This document shows positions 1 through 64,000 of a stretch of 64,000 bases of DNA, piece by piece. This stretch comes from Alphaproteobacteria bacterium. GTDB taxonomy: Bacteria; Pseudomonadota; Alphaproteobacteria; Geminicoccales; Geminicoccaceae. Under the pieces are notes generated by a model. That model made no database searches, was not told the origin of the DNA, and worked only from the letters and a program-made list of their open reading frames with translations. Each line of letters begins with the position of its first letter. The first letter of the stretch is position 1. The translations under genes and the position numbers were made by a program. Location of the stretch: the NCBI GenBank assembly GCA_027045875.1, contig JALUAG010000027.1, positions 1 through 64,000 of the forward strand. Direction: 5' to 3'.

Positions 1-144
1 CCCGGCGGCGCCGCCGGGCAGATGGTGGGGGCGGGCCAGATGGTCGGTGCCGGCCAGATGGTGGGAGCCGGCCAGATGGTCGGAGCCGGGCAGATGGTGG
101 CGGCGGGCCAGATGGTTCGTGCCCGGGGCTCCCGCGAAAGCTGA
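1..144 (+). CDS. C-terminal fragment of a hexapeptide-repeat protein (5' end outside window)
   Basis: The first forward frame is open from base 1 to a TGA at 142-144 and gives 47 residues: PGGAAG, four exact QMVGAG units, then QMVAAG and QMVRAR, and a short basic tail. The DNA units differ mostly at third codon positions (gtg/gtc, ggg/ggt/gga, gcg/gcc), so the peptide is kept while the DNA drifts. The opposite strand in its best frame would change residues at each unit. This favours coding on the plus strand. The start and main domain lie outside the window, so function is unknown; a Gly/Ala-rich low-complexity tail fits an exported or surface protein, but this is inference. Confidence 0.5.
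   Translation, partial: PGGAAGQMVGAGQMVGAGQMVGAGQMVGAGQMVAAGQMVRARGSRES
19..126 (+). repeat. Six tandem 18-bp repeats (QMVGAG-coding)
   Basis: Six consecutive 18-bp units begin at 19, 37, 55, 73, 91 and 109, each starting cagatggt. Units 1-4 encode the same hexapeptide with synonymous differences; units 5 and 6 have drifted. The 18-bp period keeps frame, so copy-number change would lengthen or shorten the protein tail without breaking it. Confidence 0.85.
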
Positions 145-215
145 CCCCCGCCGCTCCGCCTTCCGGGAGATCCGCATCGTCCGCAGCCGGGAGGCGCCGA
201 GGGGATGGGGCGTTC

Positions 216-2045
216 CTACTCGAGGCCGGCCAGGCGCAGCCCCTCGAAATAGCGTTCGAGATGGGGGGATTCCCGGTTGGGGACGGTGCGGCGCCACGTC
301 TCGAGGGAGAAGTCGGGATGCGCCTCGAGCAGGGCGCGGGCGTGGTGGCGGGCCTCCTCCATCCGGCCCAGCAGGGCGTAGCTCGCCGCCAGCAGGCGAT
401 GGGCCTCGGTCTGGTCGCGCATCTTCTTGAGGGTGGCGATCACCTCCTCGAGCCGGTCGAGGGTGAAATAGGCCCCGCCCAGGTTCCAGAGATACCAGTC
501 CGGATGATAGGGATTGAGGCGGATCGCCCGTTCGAGCACCTCCACCGCCGGCTCCGCCCGGCCGGCCGAATAGAGGGCGTCGCCGTATTCGGCGAGGATG
601 TCGGCATCGTTGGGATTGAGGGAAAGGGCGCGCTCGTAGGCGGCGAGGGAGGCCTCGTATTCGCGGCGGTAGAGGCGGGCGAACCCCAGCTCGGCGAACC
701 CCCGGGCGTCGAGGGGGTCGCGGGCGATCGCCTCGTCGGCCAGTTCCACCGCCCGCTCGAGACAGGCCTCGGGATCCGCGTCCCAGCGGTAGCGCCAGAC
801 CAGATTGTAGGTCCGTGACATGCCGGCATAGGCGCGGCCGTAATCGGGATCGACGGCGATCGCCCGCTCGAACAGGCGCCGGGCGTGGAGCACGCTCTCG
901 CGGCGGTAGCGGAAGACCAGATGCTGGCCCCGCAGCACCAGCCCGTAGGCCCGCAGCTCCGGCACCGTCTGGCGCTCCAGGAGACGCCGCTCGGCCTCGC
1001 TGATCCGCACCGCCAGCCCGGCGGCGAGGGTGGCCGTCACATCGTCCTGGAAGGTGAACAGGTCGGCCAGCCGGCCGTCGTAACGCTCCCGCCACAGGAT
1101 GCGCCCGCTGGCGGCCTCGGTGAGCTCCACCTCGAGGCGCAGCCGCGGCCCCGCCCGGCGCAGCGAACCGGTCAGCAGATAGCGCACCCCGAGCCGGTCG
1201 GCGATCGCCGCCGGCGGCAAGTGGCGCCCCTTGAACAGGAACACGGAATGGCGGGCGATCACGAACAGCTCGCGGAAGCGGGAGAGATTGCCGATCAGAT
1301 CGGCGGTGATGCCGTCGCAGAGATGATCGTCCTCGGGGTAGCCGGAGACGTTCTCGATGGGCAGCACCGCCACCGAGGTGCCCTCGACCAGGAGCCGGCT
1401 CTCCTCCCGCTCCGGCGGCGGATCCTCGGGCGAGGGAGCGAGCTCGGCGGTCTCGACGGCGAACAGCTCGAGGGGCTCGGCGATGTTCTTGAGGCGCGCG
1501 CGGCCCAGCGAGCGGAACAGGATCTCGCGGTCGTCGGCCAGCTCGCGCCGTACCGGTTCCGACACGCAGATGCCGCCGGGCCGGGCGAGGGCCTCGATGC
1601 GGGCGGCGACGTTGACGTGATGACCGGCCACCCGGTCGCCCATCACCATCACCTCGCCGGCATGGATGCCGATGCGGAAGGCGAGTCGCTCGGCCGCCGC
1701 CGACCAGACGGTGTCGTTGCGGAACTCGCGCTGGATCTCGATGGCGAAGCGGAGCGCCCCGGCGGCCTCCTCGAAGACGGCGAAGACGCCGTCGCCGGCG
1801 GTGTCCACCACCCGGCCGCCGTAATCGCCGACCAGGGCCCGGAAGAGATCGAGGGCGTGGAGCACCCGACGGTAGGTGCCCTCCTCGTCGTGCTGCATGG
1901 AGCGGCTGTAGCCGGCGATGTCGGCGAACAGAATGGCGATCCGCCGCCGTTTGGGGCTGACCTCGAGCGAGGCGCTCATCCTCCGCAGGGCACCCGACAT
2001 GTCGCGATCTCGCGAATGATAGCCGATTGTCCCGGTCGGCGACAC
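216..2045 (-). CDS. Class III adenylate/guanylate cyclase with TolB-like and TPR domains
   Basis: 609 residues starting at a GTG at 2045, 8 bases after a GGGGAGG ribosome site; ATG codons at 2000 and 1979 are alternatives. A class III nucleotide cyclase domain occupies about residues 34-200. The two metal aspartates are present (FADIAGYS, D42; TAGDGVF, D85), as are the transition-state Asn and Arg (GHHVNVAARIE, N145 and R149), so it should be active, making cAMP or cGMP. Next comes the SVAVLPIEN-type domain (about 225-350) common in rhizobial cyclases, then at least four TPR units (about 380-590). There is no signal peptide or obvious membrane span, so it is probably a cytosolic sensor-cyclase whose TPRs bind a partner. 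Transcribed alone on the minus strand. Confidence 0.9.
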   Translation of the reverse strand: MSPTGTIGYHSRDRDMSGALRRMSASLEVSPKRRRIAILFADIAGYSRSMQHDEEGTYRRVLHALDLFRALVGDYGGRVVDTAGDGVFAVFEEAAGALRFAIEIQREFRNDTVWSAAAERLAFRIGIHAGEVMVMGDRVAGHHVNVAARIEALARPGGICVSEPVRRELADDREILFRSLGRARLKNIAEPLELFAVETAELAPSPEDPPPEREESRLLVEGTSVAVLPIENVSGYPEDDHLCDGITADLIGNLSRFRELFVIARHSVFLFKGRHLPPAAIADRLGVRYLLTGSLRRAGPRLRLEVELTEAASGRILWRERYDGRLADLFTFQDDVTATLAAGLAVRISEAERRLLERQTVPELRAYGLVLRGQHLVFRYRRESVLHARRLFERAIAVDPDYGRAYAGMSRTYNLVWRYRWDADPEACLERAVELADEAIARDPLDARGFAELGFARLYRREYEASLAAYERALSLNPNDADILAEYGDALYSAGRAEPAVEVLERAIRLNPYHPDWYLWNLGGAYFTLDRLEEVIATLKKMRDQTEAHRLLAASYALLGRMEEARHHARALLEAHPDFSLETWRRTVPNRESPHLERYFEGLRLAGLE

Positions 2046-2145
2046 ATTTCCGCCTCCCCGCCGGGCGGCCAGGCGCCCGAAAGTTTACATAATCCCTCTT
2101 ATCGAGGCATCGGAGGTGGACCGCAGAGGCGCGGGACCGTCCGCC

Positions 2146-3278
2146 TCACCCCTCCGCCGCGGGCAGCGGCGCGACCGGCATCGCGGGTGGCCGGCGCATC
2201 GGACGACGGGGGACGAAGGGCGCATCACCCGTCGATTCCGCCTCCGCCGGTTCCCGCACCGCCCGGTGCCGGGGCGACAGTTCGCAGGCCGGATCGGCGT
2301 TGCGCGGATCGCCCGTCAGCAGCATCGCCTGGCGGCGGCAGCCGCCGAAATCCACCTCGCGGCGCTCGCAGGAACGGCAGGGCTCGCGCATCCGGCCGGT
2401 ACCGCGGAAGGCGCGGAAGGGCGCGCTCTCCTGCCAGATCCAGGCCAGCGAGGCCTCCCGCACCGAGGGAAAGGTCGGGCCGGGAATGACGTAGGCGGCG
2501 TGGCAGGGCAGCGCCCGGCCGGAGGGGGTGACGTTGATCACCATCCACCCCCCGCCGCCCATGCAGGGCTTGGGGCGGCGGGCCCGGTAGTCCGGCACCA
2601 CATGGTCGATCACGAGCCGCCCGCGGAGCTTCTCCCGCGCCCGTTCCACCACCCGGTTGGAATGGGCGAGCCGGGCGCGGGTCGGCATCAGCGCCTTCCG
2701 GTTCAGGAGCGCCCAGCCGTAGTACTCGACATGGGCGCCGGCCGGTGAGCGTCGAGGGTCATCGCCAGCGCGATCACCTCCTCGAGGCGGTCGATGTTGT
2801 GGCGGTGCACGACGGCGTTGACGGTGAGCGGCAGCCCGGCCGCGCGCACGGCCCGGGCGATTCTCATCTTCTGGTTGTGCCCGCCCTTGTAACATCCGAT
2901 AAGATCGGCCGTTTCGTCGGCCACGCCCTGGATGCTGAGCTGCAGATGGTCGAGCCCGGCTTGGCGCAGGCGCCGGATGCGGGCCTCGTCGAGCAACATG
3001 CCGGAACTGATGAGATTGACGTAGAGGCCGGCCGCCCGGGCATGGGTCACCAGATCCTCGAGATCGCCCCGCACCGCCGGCTCGCCGCCCGAGAGATGGA
3101 GCTGGAGCACGCCGAACGCGGCGGCCTCCGCGAAGACCCGCCGCCATTCGGCGGTCGAGAGTTCGCCGCTGCGACCTTCCAGTTCCAGGGGATTGGAGCA
3201 GTAGGGGCAGCGCAGGGGACAGCGGTGGGTGAGCGCGGCCAGCATGCCGATGGGCGGCTCGGTCCGGGGATCAGCCAT
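2146..3278 (-). pseudogene. pqqE: PqqE, PQQ biosynthesis radical SAM/SPASM protein, frameshifted
   Basis: The N-terminal part (3278 down to about 2745) has the radical SAM cluster motif CPLRCPYC, the GGEP motif and PqqE-type sequence. The reading frame then shifts. From about 2740 to the stop at 2146 a second frame carries the remainder: HVEYYGWALLNRKALMPT, then SPASM cysteines (CMGGGG, CHAAY, CRSCERREVDFGGC). Compared with the usual PqqE spacing between the basic pair and AHVxYYGWA, about four bases are missing near 2735-2747. PqqE crosslinks Glu and Tyr of the PqqA peptide. The start overlaps the pqqD stop by 8 bases, the usual coupling. No pqqA, B or C lies here, so a decayed locus is likelier than a sequencing error, but an error cannot be excluded. 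Confidence 0.8.
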
Positions 3279-3660
3279 CGACCGTCTCCGACGGGCGCAG
3301 GGTGAGGAAATCCCGGGCGAGGAGGTCCTCCGTCATCGCCCGCACGTCCCGGGCGATCACCTCGCGGGGGGCGTCGAACTCGGCGGCCAGCGTCTCGACG
3401 GGATCGCCGAACCGCCGCCCCTCGCCCGGCCGCTCGAGGACGGCGACCGCGATCGGACAGGCGAACGGCACCCGCTCCGGAGCCGGCAGCACGTGCCGCC
3501 CGCGCACGGGATCGAAGCGCAGCCGCACCCAGGGCGGCAGGGCGGGGATGCGACGGTCGAGGTCGGGTACGGTGTAGAGGCTGACCGCGAACAGCGGGCG
3601 TGCGCCCGGGCAGGCGCTGGAGAGCGGCACCAGGACGACGCCGAGACCGGCCTCCATCAT
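3271..3660 (-). CDS. pqqD: PqqD-like PQQ chaperone, joined in frame to LysR remnant
   Basis: The last 80 or so codons (about 3540 down to 3271) are PqqD-like: WVRLRFDPVRGRHVLPAPER, then a C-terminal helix region EVIARDVRAMTEDLLARDFL. PqqD binds the PqqA precursor peptide and presents it to PqqE. No start codon is evident at the normal PqqD N-terminus; the frame runs upstream without a stop into LysR effector-domain sequence. The nearest in-frame ATG is at 3660, inside that remnant, and a GTG lies at 3630. The product, if made, would be a chimera of about 129 residues. The stop overlaps the pqqE start (ATGGCTGA). Whether it is translated is unknown. Confidence 0.55.
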   Translation of the reverse strand: MMEAGLGVVLVPLSSACPGARPLFAVSLYTVPDLDRRIPALPPWVRLRFDPVRGRHVLPAPERVPFACPIAVAVLERPGEGRRFGDPVETLAAEFDAPREVIARDVRAMTEDLLARDFLTLRPSETVDG

Positions 3661-3989
3661 GGCGAGGGCCACCTCGTAGGTGCGACAGCGCCCGATGCTC
3701 TCGCCGTGCGGCAAATGGCGGCGATACCGGATCTCGATCCGCTGATCGTAGCGGCTGCCGAAGTTGAAGCGGATGGTGCGGGCGAGGATCCGTCGCCGTG
3801 CCGGATCGAGATCCCGTTCGGGATCCCTCACCCTCCTCGAGTCGCAGATCGGCCGGTGTGGCCAGCACGTGGCACTCCTCGGCGAGTGGGATGCGAGGGC
3901 CGGGAGACGCCGAGCTGCTTGGCCGCCTGGGTCGGGGAGGGGCTGTGCGCCAACGCCCAGAAGATGCGCGGCTGATTGAGGGTGAACAT
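3541..3989 (-). pseudogene. LysR-type regulator remnant upstream of pqqD
   Basis: An ATG at 3989 opens a classic LysR N-terminus (MFTLNQPRIFWALAHSPSPT, then QAAKQLGVSRPS), which runs off into non-homologous sequence and soon stops. In another frame, about 3774 to 3545, a LysR effector-domain end is recognisable: RFNFGSRYDQR, GRCRTYEVALAMMEAGLG, VVLVPLSSA and LYTVPDLDRRI. The central part (linker helix and most of the effector domain) is missing and at least one frameshift is present; a normal LysR gene is about 900 bp. The effector-domain fragment is continuous in frame with pqqD, marking a deletion junction. Confidence 0.65.
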
Positions 3990-4161
3990 GGTCTACCCTT
4001 ATCCGCGTATCCCCGTCCACGGCGGCCCGCGCCGCTCTCTTCCCCGACGGGGGCGTCATCGGCCGCCGGCGGCCGGCAGGCAATCTCCCTCACCGGCCCC
4101 GGGTTCCGCCTCCGGAGGGCGGGTGTTATAGGGTCCGCACCGCATATCCGGGAGAAGCCCC

Positions 4162-4908
4162 ATGAGGCGCCTCGCCCTCCTTCTCGCTCTCCTGCTCGTG
4201 ACCTTTCCCGGCCGTCTTCCGGCGATCGCCGGCGAGCCCGTCTTCGACGCCCGGGAAGAGCGGGCGATCCGCGACATCGTCGCCGACTATCTGCGGCAGA
4301 ATCCGGAGATCATCCTGGAGGCCGTCCGCATCCTGCGCGAGCGCCAGGCCCGGGCCGAGACCGAGGAGATCCGCCGGGTGATCCGGCGCCTGCGCGACCG
4401 CCTGGAGCGCGACCCCAATTCGCCGGTGGGCGGCAATCCCGATGGCGACGTCACCATCGTCGAGTTCTTCGACTATCGTTGTCCCTACTGCAAGCGGGCG
4501 GCGCCGACGGTGCGCGAGCTGCTCGAACGGGACGGCAACATCCGCCTCGTCTACAAGGAATGGCCGATCCTGGGACCGGATTCGGAATTCGCTGCCCGCG
4601 CCGCTCTGGCCGCCCGCAAGCAGGGCCGGTATCTCGAGCTCCACGACCGGCTCATGGATGCGAAACGGATCGACGAGGAGCGGGTGATGGCCATCGCCCG
4701 CGAGCTCGGTCTCGACATCGAACGGCTGCGCGCCGACATGCGTGCTCCCGAGGTCGACGCCCATCTCGCCGACACCATGGATCTCGCGAACCGGCTCGGC
4801 ATCACGGGCACGCCGAGTTTCGTCATCGGCGAAGAATTGATCCCGGGCATGGCGGACCGCGCCACACTGGAGCAACTGGTGGCTCGTGCCCGCGAGGGCG
4901 CGTCCTGA
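4162..4908 (+). CDS. DsbA-family periplasmic thiol:disulfide oxidoreductase
   Basis: 248 residues with a signal peptide (about 1-23, cleavage near AIAGEP), a helical charged N-terminal segment with many Arg/Glu (about 28-85) as in the Com1/ScsC-like group, then a thioredoxin-fold DsbA domain. The active site is CPYC (C107, C110) after EFFDYR, and the cis-proline loop reads GTPSFVIG. The helical extension suggests an oligomeric isomerase or oxidase rather than plain DsbA. It is followed 21 bases later by a DUF411 metal-site protein, suggesting a role in periplasmic cysteine or copper homeostasis. The start is the first ATG of the frame, preceded by a GGGAGAAG-type ribosome site. Confidence 0.9.
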   Translation: MRRLALLLALLLVTFPGRLPAIAGEPVFDAREERAIRDIVADYLRQNPEIILEAVRILRERQARAETEEIRRVIRRLRDRLERDPNSPVGGNPDGDVTIVEFFDYRCPYCKRAAPTVRELLERDGNIRLVYKEWPILGPDSEFAARAALAARKQGRYLELHDRLMDAKRIDEERVMAIARELGLDIERLRADMRAPEVDAHLADTMDLANRLGITGTPSFVIGEELIPGMADRATLEQLVARAREGAS

Positions 4909-4929
4909 GGAACCGAGGAGACGAGGATC

Positions 4930-5424
4930 ATGCACAGCTTCCGGAACATGCCCCGGCCGGCCCGCCGTTCGTTGCTGGCCGCCCTCGTTGCGCTGCCGGC
5001 ACTTCTCCTGGCGGCGCCGGTCCTGCGGGCGGCGCCGGCGGTGACCCTCTACAAGACCCCCTGGTGCGGCTGCTGCGCCGCCTGGGGCGAATATCTCGCG
5101 AACGCCGGCTTCGCCGTCACCACCGAGACGCTCGAGGATCTCGAGCTGGTCAAGCGGATGGCCGGCGTTCCGGGCGAGCTCGAGGCCTGCCATACCGCCC
5201 TGATCGGTGACTATGTGGTGGAGGGGCACGTGCCGGCCTCGGCGGTCCGCCGCCTGCTGGCCGAACGGCCGGCGGTGCGCGGCATCTCCGCCCCCGGCAT
5301 GCCCATGGGCTCGCCCGGTATGCCGGCGCCGCAGCCCGAGCCTTTCACCGTCTTCGCCTTCGGCGAGGACGGGCGGATCGCGCCCTTCGCCCGCTATCTC
5401 GGCGATCGCGAACTGCCGTTCTGA
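4930..5424 (+). CDS. DUF411 periplasmic metal-binding protein
   Basis: 164 residues with a Tat/Sec-like N-terminus (RRSLLAALVALPALLLAAPVL). The mature part begins with the DUF411 signature VTLYKTPWCGCCAAWGEYL, followed by MAGVPGELEACHTA and GYVVEGHVPA-type elements (here IGDYVVEGHVPASAVRRLL). These give the Cys cluster and the conserved Cys-His of the family. The C-terminal region is rich in Met, Gly and Pro (APGMPMGSPGMP), as in copper-associated members. DUF411 proteins often sit with copper-resistance genes. The preceding DsbA-like gene is co-directional, so one transcript is likely. The exact ligand is inferred. Confidence 0.88.
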   Translation: MHSFRNMPRPARRSLLAALVALPALLLAAPVLRAAPAVTLYKTPWCGCCAAWGEYLANAGFAVTTETLEDLELVKRMAGVPGELEACHTALIGDYVVEGHVPASAVRRLLAERPAVRGISAPGMPMGSPGMPAPQPEPFTVFAFGEDGRIAPFARYLGDRELPF

Positions 5425-5430
5425 GCATCC

Positions 5431-5455
5431 GGCGGGGCGGGCGGCCCGCCCCGCC
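5431..5455. terminator. Strong hairpin between convergent genes
   Basis: An 11-bp perfect inverted repeat (ggcggggcggg / cccgccccgcc) with a 3-base loop sits between the DUF411 stop (5424) and the ribA stop (5457). No T-run follows on either side, so it is at best a weak intrinsic terminator, or a stabilising 3' hairpin for both transcripts. Confidence 0.5.
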
Positions 5456-5456
5456 T

Positions 5457-6578
5457 TCAGGCGCGTCCCCGCCGGAGATCGCGCAGCGGGGCGAGGTCGA
5501 TCAGATGCCCGCTTCTTCGGGCCTTGGTCTCGAGATAGAAGTGGTTGTGGCGGTTGGCGGCGAAGCTGTGCGGTACCCGTTCGGTGACGGTGATGCCGTG
5601 GCGGGCGAGCGCCTCCACCTTGCCCGGATTGTTGGTCAGCAGGCGGACCCGCGGCAGGCCGAGGCGCTCCAGGATGGTGGCGGCGACCAGGAAATCCCGC
5701 TCGTCCGGCTCGAAGCCGAGATGGATGTTGGCATCCACCGTGTCGAGCCCCTCCATCTGCAGGCGGTAGGCGCGCAGCTTGTTGACGAGGCCGATGCCGC
5801 GCCCCTCCTGGCGCAGATAGAGGAGCACCCCGCCCCCCTCCTCCGCCATGCGCCGCAATGCGCCCTCGAGCTGCTCGCCGCAGTCGCAGCGTAGCGAACC
5901 GAACAGATCGCCGGTCAGACATTCGGAATGCAGACGGCAGAGGGGCGGCGCCTCCGCCGTCGGCGAACCGATCAGGATGGCGTACTGCTCGGCGCCTCCG
6001 TCGGCGGGGCGGAAGGCGACGAAACGGGCCCGCCCCGCCAGTCGCAGGGGGATCTCGGCTTCCACCACCGGCCGCACGCTGCGCGCGATCCAGTCGCGAT
6101 AGGCGAAGACGGAGACGAGATCGGCCTCGGCGGCGACATGGGGTTCGCCCCGCGCCCCCTCCTCGAAGACCAGCGCCGCCGGCAGCAGGCCGGCGAGCTT
6201 GCAGAGCTCGAGGGCGGCGGTCTCGATGCGGTCGGCGGGCCGCAGATCGCCGCTGCCGAAGGGCAGCGGCGAGGGCGGCGGCAGGGTGGGGTCGACCAGC
6301 GGACGGAGGGCCGCCTCCGCGGCCGCCGGATCGAAGGGCAGGGCGTAGCTGCCCTCGGGCTCGACGGCGAAGCCGAGGCTCGCCAGCCGCCAGCCGGTGA
6401 GGGCCAGCCGCACCGGCCGCTCGCCGAGAACGGCGGGCGAGGGCAGGGTCTCGACGGCCATCGCCAGCCGTCCCGTGGTATCGAGGATGCGGCAGGCCAG
6501 GCCGCAGCGCAGCGCCCGTTCGGCGGTGGTCACCTCGAAGATGCGCCGCGGCGGCGGGCCGCTCTCGATCTCGCGCAT
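5457..6578 (-). CDS. ribA: GTP cyclohydrolase II
   Basis: 373 residues. GTP cyclohydrolase II opens GTP to 2,5-diamino-6-ribosylamino-pyrimidinone phosphate, the first step of riboflavin synthesis. The catalytic domain is the C-terminal half: zinc cysteines in SECLTGDLFGSLRCDCGEQL (C220, C231, C233), the RQEGRGIGL loop, and LLTNNPGKVEAL. The N-terminal 170 or so residues are a divergent extension, seen in long alphaproteobacterial RibA proteins, with no DHBP synthase residues recognisable. It stands alone on the minus strand; the other rib genes are not in the window. The start ATG at 6578 is the first of the frame. Confidence 0.93.
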   Translation of the reverse strand: MREIESGPPPRRIFEVTTAERALRCGLACRILDTTGRLAMAVETLPSPAVLGERPVRLALTGWRLASLGFAVEPEGSYALPFDPAAAEAALRPLVDPTLPPPSPLPFGSGDLRPADRIETAALELCKLAGLLPAALVFEEGARGEPHVAAEADLVSVFAYRDWIARSVRPVVEAEIPLRLAGRARFVAFRPADGGAEQYAILIGSPTAEAPPLCRLHSECLTGDLFGSLRCDCGEQLEGALRRMAEEGGGVLLYLRQEGRGIGLVNKLRAYRLQMEGLDTVDANIHLGFEPDERDFLVAATILERLGLPRVRLLTNNPGKVEALARHGITVTERVPHSFAANRHNHFYLETKARRSGHLIDLAPLRDLRRGRA

Positions 6579-6877
6579 GCCGGTCGTTCCGCTCTCTGCC
6601 GGAACCCGCGGATCGCGATGTCGCGGGTACGGGCTCTACTTAGCGCCGAAACCCGGCGGGGCAAAGCACCGGCACCGTGAGCGCCCGGCACCGAAGGCGG
6701 GTTCCGCCGGTCCTCGACGAACGATTCCCTGAAATCCCGTCTCGATGTATTTTTCGCACCAACGAGAACAGCGGCCATCGGGCTCGACCCCCGTCCTTCC
6801 GTTCTTCCCGCCTTCGCGCGCCGGATCGCGGGATCCCGGGCCCGTGCGTTCCCCCGACCAGGCCAGGGAGGCGGTTC

Positions 6878-7927
6878 ATGCAGAACGATCGGCAGGGCAA
6901 CGGAAACGGTGCGGCGGATCCTTCCCGCATCTTCGAGATCGGCTTCGGCTTCTTCGCTTCCAAGGTGCTGCTGACCGCGGTCACCCTGGAGCTGTTCACG
7001 ATCCTCTCCGACAGGGCGACGACGGGTGCCGAACTGGGGCGGGCGATGGGGCTGCATCCTCGTGGTGTCGCCGATTTCCTCGATGCGCTCGTGGCCCTCG
7101 GTTTTCTGGAGCGGGAGGGCGACGGCGAGCACGGCCTCTACCGCAACACCGAGCTGGCGGCGCGTTTTCTCGACAAGGCCAGCCCGGACTATATCGGCGG
7201 CATTCTCGAGATGTGCGATGCGCGCCTGTTCGGTTTCTGGGACGATCTCGGCGAGGCGCTCCGGACCGGCCGGCCGCAGAACGAGATCAAGCACGGCGGC
7301 CGCTCCATCTTCGAGGAACTCTATGCCGATCCCCGGCGACTGGAGCAGTTCGTCGAGGCCATGGCCGGCGTCTCCCGGGGGAACTTCCGAGCGCTGGCCG
7401 GAACGTTCGATTTCTCGGCCCATGACACCCTGTGCGATCTGGGTGGCGCCAGCGGCCTGCTGGCGGTGACCGTGGCCCGGCATCATCCGCACATGCGCTG
7501 CATCACCTTCGATCTGCCGGCGGTCGAACCGATCGCACGCAGGACCATCGAGCGGGCCGGTCTCGACGGGCGGGTGACGGTGCATTCCGGGGATTTCTTC
7601 ACCGATCCCCTGCCCCCGGCGGACATCTACACCGCCAGCCTGATCCTGCACGACTGGAACCTCGCGAAGAAGAAGGCGCTGATCGGCAGGGTCCATGCCG
7701 CCCTGCCCGAGGGCGGGGCGTTCATCGCCATCGAGAACCTGATCGACGACGGGCGGCGGCACAACGCCTTCGGCCTCCTGATGTCCCTCAACATGCTGGT
7801 CGAGACCGGCGACGGGTTCGACTTCAGCGGCGCCGATTTCCGTTCCTGGTGCCTGGAGGCCGGCTTCCGGCACTGCGAGGTGCGGCCCCTGACCGGCCCG
7901 TCCAGCGCGGCGATCGCCTACAAATAG
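6878..7927 (+). CDS. Family 2 SAM-dependent O-methyltransferase
   Basis: 349 residues from the ATG at 6878, preceded by GGGAGG at good spacing; the frame is open further upstream but without a better start. The N-terminal dimerisation/winged-helix part (FEIGFGFFASKVLLTAV to FLEREG) is typical of plant-type and polyketide O-methyltransferases such as acetylserotonin-like enzymes and CrtF. The SAM motif is LCDLGGASGLLAV (about 186-198). The catalytic-base region reads SLILHDWN. The substrate is probably a small phenol, quinone or carotenoid hydroxyl, but nothing nearby tells which. No partner biosynthetic genes flank it. Confidence 0.85.
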   Translation: MQNDRQGNGNGAADPSRIFEIGFGFFASKVLLTAVTLELFTILSDRATTGAELGRAMGLHPRGVADFLDALVALGFLEREGDGEHGLYRNTELAARFLDKASPDYIGGILEMCDARLFGFWDDLGEALRTGRPQNEIKHGGRSIFEELYADPRRLEQFVEAMAGVSRGNFRALAGTFDFSAHDTLCDLGGASGLLAVTVARHHPHMRCITFDLPAVEPIARRTIERAGLDGRVTVHSGDFFTDPLPPADIYTASLILHDWNLAKKKALIGRVHAALPEGGAFIAIENLIDDGRRHNAFGLLMSLNMLVETGDGFDFSGADFRSWCLEAGFRHCEVRPLTGPSSAAIAYK

Positions 7928-7934
7928 CCTGCGC

Positions 7935-8753
7935 TCAGGAAGCGCCGGAAGGTTCGGCGGCCGCCCGGGCGACCGGCAGCGGCACCACCGGACAGGGCCG
8001 GGGCTCGCGCGCACCGGGGCGGATCTGCAGGGTCTCGCGGAGCCCGCCCGCGGCATCCAGCCGGGCCGCGGCGAGGGGACCGCCCTGCCCCGCCCCGGCG
8101 TCGAGATGCAGGAGACGGGCGCCCCCGATGCCGGTGCGCAGGCGGAGCGCCTCGTCGCTCAGCGGATCGTGCCCGGCGATCACCAGGAGGCCGGCGGGCA
8201 GCTCGTCGAGCCAGCGGTAGATCCTGACCGGCCGCCCCTCCGGGGTGCGCTCGCCGGTGGTCTGGCCGTAGAGGGCCAGCGCCTGGCAGCGCTTGGTGAA
8301 GACCGTCACCGGCGGCAGCATGCTCGGGTGGAGGGCGCCGTGGACCATGATCGTGCGGCCACGCCCGAGGACGAAGGGCATCCGCGGATATGTCGTGCGG
8401 AACCAGGCCTCGAGTTCGCGCCCGTCGGCGGCCGCCTGCAGCTGCTCGAGGGTGATGGCCAGTTCCTCGTCGATGTGGGTGCGCCGCCCGAGAAGGGTGC
8501 GGAACAGCTTGTCGTCGTGGTTGCCGCGCAGGAACAGCCCCCTCCCCCGCTCCACCAGCCCGCGCATGCGGCGCAGCACCCCCGGGGCGTCGGGGCCGCG
8601 ATCGACGAGATCGCCGAGGCTCACGAGGAACAGGCGCCGCTCCTCGGCGAAGGCCGCGTAGCGGGCGAAGCGGTCGTCGTGGCCGTGCAGATCGGCGACC
8701 ACCAGCACCCCGTCGCAGGATCCGGGGAGATCGAGCAGGGCGGCATGGAGCAT
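7935..8753 (-). CDS. Calcineurin-like metallophosphoesterase (protein phosphatase 1/2A fold)
   Basis: 272 residues from ATG 8753. The metal-binding motifs are in order: VVADLHGH, LGDLVDRGPD, LRGNHDD, a His in MVHGAL, and IAGHDP. This is the PPP/ApaH/PrpE type of bacterial phosphoesterase. The substrate could be a phosphoprotein or diadenosine tetraphosphate; the sequence does not decide. The ribosome site is weak. It lies 83 bases after a HAD phosphatase gene in the same direction, so the two may share a transcript. Confidence 0.85.
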   Translation of the reverse strand: MLHAALLDLPGSCDGVLVVADLHGHDDRFARYAAFAEERRLFLVSLGDLVDRGPDAPGVLRRMRGLVERGRGLFLRGNHDDKLFRTLLGRRTHIDEELAITLEQLQAAADGRELEAWFRTTYPRMPFVLGRGRTIMVHGALHPSMLPPVTVFTKRCQALALYGQTTGERTPEGRPVRIYRWLDELPAGLLVIAGHDPLSDEALRLRTGIGGARLLHLDAGAGQGGPLAAARLDAAGGLRETLQIRPGAREPRPCPVVPLPVARAAAEPSGAS

Positions 8754-8836
8754 GGCCCATGGCGAAGCCGATTTCGCGGCCGAAGGCAAGGGACAATCGG
8801 GACCGCCCGCGGGGGCGGCGACGGGCGGGGCGCCCG

Positions 8837-9652
8837 TCAGGCGCGGGCGGCGAGCAGCGCCTCGGCCAGCTCGGCGAACCCCTCGCCGCCCGGACGGGCG
8901 GTCAGGAAATCCGGCAGATCCCGCATGCGGTCGGCGAAACGGGCGAGATTGGCCACCCCCACCGAGGGGGAGAAGAAGCGGAACATCGGCTCGTCGTTGG
9001 GGGAATCGCCGACGAAGCAGCAGCGGGACCGCTCCGCGTCGAGCTCGAACCCGAGCGCCTCGCGGGCGAAGAGCCGGGTCATGGCCAGCTTGTCGTAGTC
9101 GCCGAACCAGCCGTTGACGTGGATCGAGCTCACCTTGGCGGTGCAGCCCGCCTCGCGGAAGAGCGCCAGGATCCGGGCCACCGCCGCCTCGTCCAGGGGC
9201 GGGACGTCCTCGCACCAGTCGATGGCCAGATCGGATTCGCGGTAGTGCTGGTCGGAGGCCAGCGCGCAGCCCGGCACCTCGGCGAGAATGCGCCGGCCGA
9301 GTTCCTCGAGCCGCCGGCGGTTGCGACGGCGGACCTCCTCGCTCTCCAGGAACCGCCGCACCAGCCTGCGACGGTCCGGATCATAGCGGAACCAGAAGGC
9401 GCCGTTCTCCCCCACCACCCCCTCGACCGGCCACATGCGGGCGATGTGGTCGCACCAGCCGGCCGGGCGGCCGGTGACCGGGACGACGGCGATACCGGCC
9501 CGCGCGAGCCGCTCCATCGCCGCGTAGGCGACGGCGGGCAGGCGCCCGTCCAGGGTCAGGGTGTCGTCGATGTCGGTGAAGACGCAGCGGATGCCGGCCC
9601 GCGCCGATCGCGGCCAGCCGTCCAGCGGCCGCGGCCCGTCCCCGGTCGCCAC
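8837..9652 (-). CDS. HAD-IIB sugar phosphatase-like hydrolase
   Basis: 271 residues. HAD motif I is DIDDTLT, motif II VVPVTGRPAGW, and motif IV FVGDSPNDEPMF. A cap domain of about 120 residues lies between motifs II and III, as in the Cof/sucrose-phosphate phosphatase/mannosyl-3-phosphoglycerate phosphatase (HAD-IIB) branch. The likely role is dephosphorylation of a sugar phosphate. It ends 4 bases from... the aldolase gene stop lies just upstream on the same strand, so it may be the distal gene of the aldolase transcript, giving a sugar-phosphate link to the 9.7-14.6 kb locus. Confidence 0.83.
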   Translation of the reverse strand: MATGDGPRPLDGWPRSARAGIRCVFTDIDDTLTLDGRLPAVAYAAMERLARAGIAVVPVTGRPAGWCDHIARMWPVEGVVGENGAFWFRYDPDRRRLVRRFLESEEVRRRNRRRLEELGRRILAEVPGCALASDQHYRESDLAIDWCEDVPPLDEAAVARILALFREAGCTAKVSSIHVNGWFGDYDKLAMTRLFAREALGFELDAERSRCCFVGDSPNDEPMFRFFSPSVGVANLARFADRMRDLPDFLTARPGGEGFAELAEALLAARA

Positions 9653-9656
9653 CTCC

Positions 9657-10361
9657 TCAGCCCGCCTTGCGCCGGCGCCGGGCCGGCGCCTTCGCCTTCG
9701 GGCGCGGACCGTAACCTTCGAACCTTTCCATCACGCGTTCGATCTCGTCGTCCGGCAGCACCACCGGCCCGCCGATGGTGAGGGTGAGACAATACTGCCT
9801 GGCCAGGGTCTCGAGCTCGACCGCGAGCCACATGGCCTTCCTCAAGTTCGGCCCGGTCGCCAGCATGCCGTGATTGGCCATCAGACAGCAACGGCGTCCC
9901 TCGAGGGCGGCAAGCACGTTCTTCGACAGCTCTTCGGTGCCGAAGGTGGCGTAGGCGGCACAGCGCACGGTGGGACCGCCGGCGGCGGCGATCATGTAGT
10001 GACAGGCGGGGATCTCCCTGCGGCAGATGGCGAGGGCGGTGGCGTATGTGGAATGGGTGTGGACGATCGCCCCCACCTCCGGCCGCTGCCGCATGATGTC
10101 GAGATGGAAGCGCCATTCCGAGGAGGGCACGTTGTCGCCGCGGGCGCGGAAGCTGCCGTACTCGCCCTCGAGCGGCATCTCGACGACGTCCTCGGGCTCC
10201 ATCTGGTCGTAGGGGACGCCGGAGGGGGAGATCAGCATGGTGGTGCCGTGGCGGATGCTGATGTTGCCGGAGGTCCCCTGGTTGAGCCCCGAGGCGTTCA
10301 TCCATCGCAGCGCCTCGACGAGATCCCGGCGCAGGGCCTTCGCCTCTCCTTCGCCACCCAT
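9657..10361 (-). CDS. Class II aldolase/adducin family protein (fuculose- or ribulose-phosphate type)
   Basis: 234 residues from ATG 10361 (GGGGGAGGGGAG just upstream). The N-terminal LNQGTSGNISIR and SPSGVPYDQM motifs and the zinc histidines HTHSTYA and the later NHGML are present, with the catalytic Glu region before HTH (SSEWRFHLDIM). Family members cleave or epimerise fuculose-1-phosphate, ribulose-5-phosphate and related sugar phosphates. It diverges from an FGGY kinase, with a shared palindromic site between them, so it probably splits a phosphorylated ketose produced by that kinase. The C-terminus is lysine/arginine-rich. The exact substrate is not assigned. Confidence 0.88.
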   Translation of the reverse strand: MGGEGEAKALRRDLVEALRWMNASGLNQGTSGNISIRHGTTMLISPSGVPYDQMEPEDVVEMPLEGEYGSFRARGDNVPSSEWRFHLDIMRQRPEVGAIVHTHSTYATALAICRREIPACHYMIAAAGGPTVRCAAYATFGTEELSKNVLAALEGRRCCLMANHGMLATGPNLRKAMWLAVELETLARQYCLTLTIGGPVVLPDDEIERVMERFEGYGPRPKAKAPARRRRKAG

Positions 10362-10791
10362 CTCCCCTCCCCCGTTCCACGGTCGGGCGGCGGGTCGGGC
10401 TTGACAGTACCGCCGCCTTGTGGACATTTGTTGTCCGATTAACACAAATGTAGAACCCGCACAATCGGGCCACCGTCGTCGCCCGGGGACCGGGGAGCGT
10501 TTCGGCAAGTGGCGGCCACCGGGATCGACAGTTCCGACCATCGGCGATCGCGGTTCCGATCGTGGTCGCCCCGCTTCCACGCCGCCGGGCGGTCCCGCCC
10601 CTTTCCGGGTCGACGGCTCCCCTCTACACCCTTTCCCGACCCGGCATCCAGCTCCGGGCCGCTCCCCTCCCCGCGCCGCCGTTCCATGGCGGCCGCCCGG
10701 GCCGGGATCTTGCGGCCGGCCGCAGGCGACGGGAGGCGCCCGCGGCCCCGTTCCGCGAAACCCGGGCCCCGCATCCCCATCGGAGAAGGTC
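10362..10791. other. 430-bp divergent intergenic region
   Basis: Between the aldolase (minus) and FGGY kinase (plus) starts. The part near the aldolase holds a TTGACA box and an 8-12-8 palindrome (separate entry). The remaining 340 or so bases up to the kinase are GC-rich and open on several frames, but no ORF has family resemblance, a ribosome site or a credible product. A long kinase leader is implied if the promoter is at the palindrome. Confidence 0.6.
10401..10451. promoter_or_regulatory. Putative promoter and SorC-type operator
   Basis: A perfect -35 hexamer TTGACA at 10401-10406 is followed 17 bases later by ACATTT (weak -10, plus strand). Overlapping that -10 is a perfect inverted repeat ACATTTGT (10424-10431) and ACAAATGT (10444-10451) with a 12-base spacer. 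It lies in the only AT-rich spot of the intergenic region and 63-90 bases before the aldolase start. A SorC regulator is encoded at the end of the plus-strand operon, so it is the obvious candidate binder. Binding is inferred. Confidence 0.5.
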
Positions 10792-12318
10792 ATGGCGACG
10801 GATCTGGTGATCGGCATCGACAGCAGCACCACGGCGACCAAGGCCATCGCCTGGGATCCGGACGGGCGGGCGGTGGCCGAGGGGCGGGCGCCGGTGGCCA
10901 TGCGTTCGCCGCGGCCGGGCTGGTTCGAGCAGAGCGTCGAGGACTGGTGGGGTTCGCTGCGCACCGCCCTCGGCGCGCTCCTGGAGGGGATCGATCCCGC
11001 CCGTCTCGCCGGTCTCGCGATCACCAACCAGCGGGAGACGGTGGGCTTCCTCGATTCCCGGGGGAAGGAGCTGCGCCCGGCCATCCTCTGGCTGGACGAG
11101 CGCTGCCGCGAGGACGTCGATCTCCTGGCGGAGCGGATCGGCATCGCGCGCTTTCGCGCCATCACCGGCAAGACGCCGGATCCCACGCCGGCGGTCTTCA
11201 GCCTCCACTGGATGAAGCGCAACGAACCGGAGAACTGGCGAAGGCTCGCCCGGGCGGTGGACGTCCACGGCTATCTCGTCCTGCGCCTCACCGGCGTGCC
11301 GGCGACCTCCTGGGCGAGCGCCGATCCGCACGGTCTCCTCGACCTGCGGAGCATGCGCTACAGCCCCGAACTGCTGGCCGCCCTCGATCTGTCCCCGGAA
11401 CGGCTGCTGCCGCCCGTTCCGCCCGGCAGCCTCCTCGGCGAGGTCACTCCGGAGGCCGCCCGGGAGACCGGCCTGCCGGCCGGGCTGCCGGTGTTCGCCG
11501 GCGGCGGCGACGGCCAGGCGGCGGGGCTCGGCGTCGGGGTGACCGGCCCCGGCCGGTCCTATCTCAATCTCGGCACCGCCGCGGTCTCCGGCATCCATGC
11601 CCGAACCTTCGCCGCCGATCCCGCCTTCCGCACCCTCACCGCCCTCGACGGGCGGGGCTACGTGTTCGAGCTCTGTCTGCGTACCGGCTCCTTCCTCACC
11701 GACTGGATGGTGGGCCGGATCTTCGGTTTCGATCCGGCCCGCGATCCCGGCTGCTACGATCGGCTGGAGGCGGAGGCCCGCCGGGTGCCGGCGGGCTCCG
11801 GCGGGCTCCTGCTGCTGCCCTACTGGTCCGGAGCGATGCCGCCCTGGTGGGATCCCGACGCCCGGGGAGCGGTGATCGGCCTCGCCGCCGAGCACGGCCG
11901 CGGCCATCTCTACCGTGCGCTCATGGAAGCCGTGGCCCTCGACATGGCGATGGGCTACGAGGCCGTCGAGCGCACCACCGGCACCCCGATCGAGGAGATC
12001 CAGGTCATCGGCGGCGGCGCCCGCAGCCCCCTCTGGCGCCAGATCCTGGCCGATGCCACCGGGCGGCCGATCCGCCTCTCGGCGACCATCGAGGCCACCT
12101 GTCTCGGGGCGGCGATGCTGGCGGCGGCGGGGGCCGGCTGGTACGCGGATGCGGCCGCGGCGGCCGCCGCCATGCGGGGCGCGACCGTGGAGGAGAACCG
12201 GCCCGATCCGCGGGCCCGGGAAGCCTATGCGCCGCTGCGGGAACTCCATCGCGAGCTCTACCCGTCCCTGCGCGGCATCTTCGCCCGCCTCGCCGCCCTC
12301 CGGCGGGCCGGCCGATGA
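10792..12318 (+). CDS. FGGY-family carbohydrate kinase
   Basis: 508 residues from ATG 10792 with GGAGAAGG upstream. The N-terminal phosphate loop GIDSSTTATKA, the ITNQRE motif, WLDERC, and the C-terminal IGGGARSPLWRQILAD are FGGY signatures; length is normal for xylulokinase/ribulokinase/erythritol kinase types. The catalytic Asp region is GGGDGQAAGLG. It phosphorylates a sugar or polyol using ATP in the cytosol. It overlaps the dehydrogenase gene by 4 bases (ATGA). Kinase plus dehydrogenase plus SorC regulator resembles erythritol and related polyol operons; the aldolase suggests a ketose phosphate end product. The substrate is unknown. Confidence 0.9.
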   Translation: MATDLVIGIDSSTTATKAIAWDPDGRAVAEGRAPVAMRSPRPGWFEQSVEDWWGSLRTALGALLEGIDPARLAGLAITNQRETVGFLDSRGKELRPAILWLDERCREDVDLLAERIGIARFRAITGKTPDPTPAVFSLHWMKRNEPENWRRLARAVDVHGYLVLRLTGVPATSWASADPHGLLDLRSMRYSPELLAALDLSPERLLPPVPPGSLLGEVTPEAARETGLPAGLPVFAGGGDGQAAGLGVGVTGPGRSYLNLGTAAVSGIHARTFAADPAFRTLTALDGRGYVFELCLRTGSFLTDWMVGRIFGFDPARDPGCYDRLEAEARRVPAGSGGLLLLPYWSGAMPPWWDPDARGAVIGLAAEHGRGHLYRALMEAVALDMAMGYEAVERTTGTPIEEIQVIGGGARSPLWRQILADATGRPIRLSATIEATCLGAAMLAAAGAGWYADAAAAAAAMRGATVEENRPDPRAREAYAPLRELHRELYPSLRGIFARLAALRRAGR

Positions 12319-13619
12319 GCCGCGCCTGGCCCGCACTGGGACTGATCGACGAGATCGTCGCCGGGCGCTACCGCGCTCCCGAGACCGGACGGCCGCTGTC
12401 GACGGCGATCCGCCGCCTGGTCGTCGCCCCCTCCCTGGAAGGCGGCGAGCGGGCGCTCCTGGCCGAGGTGGGGCTCCGGGGGCGCCTCGCGCTGGTGGCC
12501 GACGAGAACACCATGCCGGTGCTCGGCGAGCGCGTCGCCCGGGCGCTCGGGAAGGTGGAGGTGATCCTCCTCGAACGTCCCCGCGCCGAGGAGGAGACCG
12601 CGGTCCGTCTCGCCCGCCGCACCTGCGATCTCGACGGGCTGGTGGCGGTGGGTTCGGGCACCCTCAACGATCTCTGCAAGTACGCGAGCTTCCTGAACGG
12701 CCGGGAATGCGCGGTGTTCGCCACCGCCCCCTCGATGGACGGCTACGTGACGAGCACCGTCTCCCTCGGCCGCCGCGGCTTCAAGCGCAGCCTGCCGGCC
12801 CACTGCCCGGTGGGGGTGTTCTTCGATCTCGAGGTGCTGGCGGCGGCACCGGTACGGATGATCCGCGCCGGTTTCGGCGACATCCTCTGTCGCAGCACCG
12901 CCCAGCTCGACTGGCTGCTCTCCCACCATCTCCTGGACAGCGTCTACGCCGAGACCCCCTATGCGCTGATGCGCGAGGAGGAGCGGCGCCTCTACGAGCT
13001 GGCCGACGCCCTGCCGCGCGGGGATCCGGAGGCGATCCGCCTGCTGACCCGCCTCCTCGTCCTCTCCGGGCTCGGCGTGCTGGTCACCCACACCAGCCAC
13101 TGCGGCTCCATGGGCGAGCACGCCATCAGCCATTTCATCGACATGCTGGCCGATCCCCATCCCGGCACCCTGCACGGCGAGCAGGTGGGCCTCGCCACCT
13201 GGAGCATGAGCCGCCTGCAGGCCATGATGCTGGCCGAGGAGACGCCGCCCCGGCTCGCCCCGATCGCGATCGAGGAGGCGGTCCTCCGCGCCCGCTACGG
13301 CCGCTTCGCCGCGGGCTGCCTCGAGGTGATGGCGAAAAAGCCCTTCGACGGGGCGGCCACCGCCCGCCTCGCCCGCCGCCTCGAGGCCCGCTGGTCGGAG
13401 TTGCGGGAACGGCTCTCGGCGGTGATGCTGTCCCCCGCGGAGCTGGAACGGCTCATGCGGCGGGCGGGAATGGCGCTGTCGGCGGCCGGGCTCGGCATCG
13501 ATCCCGCCCTCTACCGCCTGGCGGTGGGCCACGCCCACGAGATCCGCGACCGCTACGGCTTTCTCGATCTGGCGGCGCAGGCCGGCCGGCTCGCCGCTTT
13601 CGCCGCGGGGGAAGGATGA
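12315..13619 (+). CDS. Iron-containing dehydrogenase, sn-glycerol-1-phosphate dehydrogenase-like (AraM/EgsA)
   Basis: 434 residues. The nucleotide-binding region is VAVGSGTLNDLCKY, followed by FATAPSMDGYVTSTVSL, both characteristic of the AraM/EgsA glycerol-1-phosphate dehydrogenase branch. The metal ligands lie in GFGDILCR (Asp) and in the later HCGSMGEHAISHFIDM and HPGTLHGEQVG (His). These enzymes reduce DHAP to sn-glycerol-1-phosphate with NAD(P)H, or oxidise related polyol phosphates. Its place between a sugar kinase and SorC regulator, as araM sits with araB and araD in Bacillus, argues for a catabolic polyol-phosphate role. Its start overlaps the kinase stop by 4 bases and its stop overlaps the regulator start. 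Confidence 0.87.
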   Translation: MSRAWPALGLIDEIVAGRYRAPETGRPLSTAIRRLVVAPSLEGGERALLAEVGLRGRLALVADENTMPVLGERVARALGKVEVILLERPRAEEETAVRLARRTCDLDGLVAVGSGTLNDLCKYASFLNGRECAVFATAPSMDGYVTSTVSLGRRGFKRSLPAHCPVGVFFDLEVLAAAPVRMIRAGFGDILCRSTAQLDWLLSHHLLDSVYAETPYALMREEERRLYELADALPRGDPEAIRLLTRLLVLSGLGVLVTHTSHCGSMGEHAISHFIDMLADPHPGTLHGEQVGLATWSMSRLQAMMLAEETPPRLAPIAIEEAVLRARYGRFAAGCLEVMAKKPFDGAATARLARRLEARWSELRERLSAVMLSPAELERLMRRAGMALSAAGLGIDPALYRLAVGHAHEIRDRYGFLDLAAQAGRLAAFAAGEG

Positions 13620-14614
13620 AGGAGAAGGAAGAGGCGCCGCCCGACACCGCCGAGAACCGCTCCCCTCTGGGCATCGCCCTCGACATCGTCGACGACGAGG
13701 AACAGCGGCGCACCCGCATCGCCTGGCTCTACTACATCGAGGGGCGGACCCAGGCCGAGATCGGCCATCTCCTGGGCATCAGCCGGGCGCGGGTGGTGCG
13801 CGATCTGCAGATCGCCCGCGAGACCGGCCTCGTGCAGATCCGCATCAACGGCCGTCTCGCTCCCTGCGTCGCCCAGGAGCGGAAGCTGACCGAGGCCTAC
13901 GGGCTCCTCGACTGCCTCGTGCTGCCCACCCCCGTCGACCAGGAGCATCTGCCGGCCACGCTCGGGATGGCACTGGGACACTGGCTGTCCGACCACATGC
14001 GTTCCGGCCAGACCCTGGGCATCGGCTGGGGGCGCACCCTCTATTGGAGCGTGCGGGCGCTCCGGCGGCAGAAGATCGAGGATCTCACCGTGGTCTCGCT
14101 CCTGGGCGGGGTCGGCCGCGGGCTCGAGATCAACACCTACGAGACCGCCTCCCGGCTGGCCGAGAAGCTCGGTGCCCAGTGCTACTATCTGGCCGCCCCC
14201 ACCTTCGCCAGCAGTGCCCGCATGCGCGACATGCTGATCCACCAGCGTCCCATCGCCGAGGTGCTGGAGCGGGCCCGCAGCGCCGATCTGGCGATCGCCA
14301 GCGTCGGCGAGCTGTCGCCGCGGGCCACCAACCGCCGCCTCGGCCTGATCCGGGAGGAGGAGCAGCAGGCGCTCAGGGAGCTCGGGGCCACCGGCGATCT
14401 GCTCGGCACCTTCCTCGATGCCGAGGGACGCCCGGTCGACCATCCCATCAACCGCCGGGTGGTGGGGCTGCCGCTCGAGGATTTCCGCCGCCTGCCGGTG
14501 CGGGTGCTGGCCTCCGGCGGCGACCACAAGGTGCCGGCGGTGCGGTCGGTGCTGCGCGGCGGCTACGTGAACGTGCTGATCACCGACATCCGCACCGCCG
14601 CCGCGGTGCTGTGA
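13616..14614 (+). CDS. SorC/DeoR-family transcriptional regulator
   Basis: 332 residues. An N-terminal helix-turn-helix (IAWLYYIEGRTQAEIGHLLG then ISRARVVRDLQIARETGLV, about 38-80) precedes a SorC sugar-binding domain with LGIGWGRTLYWSV, VVSLLGGVG and LASGGDHKVPAVRSVLRGGYVNVLITD. SorC proteins bind phosphorylated sugars and control catabolic operons. The ATG overlaps the dehydrogenase stop (ATGA), making it the last gene of the three-gene operon and probably autoregulated through the palindrome at 10424-10451. Confidence 0.92.
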   Translation: MKEKEEAPPDTAENRSPLGIALDIVDDEEQRRTRIAWLYYIEGRTQAEIGHLLGISRARVVRDLQIARETGLVQIRINGRLAPCVAQERKLTEAYGLLDCLVLPTPVDQEHLPATLGMALGHWLSDHMRSGQTLGIGWGRTLYWSVRALRRQKIEDLTVVSLLGGVGRGLEINTYETASRLAEKLGAQCYYLAAPTFASSARMRDMLIHQRPIAEVLERARSADLAIASVGELSPRATNRRLGLIREEEQQALRELGATGDLLGTFLDAEGRPVDHPINRRVVGLPLEDFRRLPVRVLASGGDHKVPAVRSVLRGGYVNVLITDIRTAAAVL

Positions 14615-14620
14615 GCCGCC

Positions 14621-16480
14621 TCAGGTGCGGAAATGCTCCTCCACGTAACGCACGAGCCTGGCCAGGCATTCCTCCTCCGGCAGCTCGTCGGTGGCGATCA
14701 CGAGCTCGGGCGATTCGGGCGGCTCGTAGGGGCTCGAGATGCCGGTGAAGTCCGGGATCTCGCCGGCCCGCGCCTTCCTGTAGAGTCCCTTGGGGTCGCG
14801 CCGCTCGCAGGTCTCGAGCGAGGCCTTGACCCAGATCTCGTGGAAATCCCCGCCGGCCGCCCGGCGCGCCCGTTCGCGGTCGGCGCGATAGGGGGAGATG
14901 AAGGCGGAGATGGCGATGAAGCCGGCATCGGCGAACAGCGCCGCCACCTCCCCCACCCGGCGGATGTTCTCGGCCCGGTCGTCGGGTGAGAAGCCGAGAT
15001 TGGCGTTGAGGCCGGAGCGGATGTTGTCGCCGTCCAGCACGTAGACGTGATAGCCCTTGGCGAAGAGCTCCCGTTCGAGGGCCAGCGCCAGGGTCGACTT
15101 GCCGGCTCCCGACAGGCCGGTGAACCACAGCACCCCGCCCTTGTGCCCGTTGCGGGCCTGGCGTGCCTCGCGGGTCACCGCATGGCCGACGGCGTGGATG
15201 TTGGTGGACTTGACGGTCACCAGCCGGCGCTGGTCGGGATAGCCCTCCATCGAGATGATGCCACCGCCCACCGGCCGGTAGTCCTCCACCAGCACGAAGC
15301 GGCCGGTCGCGGGATTGCTCTCGTACTCGTCCACCGCCAGCAGGCGACGTGCCCGCAGCACCACCTCGCCGGCGCCGTTGCGCGGGATCCGGTCGGCCGG
15401 ACGGCTGGAGAGATCGTCGGTGTCGATCACCCGCTCGATGGCCTCCACGGTGACCCGTGTCTCGGTGGTGCCGAGCTTCATCAGATACTGCCGGCCGGTT
15501 TCCAGCGGCACCTGACCGAGCCAGAAGATGCGGGCGCGGAAGACGTTGCTCTCCATCGGCGCCCCTTCGAGATGGCTCATCACCTCGCCGCGCTCGATGA
15601 AGATCTGCTCGTCCAGGGTGACGCCGATGCTCTGCCCGGCGCTCGCCCGCTCGGGCGCCTCCGGCACGTTCCAGGCCTCGATGGTGCGGATGCGGGCGGT
15701 CTTGTTGGAGGGGGAGAAGACCACCTCGTCCCCCACCGCGAGGCTGCCGCTCTCGATGCGCCCGGCGATGATCCGCCGATGGTCGAACTTGTAGACGTCC
15801 TGGACCGGCATCCGGAGCGGACGGTCCACCGGCGGCGGCAGATGGGCGAACCGGTCGAGCGTCTCGACCACGCTCGGCCCCTGGTACCAGGGCATGGCGG
15901 GGCTGTGCCGGACGATGTTGTCGCCCTCCCGCGCCGAGACGGGGATGAAGGCCACGGGCTCGACCCCGAGGCCGGCGAGGTAGGCGCGGTAGTCCTCCGC
16001 CACCTGGCCGAACCGCTCGGCGGCGTAGCCCACGAGGTCCATCTTGTTGACCAGCACCGCCACCTGCCGCACGCCCAGGAGATGCAGCAGATAGCCGTGG
16101 CGGCGGGACTGTTCCTGCACTCCTTCCGCGGCGTCGATCAGCAGCAGCGCCGCTTCCGAGTTGGCCGCCCCGGTCACCATGTTCTTGAGGAATTCCTTGT
16201 GGCCCGGCGCATCGATGATGACGTAGGGGCGCCTTTCCGTGCGGAAGCGGATCTGGGTGGTATCGATGGTGATGCCCTGGTCGCGTTCGGCCTGGATGGC
16301 GTCCAGGAGAAACGCCCATTCGAAGGGCATGCCGCGCCGCTCCGACATCGCCCGGATGGCCTCCACCTTGCCTTCGGGCAGGGATCCGGTGTCGTGCAGC
16401 AGGCGGCCGACGAGGGTCGATTTGCCGTGATCGACATGGCCGACGATCACGATCTTGAGGGGACGGTCTTCGCTGGTCAT
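14621..16480 (-). CDS. cysNC: Fused sulfate adenylyltransferase GTPase subunit and APS kinase (CysNC/NodQ)
   Basis: 619 residues from ATG 16480. The N-terminal half is an EF-Tu-like GTPase: P-loop GHVDHGKS (about 14-21), [18 protein letters not shown]. The C-terminal APS kinase domain starts near residue 448 with Walker [10 protein letters not shown] (455-463), VLDGDNIR and ISAFISPYR. With CysD, encoded 28 bases upstream, it makes APS from sulfate and ATP, then phosphorylates it to PAPS. Fusion of the two is typical of rhizobial NodQ and other proteobacteria. PAPS also serves sulfotransferases; one is encoded at 55.4-56.5 kb. It converges on the SorC gene with only 6 bases between stops. Confidence 0.96.
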
Positions 16481-16508
16481 GGCAGGTCCGTGCTGTCCGG
16501 CGGCGCGT

Positions 16509-17303
16509 TCACATGTAGCCGGCAGCGCGCAGGCGCTCGAAGGCGTCCTCGGTCTCGTGGTCGAGGGCACGGCCGGCACGCTCCGGCACCTTGGTGGTCT
16601 CGAGCTCGCGGATGATCTCGTCGATGGTGCGGGCCTCGCTCGCCACCGGGAAGGTGATGTCGCGGTCGCCGAGGGAACGGTAGCGCTTGCCGTCCCTCGC
16701 GAAATAGAGATCGATGACGGGAATGTTCTCGCGCTTGGTGTAGCGCCAGATGTCGACCTCCGTCCAATGCAGGATGGGATGGACCCGGACGTGGGTGCCG
16801 GGCGGGAAGTCAGTCATGTACTGGTTCCAGAACTCGGGCGGCTGGTCCTTCATGTCCCAGGAATTGTCGGCGCCGCGCGGGCTGAAATAGCGTTCCTTGG
16901 CCCGCAGCGCCTCCTCGTCGCGGCGAATCCCGAGGATCAGCCCCTCGAAGCCGTGTTTCTCGAGCGCCTGCTTGAGCCCCAGCGTCTTGCGTGCCGCCGA
17001 ACGCGCCGCCGGCGGCAGGGTGGGATCCACGGCCTCGATGGGCGGGCAGGGCTCGGCGATGAAGTTGAGTCCCCACTCCTTCGCGTAACGATCACGGAAA
17101 GCGTACATTTCCGGGAACTTCTTGCCGGTGTCGACATGCAGCACCGGAAAGGGGACGTGGCCGAAGAAGGCCTTCCTCGCCAGCCACAGCACGACGTTGC
17201 TGTCCTTGCCGAGGGACCACAGGATGGCGAGCCGGTCGAGCTTGGCGAAGGCTTCGCGCAGGATGTAGATGCTCTCCGCCTCGAGCGCGTCGAGATGATT
17301 CAT
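16509..17303 (-). CDS. cysD: Sulfate adenylyltransferase small subunit
   Basis: 264 residues from ATG 17303. It is a PP-loop ATP pyrophosphatase of the PAPS reductase-like fold: [51 protein letters not shown], and the C-terminal [21 protein letters not shown]. With the CysN half of the next gene it forms ATP sulfurylase, the first step of assimilatory sulfate use. It is promoter-proximal in a two-gene operon; a TTGTGC/GCACAA palindrome lies about 100 bases upstream. Confidence 0.96.
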
Positions 17304-17399
17304 GAAGGCCTCGTCGTGACGATGAAGGATGCAGGTCCGAAGAAGAACGGTTCCGGCGCGTCCGGGTGATAGCCGATTCGCGACCGGCTGACATCTCTT

Positions 17400-17414
17400 T
17401 TGTGCATCGCACAA
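17400..17414. promoter_or_regulatory. Small palindrome upstream of cysD
   Basis: TTGTGC-ATC-GCACAA, a perfect 6-3-6 inverted repeat, is centred about 104 bases upstream of the cysD ATG, in a less GC-rich patch between the divergent cysD and nuclease genes. It could be an operator for sulfur control, but no regulator is encoded nearby and the motif is not a recognised CysB site. Offered as a candidate only. Confidence 0.25.
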
Positions 17415-17563
17415 CACCGGACGGGCGAAATTGTCCGAAATGACACACCCGGGGGTGAACATCCGGCCGCCGGGATCCCGGCTCGCAAAGACCCTCCGGG
17501 GCCGCTAAGCAGAAGGAAGCGGCGCGGGGTGGCGGGATCCGCGGCCGCGGGAGGATCCGGCCG

Positions 17564-18469
17564 ATGAGCGAGGTGCGCGTTTTCTGGGATCCCCGGGGCG
17601 TGACCCTGGACAGTCTGGGCCGCAAGCGTTTCCTGCGGGTCACCGACGGGGACACGCCCTATGTCTCCTTCTCCATCCGCATGCTCAGCATCGACACGCC
17701 CGAGCTGCACTATCCGGGCAACCAGGATCCCGCGCGCCACGACGAACGGCTGGCCGAACTCGCGGAGTGGATCCGGCGGGGCGAGGCGCCGGTGGACGAT
17801 GCGCTCGCCGCCCATCTCCATCCCCGCCTCGCCACCGGACGGGCCGGCAGCCTCCAGAAGGCCCAGGGCGAGGCGGCGACCCGGGCCTTCGAGGAACTCC
17901 TGGAGGCCCGGCTTTCCCGGCCGAGCGGGCGACGACGGGCGGTGTTCCTGCGGAGCGCCGACCAGCCGTTCGACCAGTACGGCCGGGTGCTGGCCTACAT
18001 GGCCCCTTCCTACAGCCGTGCCGAACGGGAGCGCCTGTCGCGGCAGGAACGGGCGACCTTCAACCTGCTGATGGTGGCGAGCGGCTGGGCCGCCCCCTTC
18101 CCAATCTATCCGAACCTCCCCCGCCACGAGGATCTCGTGCTGCTGCGGGAGGAGGCGCGGCGGGCGGTGACCGAAGGACGGGGCGCCTGGGCCGATCCCG
18201 CCATGCTCACCGGCTACGAGTTCCGCATGTGCTACCGGTTGTGGGAGGTGACGCGCCGGCTGCGACTCGGCCGGCGGCTCGATACGGCGGAACGCCGGAG
18301 CTGGGTACACCGCTACTGCGTCGACATGACCAGCCGCGAGATCTTCGACCCCGCCGACTACCATCGCGTGGCGCCGTACGACCGTCTGTTCGTCTGGCCC
18401 CGGGACGTGCCCGAGGCGGTCGCCCGGCTCAATCTCGAACCGCCGCGGCAGACGCCTTCCGACCGGTAA
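17564..18469 (+). CDS. Thermonuclease-like (SNase/TNase domain) protein
   Basis: 301 residues from ATG 17564 with GGAGG at 9-10 bases. The N-terminal half has staphylococcal-nuclease-fold motifs: VTDGDTPYVSFSIRMLSIDTPE (DGDT and the Arg/Asp of the calcium and phosphate site), then after a helical insertion RSADQPFDQYGRVLAYM (the YGR catalytic region) and ASGWAAPFPIYPNL. No signal peptide is visible, so it may be cytosolic. The insertion between the two halves and the C-terminal 80 residues are longer than in the 150-residue core. Calcium-dependent nuclease activity is inferred from fold motifs only. Confidence 0.78.
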   Translation: MSEVRVFWDPRGVTLDSLGRKRFLRVTDGDTPYVSFSIRMLSIDTPELHYPGNQDPARHDERLAELAEWIRRGEAPVDDALAAHLHPRLATGRAGSLQKAQGEAATRAFEELLEARLSRPSGRRRAVFLRSADQPFDQYGRVLAYMAPSYSRAERERLSRQERATFNLLMVASGWAAPFPIYPNLPRHEDLVLLREEARRAVTEGRGAWADPAMLTGYEFRMCYRLWEVTRRLRLGRRLDTAERRSWVHRYCVDMTSREIFDPADYHRVAPYDRLFVWPRDVPEAVARLNLEPPRQTPSDR

Positions 18470-18478
18470 CGGGCGGGC

Positions 18479-19021
18479 CTACCAGTAACGGACGGGGCCG
18501 GTGTCCATGTGCAGGAAGTCGGAGCGGGGATAGTAGCCGACGCCACCGCCCCGCAGGCTCACCGCCGCCTTGTGCACGAGCGCGAGCCGACGGCCGGGGA
18601 CCCGGAAGTCGATCGCCTTGCCCTGGAGGTGCATGCTCTTCTTGGCCACCCCCCGTCCCATGCGGCGCAGCATCTCGTTGGTCTGCGGCGAACGGTAGCC
18701 GCCGATCACATGGTAGGGCGCGGTGGTCTCGAGCTTCAGACGGAGGAGGAAGAGGAGGTCGAGGAGCCCGGGGTCGATGTGCTTGACCTCGCCGGTGCGC
18801 CAGTCCCGGAGGATGTGGTCGACGGCCCGCAGCTCTTCCTCGATGTAGCGGCCGTCGGCGAAGTAGGTGGTGCGCAGCTTCTCGCCGGTGTGGAGATGCC
18901 GGAGGGTCAGGCGCCGCTCGCGGACATGGGCCAAAGCCGGGAAACTCGCCGTCCCGAGGATCGCCGTCGCGGCGGCTCCCTGGGCGAAACGGCGACGTGT
19001 CAGCGCGAATCGGGAGAACAT
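18479..19021 (-). CDS. DUF882 / YcbK-type peptidase M15 family protein, exported
   Basis: 180 residues. The N-terminus TRRRFAQGAAATAILGTASF is Tat-like (twin Arg, then a moderate hydrophobic stretch). The DUF882 domain shows GGYRSPQTNEMLR, SMHLQGKAIDFR and DFLHMDTGPVRYW, which carry the zinc His, Asp, His ligands of LAS metallopeptidases that cut peptidoglycan crosslinks. It is probably a periplasmic murein-modifying enzyme. It faces the nuclease gene tail to tail, 9 bases apart. An AAGGA-type ribosome site precedes the ATG. Confidence 0.88.
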   Translation of the reverse strand: MFSRFALTRRRFAQGAAATAILGTASFPALAHVRERRLTLRHLHTGEKLRTTYFADGRYIEEELRAVDHILRDWRTGEVKHIDPGLLDLLFLLRLKLETTAPYHVIGGYRSPQTNEMLRRMGRGVAKKSMHLQGKAIDFRVPGRRLALVHKAAVSLRGGGVGYYPRSDFLHMDTGPVRYW

Positions 19022-19216
19022 GCGTCCTTTTCCTTCCTTCTTCGCACGTCGCGCTCCGTATCCGGACCTCCTGCGGCGTTCGCCGGGAACGGCGCCGGTG
19101 ACCGCGACGGGCCGAGGGTCGGTCCATGTTGGCCGACGAATCCTAACGAGCGCCTAACCGGCGGCGCGGGCCCCGACAACCGGAATGTAAGGCGAACATG
19201 TCGCTCCCCGGCCCGG

Positions 19217-20413
19217 TCAGGAGCGATCGCGCTCCATCTCGGCCGCGAACAGCACGAGCCGCCCCCGCCCCGCGGCCTTGGCCCGGTAGAGGGCGAGGTC
19301 GGCCCGCCGCAGCAGTTCGGCGGGGGTACCTCCATGGTCGGGGAAAAGCGCGATGCCGATGCTCAGATTCGCCTGCAGCCGGCGCCCCTCGAGTTCGAAG
19401 GGCTCGACGAAGGCATCGAGCAGCCGCGCGGCGAGGCGCAGGCAGAGGGCCTCGTCCACAGCGTCCTCCTGGAGGACCGCGAACTCGTCGCCTCCGAGGC
19501 GGGCCAGCATGTCGCCCCGCCGGACACAGGTGCGCATGCGTCGGGCGGCGGCCCGCAGGAGGGCGTCGCCGACGGCATGCCCGTGGCGGTCGTTGACGTC
19601 CTTGAAACGGTCGAGGTCGAGCAGCAGCAGCCCGATCCGCCGCCCCCGCCGTGACCGGCGCAGGAGCTCCCGCAGCCGCTCCTCGAACAGGCGTCGGTTG
19701 GGCAGGCCGGTCAGCATGTCGTGATGGGCGAGATGGCGTTCGCGCCGTTCCTGGAGGTGCGAGCGTGCGAGCAGGAAACGGGTGCGGGCCACCTCGCGAT
19801 GGAGCAGGAACAGCAGGATGGCGACGCTGCCCGCGAGCCCCGCCAGCGACAGGTTGTTGCGCTGCGAAAGAAGCGCCACCTCCTCGCGCAGGACGGTGTG
19901 GCGGCGGGCCATCTCGTGGAGGGTGGCGAGGGAGATGGCGTGCAGCGGTGCCTGCATCGCCTCGAGCTCTTCCCGGATCCGACGCAGCTCCGCGCGGTCG
20001 ATGCGGGCCCGCTCCACGGCCGGGGCCAGTCGCTCGAGGGTGGCGATCAGGTCGGGGACGACCTCCTCGGCGCGGCTCACCTCCCGTACCAGGGCGGGAT
20101 CCTCTCCCTCGATCAGCAGGGGCAGCCGGCTCCAGAAGATGTCGAAGCGCTTGCGGAACGCCTCCCGGTCTTCCACTTCCTCCCGCGAGGCGTACCGCTG
20201 CAACGCGTAGAGCAGCCGCTGCAGTTCGAATTCCGCCTGGAAGACGTTCCAGGCGCTCTCGCTGGCGGAGGCCAGCAGCGCCTCGTTGCCCCGTTCGAGA
20301 CGCCAGGTGTTGTAGAGCAGGCTGGCCGCGAACAGCGCCAGCGCGAGGATCAGCAGCAGATAGGTCGCCGCCCGTGAATGGCGGGGGACGTCCCGGGCGG
20401 TGCCGCCGCCCAT
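19217..20413 (-). CDS. Membrane-bound diguanylate cyclase (GGDEF)
   Basis: 398 residues. There is a transmembrane segment at about 16-35 (AATYLLLILALALFAASLLY), a periplasmic helical sensor region rich in Glu/Arg/Leu (about 40-190), a second span (LAGLAGSVAILLFLL, about 190-207), then a GGDEF domain with DMLTGLPNRR, LDLDRFKDVND and an intact RLGGDEFAVL active site. It should make cyclic di-GMP. No EAL domain is present, and no RxxD inhibitory site is obvious before GGDEF. It ends 1 base from... the stop of the upstream small periplasmic protein, with which it is likely co-transcribed. It lies beside the adhesin locus, which fits control of attachment. Confidence 0.93.
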   Translation of the reverse strand: MGGGTARDVPRHSRAATYLLLILALALFAASLLYNTWRLERGNEALLASASESAWNVFQAEFELQRLLYALQRYASREEVEDREAFRKRFDIFWSRLPLLIEGEDPALVREVSRAEEVVPDLIATLERLAPAVERARIDRAELRRIREELEAMQAPLHAISLATLHEMARRHTVLREEVALLSQRNNLSLAGLAGSVAILLFLLHREVARTRFLLARSHLQERRERHLAHHDMLTGLPNRRLFEERLRELLRRSRRGRRIGLLLLDLDRFKDVNDRHGHAVGDALLRAAARRMRTCVRRGDMLARLGGDEFAVLQEDAVDEALCLRLAARLLDAFVEPFELEGRRLQANLSIGIALFPDHGGTPAELLRRADLALYRAKAAGRGRLVLFAAEMERDRS

Positions 20414-20414
20414 C

Positions 20415-20933
20415 TCAGCGGATCACCAGCCGGTCGAGTTGCCAGACCGAATGCTGCCGGACCAGACGGGTGTCGAGTTCGGGATGCTCGGACCAGGGGT
20501 AGACGATCCAGAGCGGCCCCTTGCCCCGACGCCGCAGCCGCCGTCCGTCGCGCTTCCAGGCGATCAGCACCTCGTGCCGGACCAGCTCCTCGACCGGGAT
20601 CTCGGCTTCGTAATCGTTGAGCGCGATCGCCCGCACCGTCCCGCCCCGGGCGCGCACGGCGTCGAGGAGGCGGCGGGCCGTCACGCCCTCGAACGTCCCC
20701 TCCCCCTCCGTCCAGGGGGTGCGGGTGACGAGGCGCGCCACGCCCAGGCTCTCGAGCAGGGCGAGGTCGAACCGGGCCTCGCCGCCGAGGTTGGTGCAGC
20801 CGATGGCGCCGGAAACGCGCAGCAGCACCTCTCCCCGGGGCGGCGGCAGACAGGCGGCAGGGGCGGAAAAGACCGGCAACAGGAGGATCAGGGCGAGGAT
20901 CGCCGGCCCCTTCGTTCCCCCCCATCCCCGCAT
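20415..20933 (-). CDS. Small periplasmic molybdopterin-oxidoreductase-fold protein
   Basis: 172 residues with a Sec signal (AILALILLLPVFSAPAACL). The mature part matches the small sulfite-oxidase-fold proteins (Oxidored_molyb type): VSGAIGCTNLGG, FDLALLESLG, TPWTEGEGTFEGVTARRLLDA, ALNDYEAEIP and WIVYPWSEHPELDT. The catalytic cysteine that binds molybdenum in YedY/SuoX is not evident at its usual place, so it probably binds no cofactor and may act as a sensor or scaffold. Such proteins are often next to a membrane GGDEF or histidine kinase; here it immediately precedes the diguanylate cyclase, suggesting a ligand-sensing partner. Confidence 0.75.
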   Translation of the reverse strand: MRGWGGTKGPAILALILLLPVFSAPAACLPPPRGEVLLRVSGAIGCTNLGGEARFDLALLESLGVARLVTRTPWTEGEGTFEGVTARRLLDAVRARGGTVRAIALNDYEAEIPVEELVRHEVLIAWKRDGRRLRRRGKGPLWIVYPWSEHPELDTRLVRQHSVWQLDRLVIR

Positions 20934-21018
20934 CCTCTTCTCCCGCGGTTTCGGGACCAGTCTAACGGCAAAGACGCAGCCCGTGGGGGTTTTCTTCCTC
21001 GCGCCGGCAGGGAAAAGA

Positions 21019-21040
21019 AGGGGCGGCCGGAGCCGCCCCT
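21019..21040 (-). terminator. Intrinsic terminator of the hfa-like operon
   Basis: A 9-bp perfect stem aggggcggc/gccgcccct with a 4-base loop; reading leftward, it is followed by TCTTTTCCC, a broken T-tract. It lies about 40 bases after the stop of the repeat protein gene, in the right direction to end the three-gene minus-strand operon. Confidence 0.7.
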
Positions 21041-21078
21041 CGAGAGGATCGATGTGTCCCGGTCTTCGAAGGCCGGGA

Positions 21079-22113
21079 TCAGCTGCCGTTGCCGTCTTCG
21101 ACCGTCACGTTGACGGTGACGACGTTGCCGAGATTGGTGCCGCTCTGGGCGATACCGGTGGCGATCGAGTGGGCCTGGGCCACGTTCGAGATCGACTGGT
21201 CGAAGTTCTCGTAGGTCTTCTGACCGATGGCCGTGAGACCCGAGGCCTGGTCGCCGTCCAGGGTCAGGCTGACGAGGTTGACGGCGTTGAGGGCGCTCTG
21301 GGTGAGGCCGTTGATGTCGTCCCCGGCATGCGCCTTGTTCCGGACCAGCTGCTTGGTGAGCCGGGCCGGTCCGCCCGCCACCTGGACCAGCAGCATCTGA
21401 TTGCCGACGAGCTCACCGGCATCGAGGCTGCCGCCATCGTCGGCGATCGAGATCACGTTGGCGAGATTGGTGCCGTCCTGGCTGCTGTTGTTGATGTCGT
21501 CGGTCGCCCGGATGGTGTTCTCCACCGTCTGCCGGGTCACCTCGGCGTCCGCGTATCCGTCGGCGAACCAGGAGCCGAAGGACTGGTAGACGAGGTAGGT
21601 GTCGCCGATGTCACTGCCGTCGTAGGCGTCCGTGACCGAGAAGACGTTGGCGACGTTGGTGCCGGTCTGCGCCACCTCGGCGGCCCCCAGGCCGGCCTTG
21701 GCGGTGTTCGTCACCCGCTGGATGTCGGCGAACAGCTGCCCGCCGGCGTAGAGATCGCCGTGCCCGTTGATGTAGTCCGCGACGTCGGCGGGCGTCAGGG
21801 AGGTGCCGAAGACGTCGTTGACGGCATCGACGGCCGCCGCCAGCAGGAGCGGATCGACCGCGGTCCCGCCGTCGTCGAGGCTGGCCTCGGCACCGTTGCC
21901 CGCACCCGGGGTGGTATCGAGCAGCGAGGCGATGTTGGCGATGTTGGTGCCTTCCTGGCTCGAATCGACGATCGCCCCGGCGTCGATGCTGTTGATCACG
22001 TTCTGCTCGTTCTGAACATCGAAATCCTGGATCACGATGTTCACCTGACCGGCCTGCGCCGCACCCAGGGATGCGAGCAGGGCCACGGCGGTCGTTGAGA
22101 GAAGACGTTTCAT
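21079..22113 (-). CDS. HfaD-like secreted repeat adhesin
   Basis: 344 residues with a clear signal peptide (KRLLSTTAVALLASLGAAQA). Five degenerate units of about 31 residues end at residues 64, 160, 223, 283 and 334; each has an N-terminal QxxxN element and a C-terminal Q-x-GTN-x-AN-[VI]-x-S core (SSQEGTNIANIASL, AQTGTNVANVFSV, SSQDGTNLANVISI; the fourth unit, TQSALNAVNLVSL, has lost GTN). The protein is acidic, with almost no cysteine. The Q-x-G-x-N pattern recalls curlin and fungal-like amyloid ladders. It is the last gene after HfaA-like and CsgG/HfaB-like genes, the position of hfaD in Caulobacter, whose product anchors the holdfast. Homology to HfaD is inferred from position and repeat style, not from alignment. 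GGAGG precedes the ATG. Confidence 0.7.
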   Translation of the reverse strand: MKRLLSTTAVALLASLGAAQAGQVNIVIQDFDVQNEQNVINSIDAGAIVDSSQEGTNIANIASLLDTTPGAGNGAEASLDDGGTAVDPLLLAAAVDAVNDVFGTSLTPADVADYINGHGDLYAGGQLFADIQRVTNTAKAGLGAAEVAQTGTNVANVFSVTDAYDGSDIGDTYLVYQSFGSWFADGYADAEVTRQTVENTIRATDDINNSSQDGTNLANVISIADDGGSLDAGELVGNQMLLVQVAGGPARLTKQLVRNKAHAGDDINGLTQSALNAVNLVSLTLDGDQASGLTAIGQKTYENFDQSISNVAQAHSIATGIAQSGTNLGNVVTVNVTVEDGNGS

Positions 22114-22178
22114 CCCTGTAACCTCCACATGTGGTTGTCGGACCACACCCACCCCGCCCCGTGCGGGGTGGGTTCCTT

Positions 22179-23261
22179 CTACGGCTCCTGCACCGGCAGG
22201 ACCCTCCCATCCGGCAGCCGCACGGCACGCGGTCCGGAAGGCTCCTCGCCCGGGGAGAGGGCGGTCGGGCCGGCGGACGGCGCGACGGCTTCGGCTTCCT
22301 CGGGGACGAGTTCTTCGGCGGGGATCGGTTCCTTCCTGCGTGCGGCCACGGGCGGTACCGTGTCGTTCACGCTCAGCATCAGGGGCGCGGAACGGCTGTA
22401 TTCGGGCACCAGCTCGTCGCAGACGTTGCCGATGCCGGCGAGATCGCGGACGATGTCGTAGGCCGCCTGCTCCACCACCCAGCGGATGCTGGCGTGAACC
22501 GGTTCGTTCTGCTGCCGTCCGATGCGGGCATCGAACAGTTCGATGCCGAAATCGCCGATGTCGTCGCCGCCGTTGCCGCCCGGATTGATGTCCCAGAAAC
22601 GGAACAGATTGGCCTCCAGCTCCTGCCCCCAGAGCTGCTTGCGGTAGGAACGGGCGAGCACGATCTCGGTGGTGCGGGTGTCGGCGACGATGATGTCGAG
22701 GCCGAGGCTGATGTAGTAGCCGCGGGCCTTGCCGCCGATGCCGGCGACGCTCAGTTCGGCGCCGTCGGAGACGATGTCGAAATCGAGCTCGGTGATGCCG
22801 CCGTATATCGTGTGGGTGGAACCCAGGAGATTGCCGAGACGCACCGGCCGGAAGGGGTAGGCGGTGCCGTTCACCCGGACCGCGCGGCCCTCGCCGAGGC
22901 GCTTCTCCAGCGCCTGCTTGAGCTCCCATTCGGCGACGTTGGTGGCGGTGCGGTTGACCTGGCGCACCCCCGCCTTGGCGAGGGCGGTGACCATCATCAG
23001 CTCCGCTCCCTGGGTCACGTAGGCGCCGGGCCCGTCGTAGTCGACCACGCCGGTCTTGTCGGGCAGCCCGAACACCGCGAGACGCAGGTCGACTCCCTCG
23101 GGCATGTTCCGACGCAGGCAGGCGAGCGCCTGCGTCATCGGCGAGACCGCCCGGACCGGCACCGACCCGCGAATGGTCTCGATCGGCTTCTCCTTCGGCG
23201 GTGGCACGGTACAGGCGGCCACGCCGAAGGCCACGAACAGGAACGTTCCGATCTTCTTCAT
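22179..23261 (-). CDS. hfaB: CsgG/HfaB-family outer-membrane secretion lipoprotein
   Basis: 360 residues from ATG 23261 (GAGG 9 bases upstream; a GTG at 23276 would add five residues). The lipobox VAAC places the acylated Cys at residue 17. The body matches the CsgG family: DYDGPGAYVTQGAELMMVTAL, VNRTATNVAEWELKQALEKRL, GGITELDFDI, and ARSYRKQLWGQE. CsgG forms the curli export pore; HfaB is its Caulobacter counterpart and exports HfaA and HfaD. The C-terminal 70 residues are Pro/Glu-rich and unlike CsgG. It sits between an HfaA-like and a repeat-adhesin gene, in the same order as hfaABD. Confidence 0.87.
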   Translation of the reverse strand: MKKIGTFLFVAFGVAACTVPPPKEKPIETIRGSVPVRAVSPMTQALACLRRNMPEGVDLRLAVFGLPDKTGVVDYDGPGAYVTQGAELMMVTALAKAGVRQVNRTATNVAEWELKQALEKRLGEGRAVRVNGTAYPFRPVRLGNLLGSTHTIYGGITELDFDIVSDGAELSVAGIGGKARGYYISLGLDIIVADTRTTEIVLARSYRKQLWGQELEANLFRFWDINPGGNGGDDIGDFGIELFDARIGRQQNEPVHASIRWVVEQAAYDIVRDLAGIGNVCDELVPEYSRSAPLMLSVNDTVPPVAARRKEPIPAEELVPEEAEAVAPSAGPTALSPGEEPSGPRAVRLPDGRVLPVQEP

Positions 23262-23304
23262 CCGATCCCGCCTCACTGCCCGTTGCCGACCGGGAACCTC
23301 CGCC

Positions 23305-23733
23305 TCACTGGTTGGTGATGGCCGAATCCATCCCCTCGCTGTTCTGATCGACGTTCAGATTGAGATAACCGTCGACGGTCACGTCGTTGCGGTCGCCGCG
23401 GATGGTCACGTTGTAGGTGGTGGTGCCGCTCGTCGCGTTGGCCGTGCTGCTGCTACTCGACTGGCGGTTGCCGGGCGAGTTCGTCACCGAGAGGCCGCTG
23501 CCCAGCGCCCCCGAGCCGAGACCGAGCGCCGTGCCGCCGGTGCCCACCGAACGGACGCCGATGCCGTTGATCTGTACACGGGTGGCCTCGATATTGAGCA
23601 GCACCTGGGTCTGCGAGGAGGAGCGGAACTGCCAGCCCCCCTGTTCGCGGAAACCCTGCGCCGCGATCCCGTCGCCCAGCAGTACGTATCCCGCCACCGC
23701 GAGGGCGGCGATCAGTCTCGAAGACCAGAGCAT
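23305..23733 (-). CDS. hfaA: HfaA-like holdfast-anchor subunit
   Basis: 142 residues, with a signal peptide ending near GIAAQG and GGAGG before the ATG. The mature chain has EQGGWQFRSSSQTQVLLNIE, then a Ser/Gly/Thr/Asn-rich stretch and a C-terminal TYNVTIRGDRNDVTVDGYLN region. Size, position and low-complexity Ser/Gly/Asn composition fit HfaA, the small amyloid-like subunit of the Caulobacter holdfast anchor. It is the first gene of the operon, 43 bases before hfaB. Similarity is judged by eye, so the name is tentative. Confidence 0.65.
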   Translation of the reverse strand: MLWSSRLIAALAVAGYVLLGDGIAAQGFREQGGWQFRSSSQTQVLLNIEATRVQINGIGVRSVGTGGTALGLGSGALGSGLSVTNSPGNRQSSSSSTANATSGTTTYNVTIRGDRNDVTVDGYLNLNVDQNSEGMDSAITNQ

Positions 23734-24176
23734 CTGTCCTCCCCGGAGGGGGCGAGTTGTTTTCGTTGGAACGGCCTAATGGTTAACACATATTCGATTC
23801 CCAGACAAGATTCCCATAAAATGCTACGGATATCGTGATTTAATCCCAGAAATAATGATGAATGGTATATTCATTCGCCCCACTTTCCTGCCATTCGGTA
23901 GAAACATGCCGACGGCACGACGGACATTGCCGGTTTCGCGACGCCGGACCAGTCCGCTCAAACGGCGATATTCTTCCCGGCACCCTCGGCGCCGGGAAGG
24001 AGGGATCCGCCGATGTCCCCTCGCCGAGGGCCTCGACGACGGCGCCGGGACCGACCGGCCGAGGGCGGCATCCCCGGTGGTGACTTCCCGCGTTCCGCCG
24101 TGGCCAATCCCCACCGATTGCCGGTAGAAGAACGGCGCGATACGGATCGACTACGGCACGACGGATCGGACGGAAC
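23734..24176. other. 443-bp AT-rich divergent intergenic region
   Basis: Between hfaA (minus) and the AlgD-like gene (plus). About 23760-23900 is the most AT-rich part of the window. It holds a TTAACCAT-type box (separate entry), an ATGAAT/ATTCAT inverted repeat with a 5-base spacer at 23858-23874, and a 9-bp GC hairpin at 23973-23999. No ORF with family likeness or a ribosome site was found. It most likely contains the promoters of both surface-structure units. Confidence 0.6.
23779..23786 (-). promoter_or_regulatory. Possible CtrA half-site upstream of hfaA
   Basis: Read on the minus strand the bases are TTAACCAT, matching the common CtrA half-site; the second TTAA seven bases upstream is degenerate (TCGA). 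It lies 46 bases before the hfaA ATG, in the promoter zone. hfaABD of Caulobacter is cell-cycle controlled by CtrA, so the site would make sense, but an 8-base match in an AT-rich patch may be chance. Confidence 0.3.
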
Positions 24177-25472
24177 ATGGGACTTGCGATCGGGATTCTC
24201 GGACTGGGTTACGTCGGCACCACCACCGCCGCCTGCCTGCTCAGGGACGGCCACCGGGTGGTGGGCGTCGACGTCAATCCGGAAAAGGTGGCGGCGATCG
24301 GCGAGGGGCGCTCGCCGGTGGTGGAGCCCGGGGTGGCCGAGCTGCTGGCGGCGGGCGCCCGCGAGGGGCGGCTCTCCAGCACCGCCGACATCGGCCCCCA
24401 TCTCGATCGGCTCGACATGGTGCTGATCTGCGTCGGCACCCCCTCGCGGGCCGACGGCAAGCTCGAGATGACCCATCTGCTCGAGGTCACCCGCCAGCTC
24501 GGTCGCGGTCTGCGCGAGCGGGCGCCGACCGGGGAGCCGCTGCTGCTCGTCTACCGCAGCACCATGCCTCCCGGCACCATGGAGCGACTCGTCCTGCCGA
24601 CCCTCGCCAAGCTCGTCGGGGAAGGGCCGGGACGACGCTACGAGGTCGCCTTCAATCCCGAATTCCTGCGCGAATCGACGGCGGTCGAGGACTACTACGC
24701 TCCCCCCAAGATCGTCATCGGCGAGCGGGAAAAGGGCATCACCCGCCGTCTCCTGGGCATCTACGACGGCATCGAGGCGCCGCTCTTCGAGGTGCCCTTC
24801 GCGGTCGCCGAGATGGTCAAGTTCGTCGACAACAGCTTCCACGCCCTGAAGGTGGCCTTCGGCAACGAGATCGGTCGCATCTGCGCGAGCCGCGGCATCG
24901 ACCCCCAGGCGGTGGCCGACATCTTCCTCGCCGATACCAAGCTCAACATCTCGCCCGTCTATCTGCGGCCGGGCGGCCCCTTCGGCGGCTCCTGCCTGCC
25001 CAAGGATCTGTCCGCCATGCTGGCGCTGGCGCGCGAATCCGGCCTCGCCGTGCCGGTGCTGGCGGGAGCGAAGGAAAGCAACGGCCTGCATCTGGCCTGG
25101 ATCGCCCAGCGCATCCGCGAGCTGGCGCCTCCGCCCGGGCCGCTGCTGCTCCTGGGCCTGTCCTTCAAGAGCGGCACCGACGATCTCCGAAACAGCCCGC
25201 TTCTCGATCTCGCGAGCCTGCTGCTGGACGCCGGCTACGAACTCGACGTCTACGATCCCGATCTCGATCCCGACCGGCTGGTGGGAGTCAACTTCGCCGT
25301 CGCCCTCGAACATCAGGAGATCCTGCTGGCCCATCTGCGGCGGGACCTCGAACGGGCCGCCGACGGTGCCCGCCTCGCCGTGCTCGGCAAGCCGATCCCC
25401 GGCGTCCGCGAACGGCTGCCCGCGGGACTGCCGCTGTTCGACATCACGAGGCTGCGCCACGGCGATGGCTGA
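24177..25472 (+). CDS. GDP-mannose 6-dehydrogenase (AlgD-like)
   Basis: 431 residues. A Rossmann motif GILGLGYVGTTTAACLLRDG leads. The catalytic block reads DTKLNISPVYLRPGGPFGGSCLPKDL, whose DxKLNxSxxYxRPG stretch matches AlgD more closely than UDP-glucose dehydrogenases (Cys in GGSCLPKD is the catalytic thiol). The C-terminal domain has LGLSFKSGTDDLRNSP. It oxidises GDP-mannose to GDP-mannuronate with NAD, the precursor of alginate-type polymers. The downstream glycosyltransferase gene overlaps it by 8 bases. An AlgG-like epimerase lies 5 kb downstream. It diverges from the adhesin operon across a shared AT-rich promoter region. Confidence 0.85.
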   Translation: MGLAIGILGLGYVGTTTAACLLRDGHRVVGVDVNPEKVAAIGEGRSPVVEPGVAELLAAGAREGRLSSTADIGPHLDRLDMVLICVGTPSRADGKLEMTHLLEVTRQLGRGLRERAPTGEPLLLVYRSTMPPGTMERLVLPTLAKLVGEGPGRRYEVAFNPEFLRESTAVEDYYAPPKIVIGEREKGITRRLLGIYDGIEAPLFEVPFAVAEMVKFVDNSFHALKVAFGNEIGRICASRGIDPQAVADIFLADTKLNISPVYLRPGGPFGGSCLPKDLSAMLALARESGLAVPVLAGAKESNGLHLAWIAQRIRELAPPPGPLLLLGLSFKSGTDDLRNSPLLDLASLLLDAGYELDVYDPDLDPDRLVGVNFAVALEHQEILLAHLRRDLERAADGARLAVLGKPIPGVRERLPAGLPLFDITRLRHGDG

Positions 25473-26817
25473 GCCGCGGGGGATCGACCGCCTGCCGCGG
25501 CCGATGGCGCTGCCGCCGGCGCCGCGGCCCCTGTCCATCCTCTTCCTCTACAGCCGTCTGCCGCTGCCGATGACCACCGGCGACGAGCTGACCGTCGCCC
25601 ATCTCCTGGAGTTCCTGCACGCCCGCGGCCACCGGGTGGATTTCGTGACCCTGGCCTCGAACCGGCCCGCACTCGCACCGGCACACGAGGAATGGCTCCG
25701 AAGCCGCTGCCGGAGAACGGAAATCATCCCCCACACCGCCATCGGCGGGCTGCTGCGGGCGGGCCTCGGCTGGCTGCGTGGCTGGCCGGCCCAGATCGGC
25801 TATCTCCACTCCCCGGCCCAGCTCGCCCGTACCCGCGAGCTGCTGGCCCGCGAATCCTACGATCTCGCCTATGCCTACTACGTGCGCAGCGCCGAGGCGC
25901 TGCGGCTCGCGCGGGGGCGGGTGCCCGTCACCTTCCTCGCCCTGCAGCTTTCCCAGACCCTCAACACCCGGCGCCTGTCGGAGACCGCGGCGAGCTGGCC
26001 CGAACGGCTCTTCTACCGCTTCGAGAGCCGCCGCATGGGCCGCTACGAGGCCGACATCTGGCGCCATTTCACCCGCACCGTGCTGATCGGCGAGAAGGAC
26101 CGGGAGGCGATCGCCGCCATGTGCCGGGAGCAGGGGCTGGCGGAGATCGACAACGTGGTGTTCGGTCCCCACGGGGTGGACACCGAACGCTTCGCGCCGC
26201 GTGCGGACGTCGCCGAGGAGCCGGCGACGGTGGTGATGTCCGGGGTCATGCGCTACGCCCCCAACGTCGAGGCGGCGCTGTGGCTGGCCCGCGAGGTCTG
26301 GCCGCGGATCCGCGAGGCCCGCCCGGGAGCCCGGCTCTTCCTGGTCGGCCGCGACCCCGTCCCGGCGCTCCGGGAGCTCGACGGCGCGGAAGGCATCACG
26401 GTCACCGGCACGGTGCCCGATCCGGCCGACTACATGGCCCGGGCGACGGTCTGCGTGGCCCCCATCCGGGCCGCCGCCGGGCTGCAGAACAAGCTCCTCG
26501 AATACATGGCCATGGGCCGGGCGGTGGTGGCGACGCCGGTGGCCAACGAGGGGATCGGCGCGCGGCCGGAGCGCGAGCTGCTGCTCGCCGAGACTCCCGG
26601 CGCCTTCGCCGAGGCCGTCCTCTCGCTGATGGCCGATGCCGGGCGGCGGCGGCGCCTGGGCGAGGCGGCGCGGCGTTTCGTGCTCGAACGATGGACCTGG
26701 GAAGGGCCCTTCCTGGCGCTCGAGAAGGCCTTCTACGAGGCGCTCGCGGAGGCCGGCGGCGGAACGCCCGCCGTCTCCTCGGGTCCGCCGACACCGCCGG
26801 TGCGGCCCGGCGGCTGA
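25465..26817 (+). CDS. GT4 glycosyltransferase (PEP-CTERM/Stp1-associated type)
   Basis: 450 residues. The N-terminal region ILFLYSRLPLPMTTGDELTV and the later GPHGVDTERFAP match the TIGR03087-like sugar-transferase group; the C-terminal GT-B donor domain shows VVMSGVMRYAPNVEAALWLA, FLVGRDPVPAL and GLQNKLLEYMAMGRAVVATP. No membrane span is clear. It likely adds a sugar to a polysaccharide or lipid-linked carrier. Its ATG overlaps the GDP-mannose dehydrogenase stop (ATGGCTGA), so the two work together, and a mannuronate or mannose polymer is plausible. The acceptor is unknown. Confidence 0.85.
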   Translation: MAEPRGIDRLPRPMALPPAPRPLSILFLYSRLPLPMTTGDELTVAHLLEFLHARGHRVDFVTLASNRPALAPAHEEWLRSRCRRTEIIPHTAIGGLLRAGLGWLRGWPAQIGYLHSPAQLARTRELLARESYDLAYAYYVRSAEALRLARGRVPVTFLALQLSQTLNTRRLSETAASWPERLFYRFESRRMGRYEADIWRHFTRTVLIGEKDREAIAAMCREQGLAEIDNVVFGPHGVDTERFAPRADVAEEPATVVMSGVMRYAPNVEAALWLAREVWPRIREARPGARLFLVGRDPVPALRELDGAEGITVTGTVPDPADYMARATVCVAPIRAAAGLQNKLLEYMAMGRAVVATPVANEGIGARPERELLLAETPGAFAEAVLSLMADAGRRRRLGEAARRFVLERWTWEGPFLALEKAFYEALAEAGGGTPAVSSGPPTPPVRPGG

Positions 26818-26846
26818 ACCGGCGGGCGGGGCGCGGGAGCCGTCCT

Positions 26847-27875
26847 TCAGGCCACGGCGACGCGCACCACCACCTTGCCGAAGGTGCGGCCCTCGAGGAG
26901 ATCGATGAGCGCCTGCGGGGCCCTTTCGAGCCCTTCGTAGACATGTTCCCGGTATCGGATGCGCCCCTCGCGCAGGAGAGCCGCGACCTCCTCGCGGAAC
27001 CGCTCCTCGAGGGCAGCGTGGTCCCAGACGATCATGCCCTGCAGCCGGAGCCGGCGGACCAGGATCCGGCGCATCAGCAGCGGCGTGCGGTCGGGGCCTT
27101 CCGGCAACCCGGGCAGGTTGTACCAGGCGATGCCGCCGATCACCGGTACGCGACCGTGCAGGTTCATCAGCGGCAGCACCGCCCACAGCACCTCACCGCC
27201 GACCAGCTCCAGATAGACGTCCACTCCCCTCGGACAGGCCGCCTTCAGGCGCCCTTCGAGGTCCGGCTCCCGACGGTCGAGGCAGGCGTCGAAGCCGAGC
27301 TCTTCGGTCACGTAACGGCATTTCTCCGGCCCGCCGGCGATCCCCACCACCCGGCAGCCGCGCAGCTTCGCGAGCTGGCCGGCGAGCGCCCCCACCGCGC
27401 CCGCGGCCGCCGGCACCACCACCGTCTCCCCGGCCTCGGGGCGGGCGATGTCGTGGAGGGCGGCATAGGCCGTGAGCCCGGGCATGCCGAGCACGCCGAG
27501 CCAGGCGGAGAGCGGTGCCTGCCCGGGATCGATCCGCCGCAGCTTCGCCGCGGGCAGCACGAAATGGCTCTGCCACCCCCCCATGCCGACCACGTGATCG
27601 CCCGGAGAGAAGGCTGGGTCCCGGCTTTCCGTCACCATCCCCACGCATTCGCCGTGCATCGGCTCGCCGAGACCCACCGGCGCCGTATAGGAGGGGGCGT
27701 CGCTCATCCGTCCCCGCATGTAGGGGTCGATGGACAGCCACAGGGTGCGGACCAGCACCTCGCCCGGGCCCGGGCGGGGCAGGCGCACCTCCTCGAGCAC
27801 GAAATCGGAATCCACAGGCGCTCCCTTCGGCCGACGTCCGAGAACGATGCGGCGCACCCGTTCGGTGTTCATCAT
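26847..27875 (-). CDS. MDR-family NADP-dependent oxidoreductase (CurA/leukotriene B4 dehydrogenase type)
   Basis: 342 residues, zinc-free medium-chain dehydrogenase. Early it has LSIDPYMRGRM, a family hallmark, then the NADP-binding VPAAAGAVGALAGQLAKLRG and GIAGGPEKC, and DVYLELVGGEVL. Members reduce the alkenal double bond of curcumin, 15-oxo-prostaglandins or 2-alkenals with NADPH. It stands alone between convergent and divergent neighbours; the role here is probably enal detoxification, but this is family-level inference. Confidence 0.9.
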   Translation of the reverse strand: MMNTERVRRIVLGRRPKGAPVDSDFVLEEVRLPRPGPGEVLVRTLWLSIDPYMRGRMSDAPSYTAPVGLGEPMHGECVGMVTESRDPAFSPGDHVVGMGGWQSHFVLPAAKLRRIDPGQAPLSAWLGVLGMPGLTAYAALHDIARPEAGETVVVPAAAGAVGALAGQLAKLRGCRVVGIAGGPEKCRYVTEELGFDACLDRREPDLEGRLKAACPRGVDVYLELVGGEVLWAVLPLMNLHGRVPVIGGIAWYNLPGLPEGPDRTPLLMRRILVRRLRLQGMIVWDHAALEERFREEVAALLREGRIRYREHVYEGLERAPQALIDLLEGRTFGKVVVRVAVA

Positions 27876-28019
27876 CCCTCCCGTCTCCCGTTCATCCGGC
27901 GATCGCGCGCTCCGGCCGCGACGTTCCTGCCGTTAATCGATTGGTAAACATTCTCGTCCAGAAAGGGCAGGCCGAAATCCGCTTCCCGTTCCGAATCCGA
28001 CCACTGCCGAGAGCCGCCC

Positions 28020-29915
28020 ATGTCACCCGTCAAACGCCAGATCCTCGTCATGCTGGTCCTCCCGGTCCTGGGCCTGCTGATCGCTTCCGGCATGATCGTG
28101 CTCGACAGCTTCCGCGAGATCCGGGAACTCTCCCGTTTCAACGCGGCGCTCCGGAGTTTCGAGGCCGGCATGCACGAGCTCTCGCGCGAACTCGGCAAGG
28201 AATTCGTCCTGACCACCGGATACATGAGCGGCGGCAGCAGGGAATACGCCGACCTCATGACCGCCCAGCGCCCGGTGGTGGACGACCTGCGCCAGCGGGT
28301 CACCGCCTACGAGCCGCCGCCGGCGGTCCGTGCCGACGAGGCGCTCGCCAAGGACTACCGGCGGGTGCTGGAGCAGCTCGCGGATCTCGACGGGATCCGC
28401 GAACGCATCGACGGCGGCAAGGTGGGGCGCGACGAGGTGGTGGCCTTCTACCGCGAAGGCATCCTGCGCATCACGCATTATCTGGAGCGTGTCGGCCGGA
28501 CCGTGCCCAACATGGAGATCGCCGGCCGCTTCGAAACCGTCCTGAAACTGTTCCAAGGGCGGGCGGCGGCGGCCGGCGAAGCCGCCTTCGGCCTCGCCCT
28601 CGCCCGCAACGGCACCTTCGATCCGATCATCTATCCGGAATACGTGGCCTCCCACGCCCATCAGCACGCCTTCCTCGAGGATCTGGCGGAGGAGGGCGGC
28701 GAGACCATGACGGCGCTGCTCGACGGCGTTCTGTCCGACGCCGGCCGCACCCTCTACCGTGACTGGGAGAAGACGCTCATCGAGGTGGCGAGCTCCTTCA
28801 ACACCCAGGGGCGGGATCCCGCGGAATGGCTCCGCCTGACGACGGACCGGATCGACGGGCTGTTCGCCCTCGAGCGGCGGCTGACCGACGAGCTCGTGGA
28901 GGCGGCGTCCGTTCAGGAAAGCGCCAACCTGCGCCTGCTGCTCGTCCTGCTCGCCCTGTTGCTCGCGGTCTCCGGTGTCTCGGGATATCTCGTCTGGCGC
29001 GGTTTCGCCTCCATCGACCGCATGCAGGCCGCCGAGGAGCAGGCCCGCGGCGAGGCCGAGCAGCAGCGTCGGCAGACGGCGCGGGAGATCGCCGCCCGTT
29101 TCGAGAGCGAGATCAGCGGCATCGTCGAGAAGCTCGGCCGGCTCATCGGCGAGCTCGAGACCAGTGCCCGGGCGGTGGACGAGAGCGTCGAGAACTCGAA
29201 GAAGGAGAGCGCCAACGCGCTCGGCGCGGTCGAGAAGGCGTCCGCCACCACCCGCTCCATCGCCACCGCCGCCGAGGAGCTCTCCCAGTCGGCGCAGGAG
29301 ATCGCCGAGCAGATCACCCGCTCCAGCGCCATCGCCCGCGACGCCAGCCAGCAGGTGGAACGGGCCAGCGGCACCATGGAAGAGCTCGCCGCCATGACCG
29401 AGAAGATCGGGGCGGTGATCAACCTGATCGCCGACATCGCCGAACAGACCAACCTTCTCGCCCTCAACGCCACCATCGAGGCGGCACGGGCGGGCGAGGC
29501 CGGCAAGGGCTTCGCGGTGGTGGCCCAGGAGGTGAAGTCCCTCGCCACCCAGACCGGCAAGGCGACCCAGGAGATCGCCGCCCAGATCACCGCCGTGCAG
29601 GAGGTCAGCGGCAATGCGGTGGGCGTCATCAAGCAGGTGCGCGAGGTGATGAACGAGGTGGACCATATCGCCGCCACCGTGGCCGCGGCGGTGGAGGAGC
29701 AGAACGCGGCCATCGCCGACATCGCCACCAACACCCAGCAGACCGCCCGCGGCACCGGCGAGATCGAAGGCAGCATCCATCGCATCAGCCGCCAGATCGA
29801 GGCTTCCGGCGAAGCGGCCCGGGTGATGCACGAGAACGCCGACGGCTGTGCCGAAGGGGCGAGATCGCTGAAGGAGCGGATCGAGGCCTTCCTCGCCCGG
29901 ATGCGCGCCGCCTGA
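28020..29915 (+). CDS. Methyl-accepting chemotaxis protein with NIT (nitrate/nitrite-sensing-like) domain
   Basis: 631 residues. TM1 is at about 8-30 (LVMLVLPVLGLLIASGMIVL). The periplasmic part (40-300) is a four-helix NIT-like domain, with ELGKEFVLTTGYMSGGSREY near the first helices. TM2 is at about 302-324. No complete HAMP is evident. The MA signalling domain (about 380-600) contains the hairpin tip EQTNLLALNATIEAARAGEAG (about 475-495). It will cluster with CheA/CheW at the membrane; no che genes are in the window. The ligand of NIT domains is often nitrate or nitrite but is not proven here. Confidence 0.9.
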   Translation: MSPVKRQILVMLVLPVLGLLIASGMIVLDSFREIRELSRFNAALRSFEAGMHELSRELGKEFVLTTGYMSGGSREYADLMTAQRPVVDDLRQRVTAYEPPPAVRADEALAKDYRRVLEQLADLDGIRERIDGGKVGRDEVVAFYREGILRITHYLERVGRTVPNMEIAGRFETVLKLFQGRAAAAGEAAFGLALARNGTFDPIIYPEYVASHAHQHAFLEDLAEEGGETMTALLDGVLSDAGRTLYRDWEKTLIEVASSFNTQGRDPAEWLRLTTDRIDGLFALERRLTDELVEAASVQESANLRLLLVLLALLLAVSGVSGYLVWRGFASIDRMQAAEEQARGEAEQQRRQTAREIAARFESEISGIVEKLGRLIGELETSARAVDESVENSKKESANALGAVEKASATTRSIATAAEELSQSAQEIAEQITRSSAIARDASQQVERASGTMEELAAMTEKIGAVINLIADIAEQTNLLALNATIEAARAGEAGKGFAVVAQEVKSLATQTGKATQEIAAQITAVQEVSGNAVGVIKQVREVMNEVDHIAATVAAAVEEQNAAIADIATNTQQTARGTGEIEGSIHRISRQIEASGEAARVMHENADGCAEGARSLKERIEAFLARMRAA

Positions 29916-30222
29916 ACGCCGGGGGCCTCCGGAGGGGGCGCCGCGGACCGGCGGGACCCGCCGACGGCGACGCGGTTCCGTCCCGCCGGCGCCCTCCCGC
30001 CGTTGCTCCCCGGAACAAGCTCGGGCATGAAGATCCGCGAGCAGCGGAGCGGAATTGCGCATGGACGTGGGCGCCACCCTCGCGGTCACCGGCGGGCCGG
30101 CCGGGGCCTCCCCTCACCGCCGGTCCGATCCCGCCGATGCCCGGGCCGGTGCGGCGTTCCCGATACGGGCAGCGACCATCGCAGCCCGTCCGCCTCGTCC
30201 TCCGCAGCGGTCCTGAGCGCGC
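29916..30222. other. 307-bp intergenic region without a convincing gene
   Basis: Very GC-rich; the first part has long imperfect inverted repeats (ggcgggac near 29957 against gtcccgcc near 29984, flanked by ggcgcc on both sides) that could form a stable hairpin after the chemoreceptor gene. No T-run follows it. Frames are open through it, but none shows family likeness. The promoter of the allA-algG pair should lie at its right end; no clear hexamers are visible. Confidence 0.5.
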
Positions 30223-30720
30223 ATGCCCGAACTCGTTCCGGAACCGCTCACCCGGGAGGCCTTCGCCCCCTTCGGCGACGTCGTGGACAGCGCGGGACGC
30301 GCCGGCGTTCCCGCCAATCACGGCACCGCGCGCCGCTACCCCGCCCTGGCCGGGATCGAGATCCGGGGCCGGGATGCGCGGCCGGTGATCGGCATCTTCG
30401 AGACCCGCCCGGTGCGGCTGCCGTTCCGCCTCCTCGTGATGGAACGCCACCCCCTCGGCAGCCAGGCCTTCCAGCCGCTGCGGGAACATCCCTGGCTCGT
30501 GGTGGTGGCGAGCGATCCGCGCCGCCCCGACGGCTACCGCGCCTTCCTCGCCGAGGGTCGACAGGGGATCGTCTACCGGCCGGGGGTCTGGCACCATTTC
30601 CTGCTCTCCCCGGAACGTCCCGGTCGTTTCCTGGTGGTCGACCGCGAGGGGCCGGGCGGGAATCTCGAGGAATGCGCGGTACGGGATCTCGATCTCCTCC
30701 TGCCACCCCTGCCCGGATGA
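30223..30720 (+). CDS. allA: Ureidoglycolate lyase
   Basis: 165 residues, normal for AllA. It has EAFAPFGDVVD at the start, then IFETRPVRLPFRLLVMERHP, the GIVYRPGVWHHFLL metal/active-site region, and FLVVDREGPGGNLEE. The enzyme splits ureidoglycolate to glyoxylate and urea at the end of purine breakdown. No other allantoin gene is next to it. Its stop overlaps the start of the AlgG-like gene (ATGA), an odd pairing of purine catabolism with polysaccharide modification, so co-transcription may be incidental. Confidence 0.9.
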   Translation: MPELVPEPLTREAFAPFGDVVDSAGRAGVPANHGTARRYPALAGIEIRGRDARPVIGIFETRPVRLPFRLLVMERHPLGSQAFQPLREHPWLVVVASDPRRPDGYRAFLAEGRQGIVYRPGVWHHFLLSPERPGRFLVVDREGPGGNLEECAVRDLDLLLPPLPG

Positions 30721-32204
30721 CCCGCATGCCCCTCTCCGTTTTCCCGGCGCTGCTCCTCCTCTCGCTGCTGCCGGCGACCGCGAGCGGCGACGTCCTCCTC
30801 CTCGAGCGCCGCCTCGAATGGTCGCCGCCGCCCCCTCCCGAGCTTTCCGTCCATCGCGCCGAGGCCCGAGCCGTTCCGCTGCCGGAGCTCACGCCGATCG
30901 AGGTGGAAGTCCGGCCGGCGGAAAAGCTGTCCCGCCTGCGCAGCCGCTTTCTCGACGCCGCCGCCCGGAGTCCCGCCTACGGCGGCGATCGGGGACGCGT
31001 TCCCGCCATCCACCTCGTACGGGGCACCGCCGATCTCGAGACGATCGCCGCCCGCCTGCCGCCGAGCGGGGACACACCCCTCCTGCGCTGCCGGGAACGT
31101 TCCTGCGAGCTGCGCGCGCCCCTGTTCGTCGATGCCGACGCCACGCTGGTGATCGCCGACCGGACGGTGGCCCTCGACGCCGGCCGCGGCGCCATGCTGG
31201 TGGCGGCCGGCCGCCTGTTCCTCGAGCGGGCGACGCTCACCGGCCGCGACGGCGGCGGCCCCGCCCTCTTCCGCGAGCCGGCGCGCTTCCGTCCGTTCCT
31301 GCTGGTCCTTTCGGGCGGTCGGGGCATCCTCCGAGACAGCCGCCTCGGCCATCTCGGCTTCGCCGCCGGCCGCGCCTACGGGCTGACCTTCGCCGCCGAC
31401 CGGCCCGGGGGGGAGCTGCCGCCGCCCACCGGGATCATCATCGGCTCCGAGATCCGCGGCCTCTACTACGGCTTCTACAGCCACGCCGCCCGAGGCGTCC
31501 GCATCCTCGACAATCTCTTCCGGGACAACATCCGCTACGGCATCGATCCCCACGACGACAGCCGCGAACTCCTGATCGCCGGCAACCGGGTCGAGGGCAC
31601 GCGGGAACGGCACGGCATCATCCTCTCCCGGCGGGTGCGCGATTCCGCGGTGATCGGCAACCGGGCGACCGGCAACGGTGGCAGCGGCATCATGCTGGAC
31701 CGGCGCAGCGACCGCGTTCTGGTGGCCGACAACCTCCTCGAGGCCAACGGCGGCGACGGCATCAGCGTCTACGAGAGCGACGACGCCCGGCTGCTGCGCA
31801 ACATCGCCCGCGACAACGCCCGCACCGGCATCCGGGTGCGCAACAGCCGCCGCGTGGTGATCGCCGGCAACCGGATCGTCGCCAACCGGGACGCGGGCAT
31901 CCGGCTCTACACCGGCCCCGCCCCCAAGACCGCCGCCGAGTTCGGACCCGACTTCGCCGCCCGCACCTCCGGCCTGCTCGAGAACAACTTCCTCGACGCC
32001 AACACGGGCGGCGACATCGTCGTCAAGGGTGCCGGGGTCGAATGGCTGGCCCTCGTTCGTGACGGCCCGCCGCCGGCGGATCCGCGGATCGGAGGCGATC
32101 GGATCTGGCGCCGGGCGCTCGCGGCCGTCACCGGGCGCGCGACGCTGCTGGTCGATTCCCGGCTCGTCCCCTCCCCCGAACTCGTCAGCCTTTCCCCGCC
32201 GTGA
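30717..32204 (+). CDS. AlgG-like mannuronan C5-epimerase (right-handed beta-helix)
   Basis: 495 residues from ATG 30717 (another ATG at 30726). The signal peptide is PLSVFPALLLLSLLPATASG. The body is a parallel beta-helix with repeats of the form VIGNRATGNGGSGIMLDR and ISVYESDDARLLRNIARDN. AlgG signatures are present: YGIDPHDDS near residue 273 (DPHD catalytic motif), HGIILSRRV and SVYES. AlgG converts D-mannuronate to L-guluronate in the periplasm. It is a little shorter than Pseudomonas AlgG (about 540). Together with the AlgD-like enzyme at 24 kb it suggests an alginate-like exopolymer whose polymerase genes lie elsewhere. Its 3' end overlaps tctA by 20 bases, tail to tail. Confidence 0.82.
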   Translation: MTRMPLSVFPALLLLSLLPATASGDVLLLERRLEWSPPPPPELSVHRAEARAVPLPELTPIEVEVRPAEKLSRLRSRFLDAAARSPAYGGDRGRVPAIHLVRGTADLETIAARLPPSGDTPLLRCRERSCELRAPLFVDADATLVIADRTVALDAGRGAMLVAAGRLFLERATLTGRDGGGPALFREPARFRPFLLVLSGGRGILRDSRLGHLGFAAGRAYGLTFAADRPGGELPPPTGIIIGSEIRGLYYGFYSHAARGVRILDNLFRDNIRYGIDPHDDSRELLIAGNRVEGTRERHGIILSRRVRDSAVIGNRATGNGGSGIMLDRRSDRVLVADNLLEANGGDGISVYESDDARLLRNIARDNARTGIRVRNSRRVVIAGNRIVANRDAGIRLYTGPAPKTAAEFGPDFAARTSGLLENNFLDANTGGDIVVKGAGVEWLALVRDGPPPADPRIGGDRIWRRALAAVTGRATLLVDSRLVPSPELVSLSPP

Positions 32205-33711
32205 CGGGACGGTTGCGTCGTTCCCGGAGGAACTGGATGAGCGGCGTCGCCAGCACGAGCAGGGTGAGGAGGGTGATGCCGAGGGTGATCGGCCGCTCCC
32301 ACAGGAAGGCCAGGGAGCCGTCCCAGAGCAGCAGCGAGCGGCGCAGGTTCTCCTCCATCAGGCGGCCGAGGACGAAGGCCAGGATCATCGGCGCCATGGG
32401 AAAGCCGGCCAGACGCAGCACCACCGCGACGACGGCGAACAGCACCATGAGCTGGATGTCGAAGGTGTTGAAGGAGATGAGATAGACCCCGGTCAGGGAG
32501 AAGAAGAGGATGAGCGGGATCAGGATCCGCCGCGGCAGGGCGAGGAGGCGGGCGATGTAGGGGATGAGCGGCAGATTGAGAACGAGCAGGATGACGTTAC
32601 CGATGTACATCGACAGGATCACCGACCAGAAGACGTCCGGCCGTTCCACGAACAGCCGCGGGCCGGGCTGGATGCCGAAGGAGATGAGGGCGCCGAGCAT
32701 CACCGCGGTGGTGCCCGAACCCGGGATGCCGAGGGTCAGCAGCGGCACGAAGGAACCCGAGCAGGCGGCGTTGTTGGCGGTCTCGGGAGCGGCCAGCCCC
32801 CTGAGCGAGCCCCTGCCGAACTCCTCCTTCCTCCCCGCCGGGGCGATGTGCCGCTCCATGCCGTAGGCCAGGAAGGAGGCGATGGTGGCGCCCGCTCCGG
32901 GCAGTACACCGATCAGGAATCCGAGGAGCGAGGAGCGGCCGATCACCGGCGCGATCTCCCGCACCTCCCGCCGGTCGAGCCTGAGGGAGCCCATGCCGCC
33001 GCGGAGCGCTCTCTCGGCCTCGGCCGAGGGCCTCTCCCGCTTGAGTACCAGCATCAGCGCCTCCGACAGGGCGAAGGTGGCCATCGCCAGCAGCAGGAAG
33101 CTGATGCCGTCCAGGAGATCGATGCTGCCGAAGGTGAAGCGGGAGACGTCCGAGCTCACGTCCTGGCCGACGGTGGCCAGCATCAGCCCGAGCACGGTCA
33201 TCAGCAGCGCCTTCAGGAACTGGCCGCGGCCGGCGAAGGCGGAGACCGCGGTGAGACCCAGCACCATGAGAGCGAAATAGTCCGGCGACTGGAAGGAAAG
33301 GGCGACGCTGGCCAGCGCCGGAGCGGCCAGCAGCAGAAAGACGGCGGCGATGGTGCCGCCCGAAAAGGAGGCATAGGCGGCGACGGCCAGGGCCTTGCCG
33401 GCGAACCCCTTCCTGGCCATGGGATAGCCGTCGAAGGCGGTGGCCACGGTACCCGCCACGCCCGGGGCGTTGATCAGGATCGAGCTCGTGGAGCCGCCGA
33501 AGATGGCCCCGTAGTAGACCCCCGCCATGAGGATGAGGCCGGCCGCCGGGTCGAGCCCGTACGTCACGGGGATCATCAGGGCGATGGCGGAGATCGGCCC
33601 CAGCCCGGGCAGCATGCCGATGAAGGTGCCGGCGAAGCAGCCGATCGCCACCATCAGCAGGTTGAGGGGCTGCAGCGCGGTGGTCAGCCCGATCCACAGG
33701 CCCTCGATCAT
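32185..33711 (-). CDS. tctA: Tripartite tricarboxylate transporter, large membrane subunit TctA
   Basis: 508 residues, very hydrophobic, about 10-12 spans. TctA signatures: GTFIGMLPGLGPISAIALMIP near the start, YYGAIFGGSTSSILINAPG, and GVLPGAGATIASFLAYGMER in the second half, the two inverted-repeat halves of the family. It forms the transport channel of a TTT system, taking citrate or similar from TctC. Its ATG overlaps the tctB stop by 4 bases. The last gene of the long minus-strand chain from ada. Confidence 0.95.
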   Translation of the reverse strand: MIEGLWIGLTTALQPLNLLMVAIGCFAGTFIGMLPGLGPISAIALMIPVTYGLDPAAGLILMAGVYYGAIFGGSTSSILINAPGVAGTVATAFDGYPMARKGFAGKALAVAAYASFSGGTIAAVFLLLAAPALASVALSFQSPDYFALMVLGLTAVSAFAGRGQFLKALLMTVLGLMLATVGQDVSSDVSRFTFGSIDLLDGISFLLLAMATFALSEALMLVLKRERPSAEAERALRGGMGSLRLDRREVREIAPVIGRSSLLGFLIGVLPGAGATIASFLAYGMERHIAPAGRKEEFGRGSLRGLAAPETANNAACSGSFVPLLTLGIPGSGTTAVMLGALISFGIQPGPRLFVERPDVFWSVILSMYIGNVILLVLNLPLIPYIARLLALPRRILIPLILFFSLTGVYLISFNTFDIQLMVLFAVVAVVLRLAGFPMAPMILAFVLGRLMEENLRRSLLLWDGSLAFLWERPITLGITLLTLLVLATPLIQFLRERRNRPVTAGKG

Positions 33712-34187
33712 CCGGTGATCCCGAGCCGGGCCAGGAAGGGATCGGCGAGATAGATGCCGAGCAGCCCCTGGAGGAGGAACTGGAACACGGCGACCAGCGG
33801 GAAGGAGACGAGGAACAGCATCCAGGGCCGCCGCTCGCCGAGGAGCAGGTAGCCCGCCAGCAGGAAGAAGGAGGTGGAGAGGAAGAAGCCGAAGCGCTGG
33901 ATGGTGAGCCCGTAGGCGATCATCAGCAGGAGCAGCGCCGCCACCCGCAGCCAGTCGTAGTTCAGGATCTCCCGGAGACGGGGACGGGGATCGGGATCGA
34001 CCGGGGAGACCAGCAGGAGGAAGGACACGATCCCGCCCGTCCAGGCGAGGGCGGTCGGAAAGGTGCGGGCGGTGAAGGCCTCGTCCTCGCCGCCGAAATA
34101 GAGCTCGATCTGCTGCGCCTCGACGCCGTAGGCGATGGACAGGGCCAGGAAGATCAGCGCCCAGACGCGATCACGGTGGAGCAGCAT
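33708..34187 (-). CDS. tctB: Tripartite tricarboxylate transporter, small membrane subunit TctB
   Basis: 159 residues with about four transmembrane spans and a short cytosolic loop (DPDPRPRLREI) in the middle. Sequence identity among TctB proteins is low; the call rests on size, topology and the position between TctC and TctA. It stabilises the TctA channel. Its stop overlaps the tctA start. Confidence 0.88.
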   Translation of the reverse strand: MLLHRDRVWALIFLALSIAYGVEAQQIELYFGGEDEAFTARTFPTALAWTGGIVSFLLLVSPVDPDPRPRLREILNYDWLRVAALLLLMIAYGLTIQRFGFFLSTSFFLLAGYLLLGERRPWMLFLVSFPLVAVFQFLLQGLLGIYLADPFLARLGITG

Positions 34188-34244
34188 GGACCCGCCGGAA
34201 AGGCGGGCGGACGGCCGCGCGGGCCGCCCGCCCGGCGTCTCGGA

Positions 34245-35231
34245 TCAGCGCACGGTCTCGATGCCGAGCGCGTTCAGGAGCGCCTTCATCTCGCCCTCCT
34301 GCTGCTCCAGGAAGGCGACGAACTCGGCACGCGGCTTGTAGATGTCGACCCAGCCGTAGCGGTCGCGGATCTCCTTCCAGATCTCGGTCTTCTGCATCCG
34401 CCCGAGGAGATCGGCATAGGCGTCGGCGAGCTCGTCCGGCAGCCCCGGAGCGGCGAAGAAGCCGCGCCAGTTGACGAAGGTCATGTCGGCGCCGGCCTCC
34501 TTGCAGGTGGGCACGTCGGGGGCCGCCGCGAGCCGCTCCGGCGAGGTCACGCAGAGGATCTTCACCTGCCCCTGGCGGGCCGCCTCGATGGCCTCGCCGA
34601 AGCCGGTCGAGAGCAGCTCGGTCTCTCCCGAAAGGAGCGCCGCCAGGGCCTTGCCGCCGGCATCGTAGGGCACGTAGACCACCTTGTTGGGATCGGCACC
34701 GGCGGCCTGGAAGATGCGGGCGGCGATCAGATGGTCCATGCCGCCCTTGACCGAGCCGCCGGCCACCTTGGCCGAGCGCGGATCGCCGCGATAGGCCTCG
34801 AGGGCGGCGGCGAAGTCCGCGAACTCGGAATCGGCGCGCGCCACCAGGGCGCCGTAGTCGCCGATGATGCTGGCGATCGGCGTGAGATCGCGGAAGGACT
34901 GCGGAAAGCGGCCGCGCAGGCTCCTGAGGATGATGGGCGTCGAATTGACCATCAGGGTGCCCTGCTGGCGGTCCGCGGTCTCGATCAGATAGGCGATGGC
35001 CTTGCCGCCGCCGCCGCCCGACATGTTCTCGAAGGAGGCGCTCTCGATGAGACCGGCCTTGGTCAGCGCCTCGCCGGTGGCCCGGGCGGTGGTGTCCCAG
35101 CCGCCCCCGGCGCCGCCCGGAATGAGGAAGTGGATCTTCTTGATCTCCACGGCATCGGCGGTCGCCGCGCCGAACACCAGGCCCGCCACGGCGAGGGTGG
35201 CGCACAGGCTCCTGCGCGAAAGTCTGGTCAT
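34245..35231 (-). CDS. tctC: Tripartite tricarboxylate transporter substrate-binding protein TctC
   Basis: 328 residues with a signal peptide (RRSLCATLAVAGLVFGAATADA). It is a periplasmic Bug/TctC two-lobed binder: FLIPGGAGGGWDTTARATGEA is the hallmark carboxylate-binding loop, followed by FENMSGGGGGKAIAYL. It captures a tricarboxylate or related acid for TctAB. The start overlaps the stop of the citryl-CoA-lyase-like gene (ATGA), placing the binder in the same operon as enzymes able to use citrate. Ligand by analogy citrate; not proven. Confidence 0.94.
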   Translation of the reverse strand: MTRLSRRSLCATLAVAGLVFGAATADAVEIKKIHFLIPGGAGGGWDTTARATGEALTKAGLIESASFENMSGGGGGKAIAYLIETADRQQGTLMVNSTPIILRSLRGRFPQSFRDLTPIASIIGDYGALVARADSEFADFAAALEAYRGDPRSAKVAGGSVKGGMDHLIAARIFQAAGADPNKVVYVPYDAGGKALAALLSGETELLSTGFGEAIEAARQGQVKILCVTSPERLAAAPDVPTCKEAGADMTFVNWRGFFAAPGLPDELADAYADLLGRMQKTEIWKEIRDRYGWVDIYKPRAEFVAFLEQQEGEMKALLNALGIETVR

Positions 35232-36130
35232 CGTCGAGCCTCCTCGTCTCGTTCCGTTCCGGGACCGGACGGGCGTTCGTTCCCGCCTCCGGCCCCCGTT
35301 GTCCCGGAAACATAGTCCCGGGGAGGCGGTCCCTCATAGACCCAAAAGCAGCCCGGCGGTGTCGGGCCCTTGTTGCGCTCGCCCGCCCGCAGCTGCTCGA
35401 AGGCATGGGCGAGGATGCCGACGCTGCGCGCGAGGCAGAAGAGCCCGCGGGCGAGCGGCGGCGGGAAGCCGAGCTCCGCGAACACCACCGCCACCGCGCC
35501 GTCGATGTTGAGCGGTACCGGCCGCCGGCCCCGGGATCCGAGAAGGGCCTCGATGGCCCGGGCGACGGCGACCGTCCTCCCCTCCACGATCCCCTCCCCG
35601 GCCGCCGCCTCCACCAGCGCGAGGAGGCGCGGCGCCCGCGGATCGACGGGATGGAAGCGATGGCCGAAGCCCGGGAGATGGCGGCCCCGTTCCCGGCGCC
35701 AGCCCTCGACCGCCGCCACCACCGCCTCCTCGAGCGGCCGGCCGTCGGCGGTTTCCCCTTCCACCCGGGCATAGAGTTCCATCGCCTGCTCGGCGGCCCC
35801 GCCGTGGATCTCGCCCAGCACGTTCACCGCCGAGGCCATGGCGTTGTTGATCCCCACCCCGCAGGTGACGGCCATGCGGGCGATGGCGATCGAGGGAGCC
35901 TGCGGCCCGTGATCCACCGCCGCCACCAGCGCCGCCTCCAGAAGCCGCGCCCGGCCCGCCTCCGGCAGCTCGCCGCGGAGCATCAGCCAGATCATTTCGG
36001 CGAAGGACAGGCGGCCCACGAGCTGCTCGATGGGATAGCCGCGGATGCGGATCTCCCCCGGCCGCATGGCGATGATGCCGGTCCGCCACCAGTCGCGGCA
36101 GGCCTCGGCGAGATCCTCCGGCTCCTTCAT
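35228..36130 (-). CDS. Citrate-synthase-fold citryl-CoA lyase-like protein
   Basis: 300 residues, shorter than citrate synthase (about 430). The catalytic elements of the fold are kept: GVGINNAMASAVNVLGEIHGG (His of HGG), PGFGHRFHPVDPRAPRL (second His), and a C-terminal GLFCLARSVGILAHAFEQ with the equivalent of the last catalytic region. Members of this short group are annotated as citryl-CoA lyase or citryl-CoA synthetase-type. Its start overlaps the stop of a CaiB/BaiF CoA-transferase and its stop overlaps tctC. Inferred route: import of citrate, CoA transfer to citryl-CoA, cleavage to acetyl-CoA and oxaloacetate. Confidence 0.8.
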   Translation of the reverse strand: MKEPEDLAEACRDWWRTGIIAMRPGEIRIRGYPIEQLVGRLSFAEMIWLMLRGELPEAGRARLLEAALVAAVDHGPQAPSIAIARMAVTCGVGINNAMASAVNVLGEIHGGAAEQAMELYARVEGETADGRPLEEAVVAAVEGWRRERGRHLPGFGHRFHPVDPRAPRLLALVEAAAGEGIVEGRTVAVARAIEALLGSRGRRPVPLNIDGAVAVVFAELGFPPPLARGLFCLARSVGILAHAFEQLRAGERNKGPTPPGCFWVYEGPPPRDYVSGTTGAGGGNERPSGPGTERDEEARR

Positions 36131-37338
36131 CCGATCACCCCCTCCCGCCGCAAGGCCGCGATTTCCTCCTCCCCGTAGCCGATCCCGGCGAGAATCGCAT
36201 CGCCGTCGGCACCGAGCACGGGTGGCGGCGTCGCGGGGCCGGACGCCTCCTCCATGCCGACGATCCGCCAGCCGCCCCGCACCACGGAGACCGGTCGGTC
36301 CACCCCGGGCACATCGGTGAACCCGCGGACGAAGCCCCGCTGCCGGATCTGCGGATGGGCGAGGATCTCGGGCACCGTCAGCACCTCCCCCGCGGGCACC
36401 CCGTGGGCGGCGAGGAGGCGCGCCCATTCCCCCGCGGAGCGCGTCGCCAGCGCCCGTTCGATCTCCGCCCGCAGCGCCGCGCGATGGCGCTTGCGCGCCT
36501 CCCGCTCGGCGAAGCGCGGATCGGCGGCCAGCTCTTCCCGCCCCAGCAGGCGGCAGAGGATCTCGAACTGGTGCTGCTCGTTGGCGGCGATGTTGAGCAG
36601 CCCCCGGCCGGTGCGGAAGGTGCCCGAGGGGGCGGCGGTCGGATTCTCGTTGCCCATCGGCTCGGGCGCCACCCCGGCGAGGAGCCAGTTGGAGACCGCC
36701 CAGCCCATGGCGGCGAGAAGGCTTTCCAGCATCGAGACGTCGACCAGCATCCCCTCGCCCCGCCGGCGGCTGCCGAGAAGGGCGGCGGCGGTGGCGAAGG
36801 CGGCGGTCATGCCGCCGACGGTGTCGGCCACCGGAAACCCCACCCGCAGAGGCGCGCTGCGTCCGTCGCCGGTGATGCTCATCGCCCCGGAGAGCCCCTG
36901 AATGATCTGGTCGTAGGCCGGATCGTCGCGCAGCGGGCCGTCCCGGCCGAAGCCGGAGATGGCGACGTAGACGAGTTGGGGCCGGATCGCGCGGAGCGCC
37001 TCCCAGCCCAGCCCGAGACGCTCCATGACGCCGGGGCGGAAGTTCTCGACCAGGGCGTCGGCGGTCGCCACCAGCCGCCGGAACACCTCCCTGCCGCGCT
37101 CCTGCTTGAGATCCAGGACGAGCGACGCCTTGGCCGCGTTCTGCGCCAGGAAGGAGGCCCCCATGCGCCGCGCGTTGAGCTCCGGATCGGCGCCGAGGCG
37201 GCGGGCGAGATCGCCGCCACCGGGACGCTCGATCTTGATCACCTCGGCCCCCATCAGGGCCAGCTGGTAGGTGCAGAAGGGCCCCGCCAGCACGTTGGTG
37301 AGATCGAGCACCCGGATCCCCTCGAGCGGCCGCCCCAC
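36127..37338 (-). CDS. CaiB/BaiF (class III) CoA-transferase
   Basis: 403 residues starting at a GTG at 37338 (GGGGGGACC upstream; 14 bases after the previous stop). It begins RPLEGIRVLDLTNVLAGPFC, with the family's core: ALMGAEVIKIERPGGGD, NFRPGVMERLGLG, SGFGRDGPLRDDPAYDQIIQ (Asp is the nucleophile region), and GSRRRGEGMLVDVSM. It transfers CoA between acyl-CoA and a free acid. Within an operon with a citryl-CoA-lyase-like enzyme and a Tct transporter, the acceptor is probably the imported tricarboxylate, donor possibly succinyl-CoA or acetyl-CoA. Inferred. Confidence 0.9.
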   Translation of the reverse strand: MGRPLEGIRVLDLTNVLAGPFCTYQLALMGAEVIKIERPGGGDLARRLGADPELNARRMGASFLAQNAAKASLVLDLKQERGREVFRRLVATADALVENFRPGVMERLGLGWEALRAIRPQLVYVAISGFGRDGPLRDDPAYDQIIQGLSGAMSITGDGRSAPLRVGFPVADTVGGMTAAFATAAALLGSRRRGEGMLVDVSMLESLLAAMGWAVSNWLLAGVAPEPMGNENPTAAPSGTFRTGRGLLNIAANEQHQFEILCRLLGREELAADPRFAEREARKRHRAALRAEIERALATRSAGEWARLLAAHGVPAGEVLTVPEILAHPQIRQRGFVRGFTDVPGVDRPVSVVRGGWRIVGMEEASGPATPPPVLGADGDAILAGIGYGEEEIAALRREGVIG

Positions 37339-37352
37339 GGTCCGGTCCCCCC

Positions 37353-38195
37353 TCAGCCCCCCGCCGGCTTGCGGGCGTAGAAGACGGTGATCTGCCCCAC
37401 CTTCTCCCGCTCGGCGTCCTGCTCGGCCAGGAAGCGCTCGAGCCGGCCTTCCGCCTCCAGCCGGCGGAGGGTGGCGAGCGCCCGCTCGAGCTCCTCGGGC
37501 GTGACCAGGGCGAAGGTGGAATCCCCCGCCCGCCAGACCGGATCCAGCGGCCCGCGGGGATCGAAATAGGCCTCTCCCATCAGCACCAGATCGAGGGGGG
37601 CGAAGCTCCCTCGCCACTCCATTCCCTCCTCCTCCAGCATGCCGCGGAGGGTGACGAGGGGCGGGAAGCGCTCCCGGATGCGGCGGGCGGCCTCGGGAAT
37701 GAGGGCGTAGTACCAGTACCCCCGGTCGAGCTGATGGGGCGCGCAGCTGTTGACCACCAGCACCCCGCCCGGCCGCAGCACCCGGGCGAACTCGGCGAAG
37801 GCCCGGCGGTATCCCGCGAGCGGATCCCCCGGCTCGCCCGGCAGATGATGGAGCATCTGGTTGACCATCACCCCGTCGACGGCGGCGTCGGCGAAGGGCA
37901 GTTCGGTGACCGATCCCCGGTGGAAGCGGATGCGGCCGGCGGCCTCCTCCCCGCGCAGCTTGGCCTTCGCCCGCTCCAGCATGGCGGGCTCCAGATCGAG
38001 GGCCTCGATACGACCCACCCGGTCGATCAGCGCCCGGGCGTAGTTGCCGGTACCGCAGCCGGCGTCGAGCAGGGTCATGGATGCGAGCGATCCGTCGGCC
38101 TGGGCGAGACAGCCGAGGATCACCTCCTGTCCCGCCGCCCAGCGCGTGTCGTCGTAGCTGGCCGCGGTCACCGCGTAGCGTTCATAGGCGCTCAC
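37353..38195 (-). CDS. Class I SAM-dependent methyltransferase
   Basis: 280 residues. Motif I is LLDAGCGTGNYARAL; post-I acid is IEALDLEP; motif II FADAAVDGVMVNQMLHHLPG; motif III LRPGGVLVVNSC. The C-terminal extension after motif III has ISEAARRIRERFPPL-like helices (here IPEAARRIRERFPPLVTL) typical of small-molecule methyltransferases. In an operon handling tricarboxylates it could methylate a carboxylate as trans-aconitate methyltransferase does, but this is speculation. The 5' end overlaps the preceding methyltransferase by 14 bases. Confidence 0.85.
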   Translation of the reverse strand: MSAYERYAVTAASYDDTRWAAGQEVILGCLAQADGSLASMTLLDAGCGTGNYARALIDRVGRIEALDLEPAMLERAKAKLRGEEAAGRIRFHRGSVTELPFADAAVDGVMVNQMLHHLPGEPGDPLAGYRRAFAEFARVLRPGGVLVVNSCAPHQLDRGYWYYALIPEAARRIRERFPPLVTLRGMLEEEGMEWRGSFAPLDLVLMGEAYFDPRGPLDPVWRAGDSTFALVTPEELERALATLRRLEAEGRLERFLAEQDAEREKVGQITVFYARKPAGG

Positions 38196-38769
38196 CCTCT
38201 TCCTCCCGTTTTTCCCAGACGGAGCCCTCGAGGAAGCGCCCGCCCTGGACGAAGGTCTCCCGGAGGAGAAGGCGCATCCGCGGTCTCAGCGCCGCATCCA
38301 GTGCGCCGCGCTCGAGACAGTGCGCACGCCGGGTACCGTGGCGGAAATGGTCCTCGAGAGCGAAGGAGCAGAGCAGCAGCCGCCCGCCCGGCACGAGGTG
38401 GGCGAGCAGTCGCCTCCACTGCCCTTCGTCCGGTCTATAGCGGACCACCAGCAGATCGTCGAACCGCCCCAGCCCCGAGAGTGCCTCCGGATCGTCGAGA
38501 TCCGCCCGCCGGACCGCGATCCCGACCCCCTTCCCGCGCGCCCGTTCGCGCAGGAGCGCGAGCCCTTCCTCCGAGATGTCGAGGGCGGTCACCGAAAAGC
38601 CGCGTCCGGCCAGCAGGAGGGCGTTGCGCCCCGCGCCGCAGGCCACGTCCAGCACCCGGCCCGGACACAGGAGATCGAGATGGCGCAGGAGGAAGGGCTC
38701 GGGTCGCCCGAGATCGTGGCTGCGTGCCGCCCAGCGGCGGTCCCAGCGTTCCCGGTCTTCCCGGCTCAC
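38182..38769 (-). CDS. Small class I methyltransferase (TehB-like)
   Basis: 195 residues from a GTG at 38769 overlapping the ada stop (GTGA). It has RWDRRWAARSHDLGRPEPFL at the start, the SAM motif VLDVACGAGRNALLLAGRGF, TALDISEEGLALL and LLCSFALEDHFRHGT. This pattern is close to the TehB/thiopurine-type methyltransferases. The substrate is unknown. No separate promoter is visible; it should be made from the ada transcript. Confidence 0.83.
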   Translation of the reverse strand: MSREDRERWDRRWAARSHDLGRPEPFLLRHLDLLCPGRVLDVACGAGRNALLLAGRGFSVTALDISEEGLALLRERARGKGVGIAVRRADLDDPEALSGLGRFDDLLVVRYRPDEGQWRRLLAHLVPGGRLLLCSFALEDHFRHGTRRAHCLERGALDAALRPRMRLLLRETFVQGGRFLEGSVWEKREEEGERL

Positions 38770-39836
38770 CCCTCTCCCTTCTCCTTCTCCCGCACCCGGG
38801 CCTCCGCCTCCAGCAGCCGCCGCTTGCGTTCCGCCCCCCAGCGCCAGCCGCCGAGGCCGCCGTCGCGGCGGCGCACCCGGTGACAGGGGATCACCAGCGC
38901 CGTCGGATTGGCGCCGCAGGCGGCCCCCACCGCTCGCGCCGCCCGCGGCGCGCCGATCCTCTTCGCCAGCTCGCCGTAGTCCACCGTCTCGCCGGGCGGA
39001 ATAGTCCGCAGCGCCCGCCACACCCTCTCCTGGAAGGCGGTGCCGCGGATGTCGAGGGGAAGGTCGAGCGGCGCCGCCGGATCCTCGAGAAAGGCGGTGA
39101 CGCGGGCGAGCCAACCGTCGAGCACGGGATCCTTCTCGATCCGCCCGGCGCGGGCGAAACGGCGGCGGAGCCCCTCTTCGAGGGCCTTCGGATCGTCGCC
39201 GAACTCGAGCGCGCAGACACCCCGGTCGGTGGCCGCCAGCAGCAGCCAGCCGAGCCCGGTCCGGCGCAGGGCGTAGCGTATCCTCTGCCCCTCGCCACCG
39301 CGGCGGTAGGCGGAAGGGGGCATGCCGAGGGCGGCGTCGCTCTGGGCATAGAAGGTGGCGGGTCCGCCGAAGCCCGCCCCGTACATGGCGGCGGTCACCC
39401 CTTCTCCCCCCTCCAGGAGATGGCGCAGGCGGGCGCGTCTGAACGCCATCCGGTATCGCTTCGGGGTCGTTCCCAGGGTGTCGAGGAACAGCCGTCGCAG
39501 CCGTCTCGGGGAGACGGCCAACCGTGCCGCGAGCACGGCCAGCGGGAGTCCCTCTTCCGCCGCCTTGAGCCGCCTGCAGGCGACGGCGACGAGGCGGGCC
39601 GGCGCCCGCTCCGCGAGTTCGGGCCGGCAACGGCGGCAGGGACGGAAACCGGCCGCTTCGGCCGCCGCCGCGGCCGCGAAAAAGCGCACGTGGCGACGCC
39701 TGGGCCGCCGCGCCGGACAGTCCGGGCGGCAGTAGATCCCGGTGGTCGTCACCGCATAGACGAAGTCCTCCCCGGCCGCCGCGTCACGGGCCAGCACCGC
39801 CTGCCATCGATCCCGTTCCTGCACGAAGAGAGTCAT
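38766..39836 (-). CDS. ada: Bifunctional DNA repair methyltransferase/regulator Ada
   Basis: 356 residues from ATG 39836 (a start at 39869 would add 11). The zinc-finger domain carries four cysteines in GIYCRPDCP and PCRRC (C36, C40, C67, C70); C36 would accept methyl from phosphotriesters. An AraC-type helix-turn-helix follows (about 85-180), then the O6-methylguanine methyltransferase domain with catalytic IPCHRV (C318). It both repairs alkylation and activates the adaptive response. It heads a chain of eight tightly spaced genes going down to tctA, an unusual neighbour set; alkB and alkA are not here. Confidence 0.94.
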   Translation of the reverse strand: MTLFVQERDRWQAVLARDAAAGEDFVYAVTTTGIYCRPDCPARRPRRRHVRFFAAAAAAEAAGFRPCRRCRPELAERAPARLVAVACRRLKAAEEGLPLAVLAARLAVSPRRLRRLFLDTLGTTPKRYRMAFRRARLRHLLEGGEGVTAAMYGAGFGGPATFYAQSDAALGMPPSAYRRGGEGQRIRYALRRTGLGWLLLAATDRGVCALEFGDDPKALEEGLRRRFARAGRIEKDPVLDGWLARVTAFLEDPAAPLDLPLDIRGTAFQERVWRALRTIPPGETVDYGELAKRIGAPRAARAVGAACGANPTALVIPCHRVRRRDGGLGGWRWGAERKRRLLEAEARVREKEKGEG

Positions 39837-39924
39837 GGCCCGCTTCCCCGTCCCATCCGCCCCGATCATGGCGGGCCGGGAGCGGGGAAGCCATCCGTTT
39901 CGTGCCGGCGAATTCGTTTCGCGG

Positions 39925-40374
39925 TCAGGCCCCGACGCCGGCCAGATGCTGCTCCACCCAGCGCTCCAGCATCGGCCGCGGCAGGGCGCCGCTGCGGCGG
40001 GCGAGCTCGCGCCCCCGGGCGAACAGGATCACCGTGGGCACCCCCTGTACCGCGAACCGGCGAGCCACCTCGGGGGCCTCGTCGATGTCGAGCTTGGCGA
40101 ACCGCACTTCGCCCCGGAAGCGTTTCGCCGCCTCGGCGAAGGCGGGAGCCATGATCCGGCAGGGGCCGCACCAGGGCGCCCAGAAATCGACCAGGAGCGG
40201 AACCTCGTCCTTCGCGAGATGGCGTTCGAAGGAGGCGGCGTCGAGCTCGATCGGATGATCGGGAAAGAGAGATGCCTTGCAGCGGCCGCATCTGGCGGCG
40301 GCGGCCGGCCGGTCGCCGGGAATCCGGTTGACGGCGCCGCAGGCGGGGCAGAGGAGATGGCGGGAAGCGGTCAT
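39925..40374 (-). CDS. trxC: Thioredoxin 2 (zinc-ribbon thioredoxin)
   Basis: 149 residues. The N-terminal zinc ribbon has CPAC and CGRC pairs (C9, C12, C29, C32), followed by the thioredoxin fold with WAPWCGPCRIM (C69, C72) and VQGVPTVILF cis-proline. TrxC reduces protein disulfides in the cytosol and is usually stress-induced. It is promoter-proximal on the minus strand; its promoter is the AT-rich palindromic site at 40406-40433, shared with the divergent dehydratase. It is separated from ada by 88 bases. Confidence 0.94.
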   Translation of the reverse strand: MTASRHLLCPACGAVNRIPGDRPAAAARCGRCKASLFPDHPIELDAASFERHLAKDEVPLLVDFWAPWCGPCRIMAPAFAEAAKRFRGEVRFAKLDIDEAPEVARRFAVQGVPTVILFARGRELARRSGALPRPMLERWVEQHLAGVGA

Positions 40375-40405
40375 GGAAGAGGCTCCGGAAGGTGTTTTCG
40401 ACCTT

Positions 40406-40433
40406 CATATAAGAAATATCTGATATTCTCCAA
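40406..40433 (-). promoter_or_regulatory. Promoter of trxC with internal palindrome
   Basis: On the minus strand TTGGAG (40433-40428), a 16-base spacer, and TATATG (40411-40406) make a fair sigma-70 promoter, putting the start of transcription about 25 bases before the trxC ATG. Between the hexamers sits a perfect 6-1-6 inverted repeat AATATC-T-GATATT (40415-40427), a likely operator. The patch is strikingly AT-rich against its surroundings. Confidence 0.5.
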
Positions 40434-40571
40434 GCCGCCGAACCCCCTCCCTTCCGGCCGAGCCGGCGATGCGGCACCGGCTTTCCGCCCGTTGCCCGCA
40501 CCCGTGCGGATTGCCGCGAGCGGTGGAGCCGCTAGATCACCAACGACCCCGACGATCAGGGAGGTGGATGA

Positions 40572-40958
40572 ATGACCGGAAAAGGCGGACTTCGCGTCTA
40601 CGGGGAACGGGAGGCGGCGGCGCGGCTGGCGGCGGAGCTCCCCCGCTGGGAGATCGCCGAGGGGCATCTTCGCCGATGCTATCGGGTGCAGGGCTGGAAG
40701 AGCGTCCTGCTGCTGGCCGGCGCCATCGGCCATCTCGCCGAGCAGGCCTGGCACCATCCCGAGCTGCGCCTTTCCTGGGGACGGGTGGAGGTGCGGCTGC
40801 GCACCCACGAACGCCACGGCATCACCGAACGGGATTTCGCCCTCGCCCGCCGCATCGAGGAGCTGGTCACCTGGCGCCCCGGGCCGGACGGGACGCTCGA
40901 GGGAACTCCGGACGATCCCCGCTTCGCCTATCTTCGCGAAGGTTCTCCCCGGGACTGA
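40572..40958 (+). CDS. Pterin-4a-carbinolamine dehydratase
   Basis: 128 residues; the family core is about 95-100, with a short C-terminal tail here. The active-site block AEQAWHHPELRLSWGRVEVR contains the paired His, and THERHGITERDFALARRIEEL holds the third His and the C-terminal helix. It dehydrates 4a-hydroxytetrahydropterin formed by aromatic amino acid hydroxylases, or acts in molybdopterin-related metabolism. No phenylalanine hydroxylase is nearby. AGGGAGGTGG precedes the ATG. Confidence 0.88.
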   Translation: MTGKGGLRVYGEREAAARLAAELPRWEIAEGHLRRCYRVQGWKSVLLLAGAIGHLAEQAWHHPELRLSWGRVEVRLRTHERHGITERDFALARRIEELVTWRPGPDGTLEGTPDDPRFAYLREGSPRD

Positions 40959-41138
40959 AAGGTCGCCGTCCCGCGGACGGAAATCCGTCATCGACCGGGA
41001 TTAGAGTTCGCCGCTCCCCGTTTTCGTCGTCGGGAAGAGCATACCCGGGCGCGCAGACCGTTCCCGGCGGGTAAGTGTTCGGTAAGCCTCCTTCCCTATC
41101 AAGGTCTCCGCATCGCGTACAGCTCGGGGAGAACCGGT

Positions 41139-42290
41139 GTGTCTTTCGACGTGGACGTGTTCGCCGACCAGGGGGATGTGTCGTCTTCGACCGTGAGCCG
41201 ATCGCGGGGAGCGGCCGTCGGACACGCCGCCCTTCCCCTCGATCCCGAACGTCTGCAGCGCGCCAAGCGGTCCTATGCGAGCCGCCATCTGGCGCCGGTC
41301 GCGGCCCTGCGCCTGCTGCCGGAGGGCCCGCGCCCGCGTGCCGGCCATCTGCTGCTCGCCCGGGTCCTCCGCATCGGTCACCATGCCAGGCTCGAGCTCG
41401 CCAATGGCAGGCGGGCGACCCTCTACGAGGGGGACGAGCTGGTGCTGGTCTATGCCGACCGCTACGCCAGCGACCAGTTCGAGGCCCATGTGCCCGAGCA
41501 TCTCGAACCCTGCCATCTGGTCGCCGCCGGCGGCATCGCCGCCCGCTGCGTGAGCCGTCACGAGCGCAGCCGGCGCCCCACCGAGATCGCCCCCGTGGGG
41601 CTGCTCGCCGACGCCGCCGGCGATCCCCTCGACATCCGCCGCTTCGCGCCGCTTTCCCTGCCCGGACGCCCGGCCGCGCCCCCGGGCGACTGTCCGCGGA
41701 CGATTGCCGTCCTCGGGACCGCCATGAACGCCGGCAAGACCACCACCGTCGCCTCGCTGGTACGCGGGTTCCGTCGCTGCGGCCTCAGGGTGGGAGCGGC
41801 CAAGGTCACCGGCACGGGCGCCGGCGGCGACCGCTGGGCCTGTCTCGACGCCGGTGCCGACCCGGTGCTCGACTTCACCGATTTCGGCTTCCCCTCCACC
41901 CACCGTCTGCCGGTGGACACCCACGAGGCGCTGCTCGCCGGCCTCCTCGAGGCCCATCGCCGGGCCGGCAGCGAGATGGTGATCCTCGAGATCGCCGACG
42001 GCCTGCTGTTCGAGGAGACCGCCCGGCTGGTGAGCTCCCCGCTCTTCCGCCGCGCGATCGACGGCATCGTGCTGGCGGCGGCCGACGCCATGGGCGCCCT
42101 GGGCGGCGTGCAGTGGCTGTCGGCACGCGGCCTCGTTCCGCTGGCGATCAGCGGCAGGGTCACCACCTCCCCGCTCGCTTGCCGCGAGCTCGAGACCGTC
42201 CTCGAACTGCCGGTGGTGGAGACCGGCGAGATCGCCGCCGGCCTGTGGCTGCCCGAACCGGCCCTCACCGGCCGTGCGGTGGCGGCCTGA
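41139..42290 (+). CDS. P-loop NTPase of unknown function
   Basis: 383 residues from a GTG at 41139 (GGGGAGAA upstream). The N-terminal 175 residues look all-beta and basic-acidic with no known motif (RVLRIGHHARLELANGRRAT). The C-terminal half is a MobB/dethiobiotin-synthetase-like P-loop domain: Walker A GTAMNAGKTTT (193-203), an AAKVTGTGAGGDRW switch-like loop, DFTDFGFPSTH, and VILEIADGLLFEE with a Walker B-like Glu. It is conserved enough in layout to be real, and overlaps the following ABC exporter gene. I do not recognise the family precisely (a DUF1611-like NTPase is one option). Confidence 0.75.
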   Translation: MSFDVDVFADQGDVSSSTVSRSRGAAVGHAALPLDPERLQRAKRSYASRHLAPVAALRLLPEGPRPRAGHLLLARVLRIGHHARLELANGRRATLYEGDELVLVYADRYASDQFEAHVPEHLEPCHLVAAGGIAARCVSRHERSRRPTEIAPVGLLADAAGDPLDIRRFAPLSLPGRPAAPPGDCPRTIAVLGTAMNAGKTTTVASLVRGFRRCGLRVGAAKVTGTGAGGDRWACLDAGADPVLDFTDFGFPSTHRLPVDTHEALLAGLLEAHRRAGSEMVILEIADGLLFEETARLVSSPLFRRAIDGIVLAAADAMGALGGVQWLSARGLVPLAISGRVTTSPLACRELETVLELPVVETGEIAAGLWLPEPALTGRAVAA

Positions 42291-43986
42291 AGCCGTGGAC
42301 ACGGGCATGCCTCCCCTCTGGTCGGGCGAGCGGCGCCTCCAGTTCCTCCGCCTGACCGGCTACGGCATCCTCCAGGCGATGGCGGCGGTGATCGCGGCGC
42401 TCCTGGTGCGGGCCGGCTTCGACCGCATCGCCGATCCGGCCGCGGCGGGTTCCCTTTCCGTCCTGATCGGCGGCCTCGCTCTGGCGGCGGCGACGGTGGC
42501 GGGCCTGCGCTTTCTGGAGACGGTGGAGAGCGAGCGCCTCGGCCAGGGATACGTCCACGAGCTGCGCACCCGCCTCTTCGCCCATCTCCTGGAGCTCGGT
42601 CCCGAGGCCCGCCTGCCCTGCGGTCGCGGCGCCCTTCTCGTCCGCTTTTCCGGCGACCTCACGGCCCTCCGCCAATGGCTCGCCCGCGGCCTTGCCCGGC
42701 TGCTGGTGAGCGGCATCGCCGCCCTCGGCGCGATCGGCACGCTGCTGCTCCTGGAACCCGCTCTCGGCGCCGTGCTGCTGCTGGCGATCCTGACGGTCGC
42801 CGCGCCCGGTTTCCTGCTCGGCCGGACCCTCCGTCGGAGCGCCCGCAGGCTGCGCCGGGAACGCGGCCGGCTGGCCTCGCTGCTGGCCGACCGTCTGGGA
42901 GCGATGGCCACCGTGCTGGCCTTCGCGCGGACGGAACGGGAACGCCGCGCCGTCGCCCGCATCAGCGACCGCCTCCGCGAGCGGGCGATCGCCCGCGCCC
43001 GGGCGGCCGGCGCCCTGCGCGCCCTCGGTGAGGGCGGTGCGGTGGCGGGCATGGCGGTCGTGCTCGGCATCGGTGCCTGGCAGATCGGAATCGGCGCCAC
43101 CTCCCCGGGCGGAGTGGTGGGCGCCCTCGTGATCGTCGGCATCTTCACCCCCCGCCTGCGGGAGCTCGGCCGGGTCTGGGAATACTGGAACAACGCCACG
43201 GTGGCCCGCGAGAAGATTGAGCACCTCTTCGCCTGCGAGCCCCGGACCCGCAGGCGGACACGCCGTCTGCCGGCGGGCCCCGGCCGCCTCACCCTCGAGC
43301 GGCTGCGCTACGGTCGCCGCATCCGCGGCGTGACCGCCACCGTCGAGCCCGGCGCCCGCATCGCCCTTCTGGGCGCCAACGGTGCCGGCAAGACCACCCT
43401 GCTGATGCTGATGGGCGGCATCCTCGTCCCGGACCGCGGCCGGGTGCGGCTCGACGGGGTGGACATCGCCCGCCTGCGTCCGTCGGCGCGGCGGCGCGCG
43501 CTGGCCTTCGCGGGCGGCGGTTTTCCCCTGCTGCGGGGAAGCCTGCGGGACAACCTTCTCTACGGCAGCGGCAGGATCGCCGAAACGGAGCTGGCGGAGG
43601 TGGTGGAACGTACCGGCCTCGCCGAGCTCGTGGCCCGTCTGCGGCGCGGCCTCGACACGCCCCTCGCCGAGGCAGGAGGTGACCTCTCGGCCGGCGAGCG
43701 GATGCGCGTCATGCTCGCCCGCGCCTGGCTCGCGAAACCGCGGCTGCTGTTCCTGGACGAGCCGGAAACCGCCCTCGACGCCGCCGCCCTGCGCACGCTC
43801 GAGCGGCTGTTCGTCGAGTTCCCGGGAAGCATCCTGTTCGCCACCCACAGCCCCCGCCTCGCCCGTCTCGCGGACACCGCCTGGCGGCTCGAGACCGGCC
43901 GCCTCGCGGCGATCGACAGCCCGGCGACGTTGCTCGACGGCGAGCGGGCGGCTCCCCTTCCCCGCCCCCTCGAAGCCGTGTCGTGA
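42274..43986 (+). CDS. One-chain ABC exporter (permease plus ATPase)
   Basis: 570 residues if GTG 42274 is used, overlapping the NTPase by 17 bases; GTG 42295 or ATG 42307 are equally possible and ribosome sites are weak. The N-terminal 300 residues carry about five or six spans (MAAVIAALLVRAGF; LLLLEPALGAVLLLAIL and others). The ATPase has Walker A GANGAGKTTL, signature LSAGERMRVMLARA, Walker B RLLFLDEPE, D-loop and an H-loop in ATHS. The Q-loop reads GGGF rather than a clear Gln, which is odd. It may act as a homodimer. The exported compound is unknown; the NTPase and hydrolase next door may make or process it. Confidence 0.85.
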   Translation: MRWRPEAVDTGMPPLWSGERRLQFLRLTGYGILQAMAAVIAALLVRAGFDRIADPAAAGSLSVLIGGLALAAATVAGLRFLETVESERLGQGYVHELRTRLFAHLLELGPEARLPCGRGALLVRFSGDLTALRQWLARGLARLLVSGIAALGAIGTLLLLEPALGAVLLLAILTVAAPGFLLGRTLRRSARRLRRERGRLASLLADRLGAMATVLAFARTERERRAVARISDRLRERAIARARAAGALRALGEGGAVAGMAVVLGIGAWQIGIGATSPGGVVGALVIVGIFTPRLRELGRVWEYWNNATVAREKIEHLFACEPRTRRRTRRLPAGPGRLTLERLRYGRRIRGVTATVEPGARIALLGANGAGKTTLLMLMGGILVPDRGRVRLDGVDIARLRPSARRRALAFAGGGFPLLRGSLRDNLLYGSGRIAETELAEVVERTGLAELVARLRRGLDTPLAEAGGDLSAGERMRVMLARAWLAKPRLLFLDEPETALDAAALRTLERLFVEFPGSILFATHSPRLARLADTAWRLETGRLAAIDSPATLLDGERAAPLPRPLEAVS

Positions 43987-43987
43987 G

Positions 43988-44803
43988 ATGCAGGCGATGA
44001 AGCCCGTCTTCACCACCCCGCGCGAGGACGAACGCCTCGGCTACTGGCTGCAGGCGCCGCCGTCTCCCGGCGGCGGCGCGCCGATCCTGGTCGCAGTCCA
44101 CGGCATCTCCCGCAACGCCGCCGAACATGCCGAGGCCTTCCGCGCGGTGGCTGCCGAATGCGGCATGGCGCTGGTGGCGCCGCTGTTCCCCAGGGAGCTG
44201 TTCCCGGACTACCAGCGCCTCGGCCGACGGGGCCGCGGCCTGCGCGCCGATCTGGCGCTGGAGGCGATCCTGAGCGACGTCCGCCGCCGGCTCGGCATCG
44301 ACGACCGCCGGATCCATCTGTTCGGCTTTTCCGGCGGCGCCCAGTTCGCCCATCGCTACGCCCTTGCCTATCCGGAGCGGATCGCCGGCCTGATGCTGGC
44401 GGCGGCGGGCTGGTACACCCTGCCCGATCCCGCCCTGCCCTTCCCCCGTGGTCTCGCCCCCTGCGACCGTCTGCCGGATCTGCGCTTCTCCCTGCCGGCC
44501 TTCCTGCGCATTCCCATGACCGTGTTCGCCGGCGAGCTGGATACGCAGCGCGACGAAGCCCTCAACTGCGCTCGTCTCCTCGATCGTCGCCTGGGAAGCC
44601 ACCGTTTCGAGCGCGCCCGCCGCTGGGTGGAGCTGCTCGCGGCCGCCGCCGAGGAACTCGGCATCCCGGCCCGTCTGCGTTTCGTGCCCCTGCCCGGCTC
44701 CGATCACGAGTTCGCCACCTGCATCGCCCCCGATCGGGGTGATCTGCCGGGCAGGATGCGCGAATGCCTGGGGTCCGCCCCTTCCCCTCCCCTTGCTGCC
44801 TGA
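43988..44803 (+). CDS. Alpha/beta hydrolase (esterase/poly-type)
   Basis: 271 residues from ATG 43988, one base after the ABC stop. The nucleophile elbow is GFSGGAQFAHRYAL (Ser), the oxyanion region VAVHGISRNAAEHAEAFRAV, a candidate Asp in TVFAGELDTQRDEA, and His in PGSDHEFATC. It resembles dienelactone-hydrolase/PHB-depolymerase-like secreted esterases but has no signal peptide, so it is probably cytosolic. It is likely co-transcribed with the NTPase and ABC exporter. Confidence 0.82.
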   Translation: MQAMKPVFTTPREDERLGYWLQAPPSPGGGAPILVAVHGISRNAAEHAEAFRAVAAECGMALVAPLFPRELFPDYQRLGRRGRGLRADLALEAILSDVRRRLGIDDRRIHLFGFSGGAQFAHRYALAYPERIAGLMLAAAGWYTLPDPALPFPRGLAPCDRLPDLRFSLPAFLRIPMTVFAGELDTQRDEALNCARLLDRRLGSHRFERARRWVELLAAAAEELGIPARLRFVPLPGSDHEFATCIAPDRGDLPGRMRECLGSAPSPPLAA

Positions 44804-44833
44804 CTTCGAATGGACCTGCGAAGGAGACCCGAG

Positions 44834-45514
44834 ATGACCATCCGATCGCTGCGATACGCCCGCCTCGGCGGAGTCCTCCTGATCACCGCCACCCTCGCCG
44901 GCTGCCTCGGCAGCAAGGGCGAGATCCGGACCACCACCCTCGTGCCGGCACCGCTGCCCGCCTACCAGCAGGGCGATCTCTTCACCTACCGCGACGAGAA
45001 GGGAAGGACGGTGACCCGCGAGGTGGTGGCGAGCACCCCGGAGCGGACGGAATGGGTGACCGAGAGCGGCTACCGCTTCACCAAGGGGGCCGACATCTTC
45101 GTGCCCCAGCTCGCCTGGGAGGGGACCTCCAGTCGCGGGCGGGCGCTGTCGGTGAAGGTCGAAGGCGGACTGTGGCCGCTCGCCTACAGGAAGAGCAGCG
45201 CCATCACCATCGACTACGAGAAGACCGACAAGGAGACCGGCGCGGTCAGGCGTTATTCGGAACTCTGGCGCTGCCGGGTCAACAAGCCGCGCCGGTTCGA
45301 GGTCCCCGCCGGCGATTTCGACACCTACAAGGTGGTCTGCAAGCGCCATGATCCGGAAACCGACGCCGTGACCCGCACCCACATCTGGTATTACGCGCCG
45401 GCGCTCGGCCATTACGTGAAGCGGATCAAGAAATACGCCGACGGACGGCGCAAGGAGATCTCCCTCGTCTCCTGGCGGCGGGGCGAGCCGAAGCTGGCCG
45501 CCGCCGGCGGCTGA
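44834..45514 (+). CDS. Predicted outer-membrane lipoprotein
   Basis: 226 residues from ATG 44834 with a good AAGGAG ribosome site; 30 bases after the hydrolase. The lipobox is LAGC. The mature part is a soluble beta-rich domain with YQQGDLFTYRDEKGRTV, ALSVKVEGGLWPLAYRKSSA and WYYAPALGHYVKRIKKYADG, reminiscent of DUF3108-like lipoproteins. No function is known. Its lipidation makes it periplasm-facing, so it may complete an export route with the preceding ABC protein. Confidence 0.75.
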   Translation: MTIRSLRYARLGGVLLITATLAGCLGSKGEIRTTTLVPAPLPAYQQGDLFTYRDEKGRTVTREVVASTPERTEWVTESGYRFTKGADIFVPQLAWEGTSSRGRALSVKVEGGLWPLAYRKSSAITIDYEKTDKETGAVRRYSELWRCRVNKPRRFEVPAGDFDTYKVVCKRHDPETDAVTRTHIWYYAPALGHYVKRIKKYADGRRKEISLVSWRRGEPKLAAAGG

Positions 45515-45545
45515 GGCCCCGAAGCCGCGCCCTCTCCACCGAAGC

Positions 45546-45573
45546 GAACGGGCGGCCCGGAGGCTGCCCGTTC
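45546..45573. terminator. Hairpin between convergent lipoprotein and peroxiredoxin genes
   Basis: gaacgggcggcc and ggctgcccgttc pair with 11 of 12 bases around a CGGA loop, between the stops at 45514 and 45596. There is no T-tract, so it is a probable bidirectional transcript-end hairpin rather than a textbook terminator. Confidence 0.5.
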
Positions 45574-45595
45574 CGTGTCGGGGATCCGCGGCCCG

Positions 45596-46192
45596 TCAGG
45601 CGGCGAGTTCCTCGCCCACCCGTCCGACCAGCTCGAGCCCGGGCTTCAGGATCTTGTCGCCCGGTTTCCAGCCGGCCGGACAGGCAACACCGGGATTGGC
45701 GGCGACGAACTGGAAGGCCTCGATCTGACGTACCAGCTCGGCGGCGCTGCGGCCGACGTCGTACCAGGTGATCTCCTGCGCCCGCAGCACCCCTTCGGGA
45801 TCGAGGACGAAGGTGCCGCGGAGCGCGGTGCCGTCCTCCTCGTTGTAGATGCCGAAGCTGCGGGCGAGACGGCCCGTGTGGTCGGCGGCCAGCGGATAGC
45901 GGACGTCGGCCAGCAGCTTCTCGGCGTCGAGCCAGGCCTTGTGGGTGAAGACGGTGTCGGTGCTGATGCCGACGAGCGCCACCCCGAGCCCGGCCAGCTT
46001 CTCGTGATAGCGCGCATAGTCCGCGAGTTCGGTCGGGCAGACGAAGGTGAAATCGGCGGGATAGTAGACGAGGACCGTCCATTTGCCGGGCTGCGGCAGG
46101 GTGATCGGACCCTCGCTCCCGTCCTCCGGGAAATAGGCCGGAAGTACGGTCTCGGGCAGCTTCCGGCCGAGCGTGATGATACCTTCACTCAT
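45596..46192 (-). CDS. 2-Cys peroxiredoxin (AhpC/Prx type)
   Basis: 198 residues, typical. The peroxidatic Cys is in DFTFVCPTEL (C52) and the resolving Cys in NPGVACPAGW (C171). It reduces hydrogen and organic peroxides in the cytosol. AhpF or AhpD partners are not adjacent. It has an Irr-like palindrome about 130 bases upstream, fitting iron- or peroxide-linked control in alphaproteobacteria. Confidence 0.95.
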   Translation of the reverse strand: MSEGIITLGRKLPETVLPAYFPEDGSEGPITLPQPGKWTVLVYYPADFTFVCPTELADYARYHEKLAGLGVALVGISTDTVFTHKAWLDAEKLLADVRYPLAADHTGRLARSFGIYNEEDGTALRGTFVLDPEGVLRAQEITWYDVGRSAAELVRQIEAFQFVAANPGVACPAGWKPGDKILKPGLELVGRVGEELAA

Positions 46193-46318
46193 TCCTGCAA
46201 ACTCCTCCGTTCGTTGGCCGGCAGGGCGTCGCGACCCCTTCCGCCGTGCTCCACGTGCGCACCGGAAAGCCTTTCGCTCCCGGAGCCCCGCATCGCGCGG
46301 CAGCGATTCGACGACCCG

Positions 46319-46337
46319 TTTTGGAATGATTCTAAAA
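46319..46337. promoter_or_regulatory. Irr/ICE-like palindrome upstream of the peroxiredoxin
   Basis: TTTTGGAAT-G-ATTCTAAAA, a 9-1-9 inverted repeat with one mismatch, in an AT-rich patch. It matches the alphaproteobacterial iron-control element (TTTAGAAnnnTTCTAAA) recognised by Irr except for one A-to-G change. It lies 127 bases upstream of the peroxiredoxin start and 92 bases before the divergent DUF3553 gene. The regulator itself is not in the window. Confidence 0.6.
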
Positions 46338-46428
46338 GCCCTTTATGCGGCTGTTTCCGGGAGAGCAAGCCCGACCCCCGGGGCTGCGCCCGATTGTCCC
46401 ACCGGTCACCGCCTGATAGGCTCCCCGC

Positions 46429-46620
46429 ATGGACGGCTGCCTCTTCCTCGCCCCGGGAACGACGGTCCGCAACCCCCGCCGGCCGGATTGGGGGCTCGGG
46501 CAGGTGCAGTCGGTGATCGGCAGCCGGGTCACCGTCAATTTCGAGGAACGGGGCAAGCTGACCCTGGACATCCGCCATCTGCAGCTCGAGATCGTCGGCC
46601 CGCCCCGACCGCCCCGCTGA
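46429..46620 (+). CDS. DUF3553 small protein
   Basis: 63 residues forming one small SH3/Tudor-like domain: GTTVRNPRRPDWGLGQVQSV then RVTVNFEERGKLTL. The domain also occurs as a C-terminal part of UvrD-like proteins in alphaproteobacteria and may bind RNA polymerase or nucleic acid. It is 24 bases before a PfkB kinase gene. Function is unproven. Confidence 0.85.
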   Translation: MDGCLFLAPGTTVRNPRRPDWGLGQVQSVIGSRVTVNFEERGKLTLDIRHLQLEIVGPPRPPR

Positions 46621-46644
46621 TTCCGGTATCGCGGGAGGACCGGA

Positions 46645-47580
46645 ATGACGGTCGCCGTGCTCGGCAATGCCGCCATCGACATCGTCTTCGAGGTGGAGGC
46701 GGTCCCCCGCCCGGGCGCCTCGGTGACGGCGACGGGCCGGCGGATGGATCTCGGCGGCAAGGGGCTCAACCAGGCGATCGCCGCGAGGCGTGCCGGCGCC
46801 GAGGTCCACCTCTGCGCGGTGGTCGGCGAGGACGCCCACGGCGCGGCGATCGAACGGCGGCTGCGGGCGGAGGGGATCGACCCCGCCTGGCTGCTCCGCC
46901 GCGGCCGCCCCACCGACGAATCCCTGATCTTCCTCACCCCCGACGGCGAGAACGCCGTCCTCGGGGTCTCGCCGCCCGAAGGCGCGCTGGATCCCGGCGC
47001 CGCCCGCGCCTTCCTCCGCACCTTCGCCGCCGGCGATCTGCTGGTGATCGGCGGCACCCTCCTCCCCGCCACCCGGCGGGCCGCCCTCGAGACCGCGCGG
47101 CAACTGGGCATGAAGGTCCTGCTCAATCCGCCGCCGGCTCTCTCCGGGCCGCTTTCCCTCCCCGCTGCCGGGACGCTGGTGGCCAACCGCCGCGAGATCC
47201 GTCTTCTGGGCGGCGCCCCCGACATCGAGCGGGCCGCATCCCGGCTGCGGGCGGCGGGGATCGAGCGGATCGTCGTCACCCTCGGAGCCGGAGGCGCCGT
47301 CTGGTTCGAGGGTGACCTGCGCATCGCCGTACCGGCACCGCCGACCGAGGCGGTGGACACCACCGGAGCCGGCGATCTCCTGCTCGGCGTACTCGCCGCC
47401 GGGCTCGATCGCGGCCTTCCGCCCGCCGTCGCCCTGCGCCGGGCGGTGGCCGCCGCCTCCCTCTCGGTCGGCCGCCGCGGCACCCTCGCCTCCTTTCCGG
47501 ACCGGGCGGAGATGACGGCCCTGTTCGCCTCCCTCGAGAGGGAGGGCGAGGCGGTTGTCCACCCCGTTCCGCGGGAATAG
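46645..47580 (+). CDS. PfkB-family carbohydrate kinase (ribokinase-like)
   Basis: 311 residues. The N-terminal substrate motif is GNAAIDIVF, followed by MDLGGKGLNQAIAARRAGA (GGKGLNQA, typical of ribokinase). The C-terminal signature TGAGDLLLGVLAAGL carries the catalytic Asp. It phosphorylates a sugar or nucleoside with ATP; ribose is the best guess. A GGAGGA site precedes the ATG. It overlaps slightly with the possible start region of the next methyltransferase, which uses a downstream GTG instead. Confidence 0.88.
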   Translation: MTVAVLGNAAIDIVFEVEAVPRPGASVTATGRRMDLGGKGLNQAIAARRAGAEVHLCAVVGEDAHGAAIERRLRAEGIDPAWLLRRGRPTDESLIFLTPDGENAVLGVSPPEGALDPGAARAFLRTFAAGDLLVIGGTLLPATRRAALETARQLGMKVLLNPPPALSGPLSLPAAGTLVANRREIRLLGGAPDIERAASRLRAAGIERIVVTLGAGGAVWFEGDLRIAVPAPPTEAVDTTGAGDLLLGVLAAGLDRGLPPAVALRRAVAAASLSVGRRGTLASFPDRAEMTALFASLEREGEAVVHPVPRE

Positions 47581-47608
47581 GATCCCCGCTCCGGGGAGGT
47601 GCGGGTTC

Positions 47609-48403
47609 GTGCACGGGGAGACGCTTCAGTATCCCGAACATTTCCTCGACCGCCTGGAGGCGGTCTGGGGCGAGGGATTCCTCTCGCCGGGCGGCGCCGG
47701 AGAGGTGCGGGAGATCCTCCGCGGTCTCGATCCCTCGGGATGGCGGATCCTCGATGTCGGCTGCGGCACCGGCGGGCCGGCCTGCGTGCTGGCGGGCGAG
47801 CTGGGGGCCGCCGGCGTCCTCGGCATCGACGTCGAGCCGCAGATCCTGGCACGGGCGGAGCGGCGCGTCGCCGCCGCCGGGCTGGAGGGGAGGATCACCC
47901 TCCGCCTCGTGACACCGGGCCCGCTGCCCTTCGCCGACAGCGCCTTCGACTGCGTCTTCAGCAAGGATTCGCTGATCCACATCGCCGACAAGGAGGGGCT
48001 GTTCCGGGAGATCCTGCGGGTGCTGAAGCCCGGCGGCGTGTTCGCCGCCAGCGACTGGCTGGCCGGCGAGAACGCGGCGGCGGATCCCGCCATGCGCCGC
48101 TTCCTCGCGATCGAGCCCCTCGATTTCCGGATGGCCACCGCGGCCGAGACCGAAGCGGCGCTGCGGCGCTCCGGCTTCGTCCGGGTGACGAGCCGCGACC
48201 GCGGCGGCTGGTACGCGCGCGAGGTGCGGCGCGAGACCGCCCGTATCGAGGGACCCCTGCGCGAGCGGGTGATCGAAATGGTCGGCGAGGAGATCTACCA
48301 CCACTGGGTCGCGGTCCGCCGCGCCCTCGCCGATGCGGTGCGATCGGGCGCCCTGCGGCCGACCCATCTGCGCGGCTTCAAGCCCGCCGATGGGCGTGGC
48401 TGA
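47609..48403 (+). CDS. SAM methyltransferase, phosphoethanolamine N-methyltransferase-like
   Basis: 264 residues from a GTG at 47609, 9 bases after GGGGAGG; an upstream ATG at 47555 would overlap the kinase. It starts GETLQYPEHFLDRLEAVWGE, has SAM motif ILDVGCGTGGPACVL, the IDVEPQILARAERR segment and DCVFSKDSLIHIADKEGLFREI, which is the signature of plant/nematode-type phosphoethanolamine methyltransferases. Choline or phosphatidylcholine synthesis is possible; no other choline genes are adjacent. Its 3' end overlaps the cytochrome gene by 14 bases. Confidence 0.8.
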   Translation: MHGETLQYPEHFLDRLEAVWGEGFLSPGGAGEVREILRGLDPSGWRILDVGCGTGGPACVLAGELGAAGVLGIDVEPQILARAERRVAAAGLEGRITLRLVTPGPLPFADSAFDCVFSKDSLIHIADKEGLFREILRVLKPGGVFAASDWLAGENAAADPAMRRFLAIEPLDFRMATAAETEAALRRSGFVRVTSRDRGGWYAREVRRETARIEGPLRERVIEMVGEEIYHHWVAVRRALADAVRSGALRPTHLRGFKPADGRG

Positions 48404-49943
48404 ACCCTCCTTCCGCCGCCGGCTCGCGCCGCTTTTCGGGATGTTCCTCCTGCTGCTGGCGGTGGCGACGGCGCGGCCGACGAAGGCGGCCGATCCCGAC
48501 GTGCGCTGCGAGGGCTGCCACGCCGGCGGGCCGCGTCTCGTCACCGACCCCCGCACCGGTACCGTCCGCGACATCGCGGTCGCGATCCCGGAGCTGCAGC
48601 GCTCCGCACACGGCCCCCTCGCCTGCCGCGACTGCCATAGCGGGCGCTTCACCGTCTTTCCCCATCCCCGCGATCGCACGACCCGCGCCTGCGGCGACTG
48701 CCATCCCCGCAGGGGAAAGGGCGCGCAGGCCGACGCGGCCTACGATTTTCCCCGTATCGCCCGGGAGTTCGGGGTTTCCGCTCATGCCGGGGTGAAGGGG
48801 TTCCGCTGCGAATCCTGCCACGCCCCGCACGCCGTCCGCACCCTCGCCTCCTTCGCCACCACCCGGGCCGCCCTCGCCCATCAGAACGGCCCCTGTCTCG
48901 CCTGCCACCGCCGCGATGCCGGGGATCCCCTCGCCGATCCCTCGAAGCGCGGACTCGCCCTCGACCACGCCTTCCTTCCCCGCCCCCTCCGCCATCTCCG
49001 GAGCACCCGCTGCGTCGACTGCCATCGCGAGGGAAAGGCGGCGGTGTCCCACCATCTGCCGACGGGTGCGGCGACGGCGCGGCTCTGCACCACCTGCCAC
49101 CGCCGGGATTCGCTCCTCCTCGCCGGGCTCTACCGCCATCGTCCCCGGCAGGGGACGGTACTCGGCTTCACCGCGCCGGCGATCCTGGAGGACGCCTACG
49201 TGACGGGGGCGACCCGGAGCCTTCCCCTCGATCTCCTCACCTACGCTGCGGGCGGCGGCGTGCTGCTGCTGGCCGGCGCCTACGGCCTCCGGCGCCGCGG
49301 GCGGCGGCCGCCCGCCGATCCCGGTCCGCCGCTGCCCGCCTGGCTGCGGCTGTGGCATGCGGCGACCGCCCTCCTGTTCCTGCTCCTGCTGGCCACCGGG
49401 GCGGTGCTGCATTTCGGCCTCGGCGGCTACCGGGCGGCGGTGCGGCTGCACGAATGGGGCGGCATCCTGCTCGCCGCCCTCTGGATCCCGCATCTGGTCT
49501 GGCTGGCGGCGGGCGGGTTCGGAGCCCGCTACCGGCCTTCCGGCGAGGGCCCCGGCGTCCGTTCGCTGCTGCGCGCCCATCTGCGGGCACTCGCCGCCGG
49601 CGAGCCGCTGCCCGCCGCCGGCCCGGACGGCGAGATCAACGCCCTGCGGGCGTCGGTCTACAGGGCGACGATCCTCGTCACGGTCCCGCTCCTGATCCTC
49701 ACCGGACTCCTCTATCTGGCGCCGGAACGGATGCCCGAGCGCATCCTCGGGCTGGACGGGCTGTGGCCGGCGGCCCTCCTCCACCATTTCCTGGCGGTGG
49801 CGGCCTTCCTCTTCCTGCTCGCCCACCTCTTCATGGTCGCCTTCGGCCCGGCGCCGGCGGCCCGCCTGCGCCGCATCTTCGGGCCGGTTCAGCCGGGACG
49901 GCGGCGGACGACCTCCAGCTCCGGCACCGCCCCGTCCCCGTAG
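48390..49943 (+). CDS. Seven-haem cytochrome c fused to cytochrome b561-like membrane domain
   Basis: 517 residues from ATG 48390. A signal/anchor at about 12-33 is followed by a periplasmic domain with seven CxxCH haem sites: CEGCH, CRDCH, CGDCH, CESCH, CLACH, CVDCH and CTTCH. The C-terminal 250 residues hold about four or five membrane spans with His pairs (WHAATALLFLLLLATGAVLH, RLHEWGGILLAALWIPHLVW, LLHHFLAVAAFLFLLAHLF) like thiosulfate/formate cytochrome b subunits. One chain can therefore move electrons from quinol to a periplasmic multihaem wire. Its 3' end runs 55 bases into folB on the other strand. Partner reductase is not in the window. Confidence 0.88.
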   Translation: MGVAEPSFRRRLAPLFGMFLLLLAVATARPTKAADPDVRCEGCHAGGPRLVTDPRTGTVRDIAVAIPELQRSAHGPLACRDCHSGRFTVFPHPRDRTTRACGDCHPRRGKGAQADAAYDFPRIAREFGVSAHAGVKGFRCESCHAPHAVRTLASFATTRAALAHQNGPCLACHRRDAGDPLADPSKRGLALDHAFLPRPLRHLRSTRCVDCHREGKAAVSHHLPTGAATARLCTTCHRRDSLLLAGLYRHRPRQGTVLGFTAPAILEDAYVTGATRSLPLDLLTYAAGGGVLLLAGAYGLRRRGRRPPADPGPPLPAWLRLWHAATALLFLLLLATGAVLHFGLGGYRAAVRLHEWGGILLAALWIPHLVWLAAGGFGARYRPSGEGPGVRSLLRAHLRALAAGEPLPAAGPDGEINALRASVYRATILVTVPLLILTGLLYLAPERMPERILGLDGLWPAALLHHFLAVAAFLFLLAHLFMVAFGPAPAARLRRIFGPVQPGRRRTTSSSGTAPSP

Positions 49944-50263
49944 ACCTCCGGCTTGCGGATGCGGACCCGGCAGGCCTCCACCTTGGGGTCCGCGAAGCAG
50001 ACGGCGATCAGATCCTCGGCCAGCTCCTCGAGGAGTCCGGTGTGCGGCCGCCGCGGCCAGACTTCCGTGAGGTGACGGTGGATGCGGTCGTAGTCCAGGC
50101 ATTCCGCGAGCCCGCCGCCCCGATAGCCCCGGTGCCGGCGCCAGAGCTCGACATCGACGATCACCGTCTGGGGCGCCGCCCGCTCCCTTTCGAGCAGCCC
50201 CAGGCGCACCGGCACCGCCACGTTCCGCAGCGCCACGCACTGCCGGTCCCCCGCCTCCCGCAT
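49889..50263 (-). CDS. folB: Dihydroneopterin aldolase
   Basis: 124 residues from ATG 50263. It has NVAVPVRLGLLERERAAPQTV (the substrate Glu near GLLERER), DVELWRRH, CLDYDRIHRHL, and LLEELAEDLIAVCFAD, typical of FolB/FolX. It splits dihydroneopterin to 6-hydroxymethyl-dihydropterin and glycolaldehyde in folate synthesis. A longer frame starts at 50374 but its extra part is not family-like. It converges on and overlaps the cytochrome gene. Confidence 0.85.
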   Translation of the reverse strand: MREAGDRQCVALRNVAVPVRLGLLERERAAPQTVIVDVELWRRHRGYRGGGLAECLDYDRIHRHLTEVWPRRPHTGLLEELAEDLIAVCFADPKVEACRVRIRKPEVYGDGAVPELEVVRRRPG

Positions 50264-50463
50264 CGCCCGCGCTCCGCTCCTCACGAGGAAGCGACGACCG
50301 GATCGGAGCTGCCGCCGACGACGATGATCTTCATCTCCCGCATCTTTTTCCTTCACGCTCCCCTCCGCAGGCATTATGGGGGAAGACTGGACGAGGGTCT
50401 AAGACGGTCCGGCACGACGGCCCCGTCCGCGAGAACATCTCGGCCTCGGGGAGACGGAAGCGA

Positions 50464-51519
50464 ATGGCGGACATCCTCTTCGTCGTTCCGGGATCGCTGG
50501 ATCAGCTCACCGGCAGCTACGTCTACGACCGGCGCCTGGTGGCGGAACTCGGGCGTCTCGGCTTCTCCCTGCGCACCGAATCCCTGCCCGCCCGCTTCCC
50601 CTTTCCCGAGCCCGCGGATCTCGCCGCCGCCGACCGGCTGTTCGCCGGACTGCCGGCCGGGACCACGGTGATCGTCGACAATCTGGCCTTCGGGGCGATG
50701 CCGGAGATCGTGGCCCGCCACGCCGGCCGGCTGCATCTGATCGCCCTCGTCCATCACCCGCTGGCCTACGAGGCCGGGCTGCCGCCGGGCGAGGTGCGCC
50801 GCCTGATGGCCAGCGAGCGCGCCGCCCTGTTCCACGCCCGGCGGGTGATCGTCACCTCCGCCACCACCCGCGAGGTGCTGGTGCGGGAATTCGCGGTGCC
50901 GATCCATCGCATCACCGTCGCCGAACCGGGCATCGACCCCGCCGAACCGGCGCCGGGATCGGCCTGGAACCCGCCGCGCCTGCTGTCGGTCGCCTCCCTG
51001 ACCCCGCGCAAGGACCATCTGACCCTGATCCGCGCCCTCGCCCACATCGCCGATCTCCCCTGGCGACTGGACATCGTCGGCTCGGCCACCCGCGATCCGG
51101 TGACCGCCCGGGCGGTGCGGGAGGCGGTGATCGCCTTCGGCTTCGGCCATCGGGTGGTGTTCGTCGGCGAATGCCAGGGGGAGGAGCTCGAGGCCGCCTG
51201 GCGGCCGGCCGATCTGTTCGTCTCCGCCTCCCGCTACGAGGGCTACGGCATGGCCCTGATGGAGGCCGTCGCCCGGGGGCTGCCGGTGGTCGCCACCCGC
51301 GGCGGCGCGGTGGCCGAGGTGCTGCCCCCCGACGCCGCGATCCTGGTGGAACCCGGCAATCCGGCGGCGCTCGCCGCGGCCCTGCGCCGGGTGCTGAGCG
51401 ACGCGGCGCTGCAGGCCCGCCTCAGGGCCGGCGCACTCGCCGCCCGCGCGCGGCTTTCGGGCTGGCCCGAGACCGCCCGCACCGTGGCCCGGCTGCTGGA
51501 GCTCGAACTCGCCCTCTGA
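50464..51519 (+). CDS. GT4-family glycosyltransferase
   Basis: 351 residues. N-terminal acceptor domain: VVPGSLDQLTGSYVYDRRLV and ALVHHPLAYEAGLP. C-terminal donor domain: LLSVASLTPRKDHLTLIRAL, FVGECQGEELEAAWRPADLF, SASRYEGYGMALMEAVARG with the E-x7-E motif, and VVATRGGAVAEVL. It transfers an activated sugar to a polymer or lipid. It is isolated from other polysaccharide genes, so its product is unknown. Confidence 0.88.
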   Translation: MADILFVVPGSLDQLTGSYVYDRRLVAELGRLGFSLRTESLPARFPFPEPADLAAADRLFAGLPAGTTVIVDNLAFGAMPEIVARHAGRLHLIALVHHPLAYEAGLPPGEVRRLMASERAALFHARRVIVTSATTREVLVREFAVPIHRITVAEPGIDPAEPAPGSAWNPPRLLSVASLTPRKDHLTLIRALAHIADLPWRLDIVGSATRDPVTARAVREAVIAFGFGHRVVFVGECQGEELEAAWRPADLFVSASRYEGYGMALMEAVARGLPVVATRGGAVAEVLPPDAAILVEPGNPAALAAALRRVLSDAALQARLRAGALAARARLSGWPETARTVARLLELELAL

Positions 51520-51528
51520 CGCCACCGC

Positions 51529-52104
51529 TCACCCGCGCGGGCGGCGGCCGAGGCGGTGGAATTCGGGATTGGGGCGCAGTCCGCTCATGTGGGCGAGCCG
51601 GTTGCTCGCCGCGAACAGCGCCGTGATGGCGCCGATGTCCCAGATCGCCTCGCGATCGAAGCCGGCCGCCCGGAGCGCGTCGGCATCCTCCGGTCCCACC
51701 TCCCAGGGGCGCATGGCGAGCTTTTCCGCATAGGCCAGCATCGCCCTCTGCCGGGGGGAGAGGTCGGCCCGCCGCCAGTCGACGGCGAGAATGTCGGAAA
51801 TCTCCGGATCCTTCGCCCGCACCCGCAGGATCGCCCCGTGGGCGACCACGCAGTAGAGGCAGCGGTTGCGGGCCGAGGTCGCGACCACGATCATCTCCCG
51901 CTCGACCCGCGACAGCCCCTCCTCCTTCTCCATCAGCGCGTCGTGCCAGGCGAAGAAGGCCCGGAACTCGGCCGGGCGCCGGGCGAGCAGCAGGAACACG
52001 TTGGGCACGAAGCCCGCCCTCTCCTGCACCGCCAGGATCCGCGCCCGCACGTCCTCCGGCAGATCCGAAAGCTCCGCCGGCGGAAACGGACCGTCCGCGA
52101 ACAT
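51529..52104 (-). CDS. Carboxymuconolactone-decarboxylase/AhpD-like peroxidase-related protein
   Basis: 191 residues. The AhpD-like core is SRVEREMIVVATSARNRCLY then CVVAHGAIL, with the redox pair C-LY-C and a downstream His. The family (uncharacterised peroxidase-related, TIGR01926-like) acts on peroxides or as a disulfide reductase partner. It faces the upstream glycosyltransferase tail to tail and diverges from the PrpB-like gene. Confidence 0.88.
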   Translation of the reverse strand: MFADGPFPPAELSDLPEDVRARILAVQERAGFVPNVFLLLARRPAEFRAFFAWHDALMEKEEGLSRVEREMIVVATSARNRCLYCVVAHGAILRVRAKDPEISDILAVDWRRADLSPRQRAMLAYAEKLAMRPWEVGPEDADALRAAGFDREAIWDIGAITALFAASNRLAHMSGLRPNPEFHRLGRRPRG

Positions 52105-52201
52105 CGCCTCCTCCCCCGATGACGTGATCCGCCCTTCCCTTGCGCGAGGCGGGGCGGCGCTTCAAGCTGCGGAATGTCGCCGGAGGAGCGGGAGAGCGGG
52201 G

Positions 52202-53098
52202 ATGCGGGAGGATGCCGCGCGCAGAGGGCGGTTGCGCGAACTGCTGGCCGGACGCCGGGCGGTGCTGGTGCCGGGGGCGGCCGATGCGCTGACCGCCCGC
52301 ATCGTCGAGGAGCTCGGCTTCGCCGCCGTCTACGCGAGCGGCGCCGGCATCACCAACAGCCGCCTCGCCCTGCCGGACCTCGGCTTTCTCGGTCTCGCCG
52401 AGCTCGAATCCTGCGTGCGGGCGATGCGCGAGGCCTGCGATCTGCCGCTCCTGGTCGATGCCGACACCGGCTTCGGCAATGCCCTCAACGTCCACGAGAC
52501 GGCGCGCCGGCTGGAGCGGGCGGGCGCCGATGCGGTGCAGATCGAGGACCAGCTCTGGCCCAAGCGCTGCGGCCATTTCGCCGGCAAGGCGGTGATTCCC
52601 GTCGAGGAGATGGAGGCGCGCATCCGCGCGGCCTGTGCCGCCCGCCGCGATCCCGACCTCCTGATCGTCGCCCGTACCGACGCCCGCGCCGTCCTCGGGT
52701 TCGAGGAGGCCCTCGTCCGCGCCCGCCGCTACCACGAGGCCGGGGCCGATCTGCTGTTCGTCGAGGCGCCCGAGAGCGAGGCGGAGCTCGCCGCCGTTCC
52801 GGCACGGCTGCCGGACGTGCCGCTCCTGGTCAACATGGTGGTCGGCGGCCGCACGCCCCTTCTCCCCCGCGACCGTCTGGCCGCCATGGGCTACGCCCTC
52901 GTGCTCTACGCCAACGCCGCCCTGCAGGGGGCGATCCGCGGCGCCGCACGGGCGCTCGAAGCACTGCGCGAGCGGGGCGTGCTGGAGGAGGATCCGGAAC
53001 TGCTGGCCCCCTTCGCCGAGCGCCAGCGGCTGGTGCGCAAGCCCCTGTTCGACGCGCTCGAGGAGCGTCTTTCGCGCCCGCCGGAGCCCCGGACATGA
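52202..53098 (+). CDS. Isocitrate lyase/PEP mutase-family enzyme (PrpB-like)
   Basis: 298 residues from ATG 52202. TIM-barrel enzyme with [20 protein letters not shown], the metal [23 protein letters not shown] (catalytic KRCGH Cys) and VARTDARA. This signature covers 2-methylisocitrate lyase, dimethylmalate lyase and oxaloacetate decarboxylase. A PrpD-like gene overlaps its stop, so methylisocitrate or a substituted malate is a likely substrate. No prpC or acn is in the pair. The GGAG before ATG is usable. Confidence 0.85.
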
Positions 53099-54519
53099 GC
53101 CGCCCCGCGCCCGATCCCCTGCTGACGGCCATCGCCGACTACGTGGTCTCGCCCCTCGACGCCTCCGCGGAGGCGGCGGAGACCGCCCGCCTCTGCCTGC
53201 TGGACGCCCTGGGCTGCGCCTTCGCCGCCCTCGCCCATCCCGAATGCACGAAGCTCCTCGGCCCGGTGGTTCCCGGCACCCGGGTGCCCCACGGCGCCCG
53301 GGTACCGGGAACGCCCTTCGTCCTGGATCCCGTCAAGGCGGCCTTCGATCTCGCCACCATGATCCGCTGGCTGGATTTCAACGATACCTGGCTCGCCGCC
53401 GAATGGGGGCATCCCTCCGACAATCTCGGCGCCGTGCTGGCCACCGCCGACTGGAGGGCGCGGCGGGCCCGGGCCGCGGGCGAACCCGTCCCCCGCATGG
53501 AGGAGGTCCTCGAGGCGCTGATCAAGGCCTACGAGATCCAGGGGGTGCTGGCCCTCGACAACGCCTTCAACCGAGTGGGCCTCGACCATGTGATCCTGGT
53601 CAAGCTCGCGTCCTGTGCGGTCTGCACCCGGCTCCTGGGCGGCGGGCGGGAGGAGATCGTCGACGCCCTCTCCCAGGTCTGGGTGGACGGCCATCCGCTG
53701 CGCACCTACCGGCATTTCCCCAACGCCGGCCCGCGCAAGAGCTGGGCGGCGGGGGATGCGGCGGGGCGGGCGGTGCAGCTCGCCCTCCTGACCCTCGCCG
53801 GTGAGATCGGCTGTCCGACGGCGCTTTCGGCCCCCCGCTGGGGGTTCCAGGAGGTGCTGTTCGGCGGCCGCGAGGTGCGCCTCGCCCGCCCCCTCGCCGG
53901 CTACGTGATCGAGAACATCCTGTTCAAGGTGGCGCATCCGGCCGAATTCCACGCCCAGACGGCGGTGGAGGCGGCCCTCGCCCTCCATCCCGCGGTGCGG
54001 GAGCGGATCGGGGAGATCGCACGGATCACCGTCCGCACCCAGGAGGCGGCGGTGCGGATCATCGACAAGAAGGGGCCCCTGCACAATCCCGCCGACCGCG
54101 ACCACTGCCTGCAGTACATGGTGGCGGTACCGCTCCTCTTCGGCCGGCTGACGGCCCGCGACTACGAGGACGAGGCCGCCGCCGATCCGCGCATCGACGC
54201 GCTGCGGGCACGCATGGAGGTGACCGAGGATCCGGCCTACACCGCCGCCTACCACGACCCCGGACGGCGGGCGATCCCCAACGCCGTGCGGGTGTTCTTC
54301 GGCAACGGCGACGCCACCGAGGAGGTGGAGATCCTCTATCCCCTCGGCCATCGCCGGCGGCGGCGGGAGGCCCTGCCCCATCTCGAGGAGAAGTTCCGCA
54401 GCCATCTGGCGGCGTGCTTTCCCCGTCGCCGGCGGGAGCGGATCCTGGAGGCGACCGCCAGCCGCGCCGCGATCGCGGCGCTTCCCGTCGACCGTTTCGT
54501 CGATCTCTTCGTCCCCTGA
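53095..54519 (+). CDS. MmgE/PrpD-family dehydratase (2-methylcitrate dehydratase-like)
   Basis: 474 residues, normal for PrpD. Key stretches: [20 protein letters not shown] near the start, [22 protein letters not shown] (substrate loop), [19 protein letters not shown] and the later [16 protein letters not shown]. PrpD dehydrates 2-methylcitrate to 2-methylaconitate. Its ATG overlaps the PrpB-like stop by 4 bases, so both are made together; the synthase is not here, and this may be a propionate/methylcitrate route or a route for another substituted citrate. Confidence 0.9.
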
Positions 54520-54546
54520 CCCCTCCCGCCGAGGAGACCACCCGCG

Positions 54547-55098
54547 ATGCGTCTTTTCCGCCCTCTCGCCCTGCTCGTCGCGCTGCCGGTGATGCTCGCC
54601 ACCGGCGGGCTTCGGGCCCACAGCTTCGATCTCGCCCTGTTCGTCCCCCTCTCCGGCCCGGAACGGGAGATCGGCGAGGAGATGCGCGCCGGCTTCCTCG
54701 AGGCGACCCGGGAGTTCGACGCCCATCCCGGCCAGGAATCGGACGGCCATCTGGGCGGGCTCGACGTCTATGTGACGGTGATCGACAGCGCGCGGGCGGA
54801 AAGCGGGGTCACCCTCCCCGGCGATCCCGCCTTCCTCGTCGGCCGCCTGCCGCCACGGCTCGCCGCCGGCGACGATCCGGGGGACGGACCGCTGACGGTG
54901 ACCGTCACCGGCCCCCTGCGGGCGGCGGAGGCCCGGGCCGTGGGCTACGACCTCGCCCGCCTGATCGCCCTCGCGGTGCGGGCGCGGGGCGGCGATTTCG
55001 GCGATCGGCGCGCGCTCCGGGCGGCGCTCCGAAAGGCATGGGCCACCCACCCCTATCGCTCCGACCGCGCGTTCTTCCGCCTTTCCGACTCCTCCTGA
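54547..55098 (+). CDS. Short LivJ-like periplasmic binding protein with internal deletion
   Basis: 183 residues, half the usual 370-400. A signal peptide ends near GLRAHS. The N-terminal lobe begins LALFVPLSGPEREIGEEMRA like branched-chain amino-acid binding proteins, and the C-terminal part GYDLARLIALAVRARGGDF resembles the end of the same family, but the middle, with most ligand residues, is missing. The frame is intact, so it may be a functional mini-protein or a remnant. It has no ABC permease next to it and sits 27 bases after prpD. Confidence 0.6.
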   Translation: MRLFRPLALLVALPVMLATGGLRAHSFDLALFVPLSGPEREIGEEMRAGFLEATREFDAHPGQESDGHLGGLDVYVTVIDSARAESGVTLPGDPAFLVGRLPPRLAAGDDPGDGPLTVTVTGPLRAAEARAVGYDLARLIALAVRARGGDFGDRRALRAALRKAWATHPYRSDRAFFRLSDSS

Positions 55099-55142
55099 AC
55101 GGGGCATGCCGGCGTCTCGCGGAACCCGTCGGGAGGAATGCC

Positions 55143-55355
55143 ATGCAGCCCGGTCACATCTACAAGAAGACCGAGATCGTCGGCACCTCGGAGAGCTCCC
55201 TCTCCGATGCCATCGAAAGGGCGGTGGCGCGGGCCTGCAGAACCCTGCGCCACGTCGACCGGTTCGAGGTGGTGGAGACCCGCGGCACGGTGCGGGACGG
55301 CAAGGTGGAAAGCTACCAGGTGGTGCTCAAGATCGGGTTCCGTCTCGAGGATTGA
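55143..55355 (+). CDS. Dodecin
   Basis: 70 residues. It matches the flavin/CoA-binding dodecin fold: YKKTEIVGTSESSLSDAIER, RACRTLRHVDRFEVVETRG, and VESYQVVLKIGFRLED. Dodecins form a 12-mer that stores riboflavin or FMN. The ATG follows GGGAGG by 6 bases. Confidence 0.93.
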   Translation: MQPGHIYKKTEIVGTSESSLSDAIERAVARACRTLRHVDRFEVVETRGTVRDGKVESYQVVLKIGFRLED

Positions 55356-55370
55356 GCCCCGACCCGTCGC

Positions 55371-56501
55371 TCAGCCGGTCGCCGTTCCGGCGGCATGTTC
55401 GCCGATGCGCGCCCAGACCTCGCCGGTCTCTTCGGCGAGCGCCGTCTCCTCCGCGGCATCGAATGCCGGCCGGTAATAGCCCGGACGGCTGAGCCGGGCG
55501 GCGGCGCGGGCGCGCTCCTCCGCGGAAAGCGGCAGCGCCACATGCGCGAAGATGCGCTCCAGGGTCGCCTCCGCCCGGTCGCAGAGATCCTCGTAGCGCA
55601 CGAGGAGTGCCCGGGCGCGCAGGGTCTCGTCGGCGGCCAGCCGGTCGAGCAGGAACCCGTAGAGCATGGCCCAGTAGCGGGCGAAGCCGCGCACGAGCTC
55701 CCCCTTCCGCCACAGCTCGCGGATGCTCTCCACCCGCGCCGTGTCGCCGGTGTTGACGGGGCGCAGGTCGAGGCCGAACTCGAAATGCCCGACCCGCCGC
55801 ATGTGCGCGAGGATGCGCGGGTCGCGCTCCTCCTCCCGACAGAACAGCCGATGCTGCTTGATCAGTGATGCCACGTGCCAGCGCGGATCGCGCACCGGCA
55901 GGACGAACCGGGCATCGGGAAACAGCTTCAGCAGATAGGAAAGACGGGTGAGATTGTAGTTGCCCTTGCAGAGATAGCGCGTGCCGCCGCGGATCAGCAG
56001 GATCTTGCGGATGTGGTCCCGGTAGAAGCGCTCGAAGGCGGGATGCTCGGTCTCCCGGTCGAGAACGTTCGATCTTCCCGGATCGTGCAGATCGGGGAAG
56101 AAATGCATCCACAGCACTTCCTCGAACGCCTCGGGACTGTCCGGGGTGACCAGGATGCGGTCCCGGTGTGCCCGTTCGGCGGGGGGCGCGTCGCGATCGT
56201 AGATGTGGGCGAAGGCGCGGTTCCAGAAGATCGGCGTGAAGATCGGCGGGAAATCGCGGTAGCGATGGGTGGCGACCCCGGGACGGGAGGCCAGCAGTTC
56301 GAGCAGGATGGTGGTGCCGGCCCGCGCCAGTCCGGTCACGTAGATCGGCCGGTCGATCGCGATCTCCGCGAGATCAGCCGCGAACACGCGGCTCTCGAGA
56401 TCGCCCAGCCGCCGCCAGAAACCGCCGGTGCGCTCAACGAAGCCGCCGAGACGGTCGAGCCAGCCCGGCATCTCCATGCCGGCCGCGGAGGAGGTTGCCA
56501 T
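55371..56501 (-). CDS. PAPS-dependent sulfotransferase-like protein
   Basis: 376 residues from ATG 56501, overlapping the upstream stop (TGATG). The 5'-phosphosulfate loop is PIYVTGLARAGTTILLELLA, the P-loop-like TGxARxGTT motif; the second PAPS region is RFVLPVRDPRWHVASLIKQH. These are features of the sulfotransferase superfamily, acting on carbohydrate, lipid or Tyr hydroxyls. PAPS would come from CysNC at 14.6 kb. It is the distal gene of a three-gene unit with an EMC3-like membrane protein and a small YIGPGAG protein; the acceptor is unknown, but a cell-surface glycan or lipid is likely. Confidence 0.87.
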   Translation of the reverse strand: MATSSAAGMEMPGWLDRLGGFVERTGGFWRRLGDLESRVFAADLAEIAIDRPIYVTGLARAGTTILLELLASRPGVATHRYRDFPPIFTPIFWNRAFAHIYDRDAPPAERAHRDRILVTPDSPEAFEEVLWMHFFPDLHDPGRSNVLDRETEHPAFERFYRDHIRKILLIRGGTRYLCKGNYNLTRLSYLLKLFPDARFVLPVRDPRWHVASLIKQHRLFCREEERDPRILAHMRRVGHFEFGLDLRPVNTGDTARVESIRELWRKGELVRGFARYWAMLYGFLLDRLAADETLRARALLVRYEDLCDRAEATLERIFAHVALPLSAEERARAAARLSRPGYYRPAFDAAEETALAEETGEVWARIGEHAAGTATG

Positions 56502-57262
56502 CACTCGATCCGGAAGACGAGTTTGACGAGCAGCGAAGTGACGAGCAGGCTCGCGAAGTAGATCGCCTCCCAGCCGGCGAGCCAGCCGGGCAGGCCGGGG
56601 AGCAGGCGGCGCGGCGCGAGCTCGAAGCGGATGGCCTCGATCGCCGCATCCTCGCGCAGATAGCCCATCTCGTTGCCGAGAAGGAGGTTCCACCAGAGCG
56701 GCTTGTGGACCACATCGTTGGCCGGAACCGGCGGCGGGCCGGCATAGACCACCCCCTTCGCGTCGCGGAAGCGGATCTCGCCGGCACTCGCGGGCCAGCG
56801 CAGGAAGAGCTCCCCGCCGCGTTCCTCGAGCGCCCCCTGCGGCTCCACCAAGATTCCCCCGCGTCCCGGCTCGAAGGCGATCGCCACCGGCGATGCCGGT
56901 GGCGGCGGTTCATAACCGTAGCGGGCCGCGACCCACAGGATGACGAGCAGGATGGGCAGCGAGGCGAGCAGGGCCGGACCGGTGACGGTGCCGAGCAGAC
57001 GGAAGGAGGCCGCGAGGTTGGCGCGCGAGAGGCGCATGGTCTCGCCGAGATCGTCGCCCGCCGCCAGCCGACGGCGGATCCGTCCGATCTCCTCCTTGTG
57101 CCGCCGGATCTTCTCCTGGTTCGAGCTCCAGCGGTAGAAGCCCATGGTGACGACGCCGCTCGCGACCCCGAACAGGGCGACCCGCAGGCCGGCGGGCAGG
57201 AAGGCGATCAGGGCGTCGAGGGTGTCGAACAGCGGGAAGGAGAGGTTCAGGAGGCCATTCAA
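56501..57262 (-). CDS. Membrane protein with EMC3/DUF106-like topology
   Basis: 253 residues from a TTG at 57262 that overlaps the previous stop (TTGA); no ATG or GTG start fits. Layout: TM1 about 25-43, a basic cytosolic coiled-coil hairpin about 44-88 (RWSSNQEKIRRHKEEIGRIR), TM2 about 92-113, a periplasmic beta-rich insertion about 114-228, and TM3 about 229-249. TM1-coiled coil-TM2-TM3 is the topology of the EMC3/TMCO1/DUF106 branch of the Oxa1/YidC superfamily, with an added outer domain. The assignment rests on topology, not on sequence identity. It probably helps insert or position the sulfotransferase product or partner. Confidence 0.65.
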   Translation of the reverse strand: MNGLLNLSFPLFDTLDALIAFLPAGLRVALFGVASGVVTMGFYRWSSNQEKIRRHKEEIGRIRRRLAAGDDLGETMRLSRANLAASFRLLGTVTGPALLASLPILLVILWVAARYGYEPPPPASPVAIAFEPGRGGILVEPQGALEERGGELFLRWPASAGEIRFRDAKGVVYAGPPPVPANDVVHKPLWWNLLLGNEMGYLREDAAIEAIRFELAPRRLLPGLPGWLAGWEAIYFASLLVTSLLVKLVFRIE

Positions 57263-57501
57263 CGGCCCTCGTCCTGCGCGGCGGCGGTGGTCGCGGCGGC
57301 ATTCCGGCGGCGACGGCGCAGCAAGGCGCGGATGGGCCAGAACAGGACCGCCCCGATCGCCAGGAAAACGGCGACGATCACCCCCCACAACGCGCCCAGC
57401 ATGGTGATCCCCGCCCCGGGACCGATGTAGGCCATCGCCGGTGCCGCATGGAGGCCCAACCACAGAGCCGGCAGCAGGATCGCGAGGCGAAGATCGCGCA
57501 T
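57259..57501 (-). CDS. Small exported YIGPGAG membrane protein
   Basis: 80 residues from ATG 57501 (GGAGA upstream); an earlier start at 57573 is less likely. A signal-like segment ends near APAMA, then AYIGPGAGITMLGALWGVIV and a second hydrophobic span (AVFLAIGAVLFWPIRALL) followed by an Arg-rich cytosolic tail. The YIGPGAG motif directly after the signal cleavage site is a conserved small family often next to sulfotransferase or phosphatase genes. Function unknown. It is the first gene of the unit. Confidence 0.7.
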   Translation of the reverse strand: MRDLRLAILLPALWLGLHAAPAMAYIGPGAGITMLGALWGVIVAVFLAIGAVLFWPIRALLRRRRRNAAATTAAAQDEGR

Positions 57502-57660
57502 GGTCTGGTCTCCGGTAGCGAGGGATCGACGGGAGGCGGATCGCGTGTCGATGTCCCGTACCCCGTCAATCATGTGGAGATCCCACCGCAGGTCAAGAAC
57601 ACGTCCCGGTATATTCCCGTCGGATCACCGCCCCGCCGTACGATCGTGCCGACGCCGCCC

Positions 57661-58902
57661 TCAGCGGGTCGGCGGGTCGGCGGCGATCGCCGCCCCCTCC
57701 GCGAGCAGGGCGGCGATCTCCGCCTCGCCGTAGCCGTACTCGGCGAGCACCTCCCGGGTGTGTTCCCCGAGCCGCGGGGCGCCGCGGAGCGGTCCGGTCG
57801 GGGCGTCGGAGAGCTTGATCGGACAGCCCAGGGTCCGGACCGGCCCGAGCCCGCTATGGAGGACCTCGGTGACCATGCGGCGGGCCACCACCTGGGGATG
57901 ATCGTGCATCTCGGTGATCGACAGCACCGGTCCCGCCGGCAGCCCGGTGGCATCGAACACGGCCAGCCATTCGGCGGTGGTGCGGGCGGCGAAATAGGGG
58001 GTGAGGGCCCGCTCCAGCTCCTCGCGATGCTCCATCCGCCCCCGGTTGTCGGCGAAGCGGGGATCGCGGGCCAGTTCCTCGGCCCCGAGGGCCTCCAGGA
58101 GCCGCAGCCAGTTGGCCTGGTTGGCGGCGCCGATGTTGATCCAGCCGTCCTTCGTCGGAAAGGCCTGATAGGGGGCGTTCAGGGGGTGGGCGGAGCCCAT
58201 CGGCCCGGGTGCGATGCCGGTGGCGAAGGCGATCGCCGAATGCCAGTAGGTGTGGGTGACGCCGGCCTCGAGAAGCGAGGTGTCGACCATCTGTCCCTCG
58301 CCCGTCCGCTGGCGGCGGAGGAGGGCGGCGCAGACCCCGAGGGCGGCCAGGATGCCGGCGGTGATGTCGGTCACCGGCGCCCCCACCTTGACCGGCGGCC
58401 GGCCGGGTCCTTCGCCGGTGATGCTCATCAGCCCGGAAAGGCCCTGGGCGACGAGATCGAAGCCCGCCCGGTCGGCATGGGGGCCGGTGCGGCCGTAGCC
58501 CGAGACGGCGCAGTAGACGAGGCGCGGATTGCGGGGTTTGAGGACCTCCTCGTAGCCGAGGCCGAGCCGTTCCATGGTGCCCTTGCGGAAGTTCTCGATC
58601 ACCACATCGGCGGCATCCAGCATCCGCAGCAGCACCTCGCGTCCCCTCTCCCGCTTGAGATCGAGGACGATGCCCCGCTTGCCCCGGTTCATCATCATGA
58701 AGGCGGCGCTTTCGCCGCCGATCTCGGGCGGCACCGAACGGCGGGTGTCGTCGCCGGCCGGGGCGCGCTCCACCTTGATCACCTCGGCCCCGAGATCGGC
58801 CAGCATCAGCCCGCACACCGGCCCGGCCATGATGTGGGCGAGCTCGATCACCCGGATCCCGGCCAGGGGGCCCTCGCCCCTCCCCTCCGTCATCTCAGTC
58901 AC
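57661..58902 (-). CDS. CaiB/BaiF (class III) CoA-transferase
   Basis: 413 residues: LAGIRVIELAHIMAGPVCGL, MLADLGAEVIKVERAPAGDD, NFRKGTMERLGLGYEEV, and SGYGRTGPHADRAGFDLVAQ with the catalytic Asp. A second family member is at 36 kb; the two are of similar length. It is followed upstream in transcription by an enoyl-CoA hydratase gene whose 3' end overlaps its start by 8 bases, so the pair likely activates and hydrates an unsaturated acid. Confidence 0.92.
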   Translation of the reverse strand: MTEMTEGRGEGPLAGIRVIELAHIMAGPVCGLMLADLGAEVIKVERAPAGDDTRRSVPPEIGGESAAFMMMNRGKRGIVLDLKRERGREVLLRMLDAADVVIENFRKGTMERLGLGYEEVLKPRNPRLVYCAVSGYGRTGPHADRAGFDLVAQGLSGLMSITGEGPGRPPVKVGAPVTDITAGILAALGVCAALLRRQRTGEGQMVDTSLLEAGVTHTYWHSAIAFATGIAPGPMGSAHPLNAPYQAFPTKDGWINIGAANQANWLRLLEALGAEELARDPRFADNRGRMEHREELERALTPYFAARTTAEWLAVFDATGLPAGPVLSITEMHDHPQVVARRMVTEVLHSGLGPVRTLGCPIKLSDAPTGPLRGAPRLGEHTREVLAEYGYGEAEIAALLAEGAAIAADPPTR

Positions 58903-59674
58903 CCCGGAACTCGGGCCTGCGCTTGGCGAGGAAAGCCTCCACCCCGCGCCGGTAGTCGGCGGTGCCGAGGCTGGCGAAGCCCTCCTCGCGCTCCTCCTCG
59001 GTCAGCGGCGTGGGGTCGAGCAGGCGGCGGATGAACTTCTTGTGCCATCGGGCAACGAGCGGCGCGCCCTCGGTGATGCGTTCCGCGGTCGCCCGCGCCT
59101 CGGCGAGCGCCCCGCCGTCCTCGACGATGCGGTTGAGAAGCCCCATCTCGCGCGCCCGTTCGGCGCCGAAGATCCGCCCCTCGAGCAGGATCTCGGCGGC
59201 GTTCGCCGGACCCACCAGATCCATCAGCACCTTGAGCTCGCCGTAGGCCATGGTCAGGCCCAGCTTCTTGATGGGCACGCCGAAGCGGGCGGAGCGGCCG
59301 GCGATGCGCAGATCGCAGGCGCAGGCGAGTTCCAGCCCGCCGCCCACGCACACCCCCTCGATGGCCGCCACCACCGGATGGCAACAGCGCATCACCGCCT
59401 CCATGGCGGCATGGACCGTCCGGCCGTAGATCCGGGCCTGGGCGACATCGGCCCGTTCGCGGGCGAAGGCGGAGATGTCGGCGCCGGCGGCGAAGGCCCG
59501 GGAATCCACGCCGCGCATGATGATGCAGCGCAGATCCCGATCGCCGTCGAGCTCCTCCATCAGCGCACCGAGCCGCCGCCAGGCGGCGAGATCGAGGGCG
59601 TTGAGCCGCTCGGGACGGTTGAGCACGACCTGCGCGACCATCCCTTCGCGCTCGACCAACACGGATTCCTGCAT
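58895..59674 (-). CDS. Enoyl-CoA hydratase/isomerase family protein
   Basis: 259 residues from ATG 59674 after a strong GGGGGGAGGAGG site. Crotonase fold: LNRPERLNALDLAAWRRL, the CoA/oxyanion FAAGADISAF, and GVCVGGGLELACACDLRIA. The catalytic pair of Glu residues at the second oxyanion helix is partly replaced (GELKVLMDLVGP region), so the exact reaction is uncertain. It is co-transcribed with the CoA-transferase; likely substrate a branched or short unsaturated acyl-CoA. Confidence 0.9.
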   Translation of the reverse strand: MQESVLVEREGMVAQVVLNRPERLNALDLAAWRRLGALMEELDGDRDLRCIIMRGVDSRAFAAGADISAFARERADVAQARIYGRTVHAAMEAVMRCCHPVVAAIEGVCVGGGLELACACDLRIAGRSARFGVPIKKLGLTMAYGELKVLMDLVGPANAAEILLEGRIFGAERAREMGLLNRIVEDGGALAEARATAERITEGAPLVARWHKKFIRRLLDPTPLTEEEREEGFASLGTADYRRGVEAFLAKRRPEFRGD

Positions 59675-59755
59675 CCTCCTCCCCCCTGCAGGCCCCCTGT
59701 CGCCTATCACGCCCGGCCCCGCGGCGACAAGGCGCCCCCTCGCCGGGGCATTCCC

Positions 59756-61093
59756 TCAGGCGGGAACGAAGCCGCCGCCGAGCGCACGGCCGCGGCCGCG
59801 GGTGTCGACCACCAGAGGCGCATGCTCGCGCAGCAGCCGGTAGTCGACGGCATCGTGGTCGGTGACGATCAGCACCGCATCGAACCCCGCGAGATTTCCC
59901 GGAGTCAGGGGGACCGAGGCGGTACCGGCGAGGGGCGCGTGCGCGCGGGTCTTCGGGATCACCGGCACATGGGGATCGTGATAGGCGACCTCCGCCCCGC
60001 GCTCGCGGAGCCGCTCCCAGATGGCGAAGGCCGGGCTTTCCCGCGTATCGTCGACGTTCTTCTTGTAGGCCACGCCCAGGAGCAGGATGCGGGCGCCGTT
60101 GAGGCCCTTGCGGAAGCGCCGGTCGAGCGCTTCGGCGAGGCGCGCCACCACATATGCCGGCATCATCCGGTTGACCTCGCCGGCGAGCTCGATGAACCGG
60201 GTGGCCACGCCGAACTCCCGCGCCCGCCAGGTGAGATAGAAGGGGTCGATGGGGATGCAGTGGCCGCCGAGCCCGGGGCCGGGCCAGAAGGGCATGTAGC
60301 CGAAGGGCTTGGTGGACGCCGCCTCGATCACCTCGAAGATGTCGATGCCCATGCGCTGGAACACGAGCTTGAGCTCGTTGACCAGCGCGATGTTCACCGC
60401 CCGGAAGATGTTCTCGGTGAGCTTGGCCGCCTCCGCCACCTCGGGCGAGGAGACCGGCACCACCTGGTCGACGAAGCGGGCGTAGAAGGCGCAGGCCAGA
60501 TCGCGCGCCCGATCGCCGTCGCCGCCCACCAGTCTCGGGATGCGGGAGGTGGAGAAATCGACATTGCCGGGATCCTCCCGCTCGGGGCTGTAGGCGAGGA
60601 AGAAATCCTCCCCCGACCGCAGCCCCGTGCCTTCCAGGATCGGCCGCAGGATCTCCCGGGTGGTGCCGGGATACGTCGTCGATTCGAGGATCACGAGCTG
60701 CCCGCGCCGCAGGCGCTTGGCGATCTGCCGGGCCGTGCCCTCGACGAAGGACAGGTCCGGCTCGCGGTGGCGCCCGAGCGGCGTGGGCACGCAGATGGCG
60801 ATCACCTCGGCCTCGACGAGGCGGTCGAAATCCGCCGTCGCCGCGAAGCGGCCCGAGGCCCGCACCCGCGCCACCGCCGCCGCGGGAACGTGCCCGAGAT
60901 AGCTCTCGCCGGCCTCGAGCCGGGCCACCTTGTCGGGATCGGTGTCGAACCCGAGCACGGCATAGCCGGCCTCCGCCGCCGCCAGCGCCAGCGGCAGACC
61001 CACGTAGCCGAGGCCGACGACGCCGATGCGGGCGCTGCGATCGGAAAGGCGCCCTTCGAGCCCTGCCGGATCCGCCCCCTTCTCCTCCGCCAT
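59756..61093 (-). CDS. UDP-N-acetyl-hexosamine 6-dehydrogenase (WbpA/TviB type)
   Basis: 445 residues. GxGxxG NAD site VGVVGLGYVGLPLALAAAEA (here IGVVGLGYVGLPLALAAAEA); the catalytic Cys in GPGLGGHCIPIDP; GVAYKKNVDDTRESPA in the C-terminal domain. It oxidises UDP-GlcNAc or UDP-ManNAc to the uronic acid for capsule or O-antigen. It diverges from a CapA-like gene, so both may belong to one surface-polymer function. Other sugar genes (wbpB, D, E) are absent. Confidence 0.92.
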   Translation of the reverse strand: MAEEKGADPAGLEGRLSDRSARIGVVGLGYVGLPLALAAAEAGYAVLGFDTDPDKVARLEAGESYLGHVPAAAVARVRASGRFAATADFDRLVEAEVIAICVPTPLGRHREPDLSFVEGTARQIAKRLRRGQLVILESTTYPGTTREILRPILEGTGLRSGEDFFLAYSPEREDPGNVDFSTSRIPRLVGGDGDRARDLACAFYARFVDQVVPVSSPEVAEAAKLTENIFRAVNIALVNELKLVFQRMGIDIFEVIEAASTKPFGYMPFWPGPGLGGHCIPIDPFYLTWRAREFGVATRFIELAGEVNRMMPAYVVARLAEALDRRFRKGLNGARILLLGVAYKKNVDDTRESPAFAIWERLRERGAEVAYHDPHVPVIPKTRAHAPLAGTASVPLTPGNLAGFDAVLIVTDHDAVDYRLLREHAPLVVDTRGRGRALGGGFVPA

Positions 61094-61285
61094 CCTCCTC
61101 CTCCCGTCGCCGCGCGTCCGCTCCTTCCGCTCCCCTCCTCCCCTATCGCATCCCCCGCCCTCGGTGTAGACGGGCGGGAGCAGCGCCGCGCCGGCACCCC
61201 TTCACTTCGCCCACGGCCACCCGACATGACGCTGTGTCGCCGCGATTTCCCGGCCGCCGCCGTCGGCATCCTTTCGGGTGACGCC

Positions 61286-62428
61286 ATGAGCGAGCCGCAG
61301 ACGCCGCCCGCCCATCCGCCGGAAGAGGGGACCATCCTCACCCTCTGTCTCACCGGCGACGTCATGACCGGACGGGGAATCGACCAGATCCTGCCCCGTC
61401 CCGCGGACCCGCGGATCTTCGAGCCCTACGCGCGCTCGGCGCTGGACTACCTGCGTCTGGCCGAACGGAAGCACGGTCCCATCCCGCGGCCGGCGGACTT
61501 CGCCTACGTCTGGGGCGCCGCCCGCGAGCGGCTCGCGCGCGAGGCGCCGGATCTCCGCATCGTCAATCTGGAGACCGCGATCACCGCCGACGGCAGGCCC
61601 GAGCCCAAGGGCATCAACTACCGCATGCATCCGGCCAACATCGGCGTGCTCACGGCCTTCTCCATCGACTGCTGCACCCTCGCCAACAACCATCTCCTGG
61701 ACTGGGGCGAAGAGGGGCTGATCGATACCCTCGAGACCCTGGACCGGGCGGGCATCCGCCATGCCGGCGCGGGGCGCGACGCGGAGGAGGCGACGGCGCC
61801 GGCGATCCTCGAGGTCCCGGGCAGGGGGCGGGTCCTGGTCTTCGCCTTCGCCCTTCCCTCGAGCGGCGTGCCGCCCGGCTGGGCGGCGGGGCCGGGCCGC
61901 CCGGGCGTCGCCCTTCTCGACGAACCCTCGCCCGGAAATCTCGCGCGGATCGCCACCTTGGTGGCGCGCTTCCGCCGTCCCGGCGACCTTCTCCTGGCCT
62001 CCCTCCACTGGGGCGGCAACTGGGGCTACGAAGTGACGGAGCGGGAACGCGCCTTCGCCCACGGCCTGATCGCGGAGGCGGGTTTCGACGGGGTCCACGG
62101 TCATTCCAGCCACCACGCCAGGGGCGTCGAGATCTTCGAAGATCGCCCGATCCTCTACGGCTGCGGGGATTTCCTGAACGACTACGAGGGGATCGAGGGC
62201 TACGAGGCGTTCCGCGACGATCTCGCGGTGGCCTGGCTCGCCCGCTTCGACGGCGACCGGCGGCTCCGATCCCTCCGCCTCCTCCCCTTCCGCATCCGCA
62301 ACTTCCGCCTCGATCGCGCCCCGCCCGAGGACCTCGCCTGGCTGCAGCGCACCCTCGATCGCGAGAGCCGCCGCTTCGGCACCCGGGTGGTGGCCGGCGG
62401 GGAGGGAGAGCTCCTGGTGCGGCGCTGA
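61286..62428 (+). CDS. CapA-family poly-gamma-glutamate/capsule protein
   Basis: 380 residues from ATG 61286; ATG 61226 in frame would add 20 residues, both with weak ribosome sites. It opens LTLCLTGDVMTGRGIDQILP, has VNLETAITADGRPEPKGINY, FSIDCCTLANNHLLDWG and a metallophosphatase-like LHWGGNWGYEV plus GVHGHSSHHARGVEIF, all CapA (PGA_cap) hallmarks. No transmembrane segment is clear. CapA aids export of poly-gamma-glutamate or a capsule in other bacteria; it may act here with the neighbouring UDP-HexNAc dehydrogenase. Confidence 0.88.
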   Translation: MSEPQTPPAHPPEEGTILTLCLTGDVMTGRGIDQILPRPADPRIFEPYARSALDYLRLAERKHGPIPRPADFAYVWGAARERLAREAPDLRIVNLETAITADGRPEPKGINYRMHPANIGVLTAFSIDCCTLANNHLLDWGEEGLIDTLETLDRAGIRHAGAGRDAEEATAPAILEVPGRGRVLVFAFALPSSGVPPGWAAGPGRPGVALLDEPSPGNLARIATLVARFRRPGDLLLASLHWGGNWGYEVTERERAFAHGLIAEAGFDGVHGHSSHHARGVEIFEDRPILYGCGDFLNDYEGIEGYEAFRDDLAVAWLARFDGDRRLRSLRLLPFRIRNFRLDRAPPEDLAWLQRTLDRESRRFGTRVVAGGEGELLVRR

Positions 62429-62503
62429 ACCCGCCACGGCTTGCCGGAACGGCGCTTCTCTCCGAACATCCCCGCGGGCGGCGGAGATCGGGAGAGGTCG
62501 GGC

Positions 62504-62950
62504 ATGAAGGCGCTGGTGCAGCGGGTCGAGGCGGCGGCGGTCGAGACCGGGGGGCGGATCGTCGGCCGGATCGGCCGGGGCCTTCTGGTGTTCCTCTGCG
62601 CCGAGCCCGGGGACGGGGCCGGCGAGGTCGCGAAGCTCGCCCGCAAGATCGCGCGCCTGCGGATCTTCGAGGATGCGCAGGGCAAGATGAACCTGGCGCT
62701 CGCGGAAGTGGGCGGCGCCGTGCTGGTGGTGAGCCAGTTCACCCTCGCCGCCGACATCCGCCGCGGCAACCGCCCGAGCTTCGCGGGAGCGGCGCCGGCG
62801 GAGCTCGGCGAGCGGCTCTACCGGGAATTCTGCGCCGCCCTGCGCGCCGAGGATCTCCCCGTCGAGACCGGGGTCTTCGGTGCGCGGATGAAGGTGCGCC
62901 TGATCAACGACGGCCCGGTCACCATCTGGATGGACAGCGCCCGTCTCTGA
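62504..62950 (+). CDS. dtd: D-aminoacyl-tRNA deacylase
   Basis: 148 residues from ATG 62504. It has the family start KALVQRVEAAAVETGGRIVG, the SQFTLAADIRRGNRPSF active-site loop with the conserved SQFTL, and a C-terminal NDGPVTIWMDS near the usual GPVTxxx. It removes D-amino acids mischarged on tRNA (and glycine from tRNA-Ala). A GGGAGAGG-like site is upstream. DUF1330 follows 19 bases on. Confidence 0.93.
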   Translation: MKALVQRVEAAAVETGGRIVGRIGRGLLVFLCAEPGDGAGEVAKLARKIARLRIFEDAQGKMNLALAEVGGAVLVVSQFTLAADIRRGNRPSFAGAAPAELGERLYREFCAALRAEDLPVETGVFGARMKVRLINDGPVTIWMDSARL

Positions 62951-62969
62951 TCCGCGAAAGGAGCCTCCC

Positions 62970-63269
62970 GTGCCCGCCTACGTGATCGCCGAAGTCGACA
63001 TCCACGATCCCGAGACCTACGCCCGCTACCGGGCCCGCACCCCCGAGCTGGTGGCCCGCCACGGCGGCCGCTTCCTCGTGCGCGGCGGGGCGGCCGAGCT
63101 CCTCGAGGGCGAGGTGCCACCGCGGCGGGTGGTGGTGATCGCCTTCGACGACATGGAAGCCGCACGCCGCTTCTATCATTCTCCCGAATACCGGGAGATC
63201 GCCGCCCTCAGGCAGGAGGCCGCCCGCACCCGCATGATCCTGGTGGAAGGGGTGGCGGAAGAGAGCTGA
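62970..63269 (+). CDS. DUF1330 protein
   Basis: 99 residues from a GTG start with AAAGGAG upstream. The dimeric alpha-beta barrel signature is YVIAEVDIHDPETYARYRAR, then VVVIAFDDMEAARRFYHSPEY. The family has no established function. It is close behind dtd and just before the convergent cyclo-ligase. Confidence 0.92.
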   Translation: MPAYVIAEVDIHDPETYARYRARTPELVARHGGRFLVRGGAAELLEGEVPPRRVVVIAFDDMEAARRFYHSPEYREIAALRQEAARTRMILVEGVAEES

Positions 63270-63274
63270 GCCCC

Positions 63275-63958
63275 TCACCCTTCCGGCGGGGTCCCTTCGT
63301 TCGGGGGCAACCCCGTCCGGACGGGGTCGACATCCTCGCCGCAGCAGGGCGGCGAAGCACGGCGAACCGGCTCGTCCTCCGCCGGGAAACGTTCGACGCC
63401 CTCCTCGGTGACCACCAGATCGAGGCGCCGGTCGTGCCGCTCGGGGCGGATGGTCGCGAGCCGCGAGAAACCGTAGCCGACGCCGATGAGGAGCGGGCGC
63501 GGGCGCAGCACCGCGAGGGTGTGGTCGTAGTAGCCGCCGCCGTAGCCCAGCCGGTAGCCGGCGGCATCGAACCCCACGAGCGGCAGCAGCACCGTGCGCG
63601 GCGACAGGGGATCGCGCACGGCGGGGATCGGGATCTTCCACACCCCCTCCGCCATCGCGGCGCCCGGTTCCCAGCGCCAGAACTCCATGGGCGCGGCCCG
63701 GGCGACGATCACCGGCAGGGCGAGGACCGTGCCGGCGGCGGCGAGACGGTCGGCGAATCCTCGCAGATCCACCTCTCCCCGGATCGGCCAGTAGAAGGCC
63801 ACCGGCGGTGAGAGGGCGGGACGGAGATCCTCGAGATGCGCGAGGATGCGGGCGGTGGCCCGCCGCCGCTCCTCCTCCCCGAGCGCCTGCCGTCGGGCCA
63901 GCAGTTCGGCCCGCATCCGGCGCCGCCAGGCCGCCGCCTCCGCCCGCTCCCCGGCCAT
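63275..63958 (-). CDS. 5-formyltetrahydrofolate cyclo-ligase
   Basis: 227 residues. The nucleotide/folate site GYGGGYYDHTLAVLRPRPLL is present, with FYWPIRGEVDL, VPLVGFDAAGYRLGYGG region and PERHDRRLDLVVTEEGVERF. It converts 5-formyl-THF to 5,10-methenyl-THF with ATP. The C-terminus extends about 20 residues beyond the usual end with a Cys pair. The promoter and upstream gene lie at the window edge. Confidence 0.9.
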   Translation of the reverse strand: MAGERAEAAAWRRRMRAELLARRQALGEEERRRATARILAHLEDLRPALSPPVAFYWPIRGEVDLRGFADRLAAAGTVLALPVIVARAAPMEFWRWEPGAAMAEGVWKIPIPAVRDPLSPRTVLLPLVGFDAAGYRLGYGGGYYDHTLAVLRPRPLLIGVGYGFSRLATIRPERHDRRLDLVVTEEGVERFPAEDEPVRRASPPCCGEDVDPVRTGLPPNEGTPPEG

Positions 63959-64000
63959 CCTCCACCCTCCTTCAGGTCACCACGTCCGGCGCCCGCCTCC

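Follow-up and report, generated by a model that had tools for sequence, protein, structure and literature searches.

Bacterial aryl-sulfate sulfotransferases (ASSTs) use aryl sulfates, not PAPS, and the accessible text of a 2026 review describes the natural acceptors of most of them as unidentified and their physiological role as poorly understood (PMC13426309). Two other bacterial sulfotransferases offer points of comparison. In Xanthomonas, according to the excerpts available, RaxST is encoded in the raxX-raxSTAB cluster, beside a small protein and membrane proteins. In mycobacteria, the accessible part of the source ties the sulfotransferase gene stf3 to the sulfated quinone lipid S881, a precedent for a lipid carrier (PMC3141025). 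On the membrane side, MJ0480 of M. jannaschii is treated as a DUF106 protein (PMC8887752, accessible part), and insertases scramble lipids in vitro (PMC10491306, accessible part).

The DNA analyzed here (the window, that is, the whole stretch of 64,000 nucleotides at the start of contig JALUAG010000027.1, assembly GCA_027045875.1, from an alphaproteobacterium of the Geminicoccaceae) carries a trio of genes:

57259..57501, minus strand: small single-span protein, 80 amino acids (open reading frame and 45-sequence alignment)
56501..57262, minus strand: three-span Oxa1-superfamily-like membrane protein, 253 amino acids, TTG start (MJ0480 profile match and model)
55371..56501, minus strand: predicted PAPS-type sulfotransferase, 376 amino acids, Sulfotransfer_3 (PF13469, E = 3.7e-18; conserved residues)

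The initial annotation had read these genes as joined by TTGA and TGATG overlaps, and all three open reading frames are indeed found on the minus strand with the small-protein stop and the membrane-protein TTG start (57262-57260) sharing TTGA, and the membrane-protein stop and the sulfotransferase ATG sharing TGATG at 56503-56499. Its assignment of a sulfotransferase is confirmed by the Sulfotransfer_3 match. The small protein and the membrane protein had no significant family in Pfam or NCBIfam. One plasmid relative carries the annotation “hypothetical protein.”

Relatives were collected from a one-genome-per-species collection using the membrane-protein profile alone; a single-sequence scan of genome contigs gave little, while the profile scan recovered 72 loci. 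By record titles, these belong to Alpha- and Gammaproteobacteria, with two Desulfatitalea/Deltaproteobacteria records and a few named only Proteobacteria. Genes were called with a simple codon-usage caller, and starts are approximate. The alignments used throughout contain 52 Oxa1-like, 39 ASST, 48 sulfotransferase, and 45 small-protein sequences. The grouping of the trio is far beyond chance, since 58 of the 72 relatives have all three genes on one strand within 4.5 kb, so the trio passes the conservation check proposed in the initial annotation; in 49, an ASST is included as well. The order ASST–small protein–Oxa1-like protein–sulfotransferase was found with neighbor HMMs in 46 of 72 loci, seven of the 72 (L031, L032, L061, L065, L067, L081, and L102) being contigs that also fed these HMMs. 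Across the 46 ordered loci, the matched stretches are separated by median gaps of 41 to 68 bases. The sulfotransferase match is only short in L089 and in pieces in L097, which is counted among the 46. The count rose to 63/72 when the small protein had to be near but the sulfotransferase could lie at any place in the locus, irrespective of strand; in nine loci, some at contig ends, at least one of these two genes is missing from the stretch covered, and in L054 the ASST, small-protein, and Oxa1-like genes are present without a sulfotransferase. Chance adjacency was rejected by a neighbor control in which no non-core family recurred around the cassette in more than 8 of 60 loci (12 near-duplicates were left out). 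A match in G008:C46 (L010, L019) lies in a frame different from that of the called gene and is probably due to chance.

The distance matrices of the four cassette proteins correlate at r of 0.66 to 0.83, a level that none of 2000 shuffles reached (36 loci), a correlation that joint inheritance and the common descent of the hosts would produce alike. Among 60 near relatives, the Oxa1-like gene was found in eight, the genome of origin included, and it is missing in the two other genomes of the genus.

The trio usually comes with a fourth partner, overlooked in the initial annotation, that takes one of two forms. An ASST is near in 50 of the 72 relatives and a PF01663-type enzyme of the alkaline phosphatase superfamily in 17; both together occur in none and neither in five. 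PF14269 was matched over its cut-off by all four cassette partners scanned and by both ASSTs of the genome of origin, which lie on other contigs and do not adjoin the trio. Residues H178, H179, H265, N267, R293, and H320 are invariant in the 39 ASST sequences, including the copies from the genome of origin, and Q319 is nearly so. This set agrees, by order and H-x-N spacing, with the active site of EcAST given in the accessible review text as His252, His356, Asn358, Arg374, and His436 (PMC13426309). The arginine and the QHD motif were placed by alignment to 9kf4/9kf6, EcAST itself being matched at E = 0.64 only, and a single ASST from the genome of origin produced no hit among Protein Data Bank (PDB) sequences. 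Seven cassette ASSTs, read by eye, carry an N-terminal hydrophobic segment as a likely anchor. In the second lineage, PF01663 was matched by three proteins in which the phosphodiesterase is fused to the Oxa1-like domain (L014, L017, and L018; E = 4.8e-34, 1e-35, and 2.9e-35); they begin with a signal-peptide-like stretch, which agrees with an N-out Oxa1-like domain. In L118, the small protein is fused to the phosphodiesterase.

The fact that the fourth partner is usually an aryl-sulfotransferase gives good support to a sulfation route at the membrane, and the presence of either an ASST or an alkaline-phosphatase-superfamily enzyme suggests a sulfuryl relay rather than plain export. The trio had originally been suggested to form a route that sulfates and inserts or exports a surface molecule; the membrane-sulfation part of this proposal stands, while insertion or export is something that we infer. 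From the comparison of the gene sets, it is very probable that the trio and its periplasmic-type partner are functionally coupled.

The predicted layout of the membrane protein is as follows:

57125..57193, minus strand: span 1 (model helix 24-46), then a basic helical hairpin, 49-94 (model)
56918..56980, minus strand: span 2 (residues 95-115, approximately; P103 is invariant; alignment and model)
56590..56908, minus strand: beta-rich insertion that separates span 2 from span 3 (residues 119-225, approximately) and in which the WWN and GN motifs are invariant (alignment and model)
56513..56572, minus strand: span 3 (model helix 231-250; model)

When the 52-sequence profile was compared with PDB sequences, MJ0480, which we take to be a DUF106 protein, was matched at E = 1.5e-8 as the sole hit below 0.1, over span 1, the hairpin, and span 2; a nine-sequence profile had already matched it at E = 1.6e-4. 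The AlphaFold2 model built from the 52 sequences has a pLDDT of 93.3 and contains an N-terminal helix and helices 24-46, 49-68, 72-115, and 231-250; its N-out orientation was read by eye from the basic hairpin. A structural aligner ranked first 7tut_8 (Z of 10.9, rmsd of 3.5, 136 residues aligned) and second 6w6l_6 (Z of 8.9, rmsd of 4.8, 133 aligned), values that are weak for helical proteins, where this applies to Z below about 13. These were taken to be TMCO1 chains of TMCO1-translocon entries from entry titles and length; Get1 chains ranked lower. The first model of the protein had given a similar picture (7tut_8 at Z of 11.1, Get1 entries up to 7.2, and E. coli YidC at 6.2). Foldseek found no match to the model at E ≤ 0.001, Pfam gave none to the protein up to E = 10, and NCBIfam was likewise unproductive. 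PF01956 (EMC3_TMCO1) had no match over its cut-off in the genome of origin and matched 1 of the 52 family members, at E = 0.052, short of the Pfam cut-off.

Since the structural scores are joined by the MJ0480 sequence match, the membrane protein is highly likely, on alignment and modeling grounds, to be akin to the Oxa1 superfamily, with the archaeal DUF106/TMCO1 branch as its nearest kin. The earlier label “EMC3/DUF106-like” agrees with the MJ0480 profile match, though the protein falls below the PF01956 cut-off, and the proposed Oxa1-like topology with a periplasmic-side insertion is supported by the predicted models and the same match. Structure prediction, which had been named as a check, returned an Oxa1-type core for which TMCO1-translocon chains rank first, in addition to the sequence match.

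The sulfotransferase scores 67 bits against the PF13469 cut-off of 27. Residues R60, G62, T64, R204, and S212 are invariant in 48 sequences, and we take R60/G62/T64 and R204/S212 to be the 5′- and 3′-phosphate-binding motifs of PAPS sulfotransferases; the enzyme carries PAPS-type residues and is predicted to be PAPS dependent. Its nearest solved relatives are protein-tyrosine sulfotransferases (TPSTs; E = 5.8e-11), matched in short pieces. Two further genes in the window, neither adjacent to the trio, are relevant to PAPS supply:

14621..16480, minus strand: CysNC-like protein with an APS kinase domain (PF01583, E = 1.8e-65; PF00009, E = 3e-44)
16509..17303, minus strand: CysD-like protein beside CysNC (PF01507, E = 8.9e-37), presumably CysD

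Judging from these domains, the two genes, about 40 kb from the trio, are a likely source of PAPS. An APS-kinase-like gene adjoins the cassette itself in 4 of 60 loci; one of these genes was tested and combines PF01583 (E = 1.2e-14) with a cytidylyltransferase-like domain.

Our preferred reading, to which we assign a probability of roughly 0.45 in its full form, is that the trio forms the core of a membrane-bound sulfation machine performing a transmembrane sulfuryl relay. It builds on the protein families, their grouping, the conserved active-site residues, and the predicted layout, all of which come from the comparison. The following scheme, with its carrier, its acceptor, the passage across the membrane, and the sequence of steps, is what we infer. 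The cytosolic sulfotransferase would move sulfate from PAPS to a membrane-resident acceptor, for example, a phenolic or quinol lipid, that later serves as an aryl-sulfate donor. The Oxa1-superfamily-like protein, with the small protein as its partner, would let the sulfated group cross the inner membrane. The membrane-anchored periplasmic ASST would then take the sulfate on its active-site histidine and give it to a surface acceptor; in the second lineage, the alkaline-phosphatase-superfamily enzyme would stand in place of the ASST. The relay is the simplest reading because the set keeps an ASST, which uses aryl sulfates, together with a PAPS-type sulfotransferase and an insertase relative. 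A quinol or phenolic lipid carrier is favored on the mycobacterial precedent of a sulfated menaquinone linked to stf3.

The families were also counted in 240 Alphaproteobacteria, the genome of origin among them. The Oxa1-like gene was found in 7 genomes (E ≤ 1e-5; one weak), the sulfotransferase in 8 (E ≤ 1e-40), and the ASST in 15 (E ≤ 1e-20). The small protein occurs in 18 genomes, of which 10 pass E ≤ 1e-10. All eight sulfotransferase genomes contain the small protein and the ASST, and six contain the Oxa1-like gene; hypergeometric values for this co-occurrence take no account of shared ancestry. Seven of the 15 ASST genomes lack the sulfotransferase family at its cut-off. This observation was counted against the relay, as were the lack of an ASST adjoining the trio in the genome of origin, the nine incomplete loci, the absence of any recurring lipid-synthesis gene near the cassette, the lack of a Foldseek match, and the absence of a PDB hit for a single ASST from the genome of origin.

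The view from the small protein was taken in a sample of 10 genomes at E ≤ 1e-10 and 9 at E ≤ 1e-4, with G000 in both, making 18; because the profile was itself built on cassette members, the sample is not fully independent. The sulfotransferase lies beside the small protein in 17 of the 18 genomes (the exception is G253) and the ASST in 14. Another membrane protein or domain separates the small protein from the sulfotransferase in 16 of these 17:

G000, G188, G215, G231, G234, G580: Oxa1-like protein
G082, G236, G352, G609, G474, G503, G666: short type, about 120 to 133 amino acids
G247: short type fused to the sulfotransferase
G439, G428: longer type

The remaining genome, G014, has the small protein and the sulfotransferase next to each other; its Oxa1-like domain belongs to a fusion with a phosphodiesterase at another place on that contig. 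For the short and longer types, likeness to the Oxa1-like protein is claimed for position and layout only. Hydropathy indicated three spans in 9 of 10 of these proteins, the slice of L143 missing its end, and in 4 of 6 typical Oxa1-like members. The short proteins were rejected as demonstrated Oxa1-like homologs, since hhalign gave a probability of 6% (E = 0.006) when eight sequences were used and no match when three were; for the longer type (L140 and L143), it gave 45% (E = 2.2e-4). A scan of 385 genomes for further short-type proteins yielded two more weak matches only. In L116, one fused protein combines a short membrane domain with the sulfotransferase, which sits after the third span, in agreement with a C-in orientation. 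For the L117 version of the intervening protein, the stretch read contains no ATG start.

The three-span protein could be only a scaffold, which, with the small protein, holds the sulfotransferase at the membrane beside the periplasmic enzyme; a lipid-linked precursor would then be sulfated in the cytosol and moved by another flippase, and the ASST or phosphatase-like enzyme would edit it afterward. The anchor-like fusion in G247 is consistent with such an arrangement, as is the great difference in length and sequence of the intervening protein across lineages. However, if the protein were a bare anchor, it would have little reason to retain an Oxa1-type layout together with residues that are nearly invariant on either side of the membrane, and we consider a pure scaffold unlikely, if the strongest of the alternatives to the relay.

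A second alternative makes the Oxa1-like protein a dedicated insertase for the small protein or the ASST that does not touch the sulfated carrier. The small protein, with its predicted signal peptide (residues 1 to 24, assigned by eye), Tyr25 followed by IGPGAG, one span, and a basic C-terminal tail, resembles in its short outside tail and overall layout the M13 procoat, a YidC substrate. Superfamily members are insertases, according to the accessible text of PMC8887752. Against this, small proteins of this kind should already be within the reach of the general YidC, and the sulfotransferase as the most constant neighbor of the small protein is left unexplained. A dedicated insertase appears quite improbable.

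The small protein could, finally, be the carrier itself. The residue in question is encoded here:

57427..57429, minus strand: codon of the invariant Tyr25, the predicted first mature residue of the small protein (alignment)

A24, Y25, G27, P28, G31, and P56 are invariant in the 45-sequence alignment, the tyrosine directly follows xxA in all 65 copies, and in a wider set it is kept while later letters differ (YMGAGAG, YSGPGVG, and YIGPGLG). The best match of the small protein to PDB sequences reached only E = 0.14. Weak matches to it were found in nine places (E of 1e-10 to 1e-3), and none of the seven inspected adjoins the sulfotransferase family. Two of these (L149 and L153) lie in an apparent antiporter operon and are probably due to chance; the matches in L150 and L154 correspond to no called small protein; the other three (L151, L152, and L155) represent a related YIDPGTG/YLDPGTG small family in which the tyrosine also follows the predicted signal peptide, with no sulfotransferase-family match in the stretches covered. 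We therefore do not treat the conserved tyrosine as proof of a tyrosine carrier. In such a scheme, the sulfotransferase would sulfate the tyrosine, the Oxa1-like insertase would move the tail out, and the ASST would use the sulfotyrosine as donor. Acidic residues flank the tyrosine in TPST sites. The constancy of the residue, the TPST relatives of the sulfotransferase, and the tyrosine peptides among acceptors tested for ASSTs (PMC13426309, accessible text) speak for this scheme, but the tyrosine shared by relatives without the enzyme, the TPST-like match made of short pieces, and the lack of flanking acidic residues make it very unlikely. If true, the sulfotyrosine would be the natural donor long sought for bacterial ASSTs, discharged onto a surface polymer, and sulfate transfer would become a function of an Oxa1-superfamily protein.

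The literature searched, with most subscription journals outside its coverage and some sources accessible in part, contained no description of this gene combination, and YIGPGAG was absent from it. The parts are known families, and the system that they appear to form is proposed on comparative evidence. A cassette combining an ASST, a PAPS-type sulfotransferase, and a relative of insertases names candidate partners for the role of ASSTs, a question that can be tested in culturable carriers such as Thalassospira. It would also contribute a proteobacterial DUF106/TMCO1 relative that probably works outside general protein insertion, and it is relevant to the question of whether lipids or other carriers are moved by Oxa1-type proteins in living cells.

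Like members of the DUF106/EMC3/TMCO1 branch (MJ0480, TMCO1, EMC3, and GET1, with YidC more distant), the predicted membrane protein has three spans, the first two joined by a cytosolic hairpin. It differs in the beta-rich insertion of about 100 residues between spans 2 and 3, and the present family occurs in Proteobacteria, within a sulfation gene set, below PF01956 recognition. The cassette ASST belongs to the families of bacterial aryl-sulfate sulfotransferases (EcAST/AssT; PF05935 and PF14269) and appears to keep their active-site pattern; known ASSTs accompany Dsb genes, as far as the accessible review text goes (PMC13426309), whereas the cassette ASST accompanies a PAPS-type sulfotransferase and an Oxa1-like protein. 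For Stf3/S881, the accessible text mentions neither an Oxa1-like nor an ASST partner (PMC3141025), and quinol use by the trio sulfotransferase is our conjecture. In the raxX-raxSTAB system, according to the excerpts available, the sulfated peptide leaves by a secretion system, while the set described here has an Oxa1-like protein and an ASST or phosphatase-like enzyme.

In the window, an ordinary dodecin gene lies on the opposite strand and converges with the trio:
55143-55352, strand opposite to the trio, dodecin (PF07311, E=3.9e-27).

In genome G082 (locus L115, 6705-7685), the aryl-sulfotransferase (ASST) gene and the small-protein gene have a DUF3137 protein (PF11335, E=1.6e-13) between them, and one gammaproteobacterial record carries a tandem of three ASST genes ahead of the trio (L048, 980-5067). 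At the Nitrococcus mobilis Nb-231 locus (L089, 6998-7889), the Oxa1-like gene is followed by just a short sulfotransferase match, and neither the small protein nor ASST was seen there with neighbor HMMs; this locus is perhaps a decayed cassette.

The small protein also has a related family, in which YIDPGTG or YLDPGTG follows a predicted signal peptide. Members were seen at these loci:
L151, 3863-4150, family member
L152, 3390-3569, family member
L155, 2633-3931, family member with the motif in the N-terminal part of a protein of 432 aa.

Among loci with a PF01663 phosphodiesterase, L118 (genome G253; 5755-7815 and 2771-3595) has a YIGPGAG segment fused to the N-terminal side of one such enzyme. 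Both a second PF01663 enzyme and an Oxa1-like protein of the distant kind follow this fusion. On the other strand, an ORF starting at 7939 appears, as judged by eye, to be sulfotransferase-like. In L014 (6130-12916) and L018 (8584-15145), a PF00884 sulfatase-family protein comes after the phosphodiesterase::Oxa1-like fusion, joined in L018 by a Wzy_C O-antigen-ligase protein; these neighbors hint at a surface polymer.
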